Below are positions 1-64,000 of a DNA stretch of 64,000 nt, in pieces. The translations under genes and the position numbers were made by a program. This DNA comes from Cyanocohniella sp. LLY (GTDB lineage Bacteria; Cyanobacteriota; Cyanobacteriia; Cyanobacteriales; Nostocaceae), in NCBI GenBank assembly GCA_022241785.1, contig JAKOMP010000003.1, positions 1 to 64,000 of the forward strand, given 5' to 3'. The notes below the pieces were generated by a model, which saw only the letters and a list, made by a program, of their open reading frames with translations, was not told the DNA's origin and made no database searches. Every line of letters begins with the position of its first letter. Within the stretch, counting starts at the first letter, position 1.

Positions 1-207
1 AAAGCTAAAAAATATTTCCCAAATAGCAACAATACTATTATTCGTTGGTTTGATGAAATTATTGCTTACTTTGATTATGGGACAACTAGTGGTGCTGTGG
101 AAGGTATCAATAACAAACTCAAGCTGATTAAACGCTCGGCTTATGGATTTAGAAACTTTGAAAACTTCCGAATTAGATGCTTGTTAAACTGGCATTTCAA
201 TTGTTAG
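1..207 (+). CDS. IS transposase, C-terminal part (ISL3-like), cut by window edge
   Basis: An open frame enters from the left edge and stops at 205-207. The 68 visible residues include the segment TTSGAVEGINNKLKLIKRSA and end in CLLNWHFNC. That block (the last DDE-domain glutamate followed by the N-N-K-L-K-x-I-K-R motif) is typical of ISL3-like transposase C-termini. The start, the first two catalytic aspartates and the terminal inverted repeat on the left are outside the window. Whether the element is intact cannot be judged. The family call is by motif only. Confidence 0.75.
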   Translation, partial: KAKKYFPNSNNTIIRWFDEIIAYFDYGTTSGAVEGINNKLKLIKRSAYGFRNFENFRIRCLLNWHFNC

Positions 208-245
208 TTTAGCATAATAAGTACTGAAGAGCCAAAATTTATTTC

Positions 246-293
246 GTAGTAAGCGACTCTAGCCCTTATTTGAGGACTAAAGTCCTCACTACA
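246..293. repeat. Hairpin-forming intergenic repeat
   Basis: The core at 272-287 is a perfect palindrome: GAGGACT, a two-base AA loop, then AGTCCTC. The flanks are GTAGT on the left and ACTAC on the right. Sequence of this kind is common between genes in Nostoc-like genomes. It lies between the transposase tail and the 3' end of the minus-strand gene at 394-3093. No T-run follows on either strand, so I do not call it a terminator. Confidence 0.45.
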
Positions 294-393
294 AACCTTT
301 AATTATTTACTACGCCGTCCTACTTATTCTTCTGGGGTGTAATAGCGGTTTGGTGTTAGTATCTGCATAAAATTTATCTCTATATAAAACAAT

Positions 394-3093
394 TTATTGA
401 GGGTAATTCTGGGCTAAAAATTCTTCAGCTTCTTTTTTCTTTTTAATTACTTTATCTAGGGTCGCTGCAAGTAAATCATCTAATATTTCTCGATATTGTG
501 GGCCCGGTTTATACCCTAATTGTTTTAAATCATTGCCATTTAATATTGGCTGTACATTCGTCAAACTTGTCAAATAATGCCATATCTGCCGCCTGATATT
601 TCGCTGACTTTGTAAGGCGATTAAAATCAGCATGGGTAAATCATAATTTCTGAGCAACTTCACTACTTGACTGGGACGCTGACACTGGGGTAATAATTCC
701 ATGACCTCAGTTTGGGATTTAGCTAAGTTTTGTAAACGTTTGATGCCATCTTCATGTAATTGTAAATTCTGAGCGACTTTGCCGCGATATTGGGGTGCTA
801 AGTGGGCAATTAACACTTCTAGGCGCATTTGCCAATGAATTAGAGTTAATTGGGGGTCAAATCGCTGTAAACAACGTTCTAATAATCGCAATTGTCGTAA
901 AAGTTCTGGGTTTAACTCTAGGCTAGGATGAATACACTTTAACGCCCCTAATTTATCGAGTAACTGTAAAGCCACTTGCCAATATGGGGCTTCTAGGATG
1001 TGTTTTAATTCTGTCTTCAGTCGAGTTTGCAGGGCTGGAGTTTTGGTATTGGTTTGGGCAGTGCGATCGTAAACGCCACTGTTAATGGCATAGTGAATAA
1101 ATTCTGTTGTTTGTGGTTCAATTGCAAATCCAAAACGCACAGCAAACCTAACACCACGATAAATGCGGGTGGGGTCTTCAATAAAGCTGTTGGCGTGTAA
1201 TACTCGAATGTGCTTGGCTTGTAAATCTAGTAACCCACCGAAGAAATCGAGTAATTCCCCCGCACGAGGTGAGGTGAGGCGTAAGGCTAGGGCGTTAATT
1301 GTAAAGTCACGACGATACAAATCTTGACGAATAGAACTAGCTTCAACTTCCGGATTGGCGGCTGGGTAAGGATAAAATTCTGTTCTAGCGGTGGCAATAT
1401 CTACCCACAATGAATCTAATTCTGGGTCTTTATGCCACAATAAAGCCGCAGTTTGAAAAGCCCCATGAATTTCTAAACGCGCACCTGGGTAAATTTCCTG
1501 GAGTGCTTTGGCTAATTCTACACCAGCCCCAACATCTGCTGTTTTATGAAAGCCATCAACTACCAAGTCAATATCGGAAATCATTAATGTCCCGGCGGCT
1601 GATTCTGCTAACAGCAAGTCCCGCACTGCACCGCCTACTAAATACAAATGCCAACCCCGTTTTTCAGCTGCTTGTGATGCTGTAGTGAGTAATTGCCACA
1701 ATTGAGGTGTGAGACGATTTTGTAATTCAGTCAGAGAGGGAAGTTTAACATCTATTTCCCCCATCTCTTCATCTCGCCATCTTCCTTCTTCATCAGCTTG
1801 ATGTAATTCTCGCAACACATCGGTACGAGTGACAATTCCGACTAATTGCCCTTGTTCTAAAACGGGTAAGCGCCCAATATCATAAGTCACCATCAGCGCT
1901 TCAATTTGCGGCAGGATGGTATCTAGTGTAATAGTTTTCAAATTTGTCGTCATATAGCCTTTAACTGGCGCATGACTAAATCCGTGGTGTAAAGCAATAT
2001 CAATATCCCGTCGGGAAATAATTCCGACTAATTGCCCTTGGGTATCCACTACAGATAAACCGGAGTGTCCATACCGTAATAAGATGCGCTGCGCTTCGGA
2101 AATGGTAGTATCTGGGCGAATGGTTCGCACTGGAGATGACATTAAATCCCTGGCTGTGGGGGGATGGGGAATTGAGGTTTTAATTCCTTCTAGAAGTTGT
2201 TGGACTATTTCTTGGGTATCGACTCCCCGTAAACTCAGCGATGTGGCTTGAGAATGCCCACCACCACCAAACTGTTCAAATAATACATTAAGATGTACGC
2301 CGGGAATTTGCGATCGCCCAATGACTGATAAACGTGAATCGTCTTGTCCGTGTGCGTTGGCTAAAAGTAAGGCATCAATTTCGGTTAATTCCATCAGTTG
2401 CGACGCTAAACTTGATAACCCTGGAACGAAATCTTCTGTTTTCAGTGTTACCCAACCAATAGTATATCCACGCAAACAAAAATACTCTAAATTTTCCAGC
2501 GCCTCGGTTAATAACTGCTGTAATTGTGGGGATAACCCAGGGTCAAGGTAAGTCGAAATTACCGACGAACTAACTCCTTGTTGCATCAACCAAGCCAAAG
2601 CTAAAGCATCCCGTGGGGTGGCACTATCAAAGGTTAGTGAGCCAGTATCAACGTGAATCCCTAAAGCCATAACTGTAGCTTGGGATGAATTCAGGGAAAT
2701 TTGCTGTTTTTGCAATTGTTCCACCATTAACGTTGTCGTGGCTCCTACCGCTTCAATGTAGGATTGTGTGGCGGGGATATCTAATTCTTGCCCTAAGTGA
2801 TGGTCATAAACTATGATCTCTTTTAGATGGGGTAAATCTAACCACTCAGCAGCTTTACCCAGGCGATCGCGCTGTTGTGTATCCACAACTGTGATAGAGC
2901 GAATTTTTTCGGGATTCACCGAACGTCTTTCAATGAGAGGATACTCATCTCGGTGCAACGCCAAAAAATCTCTGACGGGTGGATGTGCGCCACCGCTCAG
3001 GACAATCTTACTTCCTGGTAGTAGGCATGTTAGCCCGACTGCCGCCCCTAAAGCATCAAAATCAGCAGTTGTATGGCAAAGAATTAAGTCCAT
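394..3093 (-). CDS. DHH phosphoesterase - CBS pair - CCA tRNA nucleotidyltransferase fusion
   Basis: An 899-residue three-part protein. Residues about 1-310 are a DHH/DHHA1 phosphoesterase: [24 protein letters not shown] and a GGGGHSQA tail motif. Residues about 315-435 hold two CBS domains (repeated LVGIISRRD / LVGIVTRTD blocks). Residues about 465-899 are a class II poly(A) polymerase/tRNA nucleotidyltransferase with [16 protein letters not shown] and [11 protein letters not shown]. Fusions of this design occur in cyanobacteria and Aquifex, where CCA addition can be split between CC- and A-adding enzymes. Which activity this one has cannot be read by eye. The DHH part may act as a nanoRNase-type phosphodiesterase, and the CBS pair suggests adenine-nucleotide sensing; both are inference. 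The ATG at 3093 is followed directly by the DHH core, so the start is good. Confidence 0.9.
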
Positions 3094-3258
3094 AATTGTT
3101 AGTCAATAGTCCTTTGTTCACAATCCTAGTTCGTTGTGAGCGATTCATTTGACTATAGTGACGCGATTTCTGCTAGCTTAACAAATAAGGAAAAACTGTT
3201 AGTGTCATCCTTTAGGATATTCTATTTTTAGTATTGCGCTGTCTTGGGAGAAGCAAAA

Positions 3259-3447
3259 ATGACCATAATATTCCAATTCGCTTTAATAGCTCTTGTTGCC
3301 ATGTCTTTTGTTTTGGTAGTTGGCGTACCTGTTGCCTATGCTACCCCCCAAAATTGGGTGGAATCTAAAAAGCTTCTGTGGCTGGGTTCCGGAGTTTGGA
3401 TTGCTTTGGTACTGTTAGTTGGTGTATTAAACTTTTTTGTAGTTTAG
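3259..3447 (+). CDS. psbZ: Photosystem II reaction centre protein Z
   Basis: A 62-residue thylakoid protein with two membrane helices joined by a short polar loop ([10 protein letters not shown]), the usual length and pattern of PsbZ (Ycf9). PsbZ sits at the edge of the PSII core near CP43 and helps hold PSII supercomplexes together. An upstream in-frame TTG at 3244 would add five residues, but the ATG at 3259 is preceded by GGGAGAAG and gives the canonical N-terminus MTIIFQFAL, so I use 3259. ribH follows in the same direction, an arrangement I recall as common in cyanobacteria. Confidence 0.97.
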
Positions 3448-3505
3448 GCAATTTCACTTTCTTATACAGACAAATAGCATAGTGACTACAGGAGCAGAAG
3501 AGCCA

Positions 3506-3534
3506 AGAACAAGATTTGCTTGTTCTATTTACTT
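3506..3534 (+). terminator. Probable terminator after psbZ
   Basis: A perfect 8-bp stem (AGAACAAG at 3506-3513, CTTGTTCT at 3519-3526) with a five-base loop is followed by an A/T-rich stretch. It lies about 60 bases after the psbZ stop. The T-tract is interrupted, so termination may be partial and allow read-through into ribH. Confidence 0.5.
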
Positions 3535-3610
3535 AATTGTGCTCTCCTGCTCTTCCGCATTTAAAGAAGAAATGTATATTGGCCAGAGTTATATTTGATA
3601 AGAGGCAGTC

Positions 3611-4189
3611 ATGGCAGTTTTCGAGGGAACTTTTACACAAACGGAACCTTTGCGTTTAGCAGTGGTTATCGGTCGATTCAATGACCTGGTAACAGGCAAA
3701 CTGCTAGAGGGATGTCAAGATTGCTTGAAACGTCACGGTGTAGACCCAGACCCCCACGGTAATCAGGTGGACTATGTTTGGGTACCGGGAAGTTTTGAAG
3801 TGCCTCTCGTCGCTCGTCAACTAGCACTTTCCCATAATTATGATGCTGTAATTTGTTTGGGTGCAGTAATTCGTGGACAAACCCCCCATTTTGATTATGT
3901 ATCTGCTGAAGTATCTAAAGGCATTGCCGCCGCTAGTTTTCAAACAGGAGTACCGGTGATTTTCGGCATTTTGACAGTGGATACCATGCAGCAAGCATTA
4001 GAAAGAGCAGGTATTAAAGGTAATCATGGTTGGGATTACGCCATGAATGCCCTAGAAATGGCTAGTTTAATGCGGCAATTGCGCTCTAACCTCAATGAGT
4101 CATATACTCGGAATACACAATCTTTGCCAGCATCGTTTCAGGGTAACAGTTTAGGCAATTTAGCTACGGAGTCAGAAGAACTAGGCTGA
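3611..4189 (+). CDS. ribH: 6,7-dimethyl-8-ribityllumazine synthase
   Basis: A 192-residue protein matching lumazine synthase over its first ~160 residues. It catalyses the penultimate step of riboflavin synthesis, condensing the ribitylamino-pyrimidinedione with 3,4-dihydroxy-2-butanone 4-phosphate. Visible family blocks are [39 protein letters not shown] (substrate loop with the catalytic His) and [17 protein letters not shown]. Residues after ~165 form a polar tail beyond the usual ~155-residue core, as is common in cyanobacterial RibH. The ATG follows an AAGAGGCAG ribosome-binding site. Confidence 0.97.
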
Positions 4190-4200
4190 GGCTTATCCTA

Positions 4201-4226
4201 AGTGCTGGGTAAATTGACTCAGCACT
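4201..4226. terminator. Hairpin between ribH and tRNA-Gly, possible terminator
   Basis: An inverted repeat with one mismatch (AGTGCTGGGT at 4201-4210 against ACTCAGCACT at 4217-4226, six-base loop) begins 12 bases after the ribH stop. It lacks a T-run on the plus strand, so it may be a stabilising 3' hairpin rather than a strong terminator. Confidence 0.4.
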
Positions 4227-4286
4227 GAAAAATTAGGGGTTGACAAACAAAAATAAATCTGAGAATATAGGGTTTACATGAGAAAT

Positions 4287-4358
4287 GCGGGTATAGCTCA
4301 GTGGTAGAGCGTCACCTTGCCAAGGTGAATGTCGCGCGTTCGAATCGCGTTACCCGCT
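4287..4358 (+). tRNA. tRNA-Gly (anticodon GCC)
   Basis: A 72-base cloverleaf. The acceptor stem is GCGGGTA with TACCCGC plus discriminator T. The D arm is GCTCAGTGGTAGAGC. The anticodon arm is TCACC-TTGCCAA-GGTGA with anticodon GCC at 4319-4321. The T arm is GCGCG-TTCGAAT-CGCGT. The 3' CCA is not encoded and must be added after transcription. Confidence 0.97.
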
Positions 4359-4359
4359 T

Positions 4360-4566
4360 GTGAAAAACCTAATATGCAAGTCAACAGTCCTGACTGCAAG
4401 TTTTGTGTTTGTAGTTGGTTTTTGTTTTGTAGGGTGTACTACACTTGATTCAAGGTGGCTGTTGTCAGGTGCAAAACATAGTTCAGTACTGAAGTTAGCC
4501 GCCATCTACCTGAAGAAAGAGTCACTGATTGATGTCGTGATTGGTGAAATATCACCGCAATCCTGA
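4360..4566 (+). CDS. Possible small exported or lipoprotein-like protein
   Basis: This 68-codon frame starts at a GTG two bases after the tRNA discriminator base, with no ribosome-binding site. The predicted product has a basic start (MKNLICK), a hydrophobic stretch and FVGCTTLD, which resembles a lipobox. I do not recognise a family. If real, it would be translated from a leaderless end left by tRNA 3' processing. It may equally be a chance frame. Confidence 0.3.
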   Translation: MKNLICKSTVLTASFVFVVGFCFVGCTTLDSRWLLSGAKHSSVLKLAAIYLKKESLIDVVIGEISPQS

Positions 4567-4911
4567 TTTAATCGTAAAAAGTTGATACTAATAGTAGTGA
4601 CCCCAAAAAATTAGGGTTTGCTGGTATCTGTTGCCCGTAGGTGCAGCCTTTCCAAAAAACTTGTGTTAGGAATGTTCGCCACGTAAGCTTAGAAGTGTAC
4701 CAGTTATGCCAGCACAGTAAATGCCCAAAAATCTAAATCACATGAACAGAAGTAGATTATTCAACAAAATTACCAGCACTCAAAAAAGACAAAAACAATG
4801 GTAATGGTTAGCTGTATCTAGCATTGGTAATCACCACAATGTTAGCATCGCTTTGGTATTGATAAAAAAGCTGATTAGAGATAAACCAAAACCCAGGCAT
4901 GGGCAAACGGT
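4567..4911. other. Intergenic region, nothing recognised
   Basis: These 345 bases separate the doubtful small ORF from the zinc-ribbon membrane protein gene. I see no tRNA, clear repeat or strong hairpin, and only short frames. It probably carries the promoter for the downstream genes. Confidence 0.5.
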
Positions 4912-5364
4912 TTGCTCACGCAACATAAAAAACACGCTCAAGTCAGTAGAACGCTTGTGCAACCTGCAAAACCAGAAAAAATTGACTTTAATAAGGAATA
5001 TCCCTGTCCTTGCCGTCGCAAAGGACAGCTAGTTCCCATTACCCTGACAGAAGCATTTGGTTGCGATCGCTGTCAACAAATCTTTGTAGTAGAAGATAAT
5101 GGTCATGTCCTAGAACAGCTTTCAACCACCTATCCCTACAAGCGAGCTTGGCGCTGGACAGGAAATAGTTGGCATATTGTGCCGACTCGGTTGGGAGAAA
5201 GCTATCTACCTATAGCGCTGGGCATTATTTTCGTGCTAGTGATTATATGGTTACCATTAGCACTGCGATTGGCAAATAGTTCCAGCATTATGGCTTGGGC
5301 GATGGTGGCGGTGCTGTTGGCTATTTTGCCAGCACTAATGGTCTGGCTTACCTACAGACGTTAA
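4912..5364 (+). CDS. Conserved hypothetical zinc-ribbon membrane protein
   Basis: About 150 residues. A Cys-rich N-terminal part (YPCPCRRKG followed by FGCDRCQQIF, a CxC...CxxC zinc-ribbon pattern) leads to a Trp-rich linker and two C-terminal membrane helices ending in WLTYRR. This resembles a conserved cyanobacterial protein of unknown function. The frame begins with a TTG and has no good ribosome-binding site, so the true start may be a little downstream. It ends four bases before the proA-like ATG, suggesting co-transcription. Confidence 0.7.
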   Translation: MLTQHKKHAQVSRTLVQPAKPEKIDFNKEYPCPCRRKGQLVPITLTEAFGCDRCQQIFVVEDNGHVLEQLSTTYPYKRAWRWTGNSWHIVPTRLGESYLPIALGIIFVLVIIWLPLALRLANSSSIMAWAMVAVLLAILPALMVWLTYRR

Positions 5365-5368
5365 TTCC

Positions 5369-6634
5369 ATGATCGTTGAAGTTTTAGATGATTACCCCGA
5401 ACCAATTACTAGCGCTCAACGCGCTTATCAAGCTTCCCTAAAATTGGGATTCACCAAGGGAGCAGACCGCAGTCGTGCTGTGTTGGCAATGGCTGAGGCT
5501 CTGGAAGGCTCATTTGACGACATTTTGGAAGCCAATACGTTGGATTTGGAAGCCAGCAAAGAAATGGCTGTACCAGAGTTAATTTTAGATTGGCTCAAGC
5601 TGACACCTACAAGGCTAGAAACCACAGTAGAAATTCTCCAAAGGTTGGGGGAACTATCAGACCCCCTACGGCGGGTGAGGAATGCGGACTATCAACTAGA
5701 AGATTCCCAAAGTTACACTCAGTTAATGCCTTTGGGTGTAATTGGCTTTATTTATGAAGCATTTCCCGATTTAGGGGCGATCGCAGCTGGTTTATCTATT
5801 AAAACTGGCAATAGTATTATTCTCAAGGGTAGTACAGAAGCGAGTCATTCCAACGAGGCGATCGCCAATGTCCTACAAAACGCCATTGAGGAAGTTGGTT
5901 TACCGTCAGGCTGTGTGGAACTAATTACAGCCGAACATGGTGCTTCCATTCGTGATTTAGTCACCCAAGACAAGTATGTAAATTTAGTCATACCCTACGG
6001 ACGTTCGAGCTTAGTCCAACAGGTGATGCGACAATCTACTTGTCCAGTCTTAAAATCAGCAATGGGTAACTGCTACCTCTACTGGTCACTCAACAGCAGC
6101 TTAGACATGATTCGCTGGATGATTATGGATAGCCATGAAAGCGAGCCAGACCAAGTAAACGCTATTGAAAAGGTACTAATTCATCGCCAAGCCTTACCGT
6201 CATCTTTAGCGGTGTTGTGGAACACGTTGAAGGAAAAAGGCTTTGAAATCAAAGGTGATGAAGAACTAGTAGAAGCTTTCCCCCACTTGCACCTAGTGAA
6301 AGAAGGCGAATGGGGTAGCGCTTACTTAACAAAAACCGTAGCCTTTAAACTGGTAGATAGTTTAGAAGATGCGATCGCTTGGATTAATCAACATAGTAGC
6401 GGTCATGCTGACTGTATTGTCACGGAATCTTATCAAGAAAGTCGCCAGTTTGCCTTGGGTGTTAATAGCGCTTCGACATATATAAACACTTCTCCACGTT
6501 TTTCGCGTAACCCTTCACGGGGAGACTCAGTATTTCTCGGTATGTCTAATCAAAAAGGACACCGCCGGGGATTTATTAGTTTGGAAACCCTAACCACGGT
6601 TAAACACATTGTTCAGGGGAATGGACGGTTTTAG
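5369..6634 (+). CDS. proA: Gamma-glutamyl phosphate reductase, divergent ProA paralogue
   Basis: A 421-residue aldehyde-dehydrogenase-fold protein that aligns by eye with ProA, the NADPH-dependent reductase of gamma-glutamyl phosphate in proline synthesis. Family blocks seen are LGVIGFIYEAFPD, ILKGSTEASHSN, the catalytic-Cys region MGNCYLYW (Cys235) and the C-terminal FISLETLTTVKHIV. The motif after the catalytic Cys departs from the usual GxCHxYVD form, and the region normally reading RPSACNA reads EPDQVNA here. Cyanobacteria can carry two ProA-like proteins, and this looks like the divergent type. Substrate identity is therefore less sure than fold and cofactor use. A GNAT gene follows 16 bases later. 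Confidence 0.8.
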   Translation: MIVEVLDDYPEPITSAQRAYQASLKLGFTKGADRSRAVLAMAEALEGSFDDILEANTLDLEASKEMAVPELILDWLKLTPTRLETTVEILQRLGELSDPLRRVRNADYQLEDSQSYTQLMPLGVIGFIYEAFPDLGAIAAGLSIKTGNSIILKGSTEASHSNEAIANVLQNAIEEVGLPSGCVELITAEHGASIRDLVTQDKYVNLVIPYGRSSLVQQVMRQSTCPVLKSAMGNCYLYWSLNSSLDMIRWMIMDSHESEPDQVNAIEKVLIHRQALPSSLAVLWNTLKEKGFEIKGDEELVEAFPHLHLVKEGEWGSAYLTKTVAFKLVDSLEDAIAWINQHSSGHADCIVTESYQESRQFALGVNSASTYINTSPRFSRNPSRGDSVFLGMSNQKGHRRGFISLETLTTVKHIVQGNGRF

Positions 6635-6650
6635 CCGTGGAGAATTTTAA

Positions 6651-7118
6651 ATGATTGTGCCACAAATAGTAATCACCCCTGAAAATCCCACTTGTTCTGC
6701 TATTCAGGAATTAATTGGGGAACTGGATAATTATTTAGCGGCTCTTTATCCTCCTGAGAGTAATCACGTTCTTGATATTTCTGCTCTACTTCATCAATCG
6801 GTCACTATTTTCCTTGCCAGATTAGACAATGAACCAGTTGGCTGTGGAGCTTTAAAATATTTTCCAGAGGGTTACGCAGAAGTGAAGCGTATGTATACAA
6901 AACCCAGTTTTAGAGGGAAAGGAATTGGCAAAAAAATCCTGAATCAAATAGAACTAACCGCAAAGCAAGCGAATATTTATACGCTGCGTATAGAAACAGG
7001 TATCTATCAACCAGAAGCCATTGGACTATATGAAAAACTTGGTTTTTATAGAATACCTCCATTTGGATATTATCAACCAGATCCATTAAGTCTTTTCTTA
7101 GAAAAACGCCTTGTCTAG
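6651..7118 (+). CDS. GNAT family N-acetyltransferase
   Basis: A 155-residue protein with the GNAT core. VGCGALKYF and VKRMYTKPSFRGKGIGKKIL contain the acetyl-CoA pyrophosphate-binding R-G-K-G-I-G loop, and LRIETGIYQPEAIGLYEKLGF is motif B. The acceptor substrate is unknown. It starts 16 bases after the proA-like gene, so it may be the last gene of that operon. A link with amino-acid metabolism is inference only. Confidence 0.88.
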   Translation: MIVPQIVITPENPTCSAIQELIGELDNYLAALYPPESNHVLDISALLHQSVTIFLARLDNEPVGCGALKYFPEGYAEVKRMYTKPSFRGKGIGKKILNQIELTAKQANIYTLRIETGIYQPEAIGLYEKLGFYRIPPFGYYQPDPLSLFLEKRLV

Positions 7119-7197
7119 TTTCCGAGATGCAATTGCTATAATTCCTGCAAGCAACATATTTTTGTAGTCCTATGTGGCGATAATTACAACTCAGTTG

Positions 7198-8220
7198 TTA
7201 CTGAAATAATCCACGCACAGTTACGAGATAAACCGCAAAAGTCCCTAACCAATGACTACTGGAATAATGTTCATCCGCGACATCGATTAGCCCAAACTGA
7301 CGATGTAAATCAGCAGCACAACGAAGTACATTAACTCGAAAATCATCAATCGGCAGCCCTGAAATTATACCTTCAAGCATCCAAGCACGACTAATATTAA
7401 GTCCCCGAAAATGAGATTGTAAAAAGTCGTTAGGATTAGTGACTTTTACAGGTGGTAACCAGTTTCCCTTTTGTTCAGTAAGTAACTGAGGGAGAAAATT
7501 AGTCAGCCAATTAGCAAAATCTATTGGTGAAAGAACTCGTCGCATCAGATCAGCTTCAGCCAGTCCAGGGGAGACAAAATCATAGCCTAGTGGCTCGAAA
7601 TGCAATGGATAGTTCTGATCATTCAAATAGAATTTAATTGCCTTACTTGCAATCTGGTTGGTAAAGTTTTCATTATTCGTGATGTCTGACCAATCTAGCG
7701 CCATACCTAGTGGTAATGCTGTGTTAAAGTGCGCTCCTGTACGATCTGGAAGTTCCAGGCTTTGCAACCAGCATTGGAAATTACTTGCAACCAAAGTTTC
7801 TAGAGGTTCCAACACAGCTAGCCATTTTTTGGCTTCGGGATCAACCCATTCACGTAATTCCCCAGTGAGTTGTAATAGCCATGCAAAACCGTAAGGACAT
7901 TCAAAAAAGGGGTGTCGCTTAAAATAGGCAATTTCACCTTGAATTTTCTGTGGGGTGAAGCTGAGTGCTAATGCTTCCCTCACTGTTGTCTGAAAATCAC
8001 CTTGAGGAAAATAACGAGCTAAACGTGCAAGTAACCAATGTCCATGTACGGCTGAATGCCAATCTAAACAACCATAAAAAGCTGGTGTTAGTTTGCGCGG
8101 TGGCTTAATATCTTCATCACTGTTCAACCAGAAGATATTGTTATGTGGATACTCTTGACTGATGCAATTTAACACCAATTGAACAAACTTTGCTGCGATC
8201 GTTACGTCCAATTCCATCAT
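7198..8220 (-). CDS. DUF2891 family protein
   Basis: A 340-residue soluble protein. Its TPAFYGCLDWHSAVHGHW block and later FFECPYGFAWLL are what I remember as the signature of DUF2891. Repeated helical hairpins with conserved Trp/His suggest an alpha/alpha-barrel fold, possibly acting on carbohydrate, but no activity is established to my knowledge. The start could be either of two adjacent ATGs (8220 or 8217). It is transcribed in the same direction as, and downstream of, the VapBC-like pair. Confidence 0.75.
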   Translation of the reverse strand: MMELDVTIAAKFVQLVLNCISQEYPHNNIFWLNSDEDIKPPRKLTPAFYGCLDWHSAVHGHWLLARLARYFPQGDFQTTVREALALSFTPQKIQGEIAYFKRHPFFECPYGFAWLLQLTGELREWVDPEAKKWLAVLEPLETLVASNFQCWLQSLELPDRTGAHFNTALPLGMALDWSDITNNENFTNQIASKAIKFYLNDQNYPLHFEPLGYDFVSPGLAEADLMRRVLSPIDFANWLTNFLPQLLTEQKGNWLPPVKVTNPNDFLQSHFRGLNISRAWMLEGIISGLPIDDFRVNVLRCAADLHRQFGLIDVADEHYSSSHWLGTFAVYLVTVRGLFQ

Positions 8221-8269
8221 GGTTTAATTCTAGAATAACTCTAATATTTCTGGGAACTTGGAACTGCAA

Positions 8270-8698
8270 TTAAGGAACTAGCTCAAAGCCTATGTTTACA
8301 TGAGTGAAGTGAGCATCTTGAGTAAGGATTGTTGTAATTTTACATTCTTGCATAACAAGCATTGAGGTCAAGTCAGTAAAAGAAATCAGGGGCTTATCGA
8401 GAAACTTAGAACGGAGTACTTGGGTTTGAGCAAAGCGTTCTTCAGTAATGCGAATTAAATAAAAGTTATCGGACAAAAACGCTGACAGCAGTGCTTTCAT
8501 AGATTGGTCAGCCCTCGGTGCAGGGAGTCGGCGAAAAAAGAAAGTGAATGTTTCGTCGAGAATGTAGTCAGTTGTATAAATTTGTCCATTTTGAGCAATG
8601 GCACGTTGGTAAGCTTGTGTAGCTTCATTATGATAGCGTTCACCTTTGTCGTGGAGCCTAAGCCAACCCCAAGTATCAATAAAAAGCTTAGTCGCCAT
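8270..8698 (-). CDS. PIN-domain toxin (VapC type)
   Basis: A 142-residue PIN-domain ribonuclease candidate. Acidic residues expected for metal binding are visible in KLFIDTWGW, ILDETFTFF, FTDLTSM and the C-terminal LTQDAHF. VapC toxins cleave tRNA or rRNA when released from their antitoxin. I use the ATG at 8698, which overlaps the end of the upstream antitoxin frame by 11 bases; starting upstream would only add four residues. The overlap indicates translational coupling. Confidence 0.85.
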   Translation of the reverse strand: MATKLFIDTWGWLRLHDKGERYHNEATQAYQRAIAQNGQIYTTDYILDETFTFFFRRLPAPRADQSMKALLSAFLSDNFYLIRITEERFAQTQVLRSKFLDKPLISFTDLTSMLVMQECKITTILTQDAHFTHVNIGFELVP

Positions 8699-8900
8699 AC
8701 AGTTCATCATCTAAGTTGGCTGCCAGGGAGCCGTAAGATACTGCGCCAATAAAGTTTACCAGGGGATCACTACTGGAACTAGGTAGATTCTGGTTCTGGG
8801 GATTTTTGGAAGCAAGCTGTTGAACATACCGCAATACGTCTACAAGGTGCTGTTCTGGCAGTTGTTCAATCGCTTCAAAAATAGCTTGTTTTGTTGTCAT
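8688..8900 (-). CDS. Antitoxin partner of the PIN toxin (DUF2281-like)
   Basis: A 70-residue acidic protein starting MTTKQAIFEAIEQLPEQ, followed by a helix with LVDVLRYVQQLA and an acidic tail (LDDELYGD). Small helical antitoxins of this look often precede PIN toxins in cyanobacteria. The C-terminal part would be the toxin-wrapping segment. No DNA-binding motif is obvious. The family name is tentative; the pairing rests on the overlap with the downstream toxin gene. Confidence 0.75.
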   Translation of the reverse strand: MTTKQAIFEAIEQLPEQHLVDVLRYVQQLASKNPQNQNLPSSSSDPLVNFIGAVSYGSLAANLDDELYGD

Positions 8901-8998
8901 AGTAATGATATGGTGTTGCTTTTTTTATCAAAATAGGTTCTTCATTTTTATATAATTTGATAATTTTTGAATATACTCGTAATTCTTAGGGAGTTTAA

Positions 8999-9553
8999 TC
9001 ACTCAAACACAGGTGGCCATAATTCAGAAATAGCAACTTCCCAACTAGGAAATAATTCATTAATAGTTAACTTATCGTCACCCGTCAAAATTTCAACATC
9101 ACCATTGGGACGATATACACTCACAGTTAACTCATCAGGATTAATTAATATTCCTACTTTTGCACCTAATTCTAAAAATAACTTAACTTTATCTTCTAAC
9201 TTAGAAATTCTGTCTGTTTTCGATTTTATTTCCACAACCAAATCAGGTACTAACTGACCAAAATCTCTCACAGTGCGTTTTAGTCTCGCCGCCGCCACAA
9301 AAGAAACATCAGGAGCGCGTAAATCAGTATTTGGCATCACAAACCCACCACTTGAGTCAAATATCCGCCCTAGTTTACGAGGTTTTACCCAGTTACCCAA
9401 TAATCTGATCAACTCAGCGCCGATTTCACTAGACTCGATATCCGATGGGCCCATAACTAAAATATTTCCCTCTTGCAGTTCTATTTGGTAGTCCTGCTCA
9501 TCCTCTTGTAATTTTTGTTGCAGTCTTTCTACATCTTTAATAGTGAGAGTCAT
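8999..9553 (-). CDS. Uma2 family (DUF820) putative endonuclease
   Basis: A 184-residue protein with the PD-(D/E)XK core typical of the Uma2/DUF820 family: LRAPDVSFVAAARL, then VPDLVVEIKSKTDR (catalytic D, E and K), then a LGAKVGILINPDE segment. These proteins are strongly expanded in filamentous cyanobacteria and lie near mobile or repeat DNA, but their role is not established. A second family member is at 39081-39719. Confidence 0.85.
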   Translation of the reverse strand: MTLTIKDVERLQQKLQEDEQDYQIELQEGNILVMGPSDIESSEIGAELIRLLGNWVKPRKLGRIFDSSGGFVMPNTDLRAPDVSFVAAARLKRTVRDFGQLVPDLVVEIKSKTDRISKLEDKVKLFLELGAKVGILINPDELTVSVYRPNGDVEILTGDDKLTINELFPSWEVAISELWPPVFE

Positions 9554-9641
9554 ACAACTTTTCAGATATCCTTCACCTTAAATTTACCATCCAATTTAAG
9601 AACCAACACTCAATATCTTTCTTCTCCTCTTTGTGTGAGAC

Positions 9642-9666
9642 AAAAAAAAGTCCGCACAAGCGGACT
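9642..9666 (-). terminator. Intrinsic terminator of the desB transcript
   Basis: On the minus strand a perfect 7-bp stem (AGTCCGC / GCGGACT) with a TTGT loop runs straight into eight T residues. It lies 32 bases past the desB stop codon, and is the clearest intrinsic terminator in the window. Confidence 0.88.
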
Positions 9667-9697
9667 ACATAACACCAGATTTTCATTTGCTGGTCAT

Positions 9698-10765
9698 CTA
9701 CTTCTTATCCGAAGTGTAGTAAACCTTACTACCTGTATCCGGAACAAAACGACAGCTAACAGCAGAACGCCATAGCGATTTCCAAATAGGTTCTGAGGAC
9801 TTACGGAAATATTCACCCATAATTGGTTTAATGGCCTCAGTCGCCTTTAGCAAATTGTAGTGAGGCATATTGAGGAAGATGTGGTGAGCAACATGGGTAC
9901 CAATATCGTGATGGATGTGATTGATAAAACCGTAATCTCTATCAATACTAGAAATTGCACCTTTTAGAAAAGTCCAATCTTCTCCACGATACCAAGGAAT
10001 ATCTTGCTCTGTATGATGCAAAAAGGTCACCAAATCTAGCCAAATTACAAACACAATGTAGGGCATGGCGTAGTATTTTAGTAACCACATCCAACCCCAT
10101 TGATAGGTAAGGAAACCCAGCAAACCTACCATGCCAATCCAGAGTACTGTACTGGTGATAATATCCCATTTTTCAGATTGCTTAAAAAGTGGGCTACTCG
10201 GTGAAAAGTGAGAGCCTTCCTTACCCGGAGAACGTTTAAATAAATATACCGGATAAGCCAAAAGAAAGACATAATATCTGCCTATCTTTTGCATCAAAGG
10301 CATTTCCTTATATTGTGATTCCGTCACAGGATACCAGCTTTCATCATTATCTAGATTGCCAGTATTTTTGTGGTGAGTTCTGTGGCTAATTCTCCAACCG
10401 TGATAAGGAACTAATATCGGTGTGTGAGATAAATGTCCAATTAAATCATTGAGCCATTTCTGTTTAGAAAAAGATTGATGTCCGCAGTCATGCCCAACTA
10501 CGAACAAAGCCCAAAACATTGTTCCTTGCATGACCCAGAAAACAGGCCAAAAATACCAAGAATCCAGATAATGTGCTACTGCATAAAGCACACTGATAAT
10601 CAGGATGTCACGAAAAAAGTAAAATAGGGATTTGGTCACACTAGGCTGAAAACATTCAGCAGGTATTGCAGCTTTCAAATCCTGAAGAGTAAAGGGAAGT
10701 TGGGTTTTTTCTTCAGACAGTTTACAGTCGTCAGGATTATTAAAAGCGATGGTATTTGATTGCAC
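9698..10765 (-). CDS. desB: Acyl-lipid omega-3 (delta-15) fatty acid desaturase
   Basis: A 355-residue membrane desaturase with three histidine boxes, HDCGH, HRTHH and HVAHH, separated by hydrophobic helices. DesB adds the omega-3 double bond to C18 chains in membrane lipids, using ferredoxin, and is typically cold-induced. The omega-3 assignment rests on overall resemblance to DesB and on its position after desA. The three desaturase genes lie in the order desC-desA-desB on one strand, with 200-250 base gaps that could hold separate promoters. Presence of all three implies polyunsaturated C18 lipids. Confidence 0.93.
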   Translation of the reverse strand: MQSNTIAFNNPDDCKLSEEKTQLPFTLQDLKAAIPAECFQPSVTKSLFYFFRDILIISVLYAVAHYLDSWYFWPVFWVMQGTMFWALFVVGHDCGHQSFSKQKWLNDLIGHLSHTPILVPYHGWRISHRTHHKNTGNLDNDESWYPVTESQYKEMPLMQKIGRYYVFLLAYPVYLFKRSPGKEGSHFSPSSPLFKQSEKWDIITSTVLWIGMVGLLGFLTYQWGWMWLLKYYAMPYIVFVIWLDLVTFLHHTEQDIPWYRGEDWTFLKGAISSIDRDYGFINHIHHDIGTHVAHHIFLNMPHYNLLKATEAIKPIMGEYFRKSSEPIWKSLWRSAVSCRFVPDTGSKVYYTSDKK

Positions 10766-10968
10766 TGGATTCTTTTGTGGGATATAAATCGGATTTTTTT
10801 GACATATCTCTAGTATCAGCTTTGACTAATACGCAAGAAAATAATCTCTGGTAATTCACCTAACAATTTAAGTAGATAAAGAACTACCAGAGTTTATTCA
10901 ATTTACAGGATAATAAACGATATTGCAAACAGCAAGTACACTCATAGGTAAACTACTGGCAATGCTAT

Positions 10969-12021
10969 TTATTTTCCTGCATAATATTCGTTGAAAGTTT
11001 GATAACCAATATCAGTTTGGTACAACTGACATTCGTCTGTAATTTGCTTCATTAAAGACCAAGAAAACTGAAATTCATCATGCAGATAAGGCTGCCAATT
11101 TTCTTTGATGCTACTGTAAGCCATCCGCAAATTATAAGAAGGAATAGCAGTAGAAATGTGATGCGGAACATGGACATTAATATCATGGCACAGGATTTCT
11201 ACCCACCGGGGATAATCGCAGTGAATGGTACCAAATAGCTGTGCTAAAGCCTCATTCCACTTGTTTGCTGCCACGAATGGCACATCTGAGTTAGTGTGGT
11301 GAACGATGGTGAAGGTACTCATCCAAAAATGGTAAACCATCCAGGGCAGTAGCCAAAATTTGACAAATCCCCAAATACCAGTTGTAGCAATCAACAGAGG
11401 AAATGCGATCGCAGCAAACACAACTACTACAGCCACCGAAAGCTTTACACTTGATTGGTCTTTGGTTTTGAAGTTCCGCCAGTCAAAATGCACTACTGCC
11501 CAATGTCCTATGGAACCTACCCACCAGAGACGCTTACGCAGGAATCCTTCAAAGGCTGACTGCTTCAAGGGCGTCCAATCTTCAAATACTTGGGTTCTAA
11601 TGGGATGCCAAGCATTATCTTCATCCAACTTATTGGTATGAGCATGGTGATAGTTATGCTTAATCCGCCAACTGTGAAAGGGATAAATTAAGGGCATCAT
11701 GAATATGTGCCCCACTAAATCATTTACCCAACGACGGTTGGCAAAAGATCTGTGACCACAATCATGGCCAATGACAAAAAAACCTGTTAAAGCAGTACCT
11801 GTAAAAATCCAAGCTAGGGGCCAGAGAAACCAAGGACTGACTGTCAGCATATAGTAGCCTAAGGCAACCATAGAGACACTGAGCAATGCTTGTGTCCAAG
11901 CTTTACGACGGTTCTTTTGAAAACATTCCCGTGGCAAGCTTTTGATAATATCTTTTAACTTCAGGTTGGGATCGCCGAGGTCATCGCCTACTTTTTGGCT
12001 GTTGATTATTGATGTAGTCAT
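10969..12021 (-). CDS. desA: Acyl-lipid delta-12 fatty acid desaturase
   Basis: A 350-residue membrane desaturase with histidine boxes HDCGH, HNYHH and HVPHH. DesA inserts the delta-12 double bond into oleoyl chains of membrane lipids. I place the start at the ATG at 12021 (MTTSIINSQ), preceded by CCAGGTGTCC; the open frame extends 20 codons further upstream without a better start. It resembles DesB but has distinct third-box residues. Confidence 0.95.
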
Positions 12022-12264
12022 GGACACCTGGAAAACAACACGCGTTACTGTCAAGTCACCGAAAAAAGCGACTTGTCGCAAAATTTCTTAACATTAGCGT
12101 CTCGGATTATAGCAACCTAAGCTACACAAGCGCACTATTTTTAGTAGCTGTGGTCAATATTTTCCGAGGGTGTGAATGGTTATTAGTTGTTGGGAGAAAT
12201 TACTTTTTCGCCAATAGTGAATAAATTCTGTAATTTATCCACTATTGACTCTGAAGAAAGGAAA

Positions 12265-13083
12265 TTACTGCTTTCTGTCGGCCAGCTTCACATTAGTCGC
12301 TAGACCAAGTACTTGCAGCAATTGAATGGTCATCCAAGTTAAATCAATTTCCCACCATTCCAGCCCGTGACGAGCTGAGTATTGAAAAGCATGGTGGTTA
12401 TTATGCCAGCCTTCACCGAATACTAGCACGGCGACCCACCAGCAGTTAGTGGAGCGATCGCCTGAATCATGGCTGCGATAACCAAATTTGTGGGTGGCGC
12501 TGTTTACAAGCCAGGTGCAATGGTAAACCCAGACAATGCGAACAAAGATACCCCAAACCACGAAAGGCCAGCCACCCAGATACATGAGTAATAAACCCAG
12601 TGCCACCTGAATCAAAATGAAATATTTCTGTAAAAACTGATAAACTGGGTCTTCTGCAATGTCTTTGGTGAAGCGAGGAACGTCAGCGTGAGAGGGAGAG
12701 TGATAAATTAGCCAACCCATATGACTCCACCAGAAGCCTTTATTGGAATCATGGGGATCTGGTTCGGTATCAGAATGTACATGATGAATGCGATGTGTCC
12801 CTATCCACTCAATGGGACCTCCTTGACAGGCTAATGTCCCACAAAAAACCAAGAAATATTCTAGCCATTTGGGAGTTTGAAAGCTGCGGTGGGTAACCAG
12901 GCGGTGAAATCCCAGGGTAATACCTAGTCCACCTGTCACCCAATAAAGAAAGAAACCCACACCAAAGGCCGCCCAGCTAAAGTTACCAGGAACAAAGGCA
13001 AAAAGAGCGCCGATGTGCAGAAAAACGAAAAACAGGGTATTTACCCAGTTAACTTGAGGTTTAGTTGAAGTAGCAATTGTCAT
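12265..13083 (-). CDS. desC: Acyl-lipid delta-9 fatty acid desaturase
   Basis: A 272-residue integral membrane di-iron desaturase with histidine boxes HRLVTH, HRIHH and HNNHH, the pattern of stearoyl-type delta-9 enzymes. It introduces the first double bond, making the substrate for DesA and then DesB. It heads the desC-desA-desB cluster and is divergent from the PLP enzyme gene at 13169, with an 85-base shared upstream region. Confidence 0.96.
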   Translation of the reverse strand: MTIATSTKPQVNWVNTLFFVFLHIGALFAFVPGNFSWAAFGVGFFLYWVTGGLGITLGFHRLVTHRSFQTPKWLEYFLVFCGTLACQGGPIEWIGTHRIHHVHSDTEPDPHDSNKGFWWSHMGWLIYHSPSHADVPRFTKDIAEDPVYQFLQKYFILIQVALGLLLMYLGGWPFVVWGIFVRIVWVYHCTWLVNSATHKFGYRSHDSGDRSTNCWWVAVLVFGEGWHNNHHAFQYSARHGLEWWEIDLTWMTIQLLQVLGLATNVKLADRKQ

Positions 13084-13168
13084 GCAATAACCCGAATTGA
13101 AATTGTCCAGCCTAATCTGCGCGATTGGAAAATCCGCATATCTATAATTTTTTTTGAAAGAGGAACTA

Positions 13169-14401
13169 ATGAACAGCTTGGAACAGCTGCAACAAGCAGA
13201 ACAGGCATTGATAGAAATTTTTTCTGGAATTGACGCTCAGGTCAAGCATAATCTGAAAAGAGTCTTGGATGCATTTCGTAATCACCGTGTAGGCGCACAC
13301 CATTTTGCTGGTGTTAGTGGTTATGGTCACGATGATTTAGGACGAGAAACTTTAGATAAAGTTTTTGCCGAAGTCATGGGTGCTGAAGCTGCGGCTGTGC
13401 GAGTGCAGTTTGTTTCTGGAACTCATGCGATCGCCTGTGCTTTATTTGGTGTTCTCCGTCCTGGAGATGAAATGTTAGCAGTGGTCGGTTCTCCTTACGA
13501 TACGCTGGAAGAAGTCATTGGTTTACGGGGTAAAAACCAAGGTTCTCTTATTGAGTTTGGCATAAATTACCGTGAATTGGAGCTAACTTCAGAAGGAACT
13601 ATAGATTGGCAAACCTTATCTCATAGTGTGGCTGAGAATACGCGTTTAGTATTAATCCAACGTTCTTGCGGCTATTCCTGGCGACCGAGTTTATCTATTG
13701 CGGATATCGAAAAAATCGTTCATTTAGTTAAACAACAAAACCCCAATACTGTCTGTTTTGTAGATAACTGTTACGGCGAATTTATTGAAACTAAAGAACC
13801 TACAAATGTGGGTGCGGATTTGATGGCGGGGTCGCTGATTAAAAATCCTGGGGGGACGATTGTCAACGCCGGTGGTTATATTGCCGGTCGGGCTGATTTA
13901 GTGGAAGCGGCTGCTTGTCGTTTGACTGCTCCCGGTATTGGTAGTTATGGTGGTGCGACCTTTGACCAAAACCGTCTGCTATTCCAAGGCTTATTTTTGG
14001 CTCCCCAGATGGTAGGGGAGGCGATGAAGGGGACTCATTTGACTGGGTATGTGTTTGATAAGTTGGGTTATCCGGTGAATCCTGCACCTTTAGCGCCGCG
14101 TGGGGATGTGATTCAGGCGATTAAGTTGGGTTCTGCTGCCAAGTTGATAGCTTTCTGTAAGGCGATACAACAGCATTCGCCTGTTGGTTCCTACTTAGAC
14201 CCCATTCCCGATAACATACCGGGGTATGAGAGCCAGGTAGTCATGGCTGGGGGGACTTTTATTGAGGGGAGTACTTTGGAGTTTTCGGCGGATGGGCCTT
14301 TAAGAGAGCCTTATGTGGTTTATTGCCAAGGGGGGACTCATTGGACTCATGTGGCGATCGCACTAGAGGCGGCGATGGTAGCGGTGTCACAAGTTACATG
14401 A
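13169..14401 (+). CDS. PLP-dependent methionine gamma-lyase-like protein (aluminium-resistance family)
   Basis: A 410-residue fold-type I PLP enzyme. Blocks include HHFAGVSGYGHDDLGRE, FVSGTHAIACALFG, FVDNCYGEFIE and the probable PLP lysine in GSLIKNPGGTIVNAGGY. Members are annotated as aluminium-resistance proteins or methionine gamma-lyase family, with C-S lyase activity suspected but unproven. The ATG at 13169 has AAAGAGGA upstream; the longer frame from a TTG is unlikely. A GxxExxY gene follows in the same direction. Confidence 0.9.
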   Translation: MNSLEQLQQAEQALIEIFSGIDAQVKHNLKRVLDAFRNHRVGAHHFAGVSGYGHDDLGRETLDKVFAEVMGAEAAAVRVQFVSGTHAIACALFGVLRPGDEMLAVVGSPYDTLEEVIGLRGKNQGSLIEFGINYRELELTSEGTIDWQTLSHSVAENTRLVLIQRSCGYSWRPSLSIADIEKIVHLVKQQNPNTVCFVDNCYGEFIETKEPTNVGADLMAGSLIKNPGGTIVNAGGYIAGRADLVEAAACRLTAPGIGSYGGATFDQNRLLFQGLFLAPQMVGEAMKGTHLTGYVFDKLGYPVNPAPLAPRGDVIQAIKLGSAAKLIAFCKAIQQHSPVGSYLDPIPDNIPGYESQVVMAGGTFIEGSTLEFSADGPLREPYVVYCQGGTHWTHVAIALEAAMVAVSQVT

Positions 14402-14413
14402 GTTAAGATTGTG

Positions 14414-14488
14414 TCACGCAAAGTCGCAAAGGCAAGCCAGTGCGTTGGGCGGCTCCGCCGACTTGAAGCAACTGGCGCGCAGAGAAAG
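14414..14488. repeat. Leader with CGCAAAG repeat motifs before the GxxExxY gene
   Basis: The frame extends through this stretch, but the DNA looks non-coding. It carries ACGCAAAGTCGCAAAGGC (14416-14433) and the palindromic GGCGGCTCCGCCG. The first motif recurs, in inverted form, just after the gene at 14881-14925. I therefore start the gene at 14489. Confidence 0.5.
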
Positions 14489-14866
14489 ATGACGGAGAAT
14501 GAGATCGCGAAGGTGATTGTGGATGCTGCCTTTAAGGTTCATGTGAAGTTGGGGCCTGGTTTGTTGGAATCTGTTTATGAGTCTGTTCTGGCTTATGAGT
14601 TAGAAAAGCGGGGGTTGAAGGTAACAAGACAGCAAGCTATTCCAGTGGTTTATGAACGAGTAAATTTGGCAGAAGGTTTTCGAGCCGACATTATTGTTGA
14701 AAGTAAGGTGATTATCGAACTTAAATCCGTAGAAGCAGTTCACCCAGTCCATAAAAAGCAACTACTCACCTATCTAATCCTTGCCAATAAACGCCTTGGC
14801 TTACTCATCAACTTTGGCGCCTTACTCATCAAAGACGGTATTTCCCGTGTCGTCAACAACTTATAA
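14489..14866 (+). CDS. GxxExxY protein
   Basis: A 125-residue protein with the family signature GLLESVY (G-x-x-E-x-x-Y), followed by YELEKRGL and a PD-(D/E)XK-like core FRADIIVESKVIIELKSVE and LLTYLILANKRLGLLINFG. These small proteins resemble very-short-patch or archaeal-type nuclease folds, but their role is unknown. The ATG at 14489 sits behind GAGAAAG. The gene is framed by CGCAAAG-rich repeat DNA on both sides, which hints at mobility. Confidence 0.88.
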   Translation: MTENEIAKVIVDAAFKVHVKLGPGLLESVYESVLAYELEKRGLKVTRQQAIPVVYERVNLAEGFRADIIVESKVIIELKSVEAVHPVHKKQLLTYLILANKRLGLLINFGALLIKDGISRVVNNL

Positions 14867-14880
14867 AATCATCCAAAAAG

Positions 14881-14925
14881 ACGCAAAGACCTTGCAATTC
14901 CTTTTGCGCCTTTGCGCCTTTGCGT
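14881..14925. terminator. CGCAAAG inverted repeat, bidirectional terminator candidate
   Basis: ACGCAAAG at 14881-14888 pairs with CTTTGCGT at 14918-14925, with an extra CTTTGCGC copy inside the loop. It lies between the convergent GxxExxY and bciB genes. On the minus strand the stem is followed by CTTTTTGG, so it could end bciB transcripts. Confidence 0.55.
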
Positions 14926-14930
14926 GAAAC

Positions 14931-16124
14931 TCACTCCGGTAATTTATATTGCCCAACAATCCGCTTCGCAAACTCCGGCACATGCTCCTCTAGCTTTTCC
15001 GGATGATTGCGCTTCACATACAAATAATTCCGCGTAAAGTGCGAATCAATGGAAAATCGCGCATACTCCAAACCCTTAGGCCCAATCCTCTCAATCACCA
15101 CACCCATGAGTTTCGCCGCCCACATGGGCAAAGTCACACCCTTATCGTAAGCAGGAATACTTTGTTGCACTGCTTCTTTACGATTCCCTTGGGACATCAC
15201 AGGCTGAGTATCTAACTGGTCTTGCACCAAGTCCAACATTTCGTTCCCTGTATCATTCCTGACCACAATCCACTGCCAGCCGAAAGGTGCGCCCATGTAA
15301 CCCACAACTAAATCTGCCAGGGAGTTGACGTAATCAAAGCAACTCATACAGGAAGGGGCAAAGACATCTTTAAGTTTGTTAGTCTTCAAACCAAAGAAAG
15401 GCACAGTTTCCGTAGTTCCATCCTCATGTTTGAAATGCACCCGGAAGTCTTGCATGAATTCATAATGCACAACTGTCTCAGGCGATCGGCTGGTGGTTTC
15501 TAAGAATTTTTGCAGTCCAGCACGCGTAACATTATCTACACAAGGTGTACCTAAGACATACAACTTTTCTAACCCTAGTTGTTTTTCCACAGCCCTGAGT
15601 GCTTGAATTTGGCAACCCACACCAATTACTAATAATCGCTTCATCCCCGATCGCTCTATTTGTTCCAAAATAGAAAGGTTGGGTGATAATGTCGGTTTAT
15701 TTACTTTGGCTGCCAGTATTTCTTCTGGGGTACGAGCAATTACAGGCATGGGTTGAAAGCGGTCTTCTTTGGTGTTCTGCACACAGACGACACCTTCAAC
15801 TAAGCCGCGATTGAGCATTTCAATGGCAATGCTACTAACAATACCCGTCCATTGTGCGCCTTCGATGGGCTGCTGCTTCCGGGCGGCCATCATGTCTTGA
15901 TGCACACCGAAGTATAGTTCATTGTCGTTGTCTAGGTCACGCGATCGCCTGTGGCTTTTTTCTTCTAAGTCGCCTATCTGCTGATTAATAAAGGCGCAGG
16001 CTTCCTTGACATAGTGAATATAATATGTGTCACACAGTCCGCACTCGCTACAAAGTTCTTTAGCAGGACGACGGCTGGTAGGTTTGAGGGCTTTGGCTTT
16101 TTTGTGAGGAGAAACTGAAGTCAT
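14931..16124 (-). CDS. bciB: Ferredoxin-dependent 3,8-divinyl (proto)chlorophyllide 8-vinyl reductase
   Basis: A 397-residue protein of the F420-hydrogenase beta-subunit fold. Iron-sulfur cysteines are visible in CSECGLCDTYY, GVGCQIQALRA, GTPCVDNVTR and SCMSCFDYVNSLADLVVGYMG. In cyanobacteria lacking BciA this protein reduces the 8-vinyl group of divinyl chlorophyllide during chlorophyll a synthesis. A related plant enzyme reduces 7-hydroxymethyl chlorophyll, but length and genomic distribution favour BciB here. The start is the ATG at 16124. Confidence 0.9.
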   Translation of the reverse strand: MTSVSPHKKAKALKPTSRRPAKELCSECGLCDTYYIHYVKEACAFINQQIGDLEEKSHRRSRDLDNDNELYFGVHQDMMAARKQQPIEGAQWTGIVSSIAIEMLNRGLVEGVVCVQNTKEDRFQPMPVIARTPEEILAAKVNKPTLSPNLSILEQIERSGMKRLLVIGVGCQIQALRAVEKQLGLEKLYVLGTPCVDNVTRAGLQKFLETTSRSPETVVHYEFMQDFRVHFKHEDGTTETVPFFGLKTNKLKDVFAPSCMSCFDYVNSLADLVVGYMGAPFGWQWIVVRNDTGNEMLDLVQDQLDTQPVMSQGNRKEAVQQSIPAYDKGVTLPMWAAKLMGVVIERIGPKGLEYARFSIDSHFTRNYLYVKRNHPEKLEEHVPEFAKRIVGQYKLPE

Positions 16125-16286
16125 GTTAAGCGCAATTTGTTATCTCAAAACTTAAGATAGCGGAATGCTGTATCTTACACAAAATTTCAACGCAAAAATC
16201 AAGATTTCAGTTATACATGAATTATACTAAATCAAAGTATTATATACCATATTTTTACGTATTAACACGTAAACAAAAACAAAATT

Positions 16287-17084
16287 ATGGGATTAAGTAA
16301 ACGCATCAATGGTATTATCCATGCAAATGTGAACAGTACACTAGGCAACTTCAAAAAAGTAGATTTCCAGACAGCTGAAAAAGCAGCCTTTGTTGGTGGC
16401 GGATTAGCAGCTGGTGCTGTCGTATCGGAAACCGTGGGTGGAATGGGACTAGCCGCCGCCGGAACAGCTATTGGTATTGGTGCGCCTCATTTATTAGCTG
16501 TAGGAGCCGTTACTGGTACAGCCGCTTACGGAGCGAAAAAGGGAATAGAAAACCGAGACTCTCTAGCATTAGGTGCAGCTGCATTAGGAGCAGCAGGTGG
16601 TGTAGGAGTTTCCAGCACCATTGGCAATATGGGCTTACTCGCAGCCGGAACGGGATTTAGCATAGGTATGGCTCCTGTGACGGCGGCTGGTGCAGTGGTA
16701 GGATTAGGTGCTTATGGTGTATTCAAGCTCCTGGATGGAAATCACGATCATGATTCAAAACCAATTATTGAATCTCTCAACCAAGTCAAACAAAGCATCA
16801 TAGAAAATATTCATACTGCCAAAGCCAATCAAAACAGATTACAAGCAGATTATCAACGAACTCAAAACAAAATCGCATCTTGCCATCAAATAGCCTTATT
16901 AGCTATGAAAAAAGGCAGTGAAGACTTGGCACGTGAAGCTTTGATGCGTAAGTATACCCACCAACAAAATGCCAACAATCTTCACAAACAAATAGAAGAA
17001 CTAACGACAACTATTAATAATCTATTCCTTGATTTGCAATTTATAAATCAAACAATTATTCAAATAAAAACCGAAGGAAGCTAA
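16287..17084 (+). CDS. PspA/Vipp1-like protein with inserted Gly/Ala-rich membrane region
   Basis: A 265-residue protein of unusual design. The first ~26 residues (MGLSKRINGIIHANVNSTL) look like the amphipathic helix that starts PspA and Vipp1. Residues about 30-150 are a Gly/Ala-rich hydrophobic region made of two related halves, each with GVSS/SET-VGGMGL-type and AYG blocks. Residues about 158-262 are a long helical hairpin containing KKGSEDLAREALMRK (EDLAREAL at 212-219), a hallmark of PspA/Vipp1 coiled coils. Known members lack the glycine-rich insert. A membrane-remodelling role in the ESCRT-III superfamily is inferred. The same Gly-rich region opens the protein at 17912-19642, two genes downstream. 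Confidence 0.7.
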   Translation: MGLSKRINGIIHANVNSTLGNFKKVDFQTAEKAAFVGGGLAAGAVVSETVGGMGLAAAGTAIGIGAPHLLAVGAVTGTAAYGAKKGIENRDSLALGAAALGAAGGVGVSSTIGNMGLLAAGTGFSIGMAPVTAAGAVVGLGAYGVFKLLDGNHDHDSKPIIESLNQVKQSIIENIHTAKANQNRLQADYQRTQNKIASCHQIALLAMKKGSEDLAREALMRKYTHQQNANNLHKQIEELTTTINNLFLDLQFINQTIIQIKTEGS

Positions 17085-17104
17085 AACAAAAAAAGTTTAT
17101 ATCT

Positions 17105-17275
17105 TCCTCTGTATTCTCCGTGCGACACCACTTGCTACAAGTCGGGAAACCCTTTCGGCAGTTCCTCCTGGGGGAAAACCCCCCGCCGTTCGCCTTTGGC
17201 GTCTCCCCTTGGGAGAAGGATGCCCGAAGGGCTGTAGACCGGACTGCCTCACCAACGCAGTGGCTCCTCTGTGGT
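17105..17275. repeat. GC-rich palindromic intergenic repeat
   Basis: A mosaic of short inverted repeats (for example GGGGGAAAACCCCCC and CGCCTTTGGCG) interrupts the three-gene module. It resembles the dispersed non-coding repeats of Nostoc-like genomes. A 60-codon minus-strand frame across it is repeat-derived and not a gene. Confidence 0.6.
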
Positions 17276-17299
17276 TCATTAATCTAATTCTTTTACATC

Positions 17300-17905
17300 A
17301 TGAAAAAACTAGGAATTTTCATTATCATCGCTTTCGCCTCAACTCTGACTGCCTGTTTCCAAAACTCACAAGCTGATACACCACCAATTTCCAATTCTTC
17401 CCCTAAGCAAGCAAAACCAATTTCAGAGGTTCCTCCTGAACAACCAAAAATTGTCTCAAATCCTCCACATTGTGAAGATAGCTGTCAAAAGCTGGCCACA
17501 GATACTAGCTTTAGTGAATCAACAATTAAACCAGAACTCATTACTTATTTGCCGACATGGGAAAATTTCTGTGAAAAAACTCAGCAACAGCCTTATTGTA
17601 ATATTTTGAAACCTTATCAATTTGCTGATGGCATAGTTTACCTAAAAGTTACTAGCACAGAATCTTTTGCTATTGATATTCATTTCACATCCGGTATCGA
17701 TAGAAATAGAGCTATGAGCATTGTCCAAGCTGCTGTCAACAGTCAAGAGCCTTTTGAAAAAACTGAAGAAACCAAAGATAAAATAATGTTGTATGGCGGC
17801 CCCTTTGACGATGGGGATGAAACTTATTATCTAGCAGTAACTGAGTTAAGCTTAAATGCTCAAAACCAAGTTACTCAAATCACTTCCGTCTCGACAACTC
17901 CATAA
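17300..17905 (+). CDS. Putative lipoprotein of the PspA-like/J-domain module
   Basis: A 201-residue protein with a lipoprotein signal (hydrophobic FIIIAFASTLTAC, lipid-anchored Cys19), a Pro/Ser-rich linker and a compact domain with Cys residues at HCEDSCQKL, FCEKTQQ and YCNI. No family recognised. It lies between the two proteins that share the Gly-rich membrane region, and ends six bases before the next start, so the two are probably translated together. Likely location is the periplasmic or lumenal face of a membrane. Confidence 0.75.
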   Translation: MKKLGIFIIIAFASTLTACFQNSQADTPPISNSSPKQAKPISEVPPEQPKIVSNPPHCEDSCQKLATDTSFSESTIKPELITYLPTWENFCEKTQQQPYCNILKPYQFADGIVYLKVTSTESFAIDIHFTSGIDRNRAMSIVQAAVNSQEPFEKTEETKDKIMLYGGPFDDGDETYYLAVTELSLNAQNQVTQITSVSTTP

Positions 17906-17911
17906 ATCAAA

Positions 17912-19642
17912 ATGAAACCCACATCCCAAAAAGGTGCAGCATTTATCGCCGGAGGAAGTATCGGAGGTGCGGGTATCTCCTCAACAGTCGGTGGTATAGG
18001 AATTGTCGGCGGCTTTGGTGGCGTAGGAATTGGTGCAACTTCTGTAGTTGGTGCTGGCGCTGTTGCTGGTGCAGCTATTTACGGTGCTTTCGATGCCATA
18101 ACAAATGGAGATGCAGCCGTTTTCGGTGCAATGGGAATTAATGCAGTTGGTGGTGCTGGTGTTGCTAGCGTCGTTGGTGGGATGGGATTAGTCGCCCCAA
18201 AAATCGGGTTAGCAGTTGGTATTGGTACAGTTCCGATGGCGGGATTTGGGGCTGTGGTTGGACTCGCCGCTTATGGTATTGCCAAACTGTTAGATGAATC
18301 TGAAGTTAAGGAAACTTCCTTTCAGCTTTTTGAACGGATGGAAGAAAAAGTCTTACAGATGGACTATTATTCTGCCGCAGTCATGGAGTTAGATTTATTT
18401 TTATCTGGTGATGATCTTAATCAAAAATTTGCCGCTTGGGAAATTGAGGATGAGTTACAAGTACTCAAAGCGCAGGTGAAAAAGCAAGTTGTTCCTCCCA
18501 AAATTGAACTTAAAATAGTACCTCAAACAACCCAGCCGCCGGAAACTTGGAAATGTGTAGAAACTCTTAAAGGTCATTCAGCAGCAGTTAATGCCTTAGC
18601 TATTAATCCTGATGATCAAACTTTTGTTAGTGGGAGTAATGACAGAACAGTTGGTTTGTGGAACTTAAATACTGGCAAATGGCTTTATACTTTTTCTGGA
18701 CAAGCCGAGGCTGTTTTATCTGTTGCTATTAGTCCTAATGGTAAGCAAATCATTAGCGGTAGTGTAGAACGGAAAATTAGTCGTTGGCAATTAGATACAA
18801 AACAATATCATCGGACATTCTCTTATTTAAATTCTCCTTATAGCCATAATGGCTTTGTTAACTCACTTGCTTATAGTGCTGATGGCAAAATAGTCGCCAG
18901 TGCTAGTACAGATAAAACTCTTAGAATTTGGGGAGGTTATACAGGTACTCTCAAACGTACCTTGAATGGACATACTAATACAGTTTTATCTGTTGCTATT
19001 AGTCCCGATTGCCAGATTCTTGTGAGTGGTAGTGCTGATAAAAGTATTCGATTTTGGGATTTACAAACTGGTCAACAACGCTGTATTTTAAATCAACATT
19101 CAGCAGCAGTGAATACAGTAATTATTAGTTCTGACGGTCAAACTCTTATTAGTGGAAGCACAGACAAGACAATTAAGCTGTGGAATCTTCACACTGGCGA
19201 ATTATGTCGTACTCTGACTGGACATACAACGGCGGTTCTCTCCCTTGCTATTCACCCGGACGGAAAAACCCTCGCCAGTGGCAGCACAGACTGTATAATT
19301 CTTTGGAATTTACAAACTGATGAATTACTCCAAACTCTGGCTGGGGTTAGTCCCGTGGCTTGGAGTCATGATGGCAAAACCCTTGTAAGTGGCGCTAAAG
19401 GTGGTGCAATTAAGATTTGGCGACAAATACAAAACTGTGATGAGTTGACTCTCAAAACTGTCATGTCTGGGAAATGGTGGGAAGTCTTAGGTGTAGATCA
19501 AAACGCTCATCCCAAAGATATTAAGTCTGCTTACATTCGTTTAGCCAGATTGTATCACCCTGATGTTAACGGTTCTGCCAGTAACCAAACTTCAATGCAA
19601 GCAATTAATGGCGCTTATCAACAATTTCAGGGCAAAAAATGA
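17912..19642 (+). CDS. Gly-rich membrane region - WD40 propeller - J-domain protein
   Basis: A 576-residue fusion. Residues about 5-130 are a Gly/Ala-rich hydrophobic region closely matching that of the PspA-like protein (shared blocks: STVGGIG, GAVAGAAIYGA, GAVVGLAAYGIAKLLD). Residues about 205-515 hold seven WD40 repeats ending in forms such as SGSTDKTIKLWNL. Residues about 523-574 are a J domain with the HPD motif at 549-551, which would stimulate Hsp70 (DnaK) ATPase. A J-domain co-chaperone beside a Vipp1-like protein recalls the CDJ2-Hsp70-VIPP1 system of Chlamydomonas; that link is inference. The ATG follows the lipoprotein stop by six bases. Confidence 0.88.
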   Translation: MKPTSQKGAAFIAGGSIGGAGISSTVGGIGIVGGFGGVGIGATSVVGAGAVAGAAIYGAFDAITNGDAAVFGAMGINAVGGAGVASVVGGMGLVAPKIGLAVGIGTVPMAGFGAVVGLAAYGIAKLLDESEVKETSFQLFERMEEKVLQMDYYSAAVMELDLFLSGDDLNQKFAAWEIEDELQVLKAQVKKQVVPPKIELKIVPQTTQPPETWKCVETLKGHSAAVNALAINPDDQTFVSGSNDRTVGLWNLNTGKWLYTFSGQAEAVLSVAISPNGKQIISGSVERKISRWQLDTKQYHRTFSYLNSPYSHNGFVNSLAYSADGKIVASASTDKTLRIWGGYTGTLKRTLNGHTNTVLSVAISPDCQILVSGSADKSIRFWDLQTGQQRCILNQHSAAVNTVIISSDGQTLISGSTDKTIKLWNLHTGELCRTLTGHTTAVLSLAIHPDGKTLASGSTDCIILWNLQTDELLQTLAGVSPVAWSHDGKTLVSGAKGGAIKIWRQIQNCDELTLKTVMSGKWWEVLGVDQNAHPKDIKSAYIRLARLYHPDVNGSASNQTSMQAINGAYQQFQGKK

Positions 19643-20404
19643 CCAATTCGCTAATTATTTAGTTTAAACAATTTATTTCTAAATTGAGCAAAATTACTCA
19701 ATATTACTTGCATATAGTCACGATGATTAAACTCTCATTATGAAAGCCTGAGGATTGTTTCAATAATTACTTTACGTTAATATCGAGAGTTACCTGTAAA
19801 CTTGCAAAGTGTAGCGATAAACCTGCATCTATCTTAAGTTATATGCAATGTATATTTTTCGAGCTTATTCCCTAAAATCCACCATTTAATAGAAACTTAA
19901 GTTAATATATATACCTCCTTAGGGGGATTGATATCTAAAATTTTTCAGCGTTTGTATTGCATATTCTGAAAAAACATTATAAATTATTAAGTTATAGGGG
20001 AATAATTTAATTGGCAATTTTCAGGTCTAAGTCAAGATTCAGTAAATATACTGCGAATAGTTTAAATAGCAGACCTTGAACAATACCGGAGATGTATTTC
20101 TGTTTGGGTAGGTAAAGTTCCTGATGTACAGACTCTGGGACGAATAATCTAGAAATATATCTTATGTGATTGTTCTGAGATATCACGGTATTGCTTGAGG
20201 TGAAAAACAGCTAACTGCAAATCACCCAAAATATCATTGTTTCCAACAAATTATTTGCTGATAAATTATCAACTTAATCGATTGTTTATAAGTTACTTTT
20301 TAAAATAACTCTGCTATTAAAAACATAGCTTTTGTTATGCTAAAAATAGCAGTAATTAATGCAGGTGCATCCACTACACATTCACCCCCCTCAATGGAGT
20401 TACT
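19643..20404. other. 762-base intergenic region, AT-rich
   Basis: No frame of coding quality, tRNA or clear repeat is visible. A small inverted element, CCTCCTTAGGGGG, lies near 19914-19926. The right end supplies the ribosome-binding site GGAG (20395-20398) for the first invertase. The length leaves room for a regulated promoter or a non-coding RNA, but nothing specific can be claimed. Confidence 0.5.
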
Positions 20405-21859
20405 ATGGCGATGCCAATAAATGAATTACTAACAGATGAGAATATAGAAGAACAAGCATGGCGAGCGCTAGAACAGTCAATTCTCTATTATCAAGGTCGC
20501 CCCATTGGGACTGTAGCTGCTTATGATGTGTCTGTGGAAGCACTGAATTATGACCAGTGTTTTGTTCGAGATTTTGTCTCGTCAGCTTTAATTTTTCTGA
20601 TTAAAGGTAGAACAGATATTGTTCGCAATTTTCTCGAAGAAACTTTAAAGTTGCAGCCCAAAGAAAGAGAATTAGACGCGTATAAGCCCGGACGAGGGTT
20701 AATTCCGGCTAGTTTTAAAGTTGTATCTGTTAATGGCCAAGAACATTTAGAAGCGGATTTTGGCGAACACGCGATCGCCCGAGTTACTCCAGTAGATTCT
20801 TGTCTATGGTGGATTATTTTATTGCGTGCTTATATAGTCGCCACCAAAGATTATTCCATAGCCTATGAACCTGAATTCCAAAATGGTATCCGGTTAATTA
20901 TGGAAATCTGCTTGGCGAATCGCTTTGATATGTATCCCACGCTGTTGGTTCCTGACGGTGCTTGTATGATTGACCGTCGTATGGGCATTTATGGGCATCC
21001 TTTGGAACTGCAAGTGTTATTTTATGCAGCTTTGCGGGCGGCGCGAGAGATGCTAATTTGCAAAGGTAATCAAGATATCGTAGCCGCCATTGATAACCGC
21101 TTACCGCTTTTGTGCGCGCATATTCGCCAGCATTATTGGATAGATATTAATCGTCTGAATACAATTTATCGCTTCAAAAGTGAAGAGTATGGCAAAGCCG
21201 CAGTCAATTTATTTAATATCTATGTAGATTCCCTACCCTACTATGAATTAGATAAATGGCTACCCATAAAAGGCGGTTATTTAGCTGGGAATGTCGGGCC
21301 ATCGCAGTTAGATACGCGTTTCTTTGCGCTGGGTAATTTGATGGCGATCATTTCCGATTTAGCCACCGAAGAACAGTCACAAGCTATTATGACTCTAATT
21401 GAGGAACAATGGGACGACTTGATGGGAGATATGCCCATGAAAATCTGTTTCCCAGCCTTAGAAAATGAAGAGTACAGAATTGTTACAGGATGTGACCCTA
21501 AAAATATCCCGTGGTCATATCATAATGCTGGCAGTTGGCCTGTTTTAATGTGGATGTTTGCAGCAGCATCTGTCAAAACTAATAAAATAGGTTTGGCAAG
21601 AAAGGCGATTGAAATTGCCAAAGTACGCCTGAGTGAAGATGAATGGCCAGAGTATTATGATGGCAAAAAGGGGCGTTTAATTGGCAAACAAGCTAGGAAA
21701 TATCAAACCTGGACAATAGCTGGTTTCTTGTTAGCTAAAGAACTGATGGATAATCCTATTTATTTATCATTAGTTAGTTTTGATGAATTATCTCCAGAAG
21801 TAATTTCTAGAGCGTGTGAATTTGAAATTGGCAGCGTAGATCCGTTTCTGTCTCATTAA
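20405..21859 (+). CDS. Alkaline/neutral invertase, GH100
   Basis: A 484-residue GH100 enzyme that hydrolyses sucrose to glucose and fructose in the cytoplasm. Signature segments: [40 protein letters not shown] and [10 protein letters not shown]. The catalytic acid would be Asp190 (in CMIDRRMG) and the base Glu416 (in DEWPEYYDG); these correspond, with a two-residue offset, to the Asp188/Glu414 pair I recall from the Anabaena InvA structure. Length is normal. A second family member follows directly in tandem. Invertases supply carbon for heterocyst function in Nostocales. Confidence 0.95.
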
Positions 21860-21928
21860 AGTAGCAATAAGTCTGGCAATACTTCAATTGCAGTGTGTAA
21901 ATTGTCCAAAATAAACGTTAAAGTTACC

Positions 21929-21957
21929 GCCCCTTTGTAGTTATTAGGGGCTTTTTT
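21929..21957 (+). terminator. Intrinsic terminator after the first invertase gene
   Basis: GCCCCT (21929-21934) pairs with AGGGGC (21946-21951) and is followed by six T residues. It separates the two tandem invertase genes transcriptionally. Confidence 0.85.
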
Positions 21958-22189
21958 ATTTTCTAAATTGCTCTTTGTGATCACTTTCAATATGGAGCCT
22001 ATGGGACAATAAGGTAAATGAGAAACTTGGGTTATCCTGAGAATATGGACGATGGAATATCGCCCCCAATTGAACGTGGCAAAAAGTTAAGTGGGTCTAT
22101 ATCCATCGCCAAGAAAATACACTGAAACGGCAGAGTTAAATCTAGTTTTTCTCTTGCCAAAATCCCATCAAAATGGAGCGTTTCTCGCA

Positions 22190-23605
22190 ATGGAAAGAGA
22201 GGAATTAGTAATAGTCGATGACTTAGAGAAACAGGCGTGGGAAATTTTAGAAAAGTCGATTATTTATTATCAAGGCCGTCCTGTAGGTACGGTTGCTACC
22301 TGTGACGCTTCACTAGGCGATTTGCATCATGACCATTGTTTTATCAGAGATTTTGCTTCTTCAGCTTTACTGTTTTTAATTAAAGGTAAATATGATATTG
22401 TTCGGAATTTTCTAGAAGAAACTTTAAAGTTACAGCCTAAAAAAAGCCAATTAGATGCTTATACTCCCGGTCAAGGTTTGATACCAGCCAGCTTCAAAGT
22501 TGTCTCAGATAATGGGCAAGAATACTTAGAAGCGGATTTTGGCGAACACGCGATCGCACGAGTTACACCTGTTGATTCTTGTCTGTGGTGGGTTATTATA
22601 CTATACGCTTATGTAAAATCTACAAAAGATATTAGTTTCGCCTTGCAACCAGAATTCCAGCAAGGAATCATGTTAATTATGGAACTTTGCTTGGCGACGC
22701 GATTTGAGATGTACCCGACGCTGTTAGTTCCCGATGGCGCTTGTATGATTTATCGGCGCATGGGTATCTATGGTTATCCGTTGGAAATTCAATCTTTATT
22801 TTATGCCGCGTTGCGGGCGGCGCGAAAGTTACTGATTTGTGCAGGTGATGAAGAAATTGTCATTGGGATTGATAACCGCTTACCTTTATTAAGAGATCAT
22901 ATTCGCCATCATTATTGGATTGATATGAAGCGATTAAATCAGATTTATCGCTTTAAGGGTGAAGAATACGGAGAATCAGCAGTTAATCAATTTAATATCT
23001 ATCCTGATTCAATTCCCTATGCTAATTTGGCGATTTGGTTGCCTAAACATGGTGGTTACCTAGCAGGTAATGTTGGCCCATCGCAGTTAGATACTCGTTT
23101 CTTTGCACTGGGAAATATGATGGCTATTATTTCCTCTTTAGCAAGTGAAAAACAGTCCCAAGCAATTATGAATCTCATTGAGGAACAGTGGGATGACTTG
23201 GTGGGAGAAATGCCGATGAAAATCTGTTTTCCGGCTGTAGAAAAAGAGGAGTACAGAATTTTTACTGGTTGTGACCCTAGAAATATTCCTTGGTCATACC
23301 ATAATGGTGGTAGTTGGCCAGTATTATTGTGGTCTTTGATTGCGGCGGCTCAAAAAACTGGTAGAAGCTATATTGGCAAACAAGCTTTGCAAATTGCCCA
23401 AGCACGGTTGAGTGAAGACCATTGGCCGGAATATTACGATGGTACGCGGGGGTTATTAATTGGTAAAAAAGCTAGGAGATATCAAACCTGGACGGTTACT
23501 GGCTTTTTGTTGGCTAAGGAGTTGATGCGAAATCCTGAGCATTTAGCATTAATCAGTTTTGGGCAATTTGATTCCGAGAATCCTTCCCAGTCTTGTGAGT
23601 TGTAA
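22190..23605 (+). CDS. GH100 invertase paralogue lacking the catalytic Asp
   Basis: A 471-residue GH100 protein, strongly similar to the preceding gene over its whole length. I start it at the ATG at 22190, which aligns with the neighbour's N-terminus; the upstream frame adds 33 unrelated residues. The catalytic-acid motif CMIDRRMG reads CMIYRRMG: codon 188 is TAT (22751-22753) where the first gene has GAC. Glu414 in HWPEYYDG is kept. If the sequence is right, hydrolysis should be lost or greatly reduced, so this may be a sugar-binding, regulatory or subunit-like pseudoenzyme. The frame is intact, arguing against simple decay. Confidence 0.9.
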   Translation: MEREELVIVDDLEKQAWEILEKSIIYYQGRPVGTVATCDASLGDLHHDHCFIRDFASSALLFLIKGKYDIVRNFLEETLKLQPKKSQLDAYTPGQGLIPASFKVVSDNGQEYLEADFGEHAIARVTPVDSCLWWVIILYAYVKSTKDISFALQPEFQQGIMLIMELCLATRFEMYPTLLVPDGACMIYRRMGIYGYPLEIQSLFYAALRAARKLLICAGDEEIVIGIDNRLPLLRDHIRHHYWIDMKRLNQIYRFKGEEYGESAVNQFNIYPDSIPYANLAIWLPKHGGYLAGNVGPSQLDTRFFALGNMMAIISSLASEKQSQAIMNLIEEQWDDLVGEMPMKICFPAVEKEEYRIFTGCDPRNIPWSYHNGGSWPVLLWSLIAAAQKTGRSYIGKQALQIAQARLSEDHWPEYYDGTRGLLIGKKARRYQTWTVTGFLLAKELMRNPEHLALISFGQFDSENPSQSCEL

Positions 23606-23912
23606 TTTAAGGCATTAAGAGTCAGCAGAAGCTATCGAGTCGTTGGGCAGTTAGAGGGAGATACAGTGATTTGGTTTTGGGTAGGGTCGCATACAGAGTA
23701 TTAAAGGCTACTATCTCAGTTGTAAGAAAGCAACTATCATCAAATCTCAGTGCTTAGGTAAAATTAGGGTTTTTGCATCAGTTCCATATATTTTGGCAAA
23801 ATTGAGATGCTAGATAAGAGGGTGATGAAGTGGGCGATCGCCTTTCCGCCCGCTCCGCGATCGCCTGGGGCGATAATGGTAAATATTGCCCATCCCTGAT
23901 TTAAATTTTTCG
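23606..23912. other. Intergenic region with a HIP1-containing palindrome
   Basis: It holds a GC-rich imperfect palindrome with two GCGATCGCC octamer sites at about 23833-23868 around CCGCCCGCTCC, likely a dispersed repeat. The rest is unremarkable. The rsmB promoter should lie here. Confidence 0.5.
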
Positions 23913-25262
23913 ATGACAAACCCCCGTCAAATAGCTTTTGTCGCTTTGCGAGATGTTCACAAAGGGGCTTATGCTGATGTCGCTTTAGACCGAGTGCTAC
24001 AAAAGGTTAATTTACCTGGTAATGACCGCCGTTTGTTGACAGAATTAGTATATGGCAGTGTCCGAAGGCAACGTACCCTTGACGCTTTAATAGATCAACT
24101 GGCCACCAAAAAATCTCACCAACAACCTAAAGACCTCCGCAGCATTCTACATCTGGGTTTATACCAACTGCATTATCAAGAACGGATTCCGGCTTCGGCT
24201 GCTGTGAATACTACTGTCCAACTGGCTAAGGAAAATGGCTTTTCTGGTTTGACGGGTTTTGTAAATGGTCTATTACGGCAATATATCCGTCTGGCGGACA
24301 AATCACCAGAACCTTTAGTACTACCAGAAAATCCGGTGGAACGTTTGGGAATTTTATACAGTTTCCCTGATTGGATTATTCAGGTGTGGTTCGATGAACT
24401 GGGTTTGGCTCAAACAGAACAACTGTGTGATTGGATGAACCAAACACCGACAATTGACCTGCGAATTAATCCGCTGCTGACGACAATTGAGGAGGTGGAG
24501 ACGGCTTTTGAGGCGGCTGGTGTGTTGGTGAAGCGGATTCCTAATTTACCCCAAGCTTTACGATTAATTGGTAGTGTCGGTGCAATCCAAAATCTGCCTG
24601 GTTTTAGTGAGGGTTGGTGGTCTGTACAAGATAGTAGCGCCCAACTTGTGAGTCATTTACTCGACCCCCAACCCGGTGAGGAGATAATTGATGCTTGTGC
24701 TGCACCAGGGGGGAAAACAACTCATATTGCTGAGTTGATGGGCGATACAGGAAAAATCTGGGCGGGCGATCGCACTGCTTCCCGATTGCGTAAACTCAAA
24801 GAAAATGCTCAACGGCTACATTTACAATCTATCCAAATTTACACGGGTGATAGCCGCAATTTACCGCAATTTCATCATACAGGCGATCGCGTCTTACTAG
24901 ATGCACCATGCTCTGGTTTGGGAACTTTGCACCGTCACGCTGATGCACGTTGGCGACAAACACCAGAATCTGTCCAGCAACTTTCAATATTGCAGGCGGA
25001 ACTATTAGCACAAACATCAAAGTTTGTCAAATTCGGTGGTGTACTTGTTTATGCTACCTGTACCCTGCATCCATCGGAGAATGAAGGTGTGATTTCTGCC
25101 TTCTTAGCTAATCATCCCCATTGGCAAATTGAACCTCCCAGTGTTGATTCCCCTTATTTCGCCTATTCCACACCCCAAGGCTGGCTTCAAGTCTGGCCTC
25201 ATCGACAACACATGGATGGCTTTTTCATGGTGCGCTTAAGAAAAACCAACGATTCCGAATGA
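23913..25262 (+). CDS. rsmB: 16S rRNA (cytosine967-C5)-methyltransferase
   Basis: A 449-residue RsmB/Sun protein. The N-terminal ~140 residues form a NusB-like RNA-binding domain (RRLLTELVYGSVRRQRTLD). The C-terminal part is the SAM-dependent catalytic domain with IDACAAPGGKTTHIAEL (SAM site), LDAPCSGLGTLHRH (motif IV cysteine) and VYATCTLHPSENE (motif VI nucleophile). It methylates C967-equivalent of 16S rRNA. The open frame begins at a TTG nine codons upstream; the ATG at 23913 matches the family N-terminus (MTNPRQIAF). Confidence 0.95.
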   Translation: MTNPRQIAFVALRDVHKGAYADVALDRVLQKVNLPGNDRRLLTELVYGSVRRQRTLDALIDQLATKKSHQQPKDLRSILHLGLYQLHYQERIPASAAVNTTVQLAKENGFSGLTGFVNGLLRQYIRLADKSPEPLVLPENPVERLGILYSFPDWIIQVWFDELGLAQTEQLCDWMNQTPTIDLRINPLLTTIEEVETAFEAAGVLVKRIPNLPQALRLIGSVGAIQNLPGFSEGWWSVQDSSAQLVSHLLDPQPGEEIIDACAAPGGKTTHIAELMGDTGKIWAGDRTASRLRKLKENAQRLHLQSIQIYTGDSRNLPQFHHTGDRVLLDAPCSGLGTLHRHADARWRQTPESVQQLSILQAELLAQTSKFVKFGGVLVYATCTLHPSENEGVISAFLANHPHWQIEPPSVDSPYFAYSTPQGWLQVWPHRQHMDGFFMVRLRKTNDSE

Positions 25263-25320
25263 ATACTGTTTGGGATTGTACTATTTGGTGGAGGCCCCGA
25301 ATCTACCGGAGGAGGCAGCG

Positions 25321-25743
25321 ATGGTTACTGATTCTCATGTGAAAAATTTAGTTAAAATTCTGATTGGAGCCGCCTGGATCGATGGCAAAATCCAGCCAGA
25401 AGAACGGCAATATCTGCGGGAAATAGCTCAAGCTAAAGGTTTGGCTACTGATCCAGAGATTAAGCCTTGGCTGTACGAACTGGTTCCTGTACAACCGCAA
25501 GAATGTTATAACTGGGTGCAAGATTATTTAGGCGATCGCCCCAGTCTAGAAGATTGTGAAAATCTCATTGAAGCCATTAGTGGCTTGATTTATAGCGATG
25601 GGGAAGTGGCTGTAGAAGAAGCACGACTTCTGACCAAATTACAGGAAATAACAAAACTTAATGATTCTCCCCAACCTGCTTATCAGGCTTTGCTCAAACA
25701 AATTCAAAAGCTTTATCGTCGCTGGGTTGAGGTGCAAAATTAA
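25321..25743 (+). CDS. TerB-like (tellurite resistance) domain protein
   Basis: A 140-residue helical protein with two TerB-type repeats: LIGAAWIDGKIQPEERQYL and LIYSDGEVAVEEARLL, each an acidic helix-loop-helix thought to bind metal ions. TerB-like proteins occur in stress and envelope contexts; a specific role is unknown. The ATG at 25321 is preceded by GGAGGCAGCG, a strong ribosome-binding site, so the 17-codon upstream extension is rejected. It starts 58 bases after rsmB and is probably co-transcribed. Confidence 0.82.
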   Translation: MVTDSHVKNLVKILIGAAWIDGKIQPEERQYLREIAQAKGLATDPEIKPWLYELVPVQPQECYNWVQDYLGDRPSLEDCENLIEAISGLIYSDGEVAVEEARLLTKLQEITKLNDSPQPAYQALLKQIQKLYRRWVEVQN

Positions 25744-25771
25744 AACAATTCGCAATTCGCAATTCGCAATT

Positions 25772-25893
25772 CGCAATAGAGCCTACGGATGCCGCTAGGC
25801 TGTACGCAATTACGTGTTGTAAAGTGGATTTAGACCCCGCCACAACACTTGCGGCTTGATAGAAACCGGGGACTTAAACCCCTACATTTTGTT
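25772..25893. repeat. Dispersed 122-base repeat, copy A
   Basis: This block is matched, in reverse complement and with only scattered differences, by 51138-51259. Shared features include GAGCCTACGGATGCCGCTAGG, a CCCCGCCACAA...TTGCGGC segment and CCTACATTTTGTT. It is preceded by an iterated AATTCGC tract (25748-25775). It lies between the TerB-like and Psb35-like genes. Confidence 0.9.
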
Positions 25894-25946
25894 AATCAGT
25901 TGACCAGACGCGATAAATAGCGTCTGGTAATTCGACTCAAAACCAC

Positions 25947-26165
25947 TTAGGACTTTGGTTCACCCACACCCGGGGTTTCTTCTTTTTCTACTTTAGGTAC
26001 AAAGTCAGGACGCTCTTTGCTTTCCCAGCCAGCGGGACGTTTAGAGTTGTACCAAGCGATGGAACCGATGGTGACAGCAGCAATAAAACCAACTACATAC
26101 ACCAAAGTAAAAGCTAAAGGAAAATGGGAAGCTTCTCCTGTTGCTGTTTGCATTAATAAATTCAT
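25947..26165 (-). CDS. Photosystem II protein Psb35-like
   Basis: A 72-residue protein with one membrane helix (LVYVVGFIAAVTIGSIAWY) followed by NSKRPAGWESKERPDFVPKV and an acidic Pro-rich tail. This matches what I remember of the Psb35-related cyanobacterial family, linked to stability of the CP47 assembly module of PSII. The ATG at 26165 has AGGAGAATATACTC upstream; an alternative ATG four codons later exists. Identification is from memory of the motif. Confidence 0.7.
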   Translation of the reverse strand: MNLLMQTATGEASHFPLAFTLVYVVGFIAAVTIGSIAWYNSKRPAGWESKERPDFVPKVEKEETPGVGEPKS

Positions 26166-26321
26166 GAGTATATTCTCCTAATTTAACCAACACTACTTAA
26201 GACACTATAAAAAGAGCGTATCACTTACATCCACCCCAAGTTTGAACTAGTTGTTGATATTTAGAGGATATCAGGAGTAAGAACACCTAATTTAAACAGT
26301 AGAGAAACTTGGTTGTTACTG

Positions 26322-27389
26322 TTAAAGCCAAGCTCGGTCATATTGAATTGGCCAAATTTTATCTTGTCCTAGTTGTTTGGCTGCTTGGTGTGGCCAGTAA
26401 GGATTGCGGAGTAATTCACGCCCTAATAAAACTAAATCAGCGACTCCTGAGCTAATAATTTGGTCAGCTTGTTCTGGTGATTTAATTAAACCCACTGCGC
26501 CTGTAGGAATATTTGCTTCCTGGCGAATACGTTCGGCAAACTGAGTTTGATAACCGAGTTTCACCGGGATATTGATGCCTGGTATAATCCCTCCGGAGGA
26601 GCTATCAATTAAATCTACACCCAGTAACTTAAGTTGCTTGCTTAAAGCTATACTTTCCTCAATGTTCCATCCTTTATCTACCCAATCAGTAGCAGAGATG
26701 CGGACAAATAAAGGGTATTTTTGTGGCCATACTTCTCGTACTTGCTCGACAATTTCTGTTAATAGACGAATCCGGTTGGCAAAGCTACCGCCGTAATCAT
26801 CTTGACGATGGTTAGCCAGGGGTGAAAGAAACTGATGTATGAGATAGCCATGAGCTGCATGAATCTCAATGACTTTAAAACCTGCTTGTAAGGAACGTTT
26901 GGCAGCTTGGACAAAGGCTTGAATAATTTGTTGAATTTCGGCAATACTTAAGGCTTGGGGTACTGGACTTTCTTTACTGAAGGCGATCGCACTACTAGAA
27001 ACCACAGGCCGCCAACCTTCTTGAGATTCATTCAATACTTTTCCGCCCTTACTCGGTTTGGCTGTACTAGCCTTTCTCCCTGCATGGGCCAGTTGAATTC
27101 CCGCAACGCTACCAAATTGATGAATTAGCGACACGATTTTGGCTAAAGTTTCTATGTGTGCGTCTGACCAAATACCCAAATCTTGGGGAGTAATGCGTCC
27201 GCGCGGTTCTACAGCCGCAGCTTCTGTGATTACTAAACTAGCACCACCAACAGCCCGCGAAGCCAGATGAACCAAATGCCAGTCGTTAGCATATCCATCT
27301 GTACTGGAATATTGACACATGGGTGAAACAGCGATGCGGTTGCGAAAGGTGACTTCACGAATCGTGAATGCTTCAAACAAGTGTGCCAT
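26322..27389 (-). CDS. NADH:flavin oxidoreductase / old yellow enzyme (YqjM-like)
   Basis: A 355-residue FMN-dependent ene-reductase. Motifs: VSPMCQYSSTDG (Cys of the YqjM class near the flavin), HAGRKAS, AAHGYLIHQFLSPLANHR (substrate-binding His and Tyr), VRISATDW and LLGRELLRNPYWP. It reduces activated C=C bonds using NAD(P)H; the physiological substrate is unknown. The ATG at 27389 has AAGGAA upstream, so the ten-codon extension is rejected. Confidence 0.93.
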   Translation of the reverse strand: MAHLFEAFTIREVTFRNRIAVSPMCQYSSTDGYANDWHLVHLASRAVGGASLVITEAAAVEPRGRITPQDLGIWSDAHIETLAKIVSLIHQFGSVAGIQLAHAGRKASTAKPSKGGKVLNESQEGWRPVVSSSAIAFSKESPVPQALSIAEIQQIIQAFVQAAKRSLQAGFKVIEIHAAHGYLIHQFLSPLANHRQDDYGGSFANRIRLLTEIVEQVREVWPQKYPLFVRISATDWVDKGWNIEESIALSKQLKLLGVDLIDSSSGGIIPGINIPVKLGYQTQFAERIRQEANIPTGAVGLIKSPEQADQIISSGVADLVLLGRELLRNPYWPHQAAKQLGQDKIWPIQYDRAWL

Positions 27390-27736
27390 TGGGATTAATT
27401 CCTTCTCTTGCAAAGTCAAATAAATCTGAGATGGATTTACAAGCTGGATGGAGAATCTGGCAAATGAAAAAATATCCCAAAGTTTCTTGTGGTGCGGGCA
27501 TTTTGCCTGCTAATTACCCAAGACACTCACAAGAGGGGATAATTTATTTTCTCGTATTCCCTAAAAATAGAATCTCAGGAAGTGGACTAATTACTAATGG
27601 TAAGCTGTTAAAACGTTGTTCTGCCTTTTTTTTGCAGTTTATATTTGGTAATTGTCTGGTGGCAATAAACCTATAATACTAATAAGCAGTATTACTGTTT
27701 GCTTGCACACTTCTTTTAGCCCAGATACTGTTAAAG
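27390..27736. other. Intergenic region between divergent oxidoreductase and yjbQ genes
   Basis: A 102-codon plus-strand frame crosses it but starts inside the opposite gene's N-terminus and has low-complexity, non-family content, so I leave it out. No hairpin terminator or repeat stands out. Two divergent promoters are expected here. Confidence 0.5.
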
Positions 27737-28150
27737 ATGCCTCACTACCAAAAGCTACTGAAAATTTCTACTACCGGCAAATCTTTTCAAAATATCACTG
27801 CAAAAATTGCAGCTATAGTTGCAGAGGCGGGGGTGGAAACTGGTCTTTGCACTTTATTTTTGCGCCACACTTCAGCTAGTTTAGTGATCCAAGAAAATGC
27901 TGACCCTGATGTTTTGGTTGATTTAGCTAATTTTATGGCCAATCTTGTCCCAGAATCAGGTAAATACATCCACGATGCTGAAGGTGCAGACGATATGCCG
28001 GCACATATCCGGACAGCACTGACTCATAGTTCTGAACATATCCCCATTAATCGTGGTCATTTGGTTTTGGGAACTTGGCAGGGGATTTATGTGTGGGAAC
28101 ACCGTCAACGTAGTCATACCAGAGAGTTGGTGGTACACATTTCTAGTTAG
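27737..28150 (+). CDS. YjbQ / UPF0047 family protein
   Basis: A 137-residue protein with the full UPF0047 signature: LCTLFLRHTSASLVIQENAD and TALTHSSEHIPINRGHLVLGTWQGIY. The conserved histidines form a metal-binding cup in known structures. Members are annotated as secondary thiamine-phosphate synthase because of weak activity in vitro or in complementation. The physiological role is unsettled. The Nif3-like gene follows by 32 bases. Confidence 0.93.
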   Translation: MPHYQKLLKISTTGKSFQNITAKIAAIVAEAGVETGLCTLFLRHTSASLVIQENADPDVLVDLANFMANLVPESGKYIHDAEGADDMPAHIRTALTHSSEHIPINRGHLVLGTWQGIYVWEHRQRSHTRELVVHISS

Positions 28151-28182
28151 GGACTGGCTACTAGGACATTAAAAATAAAAAT

Positions 28183-28968
28183 ATGAAAATTGTTGATCTA
28201 ATTAGTTGGTTTGAAGCATGGGCTAATCCTACTTGGTGTGAAAGTTGGGATAATTGTGGCTGGCAAATTGAGCCGGGGGTTTTGCAAGAAGGGGCGCGGG
28301 TGTTGGTTTGTTTAACACCGACTTTGGCAGTAATGCAGGAGGCGATCGCAGTTAATGCTAATCTGATTTTTGCTCATCATCCTCTGATTTTTAATCCACT
28401 TAAGTCTTTATGTGGTGGTGAGGCCATCGCGGATATGGCAAAGTTAGCGTTTACTCACAATATCGGCGTTTACACTGCCCACACAAATTTCGACCAAGTA
28501 GACGATGGTACTGCTGATATTTTGGCGCAAATTTTAAAGTTGCAAGAAGTCGCGCCTATAGTTCCTACTCAAGCAGGTTTGGGTTATGGTCGTGTGGGCT
28601 TACTGGAACCATTTCTGACTTTACAGGAGTTGCTGGCGACGATTCAAGCCCGACTTGCTCCGCCTAATTTAATTTTTTCCCCAACTGCTGACTTACAACA
28701 AAAGATTTCCCGTGTGGCTGTGTTGGGTGGTTCTGGTGCTAGTTATATTTCGGCGGTAGCCAAAACTGGCGCTCAAGCTTATCTTACTTCTGATTGTAAG
28801 TTTCATCAGTTTCAGGAAAGCCGCGATCGCGGTTTGATTTTAATTGATGCTGGACATTATGCAACTGAACGCCCGGCTTGCGATCGCTTGGTGCAAAAAT
28901 TTCGGTCTTTAAATCTTGACTGGGTGAAATTAAGTCACGAAGATGAAGATTTTCGGCAATTTTTCTAG
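28183..28968 (+). CDS. Nif3-like dinuclear metal-centre protein
   Basis: A 261-residue Nif3/DUF34 protein. The metal ligands are visible in IFAHHPLIFNP, VYTAHTNFDQVDDG and the C-terminal LIDAGHYATERPACD. Nif3 proteins form hexameric toroids with two metal ions per subunit; GTP cyclohydrolase-like and metal-homeostasis roles have been proposed. It is likely co-transcribed with the yjbQ-like gene. Confidence 0.94.
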   Translation: MKIVDLISWFEAWANPTWCESWDNCGWQIEPGVLQEGARVLVCLTPTLAVMQEAIAVNANLIFAHHPLIFNPLKSLCGGEAIADMAKLAFTHNIGVYTAHTNFDQVDDGTADILAQILKLQEVAPIVPTQAGLGYGRVGLLEPFLTLQELLATIQARLAPPNLIFSPTADLQQKISRVAVLGGSGASYISAVAKTGAQAYLTSDCKFHQFQESRDRGLILIDAGHYATERPACDRLVQKFRSLNLDWVKLSHEDEDFRQFF

Positions 28969-29065
28969 TAATATTAGTTTTTTAGCAACTAAATTATTGT
29001 TTTACTTATCTTTGTATTATCTGCTTCCAGTATACGGTTACTTAAACTCTCTAAACCATATCTGT

Positions 29066-29081
29066 TGTGATGCGGATCACA
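29066..29081. promoter_or_regulatory. Perfect CRP-type operator (TGTGA-N6-TCACA)
   Basis: TGTGATGCGGATCACA is a perfect dyad of the CRP consensus, 108 bases upstream of the small gene at 29189 and 98 bases after the Nif3-like stop. AnCrpA and SyCRP1 recognise this consensus in cyanobacteria. The position suits activation of the downstream gene. No binding has been tested here. Confidence 0.6.
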
Positions 29082-29188
29082 AAATTAAGTAATTAAAATC
29101 ACCAGTATTTACTGTTCTATATCAATTAGGCGGGAACAAAAATGTTTCACACTAGATATAAGAAAACTCTCACCATACCCTAATCAAG

Positions 29189-29404
29189 ATGATTCGCACA
29201 CTCGTTGAATCTGCTTTCCAAACTGGATATCTTAGTGTTGAATCTGAGGGTCTACTTCATCAGGTGTTGGCGACTAAGTGCTATCAATCGGAAGACTTGG
29301 CAGCCCTAACGGCACTATACGATGCAGTGAGTGCAGGTAAAATTAAACGAGAAGCGTCATCGCCACTGCCCATAAAATTTCTCGCACAGGACACAATTCG
29401 GTAA
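29189..29404 (+). CDS. Small conserved hypothetical protein, CRP-box gene
   Basis: A 71-residue soluble protein, mostly helical, with LVESAFQTGYLSVESEGLL and EDLAALTALYDAVSAGKI. It resembles small hypothetical proteins of filamentous cyanobacteria, but I cannot assign a family. It is a lone gene with a perfect CRP-like site upstream and a long untranslated gap after it, suggesting tight regulation. Confidence 0.65.
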   Translation: MIRTLVESAFQTGYLSVESEGLLHQVLATKCYQSEDLAALTALYDAVSAGKIKREASSPLPIKFLAQDTIR

Positions 29405-29926
29405 ATTTGCCATCGCGTGGCATCAGATAACCGCCTTCAACTCAAAACTCTTTGCTGAATGTTGTTGAAAACCATTAAGGTCGGCAAGAGAATGAGTTAA
29501 GATCAAATACATTAGGGATAAATGTAAAGCTGAGTTCCCAGACTTCCCAGCAATGCCAATGAGTACAAGTAGGCAAATCAAACAACCGCAATTAAAGCTT
29601 GATTCAGAGTATTTTTTATTACATACTTGTAGGAAGTACTCACCAGAAAATATTAACCTGGTTAGGAGAGTTACCCAATTGTGTGACTTCTACGAAGTAG
29701 ACATTCGTTAAATGGCCTAAAGGGGATTGAGTTCAACCGGTGCAGTAAGTACAAGTCGATGATTTATCTAGATTCTTTCTAAGACAACCGAGTCTGTCTA
29801 TATCTAGGATTCATCAGACGCACTGATTCTGAACCACGGAACCGACCTCTGATGGTGTTATCAAAATGGGGTAAAACCCAAATTTCACAGGTTTAACTAC
29901 GTTGTTTAAAAAGGCAGAAGCAGTAC
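29405..29926. other. 522-base intergenic region, possible 5' leader
   Basis: No frame over 60 codons. It contains short dyads, for example GGGTAAAACCC near 29870-29880. The stretch just before the DUF6679 gene at 29927 could be a long 5' leader. I see no known riboswitch or RNA family. Confidence 0.4.
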
Positions 29927-30238
29927 ATGCTACACCGCAAGATTTATCAACTGTGTTGCGACGGGCGGGAGGTATGTGTATTTTTGCGGGACCAGCAACG
30001 CTGGATCGAAAAAGCCCGCATCCTCGATATAGAGGGGGATTTAGTCACTCTACGCTATGAAACAGAAGAGGAAGACGAAGTTTGTGCTTGGGAGGAGATG
30101 GTTCGTCTCGAAAGCATTGGCTCTGTGACTCAAAAATTAGCCTCAGTGCCACGCGGTAATGTAGAACCTCTGTTGACAGAAGATTGTCCAGAAGCGGAGC
30201 GGATTCGTAACCATTATCCTGACTCCAATCCTGAATAA
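29927..30238 (+). CDS. DUF6679 family cyanobacterial protein
   Basis: A 103-residue acidic protein, MLHRKIYQLCCDGREVCVF at the start and an SH3-like segment WIEKARILDIEGDLVTLRY followed by EEEDEVCAWEEMVRLE. I recall this as a conserved cyanobacterial DUF6679 family of unknown function. It is followed by a strong terminator. Confidence 0.7.
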   Translation: MLHRKIYQLCCDGREVCVFLRDQQRWIEKARILDIEGDLVTLRYETEEEDEVCAWEEMVRLESIGSVTQKLASVPRGNVEPLLTEDCPEAERIRNHYPDSNPE

Positions 30239-30254
30239 CTAAATGTTAAGTCCT

Positions 30255-30295
30255 GAGTCCTGAGTAGTACATCTTGCTCAGGACTCACTATTTTT
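30255..30295 (+). terminator. Intrinsic terminator after the DUF6679 gene
   Basis: A perfect 10-bp stem (GAGTCCTGAG at 30255-30264, CTCAGGACTC at 30277-30286) is followed by ACTATTTTT. It overlaps the stop of the convergent MBL-fold gene. Confidence 0.8.
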
Positions 30296-31964
30296 CTGGT
30301 TCAACATTAGATAAACGTTCAAAAGCCGGACAGTAACCCTCAAGAGTGACTTTGAAGTTATATAACGGAGAAAGAGGATTCCAACAGCGTTGTCCTCTTT
30401 GATGCCGACAAGTACCACAACAATCTACATCAGTCCAAGTAAAGCGATCGCCATTTTGGTTGAGTAGTTCTCGTGGAGATAATCCCCGCAAGACGATTTC
30501 TTCACCTTGCCAACGCGCTTCAATTAAACCAGTGTCGGCAAACTGTCGCCAGCGTGGGTCAGTTGTAATGGCATCGGGTAAGGAAATGGTAATGACTGTA
30601 CCTAATTCTGTGAGTTCGCCTTCATAGTTGGTTTCTGGGGGGGCTGGCTGTAAAAAGGTATCGCCAATGGGTAGTTGTACTAAGGTGTTAGCCGATGGAG
30701 AATGCACGTGATAACGGTTTTGTAGTTCCTCTAAGCTAGTCAAATCAGCCAAGTAAGCTGGGGAACCGTGGACAAAAACGACGTGTTGGGGACGCAAATT
30801 ATGAATTAGCTGGGTAGTACCAGGGCCATCGCTATGTTGGGCGAGAAGATAGCTTTCGTCATTAGTGGGTGCAGCATATTCTTGATTAATTTTTATATCA
30901 ATTTTTTCTGGCAACAGAATTACCCAAGGCCCTGTATCCGGTTGACAGTATTGATTTAAATTAGCTGTGGAGTCAGTCAGCACAATACAGGGAGACTTGC
31001 CTACAGTACCCCGCTGTTGAGGTGGCAAACGTCGTACCCGTGGACGCACTCGTTCATCCCAAAATAAGGGTTGATGGCGGGCGAAGTTCTGCACTGATGG
31101 TGGGAGGTGGGGCAGGAGTTCCAAGTAAGCATCACACCCTGTAGCCACAGCACCGTCAACCCAAATATCTAAATCTCTGCCTGTGAAGTGGTGATGAGAG
31201 CGTAACAACATCAGCAGTTCTTGACCCAAGCCTAAAGCTGGTGTGGGCAATAGCACTGAACAACGGTCGGCGATCGCTCGATTAATCCGCTCGGCTAGTT
31301 GATTTTCTTGGTTGCGGCGGTGGGGATGTCTGGCTGTGCCATATGTGCCTTCAATTATCAGTACATTTAACTCTATTCCCCGTAATTCTTCTAAACGCAA
31401 TCCTTCTACTAAACGTGAGTTGGATAAGAAAAAGTCACCTGTGTATAGTAGTTTATATGAGCGTTCTGCTGTGGTGTATGTCAGTAAAATTGCTACCGCT
31501 CCTGGTAAGTGTCCAGCGGGAAATAATTCTACTACCAGACCTTCTTGAATTTCCACAGGCGATCGCAACGGCAACGCATGACACAATTGGGGTATTTTCT
31601 TGGGGTCTTGGTCTAGCCAATTTAGTGGTAGTAATTTGCTGGTTACTTCGCTGGCATAAATCGGTAACAGAGGAAAAGCTTGATGTAGGTCTAGCAATCC
31701 TTTAGCATGATCTGGGTGAGCATGACTAATCAACACCACATCTGCCGGCATGGGCGATCTACCTCGACGGGCTGACTTGGCCAACGAGTGTAGTAATAAT
31801 GAAGTATCCTCCAAGCCACAATCTAGCAGTATGCGGTGTGGCCCCATCCGCACTAACAAACATACGCCCTCATCCTGATGCTGGACACTATAGGGCAAAC
31901 AATCTAATTCACTAGCTACCTCCCCAGCATCAATGCCAGAGGATGCTGACAGATTATCCCTCAT
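30288..31964 (-). CDS. MBL-fold metallo-hydrolase (beta-CASP-like) with C-terminal Cys cluster
   Basis: A 558-residue protein. The metallo-beta-lactamase core has SHAHPDHAKGL (zinc ligands), FPAGHLPGAVAILL and YTGDFFLSNSR. The middle segment IIEGTYGTARHPHR and a later FVHGSPAYLADL resemble the beta-CASP region of RNA-processing nucleases. The C-terminus has a cysteine motif CCGTCRHQRGQRCWNP. It may be an RNA nuclease, but this is not proven. The start at 31964 has a very strong ribosome-binding site (GGAGGAGAGGAG); the upstream extension is rejected. Confidence 0.85.
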   Translation of the reverse strand: MRDNLSASSGIDAGEVASELDCLPYSVQHQDEGVCLLVRMGPHRILLDCGLEDTSLLLHSLAKSARRGRSPMPADVVLISHAHPDHAKGLLDLHQAFPLLPIYASEVTSKLLPLNWLDQDPKKIPQLCHALPLRSPVEIQEGLVVELFPAGHLPGAVAILLTYTTAERSYKLLYTGDFFLSNSRLVEGLRLEELRGIELNVLIIEGTYGTARHPHRRNQENQLAERINRAIADRCSVLLPTPALGLGQELLMLLRSHHHFTGRDLDIWVDGAVATGCDAYLELLPHLPPSVQNFARHQPLFWDERVRPRVRRLPPQQRGTVGKSPCIVLTDSTANLNQYCQPDTGPWVILLPEKIDIKINQEYAAPTNDESYLLAQHSDGPGTTQLIHNLRPQHVVFVHGSPAYLADLTSLEELQNRYHVHSPSANTLVQLPIGDTFLQPAPPETNYEGELTELGTVITISLPDAITTDPRWRQFADTGLIEARWQGEEIVLRGLSPRELLNQNGDRFTWTDVDCCGTCRHQRGQRCWNPLSPLYNFKVTLEGYCPAFERLSNVEPEK

Positions 31965-32206
31965 GCGCTCCTCTCCTCCGACCTCATCATTATTGACATA
32001 CCCCAAATACCAAGAACAGCGTAATTCTTGGTTTTGTGATCTAGGGGTAAGTTTTATTGTGCGCCCCTACACCCTAAGAATGCAGATGATTAATTTGGGA
32101 GGACGCCATCAAGTGGGTTGACAAGAATGGGGCTAAATGAAGTTTGTCTCTTGCCTGATTTATCTTTTGCAGTTTTAAACGGTGAATCCTGTCCCAGGAA
32201 ATTGGC

Positions 32207-32329
32207 TCAATGAGCAGAGCCATTACCGTGATAGTTATCTGAATCATAAAATCCATTTTTAGTGCCGAAGAATAGGCACAAAACAGTAAATATAACTGTT
32301 AACCCGGCTAAAATCAGCTTAACTTCCAT
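32207..32329 (-). CDS. Small single-helix membrane protein (40 residues)
   Basis: A 40-codon gene with ATG at 32329, stop at 32207-32209 and an AAGGAACA ribosome-binding site upstream. The product has one hydrophobic helix (LILAGLTVIFTVLCLFFG) and a polar tail GFYDSDNYHGNGSAH. Size and layout are like the tiny subunits of thylakoid complexes (PSII, cytochrome b6f, NDH-1), but I cannot match it to a named one. It is too short for routine gene calling. Confidence 0.65.
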   Translation of the reverse strand: MEVKLILAGLTVIFTVLCLFFGTKNGFYDSDNYHGNGSAH

Positions 32330-32522
32330 TTGTTGGCTGTTCCTTACTAAAGACTTTCTTATATTAATAGAGTGCTTCCGCAATTCGGCTCAATCGCTAG
32401 AAAATCTTTACTATGGTTAAGTTGATTGGGCAATAGGTAATTTTACACAATTAGTTAAATTCTAAAACTTTTTGGGTCACCTGTCCATTTATTGTCAGGT
32501 TTCTACATCACCGAAGAGGCAG

Positions 32523-32599
32523 GGGAGTAGGGAGTAGGGAGTAGGGAGTAGGGAGTAGGGAGTAGGGAGTAGGGAGTAGGGAGTAGGGAGTAGGGAGTA
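32523..32599. repeat. Short tandem heptamer repeat, 11 x GGGAGTA
   Basis: Eleven perfect tandem copies of GGGAGTA. Heptameric short tandemly repeated repetitive (STRR) sequences are a feature of heterocystous cyanobacteria. The copy number probably varies between strains. A short related array is at 52923-52954. Confidence 0.97.
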
Positions 32600-32786
32600 A
32601 TTTATTCTCTGAAAGTCCCTTACTCAACATAATCTACACTTTCCATTCGCCAAGTATTTTTCTTGTGAATATTTTACTAATTTAAATACGGGTATTAAAT
32701 TTACTAGAGCTACTCAGCTTACTTGATAAGTTTTGTGTATGTACTATTAGCTTACATATATTTAGCTAATGAACTATTTATATGTT

Positions 32787-32834
32787 AAACATCTAGACAT
32801 TCAAACATCTAAATAATTAAATGTTCAGATGTTT
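32787..32834. promoter_or_regulatory. Operator/centromere-like repeats upstream of parA
   Basis: AAACATCTAGACATTC (32787-32802) recurs inverted at 32819-32834 as AAACATCTGAACATTT on the minus strand. A half-site AAACATCT lies between them at 32803-32810. The cluster ends 44 bases before the parA start. Such iterated sites are how ribbon-helix-helix partition proteins bind their operator or centromere. The assignment is inference from layout. Confidence 0.6.
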
Positions 32835-32878
32835 AAATATGCAGTAGAATTTTGGCATTATTTATTTGCCACTGGAAA

Positions 32879-33472
32879 ATGATCATCACCGTAGCGGCAT
32901 TCAAGGGCGGTGTAGGAAAATCTACAACAGCCCTACACTTAGCTACATATCTGCAAAATCAAGCTGACACACTGTTAGTTGATGGCGATTTAAACCGCAG
33001 TGCTTTGGATTGGTCAAACCGGGGTTGTTTGCCATTCAAAGTTGCTGATGAGAAGCAGGGGGTCGGTTTAGCAAAACTTTATGAGCATATAGTAATTGAC
33101 ACACCAGCCAAACCAGATGCAGATGAGTTAAAAACTATTGCTAAGGGTTGTGATTTATTAGTCATACCCACTACCCCAGATGCGATCGCTTTAGCTGCAA
33201 CTCTACAAATGGTGGAATTACTCAAACCATTGCAGACGAATTATCGAATTTTGCTGACTATTATCCCCCCCAATCCCAATAAGGCGGGAGAGGAGGCGAG
33301 AACGGCTTTGTTAAATGCCGGGTTACCTGTATTCAAGTCAGGAATCCGCCGCCTGGCTGTCTTCCAGCGCGCTGCTTTAGAAGGAGTACCAGTCAATGCT
33401 GTCAAAGACTCTTACGCCCAAATTGCTTGGCGGTGTTACGCCGAGGTGGGAAAAGAGATAATTAATTCGTAA
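32879..33472 (+). CDS. ParA family ATPase
   Basis: A 197-residue small ParA/MinD-type ATPase. Deviant Walker A is FKGGVGKSTTALHLA; LLVDGDLNRSALDW and HIVIDTPAKPD are the switch regions. It lacks an N-terminal DNA-binding domain, as in type Ib plasmid partition. The ATG at 32879 aligns with the family start (MIITVAAFKGG). A ribbon-helix-helix gene follows and operator-like repeats precede it, which is a complete partition-cassette layout. Confidence 0.9.
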   Translation: MIITVAAFKGGVGKSTTALHLATYLQNQADTLLVDGDLNRSALDWSNRGCLPFKVADEKQGVGLAKLYEHIVIDTPAKPDADELKTIAKGCDLLVIPTTPDAIALAATLQMVELLKPLQTNYRILLTIIPPNPNKAGEEARTALLNAGLPVFKSGIRRLAVFQRAALEGVPVNAVKDSYAQIAWRCYAEVGKEIINS

Positions 33473-33498
33473 TTCGTAATTGAAGGGTTGGTATTACT

Positions 33499-33780
33499 TT
33501 GAATAACAAGAAAAAAACTAGCCGTTTTGATGACTTAATAGATGCTGCTCGTAGTCGTCAAATGAGAGACCAGCCACAGCCTACGGAAGATAAACCCACT
33601 TCTTACAGTAAAAGTACTGACCCAGCATATACCCGTACCACTATTTATCTCCCTAAACAATTGCATCGACAATTAAAAACTGTAGCTGCTGCACAAGAGC
33701 GACAAATGAGTGATATTGTGGCGGAATTAGTGGAGCAATGGCTGTTATCTCACACTCAGGAAAAAAATTCCCCTAATTAA
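33499..33780 (+). CDS. Ribbon-helix-helix protein, partner of ParA
   Basis: A 93-residue protein with a basic, disordered N-terminus (MNNKKKTSRFDDLIDAARS) and a C-terminal ribbon-helix-helix fold (TRTTIYLPKQLHRQLKTVA). It begins at a TTG with GAAGGG upstream, 26 bases after parA. In type Ib partition systems the N-terminal tail stimulates the ParA ATPase and the RHH fold binds repeat sites. That role here is inferred. Confidence 0.78.
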   Translation: MNNKKKTSRFDDLIDAARSRQMRDQPQPTEDKPTSYSKSTDPAYTRTTIYLPKQLHRQLKTVAAAQERQMSDIVAELVEQWLLSHTQEKNSPN

Positions 33781-33790
33781 ACTCTGCATC

Positions 33791-34312
33791 TTACAGAATT
33801 ACGTCCTTTCCTTGTTCTGTGAAGCGAACTTCTTGAATTTTCCATTCAGCATTACTAGTTAAAGTTTTGCGGAGACTACCAAATAAAGCAAACTGTTCAC
33901 AACTAGAAAGAGAAACTAATTGTCGCTTTGACTGTGGGGATAAACGTAAATCGACTGTAGCTACACCATTTTCTACGTTGACACGATAACCAGACAAGTT
34001 AAAATCCGCTGTATCTCGTTCAGCGATAATTTTACCCACTGCACCCGCTACAGGTTGTTCTGCGGCTACTGACACTTGTTGGGGAATCAGTTCTTGACAT
34101 TGCAAATCACTTGTATATAGGGTGACGTTAGTAGTTTTGCCTGTGGGATCTGTAGAGGTGGCTGCGGGCGTTTTAGGAACTGTGCTGGGTGTGGTGTTAG
34201 GCGCTGGTGTTTCACTATCAATACTGGTGGAAGTAGGACTGGAACTACAGCTACTGATGCTAGCTGCGATCGCTACTACAATTAACGGTAACAGAAGTCT
34301 TTTGCTTTTCAT
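33791..34312 (-). CDS. GerMN-domain lipoprotein
   Basis: A 173-residue lipoprotein (lipobox ISSC, Cys22) with a Thr/Pro/Ser-rich linker and a C-terminal GerMN domain: VTLYTSDLQCQELIPQ, ENGVATVDLR, SCEQFALFGSLRKTL and VRFTEQGKDV. GerMN domains occur in germination and envelope proteins of many bacteria; in cyanobacteria the role is unknown. It is convergent with the RHH gene. Confidence 0.82.
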   Translation of the reverse strand: MKSKRLLLPLIVVAIAASISSCSSSPTSTSIDSETPAPNTTPSTVPKTPAATSTDPTGKTTNVTLYTSDLQCQELIPQQVSVAAEQPVAGAVGKIIAERDTADFNLSGYRVNVENGVATVDLRLSPQSKRQLVSLSSCEQFALFGSLRKTLTSNAEWKIQEVRFTEQGKDVIL

Positions 34313-34436
34313 AATTTATAGTTCGCCTGTGGTTGTTAATTAACTTCAATACTGCTAGTATCAATTCCGCATAAATTTCCAAAAACTTTGCTGCTTGACT
34401 ATTATTAGCTATCTTCTCAGCCAGAGAGAAACACTT

Positions 34437-35900
34437 ATGCCTAGCAACGAATCCAGCACTTATAATGTCCGAATATCTGAATGGGATGGTATCCCCATTG
34501 AGCAGTGGGAACCCGCTAAATGGAAGCAATGGAAACCTAAATATCCGCCATCAGATGAGTATGCCAAGATTGAGCGTGAATATCTCCGCATTAAACATGC
34601 TATTCAGCAGGCTAACTCGGCTTTAACTTTAGATAAAATCAAGATTAAATTGAAACTAACTAGCCCGAAAACTATCGGCTTACAAGGTACATTTCCCTGT
34701 AGACCTGGTGATGTGGGCAGACATGGTAGTCCTAATAAGCAGTATACCATTTCTTGTGCTTTTGCAGCTAATGAAACTGGTGTAAAAATGGCAGTTTTAA
34801 AAGCACGGGAATTAGATTTACAATTAATCACCAAACAATTCCAATGGACACCAGAATTATTAGGAAAACAGGCTCAAAAAATAGAGATAAAAAATCAAGA
34901 AAGAAAACTTATTCAGGAATTGATTCAAGAATATGAACAAGAGTTTTGGAAAAATCATCAAAAAAATCGCCAAGGAATTCGGACTTGGGAAACTCATTAT
35001 ATGAGGCATCTTAAAAAACTACCCCAAGATGTGCCGATGTCTGAACAAGCTTTGGTAGCAGCCTTAGAAAAGACTAAGCCAAATACATCATCGAGATTTT
35101 TTTTGGTGTGGCAACTGAAAAAGTTTGGCGAATTTTGTGGTATTGATGACTTTAAGGCAATTTATGCTTATATGACTCCCAATCCTCATCCAACTATTCG
35201 GAAAATCCCTTTAGATGAGGACATTTTACAAGGATTTGAAAAAATTGGGATGCCTTTATCAACGTATGCTAGTAGGGAGAATGTCACACAACCTGAACAA
35301 TGGCAATGGATGTATGGCATGTTAGCTACTTATGGGTTAAGACCTCATGAATTATTTGCTGTAGATATAGCAGCATTTTTAGACCCAGCTAATACCTTTC
35401 ATTTAGTAAATTTAAATCCCCAATTAACAGAGGGTACTAAAACTGGTGAGCGCAGTTGTGGGATTCCGCCATTGCATCCCCATTGGGTGGAGTTATTTAA
35501 TTTAAAAAATATTCGCTTACCTGAGAATGAAGGTACACTTAGTAATAAAACAGCCAAGATTCAAATTAAATTTAGAACTTCTCAGCTAGGTTTTAGACCT
35601 TATGATTTACGTCATGCTTATGCCATTCGTGGTCATCGCTTGCGAGTCCCTATTAAGACGATGGCTGATTATATGGGGCATACCGTGCAAGAGCATACCC
35701 GAACTTATCAAAGATGGATGAATGAAGATACTAACTTAGAAATTTACAAAGAAGTGGTAATTTACAGACAAGGTACGAGTAAGGAAGCCTTGAAAGAAAG
35801 AATTAAGGAATTAGAGGCGGAAAATGTGGCTATCAAGGCGGAAAATGCCACCCTGAGAGGTTTGCTAGTTCAGCATCAATTAGGCGAATTATTGAGTTAA
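34437..35900 (+). CDS. Tyrosine recombinase / site-specific integrase
   Basis: A 487-residue integrase. The N-terminal half is likely the arm and core-binding region. The catalytic part has YGLRPHELFAVD (first Arg), FRPYDLRHAYAIRGHRL (His and second Arg region), DYMGHTVQEHTRTYQRWM (His and nucleophile Tyr). A C-terminal coiled coil (LKERIKELEAENVAIKAENA) is added. ATG at 34437 follows AGAGAG; a longer frame from 34395 is unlikely. Its position beside a ParA/RHH pair suggests integrated mobile DNA, though no attachment site was found. Confidence 0.85.
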   Translation: MPSNESSTYNVRISEWDGIPIEQWEPAKWKQWKPKYPPSDEYAKIEREYLRIKHAIQQANSALTLDKIKIKLKLTSPKTIGLQGTFPCRPGDVGRHGSPNKQYTISCAFAANETGVKMAVLKARELDLQLITKQFQWTPELLGKQAQKIEIKNQERKLIQELIQEYEQEFWKNHQKNRQGIRTWETHYMRHLKKLPQDVPMSEQALVAALEKTKPNTSSRFFLVWQLKKFGEFCGIDDFKAIYAYMTPNPHPTIRKIPLDEDILQGFEKIGMPLSTYASRENVTQPEQWQWMYGMLATYGLRPHELFAVDIAAFLDPANTFHLVNLNPQLTEGTKTGERSCGIPPLHPHWVELFNLKNIRLPENEGTLSNKTAKIQIKFRTSQLGFRPYDLRHAYAIRGHRLRVPIKTMADYMGHTVQEHTRTYQRWMNEDTNLEIYKEVVIYRQGTSKEALKERIKELEAENVAIKAENATLRGLLVQHQLGELLS

Positions 35901-35979
35901 TTTTAGATTTTAAATAGGAGATTGGGCAAGATAGATACTGAAGTTAACTTCAGTCCCCAACCTGGGAATAAACGAGACT

Positions 35980-38934
35980 ATGACTGGTAATCTCATTACT
36001 ATAGATAAAAATATTTATGAATCCCTTCAACAAGAGTTAACAGCGCTGCGTCAGCAAGTAGGGCGGAATGATTTGCCATATAGCCCAGAACAGATGGGTG
36101 TATTTATAGAATATACCCCAGCTGCGATCGCAATCTTTGATGAGCAAATGCGTTACCTGCTAGTCAGTCGTCGTTGGCGGGAAGATTACGGTTTGGGGAA
36201 TCAGGATATTATCGGGCGCTCTCATTATGAGGTTTTCCCAGAGATTTCCCAGGCTTGGCGAGACATTCATCAACGCTGTTTGGCGGGGAATGTGGAAAAA
36301 TGTGATGAAGATGCTTTTGTGCGTAGCAACGGCAAAATAGATTGGGTGAAGTGGGAAATCCGCCCTTGGTACACGGACTCTGGCGCAGTGGGTGGAATTA
36401 TCATGTTCACGGAGGTAATTACGGCGCGTAAACAAGCAGAAATAGCTTTGGCAAATAGCGACAAGCGTTTGAGAGATATCGCGGCGAATGTCCCTGGGGC
36501 AATTTTTCAGTTTACTAACCGTGATGGGGTGTGGACAGTAGACCATATCAGCGACTTTATCTGGGAGCTTGCAGGTATCAAGGCTGTTGAAATGATGCAG
36601 GATTTAAATTGCTTTTTTGCTCGTGTACATCCAGATGATTTGGACAGATGCATTGCATCAGTAGTAGAGGTATTGGAAAATTCTACCCCTTGGCATTATG
36701 AGGGACGATTGATAAAGCCTAATGGCGAAATTATTTGGTGGCAAGGTGACTCTACTCCTATACGTAATGAGCAAGGAGAGGTAATTTTCTGTGGAGTGCT
36801 ATTAGATACTACTGCTCGCAAACAAGCAGAAACCGAACTGCAACAGCTAAACGAGCAATTAGAGGCGATAGTCGAGGAACGCACCGCCGCTTTGCATCAA
36901 ACTGAAGCGCGGTGGCAGCGACTAGCAGACAATGTACCAGGAATGCTTTCCGAATTTCGCATGGACTTAGATGGTACGATGTCCTTCCCCTTTGTTTCTT
37001 CTGGTTGTCGAGAAATTTACGGACTAGAGCCAGAACAAATTCAAGCAGATACTGCTTCGGCATTGTCCTGTATTCACCCAGAAGATTTACCAGGGATGCA
37101 AACAAGAATTGCTGAATCTGCTCAAAAATTGACAAATTTTGAATATGAGTGGCGACTAACTGATATCTTTGGTCAGGAAAAATGGGTAAAGGGAATAGCT
37201 CGACCAGAACGCCTGTTAACCGGGGAAATCGTTTGGTATGGCTGTACTGTTAATATTAGTGAACAACAAGCAGCGCTACGCGAACTCAAACAAGCAGAGC
37301 AACAACTCCAAGAGCAGGCGCAGTTTTTACAAAGTATTTGGGAAGCTGTAGACTACGGCATTTATGTCTTAGATGTTCTAGACAATGGGGAAGAGTTTCG
37401 TTTCGTTAAATTTAATCCAGCTATTTTGAGACTTAGCCCCATACCTCTAGAAGCCTTTGTCGGAAAAGCCATAGCAGAGGCACTACCTACCGAAATGGCG
37501 GATATTTATCGTCATCATTACAGGCAATGTGTTCAGTCTAGCAAAAGTATCTTTTTTGAAGAGTCTTTCTGTGTCGATGACCAAGAAACTTGGTGGTTAT
37601 TGAATGTCACGCCTCTTGTTGACAGTACCTCATGCATTTATCAGCTGATAGTCACAGTCACGGACATTACAGAACGCAAGCAAGCCGAAAAAGACCGACA
37701 AATGTTTGCCGCACTGATTGAAAATAGCAGTGATTTTATTGGTTTCGCCACTCTCGAAGGACAACCCTTGTTCCTCAACCAAGCGGGACTCCAGCTAGCG
37801 GGTCTTGACAAGTTAGATACTGGGAAAGATGCCAGTATTATGGATTTCTTCCCTACGGAAGATCAAGAATATTTGCAGCAGCACATTATACCTACTGTCG
37901 TGATGTGTGGTGTGTGGCAAGGTGAATATCGTTTCCGTAACTTTCAGACACAAGAAGCCATCCCGGTTGATTTCAATTTGTTTATGGTTAAGAGTCCTGA
38001 CACTGGTGAGCCTTTGTGTTTAGCAACCATTACCCGTGATATTACGACACGAAAACAAGCCGAAATCAAATTACAACAACAAACCCAGGATTTAGAACAA
38101 ACCCTACACGAACTACAACGTACCCAAGCTCACCTAATACATAGTGAAAAAATGTCTTCACTAGGTAATATGGTTGCAGGTGTGGCTCATGAAATTAATA
38201 ATCCGGTCAACTTCATTCATGGCAACATTATTCCCGCTAGTGAATATGCCCGAGACTTGTTGCGGTTAGTAGAACTTTATCAATTACACTTCCCTTATCC
38301 CCCAGAAGAAATTCAAACAGAAATAGCAAATATCGACCTTGATTTTCTCAAGGATGACCTAATTAAACTGCTCCAATCTATGCGTGTGGGTACTCAGCGG
38401 ATTCGTGAAATTGTGTTATCGCTGCGGAATTTTTCTCGGTTAGATGAATCTGAATTTAAAAAAGTTGATATCCATGAAGGTATTGATAGTACTTTAATGA
38501 TTCTCCAAAACCGCCTGAAAGCTAAATCCAATCATGCTGAAATTTTGGTAATTAAGGAATATGGTCAACTGCCATTAGTTGAATGTTATCCTGGTCAACT
38601 AAATCAGGTATTTATGAATTTGTTGAGTAATGCTATTGATGCTTTGGAGGAGTCGTTTGTAGGAGAACAAGCAGAAATTCGTATTTGCACTGAAGTTGTA
38701 AATTCTCACCGCATAGCCATCCGCATTGTCGATAATGGTGGGGGAATCCCGCAAAAAATACTTGCTAAATTATTTGACCCATTCTTTACAACTAAAGATG
38801 TGGGTAAGGGTACAGGTTTGGGTTTATCTATTAGTTACCAAATTGTAGTAGATAAACATAAAGGTGATTTATCTTGTAATTCAATCCTTGGTCAAGGGGC
38901 AGAATTTATAATTGAAATTCCCATTCATCAATAA
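35980..38934 (+). CDS. Multi-PAS sensor histidine kinase
   Basis: A 984-residue soluble hybrid-free kinase. About five PAS/PAC modules occupy residues ~40-690, each ending in a form of DITxRKQAE. The dimerisation/phosphoacceptor block MVAGVAHEINNPVNFIHGN (His near residue 736) is followed by an HATPase domain with MNLLSNAIDAL, DNGGGIP and TGLGLSISYQ. No membrane helix is visible, so it is probably cytoplasmic. Ligands are unknown. No response regulator is adjacent; the Uma2 gene follows after a repeat. Confidence 0.93.
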   Translation: MTGNLITIDKNIYESLQQELTALRQQVGRNDLPYSPEQMGVFIEYTPAAIAIFDEQMRYLLVSRRWREDYGLGNQDIIGRSHYEVFPEISQAWRDIHQRCLAGNVEKCDEDAFVRSNGKIDWVKWEIRPWYTDSGAVGGIIMFTEVITARKQAEIALANSDKRLRDIAANVPGAIFQFTNRDGVWTVDHISDFIWELAGIKAVEMMQDLNCFFARVHPDDLDRCIASVVEVLENSTPWHYEGRLIKPNGEIIWWQGDSTPIRNEQGEVIFCGVLLDTTARKQAETELQQLNEQLEAIVEERTAALHQTEARWQRLADNVPGMLSEFRMDLDGTMSFPFVSSGCREIYGLEPEQIQADTASALSCIHPEDLPGMQTRIAESAQKLTNFEYEWRLTDIFGQEKWVKGIARPERLLTGEIVWYGCTVNISEQQAALRELKQAEQQLQEQAQFLQSIWEAVDYGIYVLDVLDNGEEFRFVKFNPAILRLSPIPLEAFVGKAIAEALPTEMADIYRHHYRQCVQSSKSIFFEESFCVDDQETWWLLNVTPLVDSTSCIYQLIVTVTDITERKQAEKDRQMFAALIENSSDFIGFATLEGQPLFLNQAGLQLAGLDKLDTGKDASIMDFFPTEDQEYLQQHIIPTVVMCGVWQGEYRFRNFQTQEAIPVDFNLFMVKSPDTGEPLCLATITRDITTRKQAEIKLQQQTQDLEQTLHELQRTQAHLIHSEKMSSLGNMVAGVAHEINNPVNFIHGNIIPASEYARDLLRLVELYQLHFPYPPEEIQTEIANIDLDFLKDDLIKLLQSMRVGTQRIREIVLSLRNFSRLDESEFKKVDIHEGIDSTLMILQNRLKAKSNHAEILVIKEYGQLPLVECYPGQLNQVFMNLLSNAIDALEESFVGEQAEIRICTEVVNSHRIAIRIVDNGGGIPQKILAKLFDPFFTTKDVGKGTGLGLSISYQIVVDKHKGDLSCNSILGQGAEFIIEIPIHQ

Positions 38935-38935
38935 C

Positions 38936-39027
38936 AGGACTTACGTAACCAATCATGTATTTTTGTCATTGCGACCGTAGGGAAGCAATCTCAAAGCCTT
39001 GATTTTGGTAGCGAGTGTGTAAGTCCT
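38936..39027. repeat. Dispersed repeat with AGGACTTAC/GTAAGTCCT ends, copy 1
   Basis: A 92-base element with inverted ends (AGGACTTACG and GTAAGTCCT) and a middle TCATTGCGACCGTAGGG plus AAGCAATCTCAAAGCCTTGA. A reverse-complement relative of 118 bases is at 39774-39891. Together they bracket the Uma2 gene. The layout is like a non-autonomous mobile element. Confidence 0.88.
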
Positions 39028-39080
39028 AAATAATTATCAATTATAATTAAGCGTAATTAGGCAATAGGAGCCAGACAATT

Positions 39081-39719
39081 ATGTTACTGGAACTCAACCA
39101 ACTAATTGTACCTGTCGGTCATCAGTTATTGATTAAAGATATATCTTGGTCAACATACCAACATATTTTGGCAGAGTTGGGTGAAAATCGTAGTTCTAGA
39201 GTATCTTACAGTCAAGGGGTGCTGGAAATCATGGCTCCATTACCAGAGCATGAGGTAGGGAAAAAGATTATTGGGAATTTGGTAGAAATCCTCCTAGAAG
39301 AATTAGATATTGAATTTTGGAGTTTGGGTTCTAGTACTTTTGATAACGAAATTATGGATGCTGGGGTGGAACCTGATGATTGTTTTTATATTCAAAATGA
39401 AGCGGTTGTCAGAGGTAAGAATAGAATTGATTTAACTGTTGACCCACCGCCTGATTTAGCGATTGAAATTGATATTACTTCCCGCACCCGATTTAATAAT
39501 TATGTAGTATTGGAAGTTCCTGAGTTGTGGCGATGGAATGGAACTAAGTTAGAAGTTAATGTTTTAGTTGATGGTAAATATAGAGAATCCAGTAGTCGAA
39601 TTTTTCCTGATTTACCTATTTCTCAAGTGATTCCCGAATATTTGCATCGCAGTAAAAGTGAGGGGAGAAATGCGGCGATGAAAGCTTTTCGTACTTGGGT
39701 AAGACAGCAAAATATATAG
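39081..39719 (+). CDS. Uma2 family (DUF820) putative endonuclease
   Basis: A 212-residue DUF820 protein. VSYSQGVLEIMAPLPEHE, VEPDDCFYI and PPDLAIEIDITSRTRF form the PD-(D/E)XK-like core, with ELWRWNGTKLEV after it. The ATG at 39081 follows AATAGGAGCC. It sits alone between two inverted dispersed repeats, as if it were cargo; function is unknown. Confidence 0.88.
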   Translation: MLLELNQLIVPVGHQLLIKDISWSTYQHILAELGENRSSRVSYSQGVLEIMAPLPEHEVGKKIIGNLVEILLEELDIEFWSLGSSTFDNEIMDAGVEPDDCFYIQNEAVVRGKNRIDLTVDPPPDLAIEIDITSRTRFNNYVVLEVPELWRWNGTKLEVNVLVDGKYRESSSRIFPDLPISQVIPEYLHRSKSEGRNAAMKAFRTWVRQQNI

Positions 39720-39773
39720 TTTTTTAGGTTTGGTTGATGTAAGGAAACCCAATATTTATATGTATTTACTCGT

Positions 39774-39891
39774 AGGACTTACCCACTCGCCACGAAAATC
39801 AAGGCTTTGAGATTGCTACTCTGCGAGAAGCCGCTCCGCGTCTACCCTACGGTCGCAATGACGGAAATATGTGGTTGGTTACGTAAGTCCT
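39774..39891. repeat. Dispersed repeat with AGGACTTAC/GTAAGTCCT ends, copy 2 (inverted)
   Basis: Reverse complement of the 38936-39027 element with an extra insert of about 26 bases containing AGAAGCCGCTCCGCGTCTAC. Its ends again read AGGACTTAC and GTAAGTCCT. A fragment of another dispersed repeat (TTAACCCAACCTACGGGCC) lies just after, at about 39952-39970. Confidence 0.88.
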
Positions 39892-40011
39892 GACTTGGTT
39901 TGATAATTGTGTAATCTTATTTAAAATTTAAGATATTGGCTTGCACTGGGCTTAACCCAACCTACGGGCCATTAATTCTTCATTATCTTACACACGCTGA
40001 CATCAGAAGCC

Positions 40012-40278
40012 ATGAATGTATCCTTGACTCCAGAGCTTGAACAATTCATCCAAATGCAGATTGCAAGTGGTAAGTATGCTTCGGCGGAGGAAGTAATTGT
40101 TGATGCTCTGAAAATGTTTGCAACTAAAGGTTACACTGAAGCGCCAATACAGGTAAAAACACCTGATGAATTGGGTTGGCCTCCTGGTTTTTTTGAGCAG
40201 ACGGCTGGCTGTTTACAAGATGATCCTTTGGTGAGATATCCCCAAGGTGAATATGAAGTACGGGAGCCGTTAGAGTGA
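40012..40278 (+). CDS. ParD-like antitoxin
   Basis: An 88-residue protein with a ribbon-helix-helix start (MNVSLTPELEQFIQMQIASG, then YASAEEVIVDALKMF) typical of ParD/CC2985 antitoxins and an acidic C-terminal tail with WPPGFFEQTAG. It overlaps by four bases the start of a PIN-domain toxin that is truncated, so the antitoxin is probably an orphan. Confidence 0.82.
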   Translation: MNVSLTPELEQFIQMQIASGKYASAEEVIVDALKMFATKGYTEAPIQVKTPDELGWPPGFFEQTAGCLQDDPLVRYPQGEYEVREPLE

Positions 40279-40439
40279 TTTATTTATTAGATACGAATGC
40301 TTGCATTGTTTATCTAAATCGTCCTATATCTGGTGTCAGACGACGCTTAGAGTCTTTATCACCAAGGGATATTGCTGTTTGTTCAGTTGTGAAAGCTGAA
40401 CTATTTTATGGTGCGAGAAAGCAGAACGGCAATGCCTAG
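40275..40439 (+). pseudogene. Truncated VapC-type PIN toxin
   Basis: GTG at 40275 overlaps the antitoxin stop. The frame reads MIYLLDTNACIVYLNRPISG and later [12 protein letters not shown], the first half of a VapC PIN domain with the first Asp and the Glu. At about 40422 the homology stops, and a TAG follows at 40437. Beyond that point the DNA is the reverse strand of the caspase-FGE gene's 3' end. The last two acidic residues of the PIN site are missing, so the toxin should be inactive. Confidence 0.85.
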
Positions 40440-42150
40440 CGTAGGCGTAGCAATAACCGCCACGCAGCAGCTTTATGTTGTTATCGCTACCTTCTAGCCA
40501 CGCACGTCCATCTGTCGGCGCACCTTCGTAATTATTGTGATATACATCTTGACACCATTCCAATACATTACCATGCATATCGTATAAACCAAAAGAATTT
40601 GGCGGAAATTTTCCTAAATCTGTTGTCTGCCGACGATATTCACCTTTTGGCGCTGAGGCGTAGGGATAGTTACCGTCGTAGTTAACTAAATATGTGGTGA
40701 TGGTTTCCCCAAAGTAAAACGGCGTAGTTGTCCCCGCACGACAAGCATATTCCCATTCCGCCTCACTGGGTAGCCTATAGGTTTTTCCTGTTTTCTGACT
40801 CAATTTTTCACAAAACTCTACTGCATCATCCCAACTCACTGTTTCTACAGGTCTTTTCTCGCCTTTGAAATTAGCAGGATTGTTCCCCATAATTACTTGA
40901 TACTGTTCCTGGGTGACTGCATATCTCCCCATGAAGAAACCGGGAACTGTCACCTGACGCTGGGGACTTTCATTATCTCTTCGTTCGGACTCTCCTCGAG
41001 GTGAACCCATTGTAAATGTTCCCCCTGGTATCTGTACCATTTCCAAGGTCACACCATTGCCTAAGTCTTCTACAAAATATCTTGCTTCCCCGTTGCGGCG
41101 TTTGGCTATATCTCCTTTTGCATCTACTGTCACCGTTTCAAATTGAAAGGTCTTTAACGGATTTTTCTCAACTGTAGATGCTCCCTTAGCAGAATTTTCA
41201 GCAGTAAAATAAGGTGGTGAATATATTTGTTGACCTTCCCAACGCGATCGCTCAAGCGCAATTCTTTGTAAAGCTTTCACCGCGTCCATATCGTGTCCTG
41301 AAGCCGCAGCCAACACCCGAATCCATAATTGTTCTGCTAGTTCAAGATTACTATTTACTTCTGCTTGGTAAGCATCATTTTTCAATGTAGCGATATCCGC
41401 TAAAGTTGCATGTCGCGGTACGAGTATTAGATGAGATTTATTGATAGGCTCCGCAATAATATAAGGTGTTTGTCTGCCCTTTTGATGTTGATTCACAATT
41501 TCCGGCACACGAAAATTGAGATACTGATTCAACCTTTCAACTGTGGCGCATTTACCTTGGATTCCCAACCCTTCTAATAAAGCCGTAGTAAAAGCACCTT
41601 GTTGTAAGGCAGCAATCTCATAAGAATACTCCTGGGGACTACAGGAAAATATACTGATGACTCCTTGTTGACGTGCTTTCTCCGCCGCTTGTCTTCCTAT
41701 ACCTTCCCCGCCACGAGTAGCCAAGCTACGACACGCATCCAGAATCAAAACCACATTATCGGCACCACAGCGACGCAGGCGTTCTGTGACATAATTAATG
41801 GCAATTCCTGTATTTTCGATATCTTCTGGGTCACCATCACAAGGCATGAGATAATCACGTCCAGCGTGTCTAATACCATGACCAATGAAGAAAAACCAAA
41901 AATTATCCCCCGCACCCATGAAGGAAATTTCAAATAACTGTCGCAAGACTCGCAGTAAGTTAGCACGGTTGGGGCGGGTTGATTTTCCACCAATATTAGG
42001 GGAGTCATCGGAGAAGAAATATATGTTCTCGCATCCCACCTCATGGCGAAGAAACTCCTGCATTAACTGTGCATCTCGCTTGGCATAGTTTAGCGGTTGC
42101 AAATAATCATACTTGTTAATGCCGATTGCGATCGCCCAATTTTTCGCCAT
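40336..42150 (-). CDS. Caspase-like protease fused to a formylglycine-generating-enzyme (FGE) domain, C-terminus replaced
   Basis: A 604-residue protein. Residues ~1-230 form a caspase/orthocaspase domain: [12 protein letters not shown] (His91) and [12 protein letters not shown] (Cys140). A helical linker follows, then an FGE/sulfatase-modifying-factor (C-type lectin-like) domain from ~360: [54 protein letters not shown]. The FGE end (normally CRSAxR...GFRVVC) breaks after CRSAF at about 40422; the last ~28 residues are the antisense of the truncated vapC gene. FGE domains in such fusions are probably ligand-binding sensors. Whether the shortened domain still folds is unknown. Confidence 0.85.
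40422..40475 (-). other. FGE C-terminal variable patch, cut short
   Basis: After LLRGG the codons read TAT TGC TAC GCC TAC GCT AGG CAT before TGC CGT TCT GCT. Nearly all variable codons end in C or T, as in diversity-generating-retroelement targets, but the region is truncated. On the plus strand the same DNA contains the palindrome-like GCCTAGCGTAGGCGTAGCA (40435-40453), so repeat insertion is an alternative explanation. Confidence 0.35.
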
Positions 42151-42380
42151 CTCTCTTTAGCTGTTGCTGTTGAGATTTTAGCTTATTACTTCAGTATATT
42201 TAAGCAGGTTTGCATATTTGGTTGATTTTTTGCGAATTTTTACGCAATCCTCAGTATTATGTGTGGTAGTTATGGGGGATATTGTTGGGTTACGCGACAC
42301 TAACGCAACCTACGTGTCTACGTGTCAGGTTATTCTATGGGTGAATGCTGGAGGCGATCGCTCAATTTTTCGCCATCTCT

Positions 42381-42587
42381 TTATTGTCCTCGTCCTGGCT
42401 TGCAATCTGCAAAACCTAATGCTTCTGAGTCCAGAAAACTAGCGATCGCCATCTCAATTACTGCTTCAATTGGATATTCGATTTCTGTCGCCCGAGCAAT
42501 AAGAGCTGATCGAATGCGTTCAGGTAAGCGTCCTAATATGATTTCGGCATCAGCTGGAGAAAGTTGTTCCTGAAGTTTGGCTTGCAT
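42381..42587 (-). CDS. Small conserved hypothetical protein downstream of GIY-YIG gene
   Basis: A 68-residue helical protein (LSPADAEIILGRLPERIRS, then a helix with EAVIEMAIASFLDSE). It starts four bases after the GIY-YIG stop, so the two are co-transcribed. No family assigned; an antitoxin- or DNA-binding-like role is possible but unsupported. Confidence 0.6.
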   Translation of the reverse strand: MQAKLQEQLSPADAEIILGRLPERIRSALIARATEIEYPIEAVIEMAIASFLDSEALGFADCKPGRGQ

Positions 42588-42591
42588 AACG

Positions 42592-42969
42592 TCACCTTTC
42601 AGTTGGTATTTGGACGTTGTAAGGAGGTTCAGTAGCTCTTAAAATAATGGCTTCTAGCTCCAATAGTAACGTAGGGTTCTCCCAATAAGAAACTATCTTG
42701 ATGGCAATCCGAATATCTTCATCACTGTATTTGTCAAGCCATGCCCATAAAAAAGCTTTATGACCACCTCTAAAGCGTCCTCTCAAACTCTTGGTTTTAC
42801 CAATATATAGCAATCCATGAGTTCTATGCCTGATTGCATAGATTCCAGGACGAATGGGAAGATTGTCAAACTCACGGTTCAAAGATTGGCATTCCTCAAA
42901 AGGAGTGAAGGCAATTTCGTCTAAAATTCTCTTAGCTTGAGCTTGAAATTCAGAATCATTTGTTGACAT
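42592..42969 (-). CDS. GIY-YIG nuclease family protein
   Basis: A 125-residue protein whose core is GIYAIRHRTHGLLYIGKTKS (GIY...YIG), with Arg in RGRFRGGHK and a conserved Glu in LLLELEAIILRATEPPYN. This is a one-domain GIY-YIG endonuclease-like protein. ATG at 42969 is used; the ten-codon upstream extension lacks a ribosome-binding site. Followed by a tightly linked small gene. Confidence 0.88.
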   Translation of the reverse strand: MSTNDSEFQAQAKRILDEIAFTPFEECQSLNREFDNLPIRPGIYAIRHRTHGLLYIGKTKSLRGRFRGGHKAFLWAWLDKYSDEDIRIAIKIVSYWENPTLLLELEAIILRATEPPYNVQIPTER

Positions 42970-43103
42970 GAAGATGAGAGGGGTATTACACAGCCTCAAC
43001 TCGACCTACGGGCCACTCGATAATCAAGATTTTGTTGGGTTTGGTTCTATTGCTGTGATGAATGCGATCGCCTACGCCGCGCCAGAGGCGATCGCCTCTT
43101 GTT

Positions 43104-43490
43104 TCATTTTGACTCTTGGCGTTTAAATTTCATTTTAATAGCACCTTTCCCCCCAGTTTTCACACCGCTACCAATTAATTTAATTTCTCCTTCGCCGCTA
43201 ATTTCTACCGATAACTCAATTTCATCTAGCTGCATCCCGGAGTTGACTTTAGCTTCTTGTTCTGCACGACTAAATAAGCGTCCTACGACTTGCAAAAAGC
43301 TAGTCATGTTTTTCTCTAGTTTTTCGGCGCTAACGGGAACCGCATCACCTACAACTTTATTGTTATCCCTGGTTGGTTCTGGTTCCCAACTTCTTGTATT
43401 TGTAGTCCCGCCTTTCACTCCATCTGGAATAGAAATTTGAGGTGTGTCATCGGTAACAATCCAAATGGTATCTGAAGGTGTGTCTAACAT
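43104..43490 (-). CDS. Trypsin-co-occurring domain (trypco1 / CU044_2847-like) protein
   Basis: A 128-residue protein. The C-terminal LDEIELSVEISGEGEIKLIG and GGKGAIKMKFKR segments match what I recall of the trypco1 (CU044_2847) family, small beta-rich proteins that co-occur with trypsin-like, caspase-like and STAND proteins in conflict systems. The caspase-FGE gene lies 1 kb away on the same strand, which fits. Function unknown. Confidence 0.68.
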   Translation of the reverse strand: MLDTPSDTIWIVTDDTPQISIPDGVKGGTTNTRSWEPEPTRDNNKVVGDAVPVSAEKLEKNMTSFLQVVGRLFSRAEQEAKVNSGMQLDEIELSVEISGEGEIKLIGSGVKTGGKGAIKMKFKRQESK

Positions 43491-43834
43491 GTTAATTTAG
43501 ATGTTTCTCTGAAAATTTTCCCACAAATATCTATACAACAGCAGAAACAATAATTTCCCAAAAATGTTAGACATTCTTAAGAGTACAACGGCCAACAATA
43601 TCATCTATGAGGTATGCTCCACGGCAGACGATGGTGTTCCACTGGCTCTGCGATCGCCTTCTTCAGCGACAATGGTTTTATCTCCTCTAATTCATCATCT
43701 CTATACCATGATCAATCAAAAATGTCTATAACTAACTGGCTGTATTTAATAAGAATTTACATTAAAAAGTAAGAAAAAAGTAAGAAACGCATTTTTCAAT
43801 AAAAGCTGAAATTTAGATATAGTAAGGAAAATTA
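43491..43834. other. Intergenic region upstream of rsmA
   Basis: A 344-base divergent promoter region. It contains a TGCGATCGCC site near 43649-43658 and an AT-rich right half leading to TAAGGAAAATTA before rsmA. No gene or known RNA seen. Confidence 0.5.
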
Positions 43835-44665
43835 ATGGTAATACCGCGCAAGTCATTTGCTCAGCATTGGCTCAAAAGTGAAAAGGCTTTGGACGCAATT
43901 GTCAAAGCAGCAGCATGTCAAGGAAGCGATCGCATCTTAGAAATCGGCCCGGGTACAGGCATCCTCACACGTCCTTTACTCCCCCTAGTGCAATCATTAG
44001 TAGCAGTAGAAATTGACTTTGATTTATGCAAACTGTTAGCCAAACAACTAGGTAAAAAAGAAAATTTTTTACTATTACAAGGGGATTTTCTCACATTAGA
44101 TTTATCATCTAATTTGGCAGCATTTCCCAACTTTCAAGAGCTGAATAAAGTAGTAGCGAATATTCCCTATAACATTACTGGGCCAATCATCGAAAAACTA
44201 TTAGGAACTATCGCCAATCCCAACCCCGAACCATTTGATTTGATCGTACTGCTAGTGCAAAAAGAAGTAGCCGAAAGATTGTATGCTAAACCAGGTTCAA
44301 AAACTTTTGGAGCCTTGAGTGTGCGAGTACAGTATTTAGCTGATTGTGAATTGATTTGTACAGTACCAGCAGCAGCATTTTACCCACCCCCAAAAGTAGA
44401 CTCAGCCGTCGTGCGGTTGCGTCCTCGACAAATAGAAACACCAGCCATTAACCCCCAAAGGTTTGATACTTTACTCAAGCTAGGGTTTGCAGCCAAACGC
44501 AAAATGTTACGAAATAATTTGCAATCCGTCGTCGAGCGCGATCGCCTGACCCAAATCCTGGAACAATTAGAAATAAATCCCCAAGCCCGCGCCGAAGAAC
44601 TCAGCGTCCAGCAATGGGTAAATTTAGTCAATATCCTAGAGGAAGAGACTAAAAGCTGCCAGTAA
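43835..44665 (+). CDS. rsmA: 16S rRNA (adenine1518/1519-N6)-dimethyltransferase
   Basis: A 276-residue KsgA/RsmA protein that dimethylates two adjacent adenines in helix 45 of 16S rRNA. SAM motif ILEIGPGTGILTRPLL, acidic VEIDFDLCKLL and the catalytic NIPYNITGPI are clear, along with AAFYPPPKVDSAVVRL. Start at the ATG with TAAGGA upstream. ispE follows at 44721, the usual cyanobacterial order. Confidence 0.97.
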   Translation: MVIPRKSFAQHWLKSEKALDAIVKAAACQGSDRILEIGPGTGILTRPLLPLVQSLVAVEIDFDLCKLLAKQLGKKENFLLLQGDFLTLDLSSNLAAFPNFQELNKVVANIPYNITGPIIEKLLGTIANPNPEPFDLIVLLVQKEVAERLYAKPGSKTFGALSVRVQYLADCELICTVPAAAFYPPPKVDSAVVRLRPRQIETPAINPQRFDTLLKLGFAAKRKMLRNNLQSVVERDRLTQILEQLEINPQARAEELSVQQWVNLVNILEEETKSCQ

Positions 44666-44720
44666 ACCTAGATTACATCTAAGTTTTTCAATTACGAATA
44701 AAGAATTACGAATTATCCCA

Positions 44721-45665
44721 ATGCTTTCCTACACCTTAATTGCTCCTGCCAAAATCAACTTGTATCTAGAAATTATTGGTGACCGTCCTGACGGTTATCA
44801 TGAGTTAGCAATGATACTCCAAAGTATCGCCCTCGCCGACCAAATTGATATATGTTCCATTAGCACTGACATTATTCGCATCAACTGCAAACATCCGCAA
44901 GTACCCCTAGACAAAAGTAATCTGGCATACCGAGCAGCCGAATTAATGGCCAAAAAATTTCCAGAAGCTTTTGCTCAATATGGGGGCGTAGAAATTACAG
45001 TTAAAAAAAACATTCCCGTAGCAGCCGGGTTAGCAGGAGGTTCCACAAATGCCGCCGCAGTATTAGTAGGCATCGATTTACTATGGAACCTGGGACTAAC
45101 CAAATCAGAACTAGAAGAATTGGGTGCTATCCTCGGTTCAGATGTACCATTTTGTGTCAGCGGTGGCACAGTCATTGCTACAGGAAGAGGTGAGCAACTT
45201 TCTCCCCTACCAAGTTTGGATACTATATATATAGTGTTAGCCAAATATCGTAGCCTCGAAGTTTCTACAGCATGGGCATACACAACCTATCGGCAACAGT
45301 TTGGCAGTTCTTATCTACGAGATACTAAAAATTTAGCAGCGCGTGCAGCCGCAGTTCATTCAGGAGAAATTGTTAAAGCCATTCTTGAACAAAACCCAGT
45401 CACAATTGCCCAAAAAATGCACAATGATTTAGAGCGTGTAGTCTTGCCAGCTTATCCCCAAGTTTTACAACTGCGAGAACTATTTGCCGCTGGTGAGGGT
45501 GTTTTAGGAACCATGATGTCTGGTTCTGGCCCCACAGTTTTCGCCCTCCTGGAGTCTGAACAACAAGCACAAGCACTGAAGCAACAAGTGAGGACAGCAA
45601 TTCCTGATGAAGATTTAGAATTATTTGTGACTCGGACAATTACACATGGTATTCAGGTAGTGTAG
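44721..45665 (+). CDS. ispE: 4-diphosphocytidyl-2-C-methyl-D-erythritol kinase
   Basis: A 314-residue GHMP kinase of the MEP isoprenoid pathway. APAKINLYLEIIGDRPDGYH, the ATP-binding PVAAGLAGGSTNAAAV and the C-terminal GTMMSGSGPTVFALL are all present. It phosphorylates CDP-methylerythritol on the way to carotenoids, quinones and phytol. It lies 55 bases after rsmA and is probably in the same operon. Confidence 0.97.
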   Translation: MLSYTLIAPAKINLYLEIIGDRPDGYHELAMILQSIALADQIDICSISTDIIRINCKHPQVPLDKSNLAYRAAELMAKKFPEAFAQYGGVEITVKKNIPVAAGLAGGSTNAAAVLVGIDLLWNLGLTKSELEELGAILGSDVPFCVSGGTVIATGRGEQLSPLPSLDTIYIVLAKYRSLEVSTAWAYTTYRQQFGSSYLRDTKNLAARAAAVHSGEIVKAILEQNPVTIAQKMHNDLERVVLPAYPQVLQLRELFAAGEGVLGTMMSGSGPTVFALLESEQQAQALKQQVRTAIPDEDLELFVTRTITHGIQVV

Positions 45666-45710
45666 GAATTAGAGACTAGGAACAGGGGAGAATTTTCCCA
45701 ATTACCAATA

Positions 45711-46019
45711 ATGACTAAACAACCAGAAACTCAAGAACAAGTGCCACCAACTCCCTTACGCTGTATCACGGGAGCAATCTTCTCTGGGGGGCTAGGATTT
45801 GCTATGTATTCGCTGATGATATCTATTGCGACAACTTTTGCCGCTAAACCTATCCATTCTGATAATCCAATGGCAGTGAATATTGGCTCTGCCGTGCGGA
45901 CTTTGGTTGTGGGTATAGTTGCCTTGGGAACCGGGATATTTGGTATAGTAACGATTGGTCTATTGGCCTTAGCAATCCAATTATTGGTACAGCAGCTCAC
46001 AAAATCCAAAAACAGTTAG
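45711..46019 (+). CDS. DUF3082 family membrane protein
   Basis: A 102-residue protein with two membrane helices (ITGAIFSGGLGFAMYSLMIS and RTLVVGIVALGTGIFGIVTI) joined by a short loop. The pattern matches the DUF3082 family of cyanobacteria and plastids as I remember it. It follows ispE by 45 bases and overlaps the stop of the convergent response-regulator gene. Confidence 0.85.
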   Translation: MTKQPETQEQVPPTPLRCITGAIFSGGLGFAMYSLMISIATTFAAKPIHSDNPMAVNIGSAVRTLVVGIVALGTGIFGIVTIGLLALAIQLLVQQLTKSKNS

Positions 46020-46882
46020 CTCAAACCTAAAGATGCATACTTCCCATGCTGAGGGCGAGTATTCATCGGCAGTTTCCTGCTGGTGGAAACATGAGAAACT
46101 TGATTTTGGTTTCTCCAAGATTTGGGAGGTAGCCCGTGGTGTTGGCGAAACTGCCGGGAGAAATGACAAGCATTTTGGTAGCCTAGTACTGTTGCAATTT
46201 GCTCAATTGTCTGATTTGTATCTCGCAATAAAGGACGGGCTGCTGCCATCCGGCGTTTAACAATCCAGCCATTGACAGTTTCGCCTGTTTTGTTTGCTAC
46301 TCTACTAGTTAAGTAAGCTGCTGAATAACCAACAGCCTCAGCCACATCAGACAAAGTAATTCCGCGATTATAATTAGCCTCAATATAATCAAAAACTTCC
46401 TTGAGTTGGGGAATTGAGGGAAAGATTGATTCAGGAATGACAGAGGGAACCGTGTTGGTGGTTAATGATTTAGAAGTAGCATACCAGGAACGCCATAGAG
46501 ATTGCTTTTCTAATCGAATTGCGATCGCCTTAAGTAACTTCTCTACAGTAGAAGGTTTAGTCAAATAATCGTCTGCACCCAACTCCATACCTCTACGAAC
46601 ATCTGCCATCGTGTCGCTACCTGTCAGAAAAATGAAGGGAATAACAGCAGTTAGAGGATCTTGGCGCATTGTATCGAGGACGCCATAACCATCCATATCC
46701 GGCATACCGATATCACAAACCACCAAGTCGGGTAAATACGTTTGTGCTTTTTGAATACCGACAAGACCATTTTCAGCACCTATCGTAATAAAACCTTCAG
46801 CTTCAAGACCATTTAGGAAGAGATTGCGGGTGACAGCATCATCTTCAATAACTAGAATTGTTTTCGACGATTCGTGCATCAT
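46016..46882 (-). CDS. Response regulator with AraC-type DNA-binding domain
   Basis: A 288-residue regulator. The receiver domain (residues 1-125) has ILVIEDD, VVCDIGMPDMDGYG (phosphoacceptor Asp) and FLTGSD, then KPSTVEKL. Residues ~170-265 form an AraC/XylS double helix-turn-helix (ITLSDVAEAVGYSAAYLTSR and QTIEQIATVLGYQNACHFSR). It lies 57 bases after the histidine kinase at 46940 on the same strand, so they form a probable pair. Confidence 0.93.
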   Translation of the reverse strand: MMHESSKTILVIEDDAVTRNLFLNGLEAEGFITIGAENGLVGIQKAQTYLPDLVVCDIGMPDMDGYGVLDTMRQDPLTAVIPFIFLTGSDTMADVRRGMELGADDYLTKPSTVEKLLKAIAIRLEKQSLWRSWYATSKSLTTNTVPSVIPESIFPSIPQLKEVFDYIEANYNRGITLSDVAEAVGYSAAYLTSRVANKTGETVNGWIVKRRMAAARPLLRDTNQTIEQIATVLGYQNACHFSRQFRQHHGLPPKSWRNQNQVSHVSTSRKLPMNTRPQHGKYASLGLS

Positions 46883-46939
46883 TTTTCTATTGCTTAGGAT
46901 TTTACGGCAAGGTCATGATCAGCAAACACTATTGAGCAT

Positions 46940-48466
46940 TCAAGATTTAGATTTCATCAATGGCAACATGATAGTAACTGTTGTACCTACATCAACTTGA
47001 CTTTCTATGGCAGTGTGACCACCATGTAAATCTACTAGAGTCTTGACAATCGATAGCCCTAATCCAGTACCGGGAAGATTATCTATATTCCTACCTCGAT
47101 AAAATGGCTCAAATACTCGCTGTATATCTGTGACAGGAATACCCACACCCCTGTCAGTAACTTGAAAAATTATCTTCCCACATTCACAATACAGTTTCAC
47201 ATCAATCGGGCTGCCAGTGGGAGAATATTTAATGGCATTGTCAAGTAAGTTCCGAAAAATCGGTTCTAGTAATTTTTGATCCATGTAGGCAGTTAATTCG
47301 CCACCTTGACTCATGAAATTGATCGGCTGCTGACTACCACTTTTCTGTATTTGTACAATTAAATCATTGCAGAACTGGACTATATCAAGTGGTTGCGCCT
47401 CAAACTTGAGTTGTGCCGTTTCCGCCTTCGAGAACAACAAAATATCATCCAACATCTTGGTGATTTGTTCCACCGCCGATTGAATATGATCAACTAATGG
47501 GAGTGTTTTTACCTCCATCCATTCATTGATACGCCTTTTGAGTAAACTATTAGAGAAGGAAACCACATTCAGTGGGGTGCGGAATTGATGGCAAACCATA
47601 GACATGAAGTGCGCTCTCACTTCGCTGACTTGTTTGGCTTGTGCTAAAGCTTCATGCAGATTTGACTCTGCCTTTTTATAGTCAGTGATATCAATACCTG
47701 CAATAATTTTCACTGGTGTTTCCTCATAATCAAGCATGGTAACGACACAACCTAGCCAGTGTTCTTTGCCATTTTTTGCCAGAATCTTGAGTTCTTGGTA
47801 TTGTAGTTTCTGATTATGTAACTTTCTGCGCTTTTTATTTTTGATTAATTGGCGTGGATCAATGCCACTTAACAGTTCCTGTTTTGTGTAGCCACTTAAT
47901 ATCTCTGCGGCTGGATTAATGTAGGATAAATTGCCACCTTGAATTACGAAAATGCTAGCATCAGTCTTTTCTGCCAAAGTATGCCATCTAGTCTGGTTCA
48001 ATTGTAGTAATTCTTCAGCCCGCTTATACTCAGTAATATCCCAAACACTGCACAATCGACCAATAATTTTATCGCCTAGCCACTGCGGTTGCGAATATTG
48101 AGCGAAAACTCTCCCATCTTTCAACTCCAAAATATCGTAGCTATCCACATCAGATTCAGCAGATATATTCCACATCAGCTTGCGAAAGGCTTCTGGATTT
48201 TTTAGTTGGCTCTCGCAAAAAGCTTGCCATTGATCAGAGTTATTAGATAACATCCGGGAATCTGGAATTTGCCACATACCTAGAAACTGCTGATTAAAGC
48301 CGAGAATATCACCTTCAAGACTGACGGCAATAATTCCGTTGCTACTAGATACACATCGAGAGCGGAGTATGGAAATAGATTTTTTTAGCTCTGCCTCCTG
48401 TCGCTTGAGGTGATAAACTTCCTTTGTTAAATGCTCTTTAGCATCTTTTAATTCATTAATACACAT
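46940..48466 (-). CDS. PAS-domain sensor histidine kinase
   Basis: A 508-residue kinase. A coiled-coil start leads to two PAS domains (GDILGFNQQFLGMWQIPDSR and NLSYINPAAEILSGYTKQEL), then HisKA with FMSMVCHQFRTPLNVVSFSN and an HATPase domain with LLDNAIKYSPTG, DRGVGIP and GTGLGLSIVK. No membrane span. It is likely the partner of the downstream AraC-type response regulator. The signal is unknown. Confidence 0.93.
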   Translation of the reverse strand: MCINELKDAKEHLTKEVYHLKRQEAELKKSISILRSRCVSSSNGIIAVSLEGDILGFNQQFLGMWQIPDSRMLSNNSDQWQAFCESQLKNPEAFRKLMWNISAESDVDSYDILELKDGRVFAQYSQPQWLGDKIIGRLCSVWDITEYKRAEELLQLNQTRWHTLAEKTDASIFVIQGGNLSYINPAAEILSGYTKQELLSGIDPRQLIKNKKRRKLHNQKLQYQELKILAKNGKEHWLGCVVTMLDYEETPVKIIAGIDITDYKKAESNLHEALAQAKQVSEVRAHFMSMVCHQFRTPLNVVSFSNSLLKRRINEWMEVKTLPLVDHIQSAVEQITKMLDDILLFSKAETAQLKFEAQPLDIVQFCNDLIVQIQKSGSQQPINFMSQGGELTAYMDQKLLEPIFRNLLDNAIKYSPTGSPIDVKLYCECGKIIFQVTDRGVGIPVTDIQRVFEPFYRGRNIDNLPGTGLGLSIVKTLVDLHGGHTAIESQVDVGTTVTIMLPLMKSKS

Positions 48467-49761
48467 TCTGCATACTCAACTCTACTAATTCATCACTTTT
48501 TCACATGAAAAAAAGATATACAGCTTTTTATTTTGATTATTTACCTGCATAACTAACAGATATTTGTATCAAAAATAACCACTGAATTCGTGCTGATCAT
48601 AGAATAGAGTCATTAAGGAATAGATTATCATAGCTTCCTCAAAGTCTTGAATTTTATTAATTACGGTAAAAAATAAATCAAATTAGGAAATATTTTTAAA
48701 TTATTCACCATTATTAAATTTATTTTACCAATAAAAAGTAGCTACTTTATTTTTTTTACATAAAGCAACAATTTGTTTTTGTAAAAAATCATAAAAAAGA
48801 AACTACTTTTTTGAAGTAGTAACAGAAACATCCATATTTTTTTAAGGCCTCGTAAAAAAATATATAAGCACCAGATACCTTTGATGTCAGTTTTAAAAAA
48901 CTAATAATTATCACACTTTAATTAATAAAGTTTTTGATTATAAAAAATTAGACGAGACTAGAGTTTTTCTAAAATTAAGTAACTTGTTTTTAATAATTTT
49001 ATTCTTCCAGATATCAAACTATAAAATAATCCTTTGGGTCATCTGCCATAAGATATAAATTTTGAATTAATTCATTAGTATGTTATTAAAGCATCTTCCA
49101 GAAGACATAAATAATGTTAAACAAGAGTGTGTTTATAAACACATGCTACCTCAGACCCAGATAATATGCGCTGTCAGCATCAAGTTAATAGATTGATAAA
49201 AATTACTCAGCCGTCATGAGGCAAATTTCTTGGATAATAGCTGAAGTAATTGTCTTAAAAGGGTTTCAGCTTTATTGATAGGTTTTTTACTATGCATTAT
49301 GGATTTATCATAGATAGTAAATTTAATACCAGTATATTTTTAAGGATAATCATAAACTATTGCCGGGTATAAGTTCTCTAAAATACTATGGCGAAAATAT
49401 AAAATGTCTATGGTATTATTTTTTGTTCCGGGAATTCATCGGAACATCAGGCATGATAATAAATTCAGATGCCATAAATAGCAATAACGAAAAAAGAGAT
49501 AGGTTTATCCAAAAATTGATCATATATCTGTTGGTGAAAATTGAGTAGTCTTAGAAAAGAAGCTGCTTCTGCAACACAACTTATGTGTAGGGGCTAGTTT
49601 AACCACATATCTCTATCTTTCTGAAAAAATTCAAACTGAGTGCTGGTTAAATCCACTCTATTTTCACAACCAAATGAGATTTTAGAAAACAAACCTCAAG
49701 ACAAAATTGCATCAGTCCTACGTTTACAAAGTGGGACTTCCAATATAAAAGAGGGAAAATT
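48467..49761. other. Long AT-rich gap upstream of hetP
   Basis: Nearly 1.3 kb with no convincing gene. Short frames exist, such as 49360-49548 beginning at a TTG, but they lack ribosome-binding sites or family content. It could carry the regulatory region of the HetP gene and the kinase promoter, or unannotated small RNAs. No clear NtcA-type GTA-N8-TAC site was found by eye. Confidence 0.5.
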
Positions 49762-50034
49762 ATGCATCAACCCAATACTAGTTACAATCCCCAAAACGCT
49801 AAAAAAATTAACACAGAGCAAATAGAACAGATTATCAAAGCAATCATTGCCGGCAAGTATTCCTGGGCATGTGTGTTAATTCTCCGGTTTTCTGGCTACA
49901 ACCCCATCGACTACATACCATACCGCACTTACATTCGGCTACTCAAAAACAATTGTTTAGGAGAAAATGCCACATCAAAAGATACAGACAATAAAGAAGT
50001 TTTTGACATGAACTCAAACTGGCTTCGACTCTGA
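49762..50034 (+). CDS. HetP family heterocyst commitment protein
   Basis: A 90-residue protein with the HetP core [18 protein letters not shown] followed by [15 protein letters not shown]. HetP and its homologues control commitment to heterocyst differentiation in Anabaena; several paralogues occur per genome. Which paralogue this is cannot be told. The ATG at 49762 follows AGAGGGAAAAT. A trpC-like gene follows by 69 bases. Confidence 0.9.
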
Positions 50035-50103
50035 AAACAGTAGGAATAAAATTTTCCGCTTCATCCTTTCTGAGTCACCCTATCTCCAGGTACATAGCAG
50101 CTA

Positions 50104-50946
50104 ATGATTATTCATCCACTTACTACTGTTAACACCCGTTTGCAACCAATTCTCAGAGAGATTGTCTGGCATAAAAAGCAAGAAGTCACACATATACATC
50201 AGCAGATGTCTTTGGCTTCTTTGCAACGCCAGTTAACAGCTGCACCAACTGTGCGAGATTTCTTGACGGCTTTGCAACAAAATCCCTACAAACCTAGCTT
50301 GATTGCCGAAGTCCAAAAAGCATCTCCGATTCATGGTACTATCTGCACAGATTTTGACCCCATTGCTATCGCCAAAGCTTATCAGCGAGGTGGCGCAGCT
50401 TGTATATCTGTCTTCACAGAAACAGCTTTTTTTCATGGCAGTTTTGAAAATCTGCGGGCAATTCGCCAAAGAGTAGCGTTGCCGTTATTATGTAAAGAGT
50501 TTATTATTGACCCTTGCCAAATTTATTTAGCACGAGCAGCCGGAGCAGACGCTATATTACTCATCGCTGCCATTCTTACAGACCGGGAACTTCAGGACTT
50601 TTTACGAATAATTCACTATTTAGGGATGAATGCTTTAGTAGAAGTTCATAACCTACATGAACTAGACAGAGTACTCAAGCTTGATGACATTCGCTTAGTG
50701 GGAATTAACAACCAGAATTTAGAAGATTTTACCATCGATGTAGGCACTACACAAAGACTCATGGCAGCCAGGCGATCGCAGTTGCAAGACTTGGGTGTAG
50801 TTGTCGTCAGTGAATCTGGATTGTATACACACGCTGATTTATCCCTGATGGCTGAAGCTGGTACAAATGCAGTGATACTGGGAGAATCTTTAATTAAACA
50901 AGAAGATATAGAACAAGCCGTGCGTTGTCTGCTTAAAGGTTATTAA
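50104..50946 (+). CDS. trpC: Indole-3-glycerol phosphate synthase paralogue
   Basis: A 280-residue (beta-alpha)8 protein of the TrpC family, the tryptophan-pathway ring-closing enzyme. Catalytic segments are LLCKEFIIDPCQIY (general-acid Lys), ALVEVHNLHEL, GINNQNLEDF and VVSESGLYT. The conserved early motif EVKKASPSKG reads EVQKASPIHG, so the first lysine is Gln and the phosphate-loop residues differ. Cyanobacteria often have a second TrpC; this may be one. It lies alone, behind hetP and not with other trp genes. Confidence 0.85.
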   Translation: MIIHPLTTVNTRLQPILREIVWHKKQEVTHIHQQMSLASLQRQLTAAPTVRDFLTALQQNPYKPSLIAEVQKASPIHGTICTDFDPIAIAKAYQRGGAACISVFTETAFFHGSFENLRAIRQRVALPLLCKEFIIDPCQIYLARAAGADAILLIAAILTDRELQDFLRIIHYLGMNALVEVHNLHELDRVLKLDDIRLVGINNQNLEDFTIDVGTTQRLMAARRSQLQDLGVVVVSESGLYTHADLSLMAEAGTNAVILGESLIKQEDIEQAVRCLLKGY

Positions 50947-51009
50947 GTACAACATTGAGAACGCCACCTTGTCGGGAATTTTCTAGGGATGCGATGCAAA
51001 AAAAGCAAT

Positions 51010-51033
51010 CCCCACACCTTGTGGGTGGTTTTT
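51010..51033 (+). terminator. Terminator after the trpC paralogue
   Basis: CCCACA (51011-51016) pairs with TGTGGG (51020-51025) and is followed by TGGTTTTTC. It lies 65 bases past the stop codon. Confidence 0.6.
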
Positions 51034-51137
51034 CTCCCCTTCCCCCTGCTTTTTCACTGGATTCTCTAGTATCCCCATGTTGCCTAATTGCATTGCTTCT
51101 CTATTCAGATAGGAGATATCACGCCAATGCAAACTTT

Positions 51138-51259
51138 AACAAAATGTAGGAGTTTAAGTCCCCGGCTTCTATCAAGCCGCAAGTCTTGTGGCGGGGTCTA
51201 AATCCACGTTAAAATACGTAATTGCGTACAGCCTAGCGGCATCCGTAGGCTCTATTGCG
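51138..51259. repeat. Dispersed 122-base repeat, copy B
   Basis: Reverse-complement match of the element at 25772-25893, same length. It is followed immediately by GC-rich palindromic sequence (51258-51300, containing CGTTCGCGTAGCG and ATAGCGCAGCGTGGCG) that copy A lacks. Confidence 0.9.
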
Positions 51260-51673
51260 TTCGCGTAGCGTTTCCGATAGCGCAGCGTGGCGTTAGCCAT
51301 AGGAAATATTGCGAATTGCGTTCGTCGAAGACGTGCCGGAGGCTCTATTGCGAATTGGTTTAATATGCGTTAGGCGTGGTATAATATAAAATTGATTAAT
51401 AAAAACCTTGTCTACTTAAAAAACTGTAGTTTGCAGTCAAGATTAGGAGATTGCTTCCTGAGGTCGCAATGACAAAAACTCCACTTTTGAGGATGGACGA
51501 GGTTTAGATAACAAAAACCTAACAACGGCAGCCAAGGCGACATTGTGAAGATTTAGCCCAAAAAAGGCTAAAATACCAAATCTTTCACAACAAAGCAACA
51601 CCTTTGCAACAAAACCGTCACAAATAATATCTACATTATTAGTAATAGATCATAAATATTCTTACAGACAGCA

Positions 51674-52915
51674 ATGAACAAGCAAGTAGATGACAGAGAT
51701 TATTCATTAAATAATATTTCCCAACCCCAAAATAAAGCACCCTGGAAACAAGCAGCAGCCTCCTTATCACTAGTATTGCTGGGATCAGGGATGACACTAG
51801 CAGGGGGCTATTTAGCTGGAAACCCCCAACAGGTATCAGAGAGAGCATCTAACCTCGCAGTGAGTCGAGTCAATGCAGCCCCACTACCCACCGCCACAGG
51901 AGCTAACTTTGTCACTCAAGTAGTGCAAAAAGTAGGGCCAGCCGTAGTGCGGATTGAAGCTTCCCGCACTGTAACCAGCCGATTACCTGCTGAATTGAAC
52001 GACCCGATATTACGTCGTTTCTTCGGTCAGCTACCAGAACAACAAAATCGGGTACAACAAGGTACTGGCTCTGGTTTTATTATCAGTAATGATGGTAGCA
52101 TTCTTACCAACGCTCACGTAGTAGCTGGAGCTAATACCGTCAGAGTCATTCTCAGAGATGGGCGGAGCTTTGAAGGTAAAGTGATGGGGCGTGACGAACT
52201 AACAGATGTCGCCGTCATCAAGATACAAGCTAATAATTTACCCACCGTAGCCATAGGTAACTCAGACGAACTGCAACCAGGAGAATGGGCGATCGCCATC
52301 GGTAACCCCCTAGGATTAGATAATACAGTTACCACCGGAATTATCAGTGCCACCGGACGCACCAGTAATCAAATCGGCGCACCAGATAAGCGAGTGGAAT
52401 TTATTCAAACCGACGCAGCAATTAACCCTGGTAACTCTGGTGGGCCATTGTTAAATGCTCGTGGTGAAGTAATTGGCATGAATACAGCCATTATCCAAAG
52501 GGCCCAAGGATTAGGTTTTGCCATTCCCATCAACACAGCCCAACGGATATCCAATGAATTAATTGCTACAGGTACGGTACAACATCCCTATCTGGGCATT
52601 CAAATGGTAGGGTTAACACCTCAAATCAAGCAAAATCTCAACTCAGACCCCAATAGTGGTGTTAGAGTCAACGAAGATAAAGGTGTTTTAATTGTACGCG
52701 TCATGCCCAACTCACCAGCAGCTAGAGCAGGCTTACGTGCCGGTGATGTCATTCAACGACTCAACGGCCAAGCAGTGGAAGATGCAGGTAGTGTGCAAAA
52801 AGCAGTAGAAAGTACCCAAGTTGGCGGAGATTTGCGCCTAGATTTACGTCGCAACGGACAAAGCGTGAATTTAGCCGTGCGAACTGGCGCTTTCCCCACG
52901 CAACAAGTGCAATAA
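51674..52915 (+). CDS. HtrA/Deg-family serine protease with PDZ domain
   Basis: A 413-residue protease with an N-terminal membrane anchor or signal ([18 protein letters not shown]). The catalytic triad sits in ILTNAHVV (His), [10 protein letters not shown] (Asp) and [10 protein letters not shown] (Ser). A PDZ domain occupies residues ~305-405 ([22 protein letters not shown]). This is one of the HhoA/HhoB/HtrA group of cyanobacterial Deg proteases that degrade damaged periplasmic or lumenal proteins; I cannot say which member. Confidence 0.94.
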
Positions 52916-52922
52916 GAAGAAG

Positions 52923-52954
52923 GGGGAGTAGGGAGTAGGGAGTGGGGAGTAGGG
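52923..52954. repeat. Short degenerate GGGAGTA heptamer array
   Basis: About four heptamers (GGGAGTA, GGGAGTA, GGGAGTG, GGGAGTA) just after the protease gene, the same family as the array at 32523-32599. Confidence 0.85.
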
Positions 52955-52980
52955 TGAAGTTCTTCCCAGTCCCCAGTTCC

Positions 52981-53352
52981 CTAACGTTCCAACAGATACC
53001 GCAAACCTAGAAGTAACAAAAAAAGACCATACAGCTTTTTCATGACTTCACTGCTAATAAATGGTTGATTGGCAAATAACGCTCCAAATAAATTACCAAC
53101 TACCAAACCAAGAGCAATAATCACCGCATATTTAATATTAATATTGCCATTACGATAATAAACTGCCGCGCCTAAAATCCCAATGGGTAAAATTTGGGCA
53201 GCAATAGAAGTACCAGTAGCAAACTTTTGATCTAGACCTACGAATAACACCATAGCAGGCACCATAATTGCGCCCCCACCAATACCAAACATCCCACCAG
53301 CAACACCGGCAACCAAGCCAATAAGCAACATTTGAACGACTATATTAGACAT
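52981..53352 (-). CDS. TauE/SafE (DUF81) family membrane protein, half-size
   Basis: A 123-residue protein with about four membrane helices and one TauE/SafE motif set (GVAGGMFGIGGGAIMVPAMV and FATGTSIAAQILPIG). Full-length family members have two such halves and ~250 residues; this has one, so it may work as a dimer. It begins 12 bases after the amidase stop and is likely in the same operon. Confidence 0.85.
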   Translation of the reverse strand: MSNIVVQMLLIGLVAGVAGGMFGIGGGAIMVPAMVLFVGLDQKFATGTSIAAQILPIGILGAAVYYRNGNINIKYAVIIALGLVVGNLFGALFANQPFISSEVMKKLYGLFLLLLGLRYLLER

Positions 53353-53364
53353 ATTTCTTACTAG

Positions 53365-54330
53365 CTATAAACTGATTTGATGTGACAAAATAGCCTTGGG
53401 TAACATCCCATGCACACCTTTTTGGGGACTATTGACAACTTGGGTGATGCGAAAATTTACAGCTAAACTACACAAAACATACGCATCTTCCGCCGACAAA
53501 TTTGTGAAACGTTCCAAAAAATCAATCATATTTTTCACAGCCATTTCCAAAGCTGTATCTAAAGTTTGACCAAAACCCATAGTGATAATATCCGTTGGTG
53601 TTTCCGCTATCGGTGTTGTTAGTTTTAAATCCTTGCGAAGTTCGAGCTTGATTTTACCATTCATGGAAGTTTCAATGGCAGTAACATTTACTTCCCCATC
53701 GCCCTGGGCTGAATGTCCATCACCAATGGAAAATAAAGCCCCAGGAACAAAAACAGGCAAAAACAAGCGCGAACCTGCTTGGAGTTCACGGTTATCGATG
53801 TTACCGCCATAGCAACCAGGGGGAATAGAAATGCGGGAATCTTCAGGGGTAGCGACACCAAGGATACCAAAAAAAGGTGTGAGGGGAATTTTGATGCCAC
53901 TGTCAGCAGGAAACTCGGCGATATGATTGATTAAATCAAGGGGAATGAATCTCAACGCAGGTTCAGTAAACTGTTGTGGTAACGCTCCCCAACCAGAACG
54001 AATCGCATTGAAACCCATAGGTAAACTAGGAGCGATCGCTTGTAATTCTACCTGTAAAACATCCCCCGGTGCCGCATCTCGCACATAAATTGGCCCCGTG
54101 AGTAAATGCGGCCCACCAGCCACCTTCCTTTCTGGCGGTAGATTTTCGCAGATATCCAAAAATTCTGGCGAGAGAAACTCCGCTGGAGCTTTGTCGTACA
54201 CATAATAACCAGTGTAAGTTTCCACATCAATGGTATCGCCAGAATCAATAGTCAGTGCTGGTTTTAATAAATGAGAAAAACCACCCAGATGCACAGTTTC
54301 TCTAGTGGCTTTTAAAATATGGTGAGTCAT
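53365..54330 (-). CDS. Acetamidase/formamidase family protein
   Basis: A 321-residue FmdA/AmdA-type amidohydrolase. GGPHLLTGPIYVRDAAPGD, GFNAIRSGWGALP, the IPPGCYGGNID loop and FSIGDGHSAQGDGEV are family landmarks. It should release ammonia from short-chain amides. Downstream in the operon is a TauE/SafE-like permease fragment; a transport link is inference. Confidence 0.92.
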   Translation of the reverse strand: MTHHILKATRETVHLGGFSHLLKPALTIDSGDTIDVETYTGYYVYDKAPAEFLSPEFLDICENLPPERKVAGGPHLLTGPIYVRDAAPGDVLQVELQAIAPSLPMGFNAIRSGWGALPQQFTEPALRFIPLDLINHIAEFPADSGIKIPLTPFFGILGVATPEDSRISIPPGCYGGNIDNRELQAGSRLFLPVFVPGALFSIGDGHSAQGDGEVNVTAIETSMNGKIKLELRKDLKLTTPIAETPTDIITMGFGQTLDTALEMAVKNMIDFLERFTNLSAEDAYVLCSLAVNFRITQVVNSPQKGVHGMLPKAILSHQISL

Positions 54331-54530
54331 CTCTGCAATAGGTGTTACTGGGTGTTGTTACTTAGAATACCTGGTTTTATCCCCGAAAACCCAATATTTT
54401 TGCATCGTGTCATTGCGTGAAGGGTGTAATTTTGTTGACAAATAAAATAAATTTTTGTGTAAATTATTACCTACATCAGTATTTTGAAGATAAGAAGGTA
54501 ATAATTTTTAGTCAGAATCACAGGAGAAAA

Positions 54531-54935
54531 ATGCTTTTACTCACCGACAATGGGAGCTTGACCTATTTTCTTGCTCAGTCTGGACAAAGCGCTGGTGACG
54601 CTGTGGGAGGAACTATTGGTCTAATTTTTGGGATTATTGGCTATGTTTTTGGTTCTTATTGCTTCTATCAAATCTATCAGAAGCTAGGAGAAGCTAATGC
54701 TTGGTTTGCCTGGGTGCCGATTCTCAATACATGGATCATGTTAAAGGCGGGAAATCAGTCACCTTGGTGGACTATTGGACTGTTCATTCCTTTAATTAAT
54801 TTTGTAGCCTTGATTTTCCTAATAATGGCTTTTGTCAACATTGTCAACAGACTAGGCAAAAATCCCTGGCTAATTTTGTTAATGATTATTCCGTTGGTCA
54901 ATTTTGTGATTCTATACAATTTTGCTTTTGGTTAA
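54531..54935 (+). CDS. DUF5684 family membrane protein
   Basis: A 134-residue protein with four hydrophobic segments. The pattern YQKLGEANAWFAWVPILNTW and RLGKNPWLILLMIIPLVNF is typical of the DUF5684 family. ATG at 54531 follows CAGGAGA, so the longer frame from 54417 is rejected. Function unknown. Confidence 0.82.
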   Translation: MLLLTDNGSLTYFLAQSGQSAGDAVGGTIGLIFGIIGYVFGSYCFYQIYQKLGEANAWFAWVPILNTWIMLKAGNQSPWWTIGLFIPLINFVALIFLIMAFVNIVNRLGKNPWLILLMIIPLVNFVILYNFAFG

Positions 54936-55087
54936 TTGATCAACGCTTAAGTAATTGCCCAAGCGATCGCAGGTGACAGAAATGACAGCTATCTGGTAAA
55001 TGATTAATTTGAAATGAAGTGATTACCCTGCGATCGCCTCATGTTTGTGACAATTAAAGACTTATAAAAATTGAGTATAAAGGGCTA

Positions 55088-55915
55088 CTAAAGAATACTC
55101 CCAAACTGACAGACAACACGAAAACCAATATAGTCGTAGTGGACATCGCGTTTGCCACTGCTGCGGTATGCGGAACGGCAGTCTACAGGAATGCTGTACC
55201 AGGAACCGCCCCGTAGTAAAGAACTTCCTTGTTTTTGATAAAGATTATTATCCTTCTTAAACCAAGGGCTGCCATCTTTTAGCGCTCCTTCATAGTTCCT
55301 GTGCCAATCATCAAGGCACCATTCCCATACATTTCCGTGCATATCGTACAGCCCAAAGGCGTTAGCTACTCCAAAGCTTCCCACCTCTGTTGTTTCCTCA
55401 AGATATTTTCCTTTTATACCCGCACCATAAATGTAATTAGCATGATAGTTGGCTAATTCCGATGTAATTGTTTCGCCAAAATGGAACGGGGTAGTAGTTC
55501 CGGCTCTACACGCATATTCCCATTCCGCTTCACTGGGTAGACGATATTGTCTTTTTGTATGGGAAGCAAGGCGCGAGCAAAACTCAACTGCATCGTACCA
55601 AGAAACTTTTTCTACAGGTCGTTTATCTCCTTTGAATCTCGATGGTTCAGGGTTGAGCTTCGTGTTAACCTGTGGTAGCGCTGCTACTGCTCTCCATTGT
55701 GCTTGGGTGACGAGATATTTACCCATAAAAAAAGTTGGAACTGTTACTTCGTATTGTGGGCGTTCATTATCGCGGCTTTCTTCTTCCGTTTCTGGAGCGC
55801 CCATTATAAAACTACCACCGGGAATTAGTACCATATCTAGCCCAATTCCATTGCCTAAGTCTTCTACGTAATATTTGGCTGTCTTTTGTGTTTTAGTTAC
55901 AACGATATTTGGCAT
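55088..55915 (-). CDS. FGE/SUMF1 (C-type lectin-fold) domain protein, last gene of the conflict operon
   Basis: A 275-residue single-domain protein: [88 protein letters not shown] and a C-terminal RGGSWYSIPVDCRSAYR with IGFRVVC. True formylglycine-generating enzymes need sulfatase substrates, none of which is visible here, so a ligand-binding role is more likely. It is very similar to the FGE domain of the preceding gene, and the flanking bases (ATAAAG-GCTACT) also match, indicating tandem duplication. Confidence 0.88.
   Translation of the reverse strand: MPNIVVTKTQKTAKYYVEDLGNGIGLDMVLIPGGSFIMGAPETEEESRDNERPQYEVTVPTFFMGKYLVTQAQWRAVAALPQVNTKLNPEPSRFKGDKRPVEKVSWYDAVEFCSRLASHTKRQYRLPSEAEWEYACRAGTTTPFHFGETITSELANYHANYIYGAGIKGKYLEETTEVGSFGVANAFGLYDMHGNVWEWCLDDWHRNYEGALKDGSPWFKKDNNLYQKQGSSLLRGGSWYSIPVDCRSAYRSSGKRDVHYDYIGFRVVCQFGSIL
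55111..55212 (-). other. Candidate variable region (VR-like) of the FGE gene
   Basis: Between invariant CGGTTCCTGG and GGTTTTCGT the codons that differ from the neighbour are mostly of the form NNY (TAC, AGC, ATT, GAC, TAC, AGC, AGT, GTC, GAC, TAT, ATT), as expected if they came from AAY codons of a retroelement template. Two differing codons (GTA, AAA) do not fit. Confidence 0.5.
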
Positions 55916-55986
55916 TTAAGTACCGCTCCGCTAAAGAAGAGAAAAAAGAATAAGTGTAAAGAGCAAAAGAAATAAGGTATAAAGAG

Positions 55987-57585
55987 CTACTTAAAAATCC
56001 TCCCGGCGGCACACACAATACGAAAACCACCATCGGCGTAGTGGTCGTCGCGGGTACCGTTGATGCGAAACGCAGAACGGCAGCTCCCAGGATTATCGAT
56101 CCAAGAACCGCCCCGCAGAACGGCTTTTTCTTGTTTTTGATAAAGGTTATCATTATTATTATCATTGAACCAGGCACTACCATCTGTTGGCGCTCCTTCA
56201 TAGTTATCATGCCAATCATCTAGACACCATTCCCGTATGTTCCCGTGAATATCACATAACCCAAAGGCGTTAGCTACTCCAAAACTGCCTACCTCTGTTG
56301 TTTCTCTCCGATATTTTCCTTTTGGTTCAGCACTATAAGTCCTATCAGCGTTGTAGTTAGCTAATTCCGATGTAATTGTTTCACCAAAGGTAAATGGGGT
56401 AGTAGTTCCGGCTCTACAAGCATATTCCCATTGGGCTTCGCTGGATAAACTGTAGGGCCTACCTGTAAATTGAGAAAGGCGCGAGCAAAATTCAACTGCA
56501 TCGTACCAAGAAACTTTTTCGACAGGGCGTTTTGCACCTTTAAAATTAGATGGATCTGGATTTAGTTGTTGGTTCACTTGGGGTAACTGTGCGACAAATC
56601 GCCATTGCTCTTGAGTAACTGGATACTTAGCTAAGAAAAAAGGCTGCACAGTAACAGTATGCTGGAGACTCTCATCGTCATAGCGTTTCGGCTCATATGG
56701 TGGCGAACCCATTTCAAAGGTTCCTCCAGGGATAGCTACCATCTCTATGAATAGTGGTGATGGTTTACCTGCTGCTTCACCTAAAAACTCAACAAAATAA
56801 AACGCTTGGTTTCGTTCTCTGTTAATTTCTCCCCCACGAGCATTAACTGTTACGGTTTCAAACTCAAAACTTCGCAACTCTTCTGCTGGCTCATTATCTA
56901 AGCTAATAGTTGCCACATCAAACTCAAAAGATTGCAACTCAACACCCGTCGCTGCGGCTATTTTTTCCTCCTCCTCATCCTGGATGGGTTCACCAGCAAA
57001 TGTCTGCTGTGACCACTTTAACAACAACGGCTCAAAACCTTTTTCTGATAACAAATCAGCATAACTTTCAACTAATGCTGCCCATCTGATACGCTCTTTA
57101 GCATCTGTAGAGGCTATTAACTTTTGCAGTTTTTGTTTAATTTCGTTAATTACTTCCTCTTTATCTGAACTCAGGTATGCCAAAGCAGTCCAGTCTGGCT
57201 GTTTACCAAAAACCAAAGCACGGTCATTATCTTCCAACTGCAAACGACTATTAATATACTGGGACATAAAATCTGCCAGTTCCTTGAGTCGCTGTTCCCC
57301 AAACTGCTCACATAAACCACGCAGCAAACCATCTCTGGTTTTACCTTCCATTTCATACAAGTCATAGCCTGCGGGTTGACATAACCCTGAGAGCAACACA
57401 TCGGCTACTGCATACCAAGGGACATCCCGTACAAAATTTTCCCGCAGACAGTAGAGTAAATCTGAAGTCAGGGTTAGAGGGAAAGCAGCATGGTATGCCA
57501 AATACAACGCATCCATACCATAGCGCCTTTCAAAAACCCGAATGCGGCGAGTTGTCAAATCCTCTCTAGGGGATACGTTTGCCAT
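55987..57585 (-). CDS. Helical effector-associated region fused to FGE/SUMF1 domain
   Basis: A 532-residue protein. Residues ~1-215 are helical, with RIRVFERRYGMDALYLAYHA and FPLTLTSDLLYCLRENF, a module I associate with cyanobacterial conflict proteins but cannot name with certainty. An acidic linker leads to an FGE domain from ~270: [59 protein letters not shown], ending RGGSWIDNPGSCRSAFR and GGFRIVC. It follows the VWA-like gene by 67 bases. Confidence 0.85.
   Translation of the reverse strand: MANVSPREDLTTRRIRVFERRYGMDALYLAYHAAFPLTLTSDLLYCLRENFVRDVPWYAVADVLLSGLCQPAGYDLYEMEGKTRDGLLRGLCEQFGEQRLKELADFMSQYINSRLQLEDNDRALVFGKQPDWTALAYLSSDKEEVINEIKQKLQKLIASTDAKERIRWAALVESYADLLSEKGFEPLLLKWSQQTFAGEPIQDEEEEKIAAATGVELQSFEFDVATISLDNEPAEELRSFEFETVTVNARGGEINRERNQAFYFVEFLGEAAGKPSPLFIEMVAIPGGTFEMGSPPYEPKRYDDESLQHTVTVQPFFLAKYPVTQEQWRFVAQLPQVNQQLNPDPSNFKGAKRPVEKVSWYDAVEFCSRLSQFTGRPYSLSSEAQWEYACRAGTTTPFTFGETITSELANYNADRTYSAEPKGKYRRETTEVGSFGVANAFGLCDIHGNIREWCLDDWHDNYEGAPTDGSAWFNDNNNDNLYQKQEKAVLRGGSWIDNPGSCRSAFRINGTRDDHYADGGFRIVCAAGRIFK
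56011..56114 (-). other. Candidate variable region (VR-like) of the helical-FGE gene
   Basis: Aligned with the region at 55111-55212 between the same invariant flanks, 13 codons differ in meaning, and in 11 of those both genes have C or T in third position. B-side codons include ATC, GAT, AAT, AGC, TTT, ATC, AAC, GAC, GCC, GAT, GGT. Three of the 11 third bases differ and there are silent changes, so two templates or later drift would be needed. Confidence 0.5.
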
Positions 57586-57628
57586 ACCTTAGGAATATGA
57601 ATTAAATAACATGCAAGTCTAGTTTTTG

Positions 57629-57699
57629 ACCTCACCCCGCCTTTGACTTGCGTCAAAGTCTCCCCTCTCCTTGGTAAGGAGAGGGGTTGGGGGTGAGGT
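57629..57699. repeat. Inverted repeat overlapping the VWA-like gene's 3' end
   Basis: ACCTCACCCC at the left pairs with GGGGTGAGGT at the right, with an inner CCCCTCTCCTTGGTAAGGAGAGGGG palindrome-like core. This repeat type is common in Nostoc-like genomes. The upstream gene's last residues (LTPNPSPYQGEGRL) are encoded by it. Confidence 0.8.
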
Positions 57700-58810
57700 T
57701 CTGTATTTTATTAAATCCATATACCTTAATCATATTCTCCTGTGGATTTTCTCGCGTTGCTGTTCGTAGGCTAGCAGGTTCATAAGTCAACATCTTGCCA
57801 TTGAGTATCGCATTGATTGTCCAAGCTGAGGTTTGCTCCCAGCGTTGAGGTGGTAGAGGATTCAGCCAAATTAATTGGCGAATACAAGGTGATAATGCCG
57901 TCAAAAACTTTGATATTCCCTCAATTCGTTCTTGGCTGTAAGTAGCCGTTGCCGCCCCCGCATCACTTAAAATTAAAACAACTGTGCGGTTACGATGCAG
58001 TTTTGGCAAAATATTAGTCAGGGGTTGTGCTTGAGCCGGATTTTGCCAATCATAAAGATATTCGTCGGGATAGCTGGTAAATCGATATATTTGGGCGGGA
58101 GTAATTCGAGCTTCTGCAATGGCTTGGATAAATGGCTGAAGGGCAGGAAAAAACGGAATCATAGCCAGACTATCATCGATTAATAGCAATAGTTCAGTCT
58201 TTCGTACCCTTACCGGACGCATGACCACATCAGTAAAAATACCTTCCCGTTCAATTTGGTAAAGGGTCGCTTCCAGATCTAATTCGTAGTCTCGTCCCAC
58301 CTGCTTTGTTTGTCTTAGTAAGCGCCAAGTCACCTGGACATCTGACAATTGAATGGGGAAATTGGTGGGACTAAAGTGAAAATTGTTGCTGTTTTCAAAC
58401 CTGGAAGAAATTGAATTACTTTGAATCGCAGCCGGAACTTTTACATGGGGTTGCGGAGTTGAAGAACTCATTCTTCTGGGGGGAATTTGGGGGAGATTTG
58501 ATGATGGCTTTTTCTCAGGAGTTGTTTTTATTGGTTCTGAAACTGTTTCACGGGACTGCACAGGCATTTTAGCGTGATGCTGCTGAATATAGCCGTCAAA
58601 AGTGCGGTCAAAAATCTTGGCATCATAGTTAGCACAAGGTTTAACCCACAATAATCGACACACCCGTTTGATATCTTGCCATCCGCCTAAACCATAGCCT
58701 TTAACTACTGCTTTTCGTAATAATTCATACTGTTCCAGGGTTAAAGCCATTCCCGCGTTTCGCAACTCCTGAAATAAATCTAGTAATAATGAATCAAGAG
58801 AATTACTCAT
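57653..58810 (-). CDS. VWA-domain-like protein of the MoxR-associated system
   Basis: A 385-residue protein. The N-terminal ~85 residues form a helical domain (LRNAGMALTLEQYELLRKAV, then GGWQDIKRVCRLLWVKP). A Pro/Ser-rich linker is followed by a VWA-like Rossmann domain from ~185 with KTELLLLIDDSLAMIPF (degenerate DxSxS metal site: the last Ser is Ala) and VVLILSDAGAAT. Such proteins pair with MoxR ATPases. The last ~14 residues are repeat-derived, so the true C-terminus has been altered. Confidence 0.82.
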   Translation of the reverse strand: MSNSLDSLLLDLFQELRNAGMALTLEQYELLRKAVVKGYGLGGWQDIKRVCRLLWVKPCANYDAKIFDRTFDGYIQQHHAKMPVQSRETVSEPIKTTPEKKPSSNLPQIPPRRMSSSTPQPHVKVPAAIQSNSISSRFENSNNFHFSPTNFPIQLSDVQVTWRLLRQTKQVGRDYELDLEATLYQIEREGIFTDVVMRPVRVRKTELLLLIDDSLAMIPFFPALQPFIQAIAEARITPAQIYRFTSYPDEYLYDWQNPAQAQPLTNILPKLHRNRTVVLILSDAGAATATYSQERIEGISKFLTALSPCIRQLIWLNPLPPQRWEQTSAWTINAILNGKMLTYEPASLRTATRENPQENMIKVYGFNKIQNLTPNPSPYQGEGRL

Positions 58811-58838
58811 AAGTAGATTGTTTAATTTATAAATAGCC

Positions 58839-58941
58839 CTGGCGACTAGAAGTCGCGGCTACACAAACTAAACCCGCGGCTCGACTGACTTGTACTGAGC
58901 CTTGTCGAAGTAGCTTCGCCGAACGTCCTGCGCGGGTTAAT
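58839..58941. repeat. Nested dispersed repeat between the MoxR and VWA genes
   Basis: An outer element reads CTGGCGACTAGAAGTCGCGGC, then AAACCCGC ... GCGGGTT. The outer inverted pair is split by an insert with GACTTGTACTGAGCCTTGTCG and GAAGTAGCTTCGCCGAACG, an independent repeat by its look. It interrupts the operon, but no terminator T-run is visible. Confidence 0.65.
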
Positions 58942-58953
58942 ATCCTTAGTTCA

Positions 58954-59982
58954 TTAATCGCCTTTTTTGCTTCGATACAATTCCTGATCCTGTTTAGTCT
59001 TTAGGAGTGTTCCTAATAGGGGTAATTTATTGGTTAAATTATCTAAATCCTTTAATGCTTGTTCAACATTGTCTTTATTTAACAATGCAGTCAGAAATTC
59101 TATAAATTCACTCGTTCCCGGTGGTCTACTTCCCGGTACATTTTCTAGCCGTTGACGAATTGCATAAAAACGTTCTATGGCTTTTGCAATTATTTCCTGT
59201 TTCTCTGCTACCTGTTGTGCAAACCGTTTATTAATAATCTGTTGTAATTGTTCTTCACTGGGAAAATCGACAAAGAAATATAGACAGCGACGGAGGAAAG
59301 GTTCTGGTAAAGGCTTTTCTCGATTGCTAGTAATAAAAATAATTGGCTTATGTGTTGGTGTAGGAAATGATTCTCCAGTTTCTGGCACTTCAAAACGTAA
59401 TTCTTCTAACTCCAGCAGTAAATCATTAGCAAAATCACTATCAGCTTTGTCAATTTCATCAATCAACAAAATGGGGCGCTGCAAATGTTCTTGTAATGCC
59501 TTACCTAATGATCCAAATTCTCGATAATTTTTCTTATCTTTTAACCGAATTTTTAAATTTTCAGTCTCGTCAATACCGAGAAATTCTTGTAATCGTTGCG
59601 GGTCAGTTCCCATTAATTGAGCATCCCGTAATCTAGCAATAGCATCATAATTGTAGAGTCCATCACGGGCGCGAGTTGTAGATTTAATATTCCAAATATA
59701 ATAATCCCACCACTTTTGTTCTGGTTTTTTATTGTTCTTGTCTTGCAGATTTTTTTGCGTAAACTCATAAGCAACTGCTCCTGCTAAACGAGTTTTACCA
59801 CAGCCCGGTTCTCCTTCTAAAAGTAATGGTCTTTCGAGTGCGATCGCTAAATTAACTGCCTCTATTAAATCTCCACTAGGTAGATCAGGAAAATATACTC
59901 TTTGCTTCAAGTCTTTGACACCTTCTTGAAGAGGTTGATACTCTCCTTTATATTCATAACTCAGTTGTTTTTGATTGTTCAT
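58954..59982 (-). CDS. MoxR-type AAA+ ATPase
   Basis: A 342-residue ATPase. Walker A LLEGEPGCGKTRLAGAVA, Walker B RPILLIDEIDKADSDF, sensor 1 PIIFITSNREKPLPEPF and the arginine-finger region FLRRCLYFFVDFP are clear. MoxR ATPases remodel partner complexes that contain VWA proteins. I start it at 59982, where ATGA overlaps the stop of the TIR gene; an ATG four codons upstream (59994) is also possible. Confidence 0.92.
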   Translation of the reverse strand: MNNQKQLSYEYKGEYQPLQEGVKDLKQRVYFPDLPSGDLIEAVNLAIALERPLLLEGEPGCGKTRLAGAVAYEFTQKNLQDKNNKKPEQKWWDYYIWNIKSTTRARDGLYNYDAIARLRDAQLMGTDPQRLQEFLGIDETENLKIRLKDKKNYREFGSLGKALQEHLQRPILLIDEIDKADSDFANDLLLELEELRFEVPETGESFPTPTHKPIIFITSNREKPLPEPFLRRCLYFFVDFPSEEQLQQIINKRFAQQVAEKQEIIAKAIERFYAIRQRLENVPGSRPPGTSEFIEFLTALLNKDNVEQALKDLDNLTNKLPLLGTLLKTKQDQELYRSKKGD

Positions 59983-61334
59983 TTTATTTTCCATTCTGCA
60001 TCCATTTCAGCAATACCATTTTCAAAATTAAACACATATTGACAGATACTATCCAAGACATCTTCAGGAGCTTCTCCCCATTGGGAAACCTGATGATTTA
60101 TATTGTTGTTTACTTCGTTTAGAAATGATAAGACTTCATTTTTTCGTAACCATTTTCTTACATCTTGTGTTTGAATTTTATTAAGTGTAGACAGATTAAA
60201 AATATTTTTTCCTCCTGTAAATGTATCTATATTTATTGCCTTTTCAATAACGCTTGAATTTAATTCGACGAATTTAAAGTTATTTTTTAGTGGACATATT
60301 TTATATTTGTAATTTTCTAATTCTGCTACTAACAATACGAGAGGTAACCCTTCATCATTATTTTTGTTTGGACTTACTTTTTTAAGTAAAGAATCCCAAA
60401 AATCATAAAATTTCTCAGATGTTTCTTTGTCTAAAGAATTTAATTTACGCATAACAATAATCACAGTTTCATTGCCACATATCTTAGATAATTCCTCAAT
60501 TACAGATTCCGAAGCTAGATTATTACTAATAGAGCTAAAAGCAGAGAAAAATTTATCTGGATGATAAAGACACTTAGCAAAATCAATGAAAAATTTTCTG
60601 CCTTTTACAGAACTTGGTACATTATAAATTAATCTTTCAAGTAGCCAATTAAGAACATTTAAACTTGGTGCTTGAATGAAAAAGGCTACTGTATTGAGTT
60701 GAATTAATTCGTCAAAACAATCTTGCTGCTGCTTATAGTCCAATAAGCGTAATAACTCTACAGCTTTTTGTTTGTTTATTACCGATGGTGTGGTTTGTAT
60801 ATCTGTGCTTTTGTTGACACTTAATCCAGAATTATTAATACTTTGCAGAGCTTCTTCCGTCGGAACTTGTCCTGGCTTTTTACCATTCAACTGTAAATAT
60901 CTCTGCGGCTTATATCCAGTTATCCCCCATCGTAGTAAATCTAATGCGTTTTCATCATGCTCAAGTGACTCGCAGAAATTTATCCATCTAATCCGTCGTA
61001 AAAATAACAGTTCTGCTGGTACTTCATTAACACCAGGTAGCAAAATAGGAATTACAGGAATCTGATGTTCAATACACTGCGATATAAATACATCCAATTC
61101 CGCCTTTTGCCACCTTCCTAAACCCTGCACGCCAAAAAATATAGCGGCAGTTTTACATAATGGAATGGCTTGTTGTATCTCATCTAGAAATGAGCATCCT
61201 GGGCGGATGTTTTCTTCATCTAACCATGTTGTTAAACCAAATTTTTTTAGTGCTTCAGCAATTAGCCTAACTTGAGGTTTGTCCACACTATTGTGAGCTA
61301 GAAAAACATGAAATTGAGGTTGAATATCGGTCAT
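59979..61334 (-). CDS. TIR domain protein with degenerate STAND-like C-terminal region
   Basis: A 451-residue protein. Residues ~1-140 form a TIR domain: FHVFLAHNSVDKPQVRLIAE, TTWLDEENIRPG and GRWQKAELDVFIS, the last holding the probable NADase glutamate. Residues ~185-440 look like an inactive STAND NTPase: LLRLLDYKQQQDCFDELI, a degenerate P-loop FFIQAPSLNVLNWLLERL and a Walker-B-like TVIIVMRKLNSLD. TIR domains deplete NAD or make signal nucleotides when activated. It overlaps the MoxR gene by four bases; ATG at 61334 has AGGAG upstream. Confidence 0.85.
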   Translation of the reverse strand: MTDIQPQFHVFLAHNSVDKPQVRLIAEALKKFGLTTWLDEENIRPGCSFLDEIQQAIPLCKTAAIFFGVQGLGRWQKAELDVFISQCIEHQIPVIPILLPGVNEVPAELLFLRRIRWINFCESLEHDENALDLLRWGITGYKPQRYLQLNGKKPGQVPTEEALQSINNSGLSVNKSTDIQTTPSVINKQKAVELLRLLDYKQQQDCFDELIQLNTVAFFIQAPSLNVLNWLLERLIYNVPSSVKGRKFFIDFAKCLYHPDKFFSAFSSISNNLASESVIEELSKICGNETVIIVMRKLNSLDKETSEKFYDFWDSLLKKVSPNKNNDEGLPLVLLVAELENYKYKICPLKNNFKFVELNSSVIEKAINIDTFTGGKNIFNLSTLNKIQTQDVRKWLRKNEVLSFLNEVNNNINHQVSQWGEAPEDVLDSICQYVFNFENGIAEMDAEWKIK

Positions 61335-61350
61335 TAAAACACTTCTCCTG

Positions 61351-61869
61351 TTATTCCTTGACCCCAGCAATTACAGCTAACGCATTTGCATACTTCTCCA
61401 AATCCTTCCTCAAGGATTCCAGTTCTGCTCGCAGTTGTGGTTCCTCAGACCAATTACGCTCATGCTCCTGGGGACTGATGTGAGGGGGTCGTTGAGCTTC
61501 CCATGTTTGCAATAGTGGATGCCATTTAGACATAAAAGGACGCAAGCCATTATTCAAAACTGCGATCGCAATTCCTCCCACGGAATCATGAGTAGCTCCG
61601 ACATCCGGCCCACCTTCTTTGAGAACTTGCCGAGTTACAGGAAACAAATTATACAACGATGACAAAGCTTCTCGCAGCAGTCCATTATCAGTTGCTAAAG
61701 GCTGAACAGCAATACGGGTTACAAGTTCAACATAAAGTGACCAAGCGGCTTTCCGTTCTGTTGGATCTGCTTCCCATTCCACAGAACCAATGCCGAAGGG
61801 CAGGCTGAAAGACACTTTTTTGATTTTCGCAGGGTCGGATTTAGGCATAAATTTAAAAATTCTCAACAT
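61351..61869 (-). CDS. Conserved hypothetical first gene of the TIR-MoxR-VWA operon
   Basis: About 172 residues, no family recognised. Visible blocks: KKVSFSLPFGIGSVEWEADP, SLYVELVTRIAVQPL, DVGATHDSVGGIAIAVLNNG and LRPFMSKWHPLLQTWEAQR, ending in a short coiled coil. The strong internal motifs suggest a conserved partner protein. Two ATGs (61869, 61848) are possible and neither has a ribosome-binding site. It ends 16 bases before the TIR gene. Confidence 0.7.
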   Translation of the reverse strand: MLRIFKFMPKSDPAKIKKVSFSLPFGIGSVEWEADPTERKAAWSLYVELVTRIAVQPLATDNGLLREALSSLYNLFPVTRQVLKEGGPDVGATHDSVGGIAIAVLNNGLRPFMSKWHPLLQTWEAQRPPHISPQEHERNWSEEPQLRAELESLRKDLEKYANALAVIAGVKE

Positions 61870-62046
61870 ATTTGGAAATATTAGCACCACAAGTCATCTG
61901 TAATACTAATGTGCGTCACAGTTAGTCTAAGTAGAGTTTTGATAAAAAGCTAAATCAGGGTAATACCACCAGAAGCGATCGCCAAGCCCATCGCTGGGGT
62001 AATATCTGGTAAAATCCTTTGTGCTAATTCCCGATTCAAAATTAAT

Positions 62047-62721
62047 ATGACAAGTGCATCTTACATTTTTCTAGCTGGGGCAAGTCGCGGCGTTGGTCGA
62101 GAAATTGCCAACTATTTAACAGCACAAAATCTCCCAACTAAAGCACTCCTGAGAAATAAGTCTGCTGTTGCTGAATTACAAGCCATAGGTATTCATACCG
62201 TGATGGGAGATGCTTTAAATATCAACGATGTAGAACAGGCAATCCTCACCGATGAGCCTATCCACACAGTTATTAGTACCATTGGCGGTTTACCCTCAGA
62301 AGGTGAAAGGGCTGATTACTTAGGTAACAAAAATCTCATTGATGCCGCAGTCAAAGCCAAAGTACAAAGGTTTATTTTAGTTTCTTCCATTGGTACAGGT
62401 AATAGTGCTGGTGCTTTACCGCCTCAAGCCTTAGCAACACTGGGGCCTGTGTTAGTTGAAAAAGACAAAGCCGAACAACACTTAATTGCTAGTGGACTCA
62501 CCTACACCATCATTCGTCCCGGCGGATTAAAATCGGAACCAGCAACAGGCAATGGTATTTTAACTGAAGACCCGCGGATTGTTGGCAGTATTCACCGTCC
62601 AGATGTCGCCCAATTAGTTTGTAAATGTCTCAATTCTCAGCATTCTCATAATAAAACCTTGTCCGCCGTAGACAAAAATATGTTGGCTGGGCAACCAGAG
62701 TTTGTAGAATTTACTTTCTAA
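62047..62721 (+). CDS. NAD(P)-binding (atypical SDR / NmrA-like) protein
   Basis: A 224-residue Rossmann-fold protein. The nucleotide motif is FLAGASRGVGREIA; MGDALNINDVEQAI, VISTIGG, FILVSSIGTGNSAG and TIIRPGGLKSEP are typical of atypical SDR proteins of the NAD(P)H-binding group. The active-site Tyr/Lys pair of classical SDRs is not evident, so it may be a chaperone-like or redox-sensing protein. Confidence 0.88.
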   Translation: MTSASYIFLAGASRGVGREIANYLTAQNLPTKALLRNKSAVAELQAIGIHTVMGDALNINDVEQAILTDEPIHTVISTIGGLPSEGERADYLGNKNLIDAAVKAKVQRFILVSSIGTGNSAGALPPQALATLGPVLVEKDKAEQHLIASGLTYTIIRPGGLKSEPATGNGILTEDPRIVGSIHRPDVAQLVCKCLNSQHSHNKTLSAVDKNMLAGQPEFVEFTF

Positions 62722-63003
62722 ATCCCCCTTAGGGACTTCCAGAAATTAAATTATGCCAATTTTGATAACGAAGACCATAAGCAGATTCTTTCTCCCCCTG
62801 CTTCAAAAGCGATGGAACATTTTTTTATTTGTCAGTCCCTTATAAAGGCTAGCGTGTACACACAAATGAGATAATTTATGTTCTGGTGTTCCCTATGCTC
62901 GCCCATATTTGAGTAAATTTCTTAATTTCCAGATTGCAGCGATCGCACCAGAAACTGAGCAGCATTCTGAAGTATGGTGATTTTGAGGCATTAGTCAAAA
63001 ATC

Positions 63004-63777
63004 ATGTGTCAATTGCTAGGAATGAACTGCAATGTTCCCACGGATATTTGCTTTTCTTTTGAAGGGTTTTGTGCTAGAGGTGGACAAACTGATCACCATC
63101 GTGATGGTTGGGGTATAGCTTTCTTTGAAGGTAAAGGCTGTCGAATTTTTTTAGATGCCAAACCTTCCATTGATTCTGCGGTGGCGGATTTGGTAAGACG
63201 CTATCCCATCCACTCTACCCATGTGATTGCCCATATTCGCAAAGCCACCCAAGGTGAAATTGGTTTACATAACTGTCATCCCTTTCAAAGGGAACTGTGG
63301 GGGAGGTATTGGGTGTTTGCCCACAACGGCAATTTACCAGATTTTGCACCGCCAAACAGGGGATTTTTTCAACCCGTGGGCAATACCGATAGTGAAAAAG
63401 CCTTTTGTATGATTCTCGAAACCTTACGAGAACACTTTCCTGATGGCCAGCCTCCCCTCAATGAATTGTATTATTTATTACGTAATATTTCCCAAGAATT
63501 AAATTCACTAGGTATTTTTAATTACCTGCTATCAGATGGAGAACACTTCTTTGCCCATTGCTCCACCAACCTCTGCTACATTGTCCGTCAGGCACCTTTT
63601 GCAGCGGCCCACTTGATTGACCAAGACATGACCGTAGATTTTAGCGAGTTGACAACCCCAAGCGATCGCGTCGCCGTAATTGCCACTACTCCCCTTACCG
63701 ACAACGAAGTTTGGACACAAATTCCACCAGGAGAACTGCTAGTATTTCAGGACGGGTTACCATTGAAATTTAAGTAG
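63004..63777 (+). CDS. Class II glutamine amidotransferase
   Basis: A 257-residue Ntn-type amidotransferase. It starts with MCQLLGMN so that Cys2 becomes the N-terminal nucleophile. FARGG-type CARGGQTDHHRDGWGIAF, HVIAHIRKATQGE and VFAHNGNLPDF are typical of the YafJ/GATase_4 group. The acceptor substrate is unknown. Confidence 0.92.
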   Translation: MCQLLGMNCNVPTDICFSFEGFCARGGQTDHHRDGWGIAFFEGKGCRIFLDAKPSIDSAVADLVRRYPIHSTHVIAHIRKATQGEIGLHNCHPFQRELWGRYWVFAHNGNLPDFAPPNRGFFQPVGNTDSEKAFCMILETLREHFPDGQPPLNELYYLLRNISQELNSLGIFNYLLSDGEHFFAHCSTNLCYIVRQAPFAAAHLIDQDMTVDFSELTTPSDRVAVIATTPLTDNEVWTQIPPGELLVFQDGLPLKFK

Positions 63778-63829
63778 ACATTGGGAATTGGGCACGAGGA
63801 ACTAAAAATTACGAGGGTGAAAAAAGTTT

Positions 63830-64000
63830 ATGGTACATTCATCACCAAGACCCAAATTACCACTACCACCACCACTTGTAGGCTCAGAAGTTGGTTCTTT
63901 TACTGAGTTCACAGTTACGCAAAGAATCCCTGCAATTGCTCGTAAAGTGGTCGTGGAAAATAATTTTTCACCGGAAATTAATACCAATTTAGAAAGCCTG
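63830..64000 (+). CDS. DUF89-like (ARMT1/damage-control phosphatase) protein, N-terminal part
   Basis: An open frame runs off the window end. It starts at an ATG with CGAGGGTG upstream and reads MVHSSPRPKLPLPPP, then GSFTEFTVTQRIPAIARKVV and ENNFSPEINTNLESL. The R-x-P-x-I-x-x-x-V pattern is typical of the start of DUF89 proteins. Only 57 residues are visible, so the family call is tentative. Confidence 0.6.
   Translation, partial: MVHSSPRPKLPLPPPLVGSEVGSFTEFTVTQRIPAIARKVVVENNFSPEINTNLESL

Follow-up and report, generated by a model that had tools for sequence, protein, structure and literature searches.

Vipp1 (also known as IM30) and PspA form a protein family (PF04012) of the ESCRT-III superfamily. 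Helix alpha5 of a Vipp1 subunit binds the hairpin tip of a neighbouring subunit, and alpha5 is needed for polymers to form; L86C/L193C cross-links have been obtained, and the removal of alpha5/6 abolishes both rings and filaments (excerpts of PMC8281802). For the disassembly of such polymers, excerpts of two reviews (PMC13051332, PMC6882379) name Hsp70/DnaK, accompanied in chloroplasts by the J protein CDJ2, and they mention none for the Vipp1 of cyanobacteria. In Synechocystis, DnaK2 and DnaK3 are described as associating with Vipp1 in excerpts of PMC4297356, where the term "DnaJ" is absent from the main text.

We analysed a stretch of 64,000 nucleotides from Cyanocohniella sp. LLY (hereafter, the window) in which an initial annotation had proposed a membrane system composed of a PspA/Vipp1-like protein (P1), a lipoprotein (P2) and a WD40-J-domain protein (P3). 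The survey sample consisted of 217 genomes of the GTDB family of the window. Ordinary PspA/Vipp1 proteins (E <= 1e-30) are found in 214 of them, and one of the three genomes without them (G242) carries P3. In the genome of the window, the genes for Vipp1 (258 aa) and PspA (234 aa) are adjacent.

Organisation of the locus

The three-gene locus is real, with all of its open reading frames on one strand (Table 1). The space between P1 and the lipoprotein gene contains a dispersed repeat with at least 20 matching sites in the genome, including its own, most of them partial, and a promoter and terminator scan of the locus produced matches that are no better than, or below, chance. These observations lend no support to co-transcription. 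A truncated P1 gene with alpha4/5 located just 3′ was also considered and was ruled out, as three-frame translation of the gap between P1 and the lipoprotein gene yields no such helices. The first suggestion, a "self-contained" locus, is not supported: none of the three frames encodes an Hsp70, and the three full-length Hsp70 genes of this genome are on other contigs.

Table 1. Features of the P1-P3 locus (positions are those of the window).
Feature	Coordinates	Strand	Basis
P1, 265 aa: alpha0, Gly-rich domain, PspA/Vipp1 hairpin; stops before alpha4	16287..17084	+	
Alpha0-like N-terminus of P1, residues 1-22	16287..16352	+	By-eye comparison with host PspA/Vipp1 starts; AlphaFold helix
Gly-rich domain of P1: a pair of similar units with few internal charges, predicted membrane-inserting	16371..16742	+	
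PspA/Vipp1 hairpin of P1, residues 158-264 (Vipp1 19-135)	16758..17078	+	Profile
Dispersed repeat between P1 and the lipoprotein gene	17115..17275		
Lipoprotein P2, 201 aa, 6 nt upstream of P3	17300..17905	+	
P3, 576 aa: Gly-rich domain, PspA alpha4/alpha5, WD40 propeller, J domain	17912..19642	+	
Gly-rich domain of P3, residues 6-132	17927..18307	+	
Helices alpha4-alpha5 of P3, residues 136-190 (Vipp1 165-217)	18317..18481 (Pfam match 18290-18487)	+	Profiles; low-confidence model helices
WD40 propeller of P3, residues 212-506	18545..19429	+	Pfam, AlphaFold
J domain of P3 with HPD, residues 520-573	19469..19630	+	Profile

Complementary PspA/Vipp1 segments in P1 and P3

The description of P1 as a PspA-like protein holds for its hairpin and its alpha0-like start, but P1 is an incomplete PspA, without alpha4-alpha5. 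Its match to Pfam PspA_IM30 reaches 44.4 bits (cut-off 33.9) and aligns residues 173-263 with positions 44-134 of the 220 in the profile. AlphaFold models an antiparallel alpha1-alpha2/3 hairpin (helices 158-208 and 212-264, pLDDT mostly >75) that superposes on E. coli PspA (4whe) with an rmsd of 1.2 over 107 columns (Foldseek E 5.5e-3), and in a fold search with this hairpin Vipp1 tops the PDB matches, only two of which are at E <= 0.001, with unrelated coiled coils coming next. Profile, structure prediction and fold search agree that the hairpin is PspA/Vipp1-like, and the profile search did not show otherwise. The N-terminus, MGLSKRINGIIHANVN, looks by eye (unscored) like alpha0 of the host PspA, MGLIQRILRIIRANLN, as had been proposed, and is modelled as a helix at residues 4-22 with a pLDDT of about 30. 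The tip, D213-K222, is the best-conserved stretch of the hairpin, and its residues L214, A215, A218 and L219 are invariant in the 16 P1 sequences; the median dN/dS of P1 is 0.31 (85 pairs, which are non-independent).

The PspA alpha4-alpha5 helices are present in P3, where they had been overlooked. They match the Pfam family with 24.1 bits (E 9.2e-5), under its cut-off, a profile of the segment matches Vipp1, and AlphaFold models the piece as helical with low confidence. Their presence is a far more specific link between P1 and P3 than the common Gly-rich region. The WD40 and J domains assigned to P3 are both there: Pfam recognises seven WD40 stretches, and the J domain scores 51 bits (cut-off 27.8) and contains the HPD motif, which is kept in 62 of the 63 J domains of the loci that were read. 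P3 is at least 500 aa long in 62 of these 65 loci and a J domain is present in 62. Median dN/dS values are 0.18 for the alpha4/5 piece and 0.20 for the WD40 part, with pairs that are likewise non-independent.

When compared with Vipp1, the P1 hairpin profile matches residues 19-135 (E 2.4e-15 on 6zvr, 8.3e-16 on the best chain), and the P3 segment profile matches residues 165-217 of 6zvr (E 5.5e-9). As these are non-overlapping parts of one Vipp1 chain, a single PspA seems to be split across the two proteins in some filamentous cyanobacteria. P1 ends at about Vipp1 135-140 and the P3 match begins at 165, the counterpart of residues 136-164 being missing from both; since alpha0 to alpha5 are never together in P1 or in P3, we speak of a split relative and not of a PspA. 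The contact residues are conserved on both sides. Vipp1 L86 corresponds to L214 of P1 (16/16), L193 to L169 of P3 (Leu in 48 and Ile in 11 of 65 sequences), F197 to F173 (63 of 65) and E209 to E181 (65 of 65); overall, the alpha5 contact residues L193, F197, L200, E209 and L210 are conserved among the 65 P3 sequences, the L200 position being Trp in the window. Moreover, single-chain relatives with both pieces are known, in two orders. P0024 contains an almost complete PspA_IM30 domain (167 bits, profile 14-217) with the Gly-rich domain behind alpha0, P0130 carries hairpin, Gly-rich domain and alpha4/5 in one chain, and the permuted P0058 has alpha4/5 ahead of the hairpin.

The Gly-rich domain and the lipoprotein

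The Gly-rich region is indeed common to P1 and P3: the two copies align with a score of 280, whereas 300 shuffles average 80 and never exceed 117, which rules out mere composition as the source of the likeness. Self-alignment divides each region into two units of about 50 residues, and proteins of about one unit (69-75 aa) also occur. The Pfam search gives the region no family name, and AlphaFold pLDDT is <50 across it in both proteins; its predicted insertion in the membrane is plausible.

The lipoprotein does lie between P1 and P3, with a lipobox, LTAC, that ends at Cys19 (by eye) and no domain above the Pfam cut-off. It is present, however, in only 4 of the 65 read P3 loci, so that we reject it as a core part of the system, with the proviso that the search used a one-sequence model that distant relatives could escape.

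Distribution and gene linkage

Among the matches listed, P3 occurs in 94 and P1 in 15 of the 217 family genomes. The P3 count comprises matches with a span of roughly 165 or more of the 215 query residues and leaves out shorter or broken ones (G196, G247, G249, G275, G295, G367, G395 and G396). Two of the 94 contain an in-frame stop (G236 and G242), and in 14 the P3 frame is <500 aa, because of a contig end or a broken frame; 4 of these 14 belong to the 21 genomes with a linked double-hairpin gene described below. The presence of WD40 and J domains behind alpha4/5 was read in 65 loci, a chosen subset enriched in P1 by four loci that came from the P1 search (L038, L095, L096 and L098); one locus of the subset is that of the window.

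Conservation of the P1-P3 pair across Nostocales was not borne out, as the two genes adjoin in just 5 of the 15 P1 genomes of the family, although this also means that they are not unlinked in all relatives. P1 is unlinked to P3 in 4 of the 15, and another 6 genomes gave no P3, two of these cases being at contig ends (all counts among the matches listed). In two genomes without P3, P1 occupies the same FrhB-invertase slot. Linkage is closer for a second PspA type, a Gly-free double-hairpin protein encoded <=2 kb upstream of P3, on the same strand, in 21 of 22 genomes with both genes, from 8 genera; in three read loci, the two genes overlap by 17 nt. This protein keeps an alpha5-like remnant, VDDELQRLK, and is therefore no clean complement of P3. 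Of the 21 linked copies, 4 are interrupted by an in-frame stop and a further one is fragmentary.

Proposed mechanism and alternatives

We tentatively propose, with somewhat less than even confidence, that P1 and P3 are complementary PspA/Vipp1 halves that come together in trans to form a membrane-anchored polymer, and that the J domain recruits DnaK for its disassembly. The proposal builds on the domain halves, their complementary matches to Vipp1, the conserved contacts, the one-chain fusions and the linkage of P3 to hairpin genes in some genomes; membrane insertion, trans-assembly, polymer formation and DnaK action are all predicted. P1 would supply alpha0 and the hairpin, packing side by side within the polymer, and alpha4-alpha5 of P3 would lie across the P1 hairpin tips, in the way that Vipp1 alpha5 crosses the tip of subunit j+3. 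Both proteins would be kept in one membrane by their Gly-rich domains, and the WD40 propeller would sense or hold another partner. Through its J domain, P3 would recruit a cellular DnaK to the lattice. It seems unlikely that the two proteins constitute an obligate two-component integral-membrane ESCRT-III machine, with hairpins from one protein, alpha5 clamps from the other, a built-in Hsp70 disassembly signal and DnaK in the role of Vps4. If they did, every alpha5 clamp would come with a J domain and, thus, the polymer would be made with its own Hsp70 disassembly signal.

It is possible, if doubtful, that P3 is instead a general Vipp1/PspA adaptor, a bacterial counterpart of CDJ2 whose alpha4/alpha5 dock on ordinary polymers and whose J domain delivers DnaK there. 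In that case, P1 and the double-hairpin protein would be optional additional subunits. A linked hairpin partner is present in 26 of the 94 P3 genomes and absent in 68, among the matches listed, and, as ordinary PspA/Vipp1 are found in 214 of the 217 genomes (Vipp1 and PspA side by side in that of the window), P3 may dock on those. The residues of P3 alpha4/5 match those of Vipp1, and the association of DnaK2/DnaK3 with Vipp1 in Synechocystis (excerpts of PMC4297356) points the same way. Ordinary PspA/Vipp1 are found, nevertheless, both with and without P3, so their presence as such decides nothing. By contrast, where a hairpin gene is nearby, it is mostly directly upstream of P3 and in the same orientation (16 of 65 read loci, with one more downstream), and the fusions tie the Gly-alpha4/5 piece to hairpins of such a special kind, both of which argue against a general adaptor.

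The Gly-rich domain could also be the working part, perhaps a membrane-permeabilising conflict effector that the PspA pieces, the WD40 propeller and the J domain sense for, hold or limit. It stands alone in 9 of the 65 read P3 loci (as proteins of 133-145 aa or units of 69-75 aa) and follows unrelated N-termini in P0052 and P0076; the stretch upstream of P3 differs from genome to genome, and a small HNH nuclease gene, recognised with a pattern of our own, is present in 12 of the 65 loci, the L038 copy matching the PADLOC restriction, DpdF and PtuB models (E 3.5e-9 to 4e-3). This role seems improbable, however, given that PADLOC models do not match P1 or P2, match P3 only inside its WD40 part and give one weak match to the double-hairpin protein (E 0.001), and that an FrhB-type or invertase gene beside P3 in 39 of the 65 loci indicates a rather stable chromosomal slot. 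Finally, free shuffling of the modules, up to the permuted P0058, the in-frame stops and fragments of several double-hairpin genes and the short frames of 14 of the 94 P3 matches would suit non-assembling remnants of PspA duplication and domain shuffling. We consider this very improbable in view of the low dN/dS of P1 (0.31) and the alpha4/5 piece (0.18), the invariance of L214, A215, A218 and L219 in all 16 P1 sequences and the linkage in 21 of 22 genomes.

In P3, a J domain is covalently tied to the type of helix that clamps the polymer, and P1 would represent a naturally occurring subunit that lacks alpha5. Two purified proteins would make it testable whether alpha5 supplied in trans switches polymerisation on and whether DnaK then reverses it. 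The locus further provides a type of PspA for which an integral membrane part is predicted.

Comparison with known systems

No description of this combination was found in the literature searched, which does not mean that none has been published. The words PspA, Vipp1, WD40 and DnaJ occur together in one paper, a review on algal carbon concentration (PMC8320531).

Among the systems compared, a study of cyanobacterial WD40 proteins (PMC5587647) describes, in excerpts, DnaJ domains as often associated with the neighbours of WD40 genes, although the excerpts mention no PspA part and "PspA" occurs 0 times in the paper. Tandem or fused PspA paralogues of cyanobacteria, as given in excerpts of the PSP survey (PMC11237479), share with this locus the adjacency or fusion of PspA copies. 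Unlike here, the survey reports a PspA architecture that varies little, and its main text is without the terms "WD40", "DnaJ", "J-domain", "glycine" and "split".

The CDJ2-HSP70B-CGE1 system that acts on VIPP1 in Chlamydomonas (excerpts of PMC10602608) resembles the locus in having a J protein that specifically serves a Vipp1-type polymer, a role that is proposed for P3. The likeness is one of proposed role; in P3, the J domain shares its chain with PspA helices, a WD40 propeller and a Gly-rich domain. With Vipp1/IM30 and PspA, the locus shares the hairpin and alpha4/alpha5, by profile, and alpha0, by eye. It differs from them in using two chains instead of one, in the addition of WD40 and J domains, in the loss of the segment equivalent to residues 136-164 and in the Gly-rich domain, which is placed after alpha0 in P1 and before alpha4 in P3.

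The P1-P2-P3 locus and its PspA/Vipp1-like pieces

Three genes of one strand, namely P1, P2 (a lipoprotein) and P3 (Gly-rich domain, alpha4/5 piece, WD40 and J domain), are flanked by an FrhB-type gene on one side and by two neutral invertase genes on the other. P3 starts 6 nt after the end of P2, and the gap between P1 and P2 contains a GC-rich dispersed repeat (17115-17275) with at least 20 matching places genome-wide, its own included, most of them partial.

Genes of the P1-P2-P3 locus and its flanks
Gene	Position	Length	Strand
FrhB-type	14931-16124		opposite to P1-P2-P3
P1	16287-17084	265 aa	same as P2, P3
P2 (lipoprotein)	17300-17905	201 aa	same as P1, P3
P3	17912-19642	576 aa	same as P1, P2
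Neutral invertases (Glyco_hydro_100), tandem pair	20405-21859 and 22091-23605		

The hairpin of PspA/Vipp1 is found in P1 and alpha4-alpha5 in P3, with no overlap, as profiles of the two match separate stretches of Vipp1. The profile from 10 P1-type hairpins matches Vipp1 residues 19-135 (best E 8.3e-16; E 2.4e-15 for 6zvr, the Nostoc punctiforme Vipp1 chain), and that from 11 P3-type segments matches 6zvr at 165-217 (E 5.5e-9); residues ~136-164 have a counterpart in neither protein. The PspA_IM30 profile recognises P1 with 44.4 bits (cut-off 33.9; profile positions 44-134 of 220) and, in a whole-genome search, also marks 18290-18487 within P3 (profile 155-218), under the cut-off (E 9.2e-5). 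The P1 hairpin is well predicted by AlphaFold and Vipp1 structures top its PDB list, followed by unrelated coiled coils, with just two matches at E <= 0.001.

The Gly-rich domains of P1 and P3 align with a score of 280 (maximum of 300 shuffles, 117), and self-alignment reveals two units in each; AlphaFold pLDDT is below 50 in these regions. In P1, charges are nearly confined to the ends and to the junction between the units, a pattern that would fit membrane-inserting hairpins. Proteins of 69-75 aa, about one Gly-rich unit, occur at three relatives' loci (L116, L119 and L155), and a single unit is suggested as the minimal module. Two other proteins (P0052, P0076) have unrelated N-terminal sequence ahead of the Gly-rich domain.

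Contact residues and selection

Residues were paired with Vipp1 from the profile alignments. Vipp1 L86, the contact residue at the hairpin tip, corresponds to P1 L214, invariant in 16/16 P1 sequences, and conservation of the P1 hairpin is highest at the tip. Its alpha5 contact residue in the neighbouring subunit, L193, corresponds to P3 L169 (Leu in 48 and Ile in 11 of 65 sequences). Additionally, F197 corresponds to P3 F173 (kept in 63/65), E209 to P3 E181 (65/65), and the counterpart of L200 is Leu in 57/65 and Trp in the window. P1 and the P3 alpha4/5 piece are under purifying selection, with median dN/dS of 0.31 and 0.18, respectively (lipoprotein, 0.56; double-hairpin PspA, a separate protein with two PspA hairpins, 0.43).

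Module order and linkage in relatives

Module orders of relatives were taken from full sequences. One-chain proteins of the order alpha0-Gly-hairpin-alpha4/5 (P0024, P0028, P0030, P0036, P0051 and P0200; P0024 scores 167 bits to PspA_IM30) are found, as are others of the order hairpin-Gly-alpha4/5 (P0130, P0135, P0136, P0137, P0140 and P0145). P0058 is permuted (alpha0-Gly-alpha4/5-hairpin), P0044 is hairpin-Gly, and Gly-only proteins also occur. The existence of fusions in two orders suggests joint action of the hairpin with the Gly-alpha4/5 piece.

Counts were taken from search rows for 217 genomes of the GTDB family; for P3, the query was its N-terminal 215 residues. This N-terminus is matched over most of its length in 94/217 genomes, the P3 open frame being shorter than 500 aa in 14 of the 94. 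Phylum-wide, 33 of 292 drawn genomes match, some by the Gly-rich domain only, and 32 belong to the same order. P1-type genes are present in 15/217 family genomes, five with P1 adjoining P3 (four upstream, one downstream), two with P1 at contig ends, four with P3 elsewhere and four without a P3 match; in two of these last four, P1 also occupies the FrhB-invertase slot. Among nine P1 loci (Nostoc, Hassallia, Komarekiella, Dendronalium, Coleofasciculus and two Nostocales strains), the available stretch around P1 contained no P3 in the six scanned, two of which stop at a contig end.

Double-hairpin PspA, which has no Gly-rich domain (the L124 copy scores 57.6 bits to PspA_IM30), is found in 26/217 genomes (E <= 1e-25), 22 of which carry P3. 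It lies on the same strand within 2 kb upstream of P3 in 21 of these 22, from 8 genera, and at a distance of 561 kb in the remaining one. In-frame stops interrupt four of the 21 linked rows, and one row is fragmentary. In three read loci there is a 17-nt overlap between the two genes. Of the 65 read P3 loci (1.01 Mb), 16 carry a same-strand hairpin gene at most 3 kb upstream of P3, one has the gene downstream and 48 lack it; the lipoprotein is present in 4/65 and an FrhB-type or invertase gene in 39/65. The tandem neutral invertases of the window are a frequent P3 neighbour in relatives.

A small HNH nuclease gene lies near P3 in 12/65 read loci (L038, L096, L113, L116, L119, L153, L154, L156, L157, L161, L165 and L171; the L038 copy scores 52 bits to Pfam HNH), and its N-terminus, NPLQKLVRGVIRDLIHQAN, also begins one P3 relative, P0118. 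At L171, P3, HNH, Gly-only, double-hairpin PspA and one-chain Gly-PspA genes lie on one strand within ~7 kb.

Partner of P3 and comparison with known systems

As the counterparts of the contact residues are split over the two proteins, P1 would be a natural alpha5-less subunit, and P3 may supply the clamp in trans. We further infer that the Gly-rich domains of both would insert in the membrane and that the P3 J domain would recruit DnaK. From the linkage counts of P1 and double-hairpin PspA, in 26/94 P3 genomes one of two exchangeable kinds of PspA hairpin protein is linked to P3. The main doubt is that most P3 genomes (68/94) lack a linked dedicated hairpin protein, and that ordinary PspA/Vipp1 is near-universal (214/217 genomes at E <= 1e-30). 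P3 could instead be a general adaptor that acts on the host's ordinary PspA/Vipp1 where no dedicated partner is linked, and perhaps in all genomes. Trans-assembly of P1 with P3 and this alternative share one basis, the alpha5-to-tip contact. The window's genome encodes ordinary Vipp1 and PspA, adjacent on another contig, as well as three full-length Hsp70 genes and 13 J domains over the cut-off, that of P3 included.

PspA architecture is described as varying little in a survey of PSP systems (PMC11237479), and a term search of its main text returned no WD40, DnaJ, J-domain, glycine or split. No title or abstract in the literature searched, judged mostly at that level, describes the P1/P3 domain combination. 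The proposed DnaK action may be compared with chloroplast VIPP1, reported to be assembled and disassembled by HSP70B/CDJ2/CGE1 (PMC10602608), and with Synechocystis, where Vipp1 is reported to associate with DnaK2 and DnaK3 (PMC4297356).
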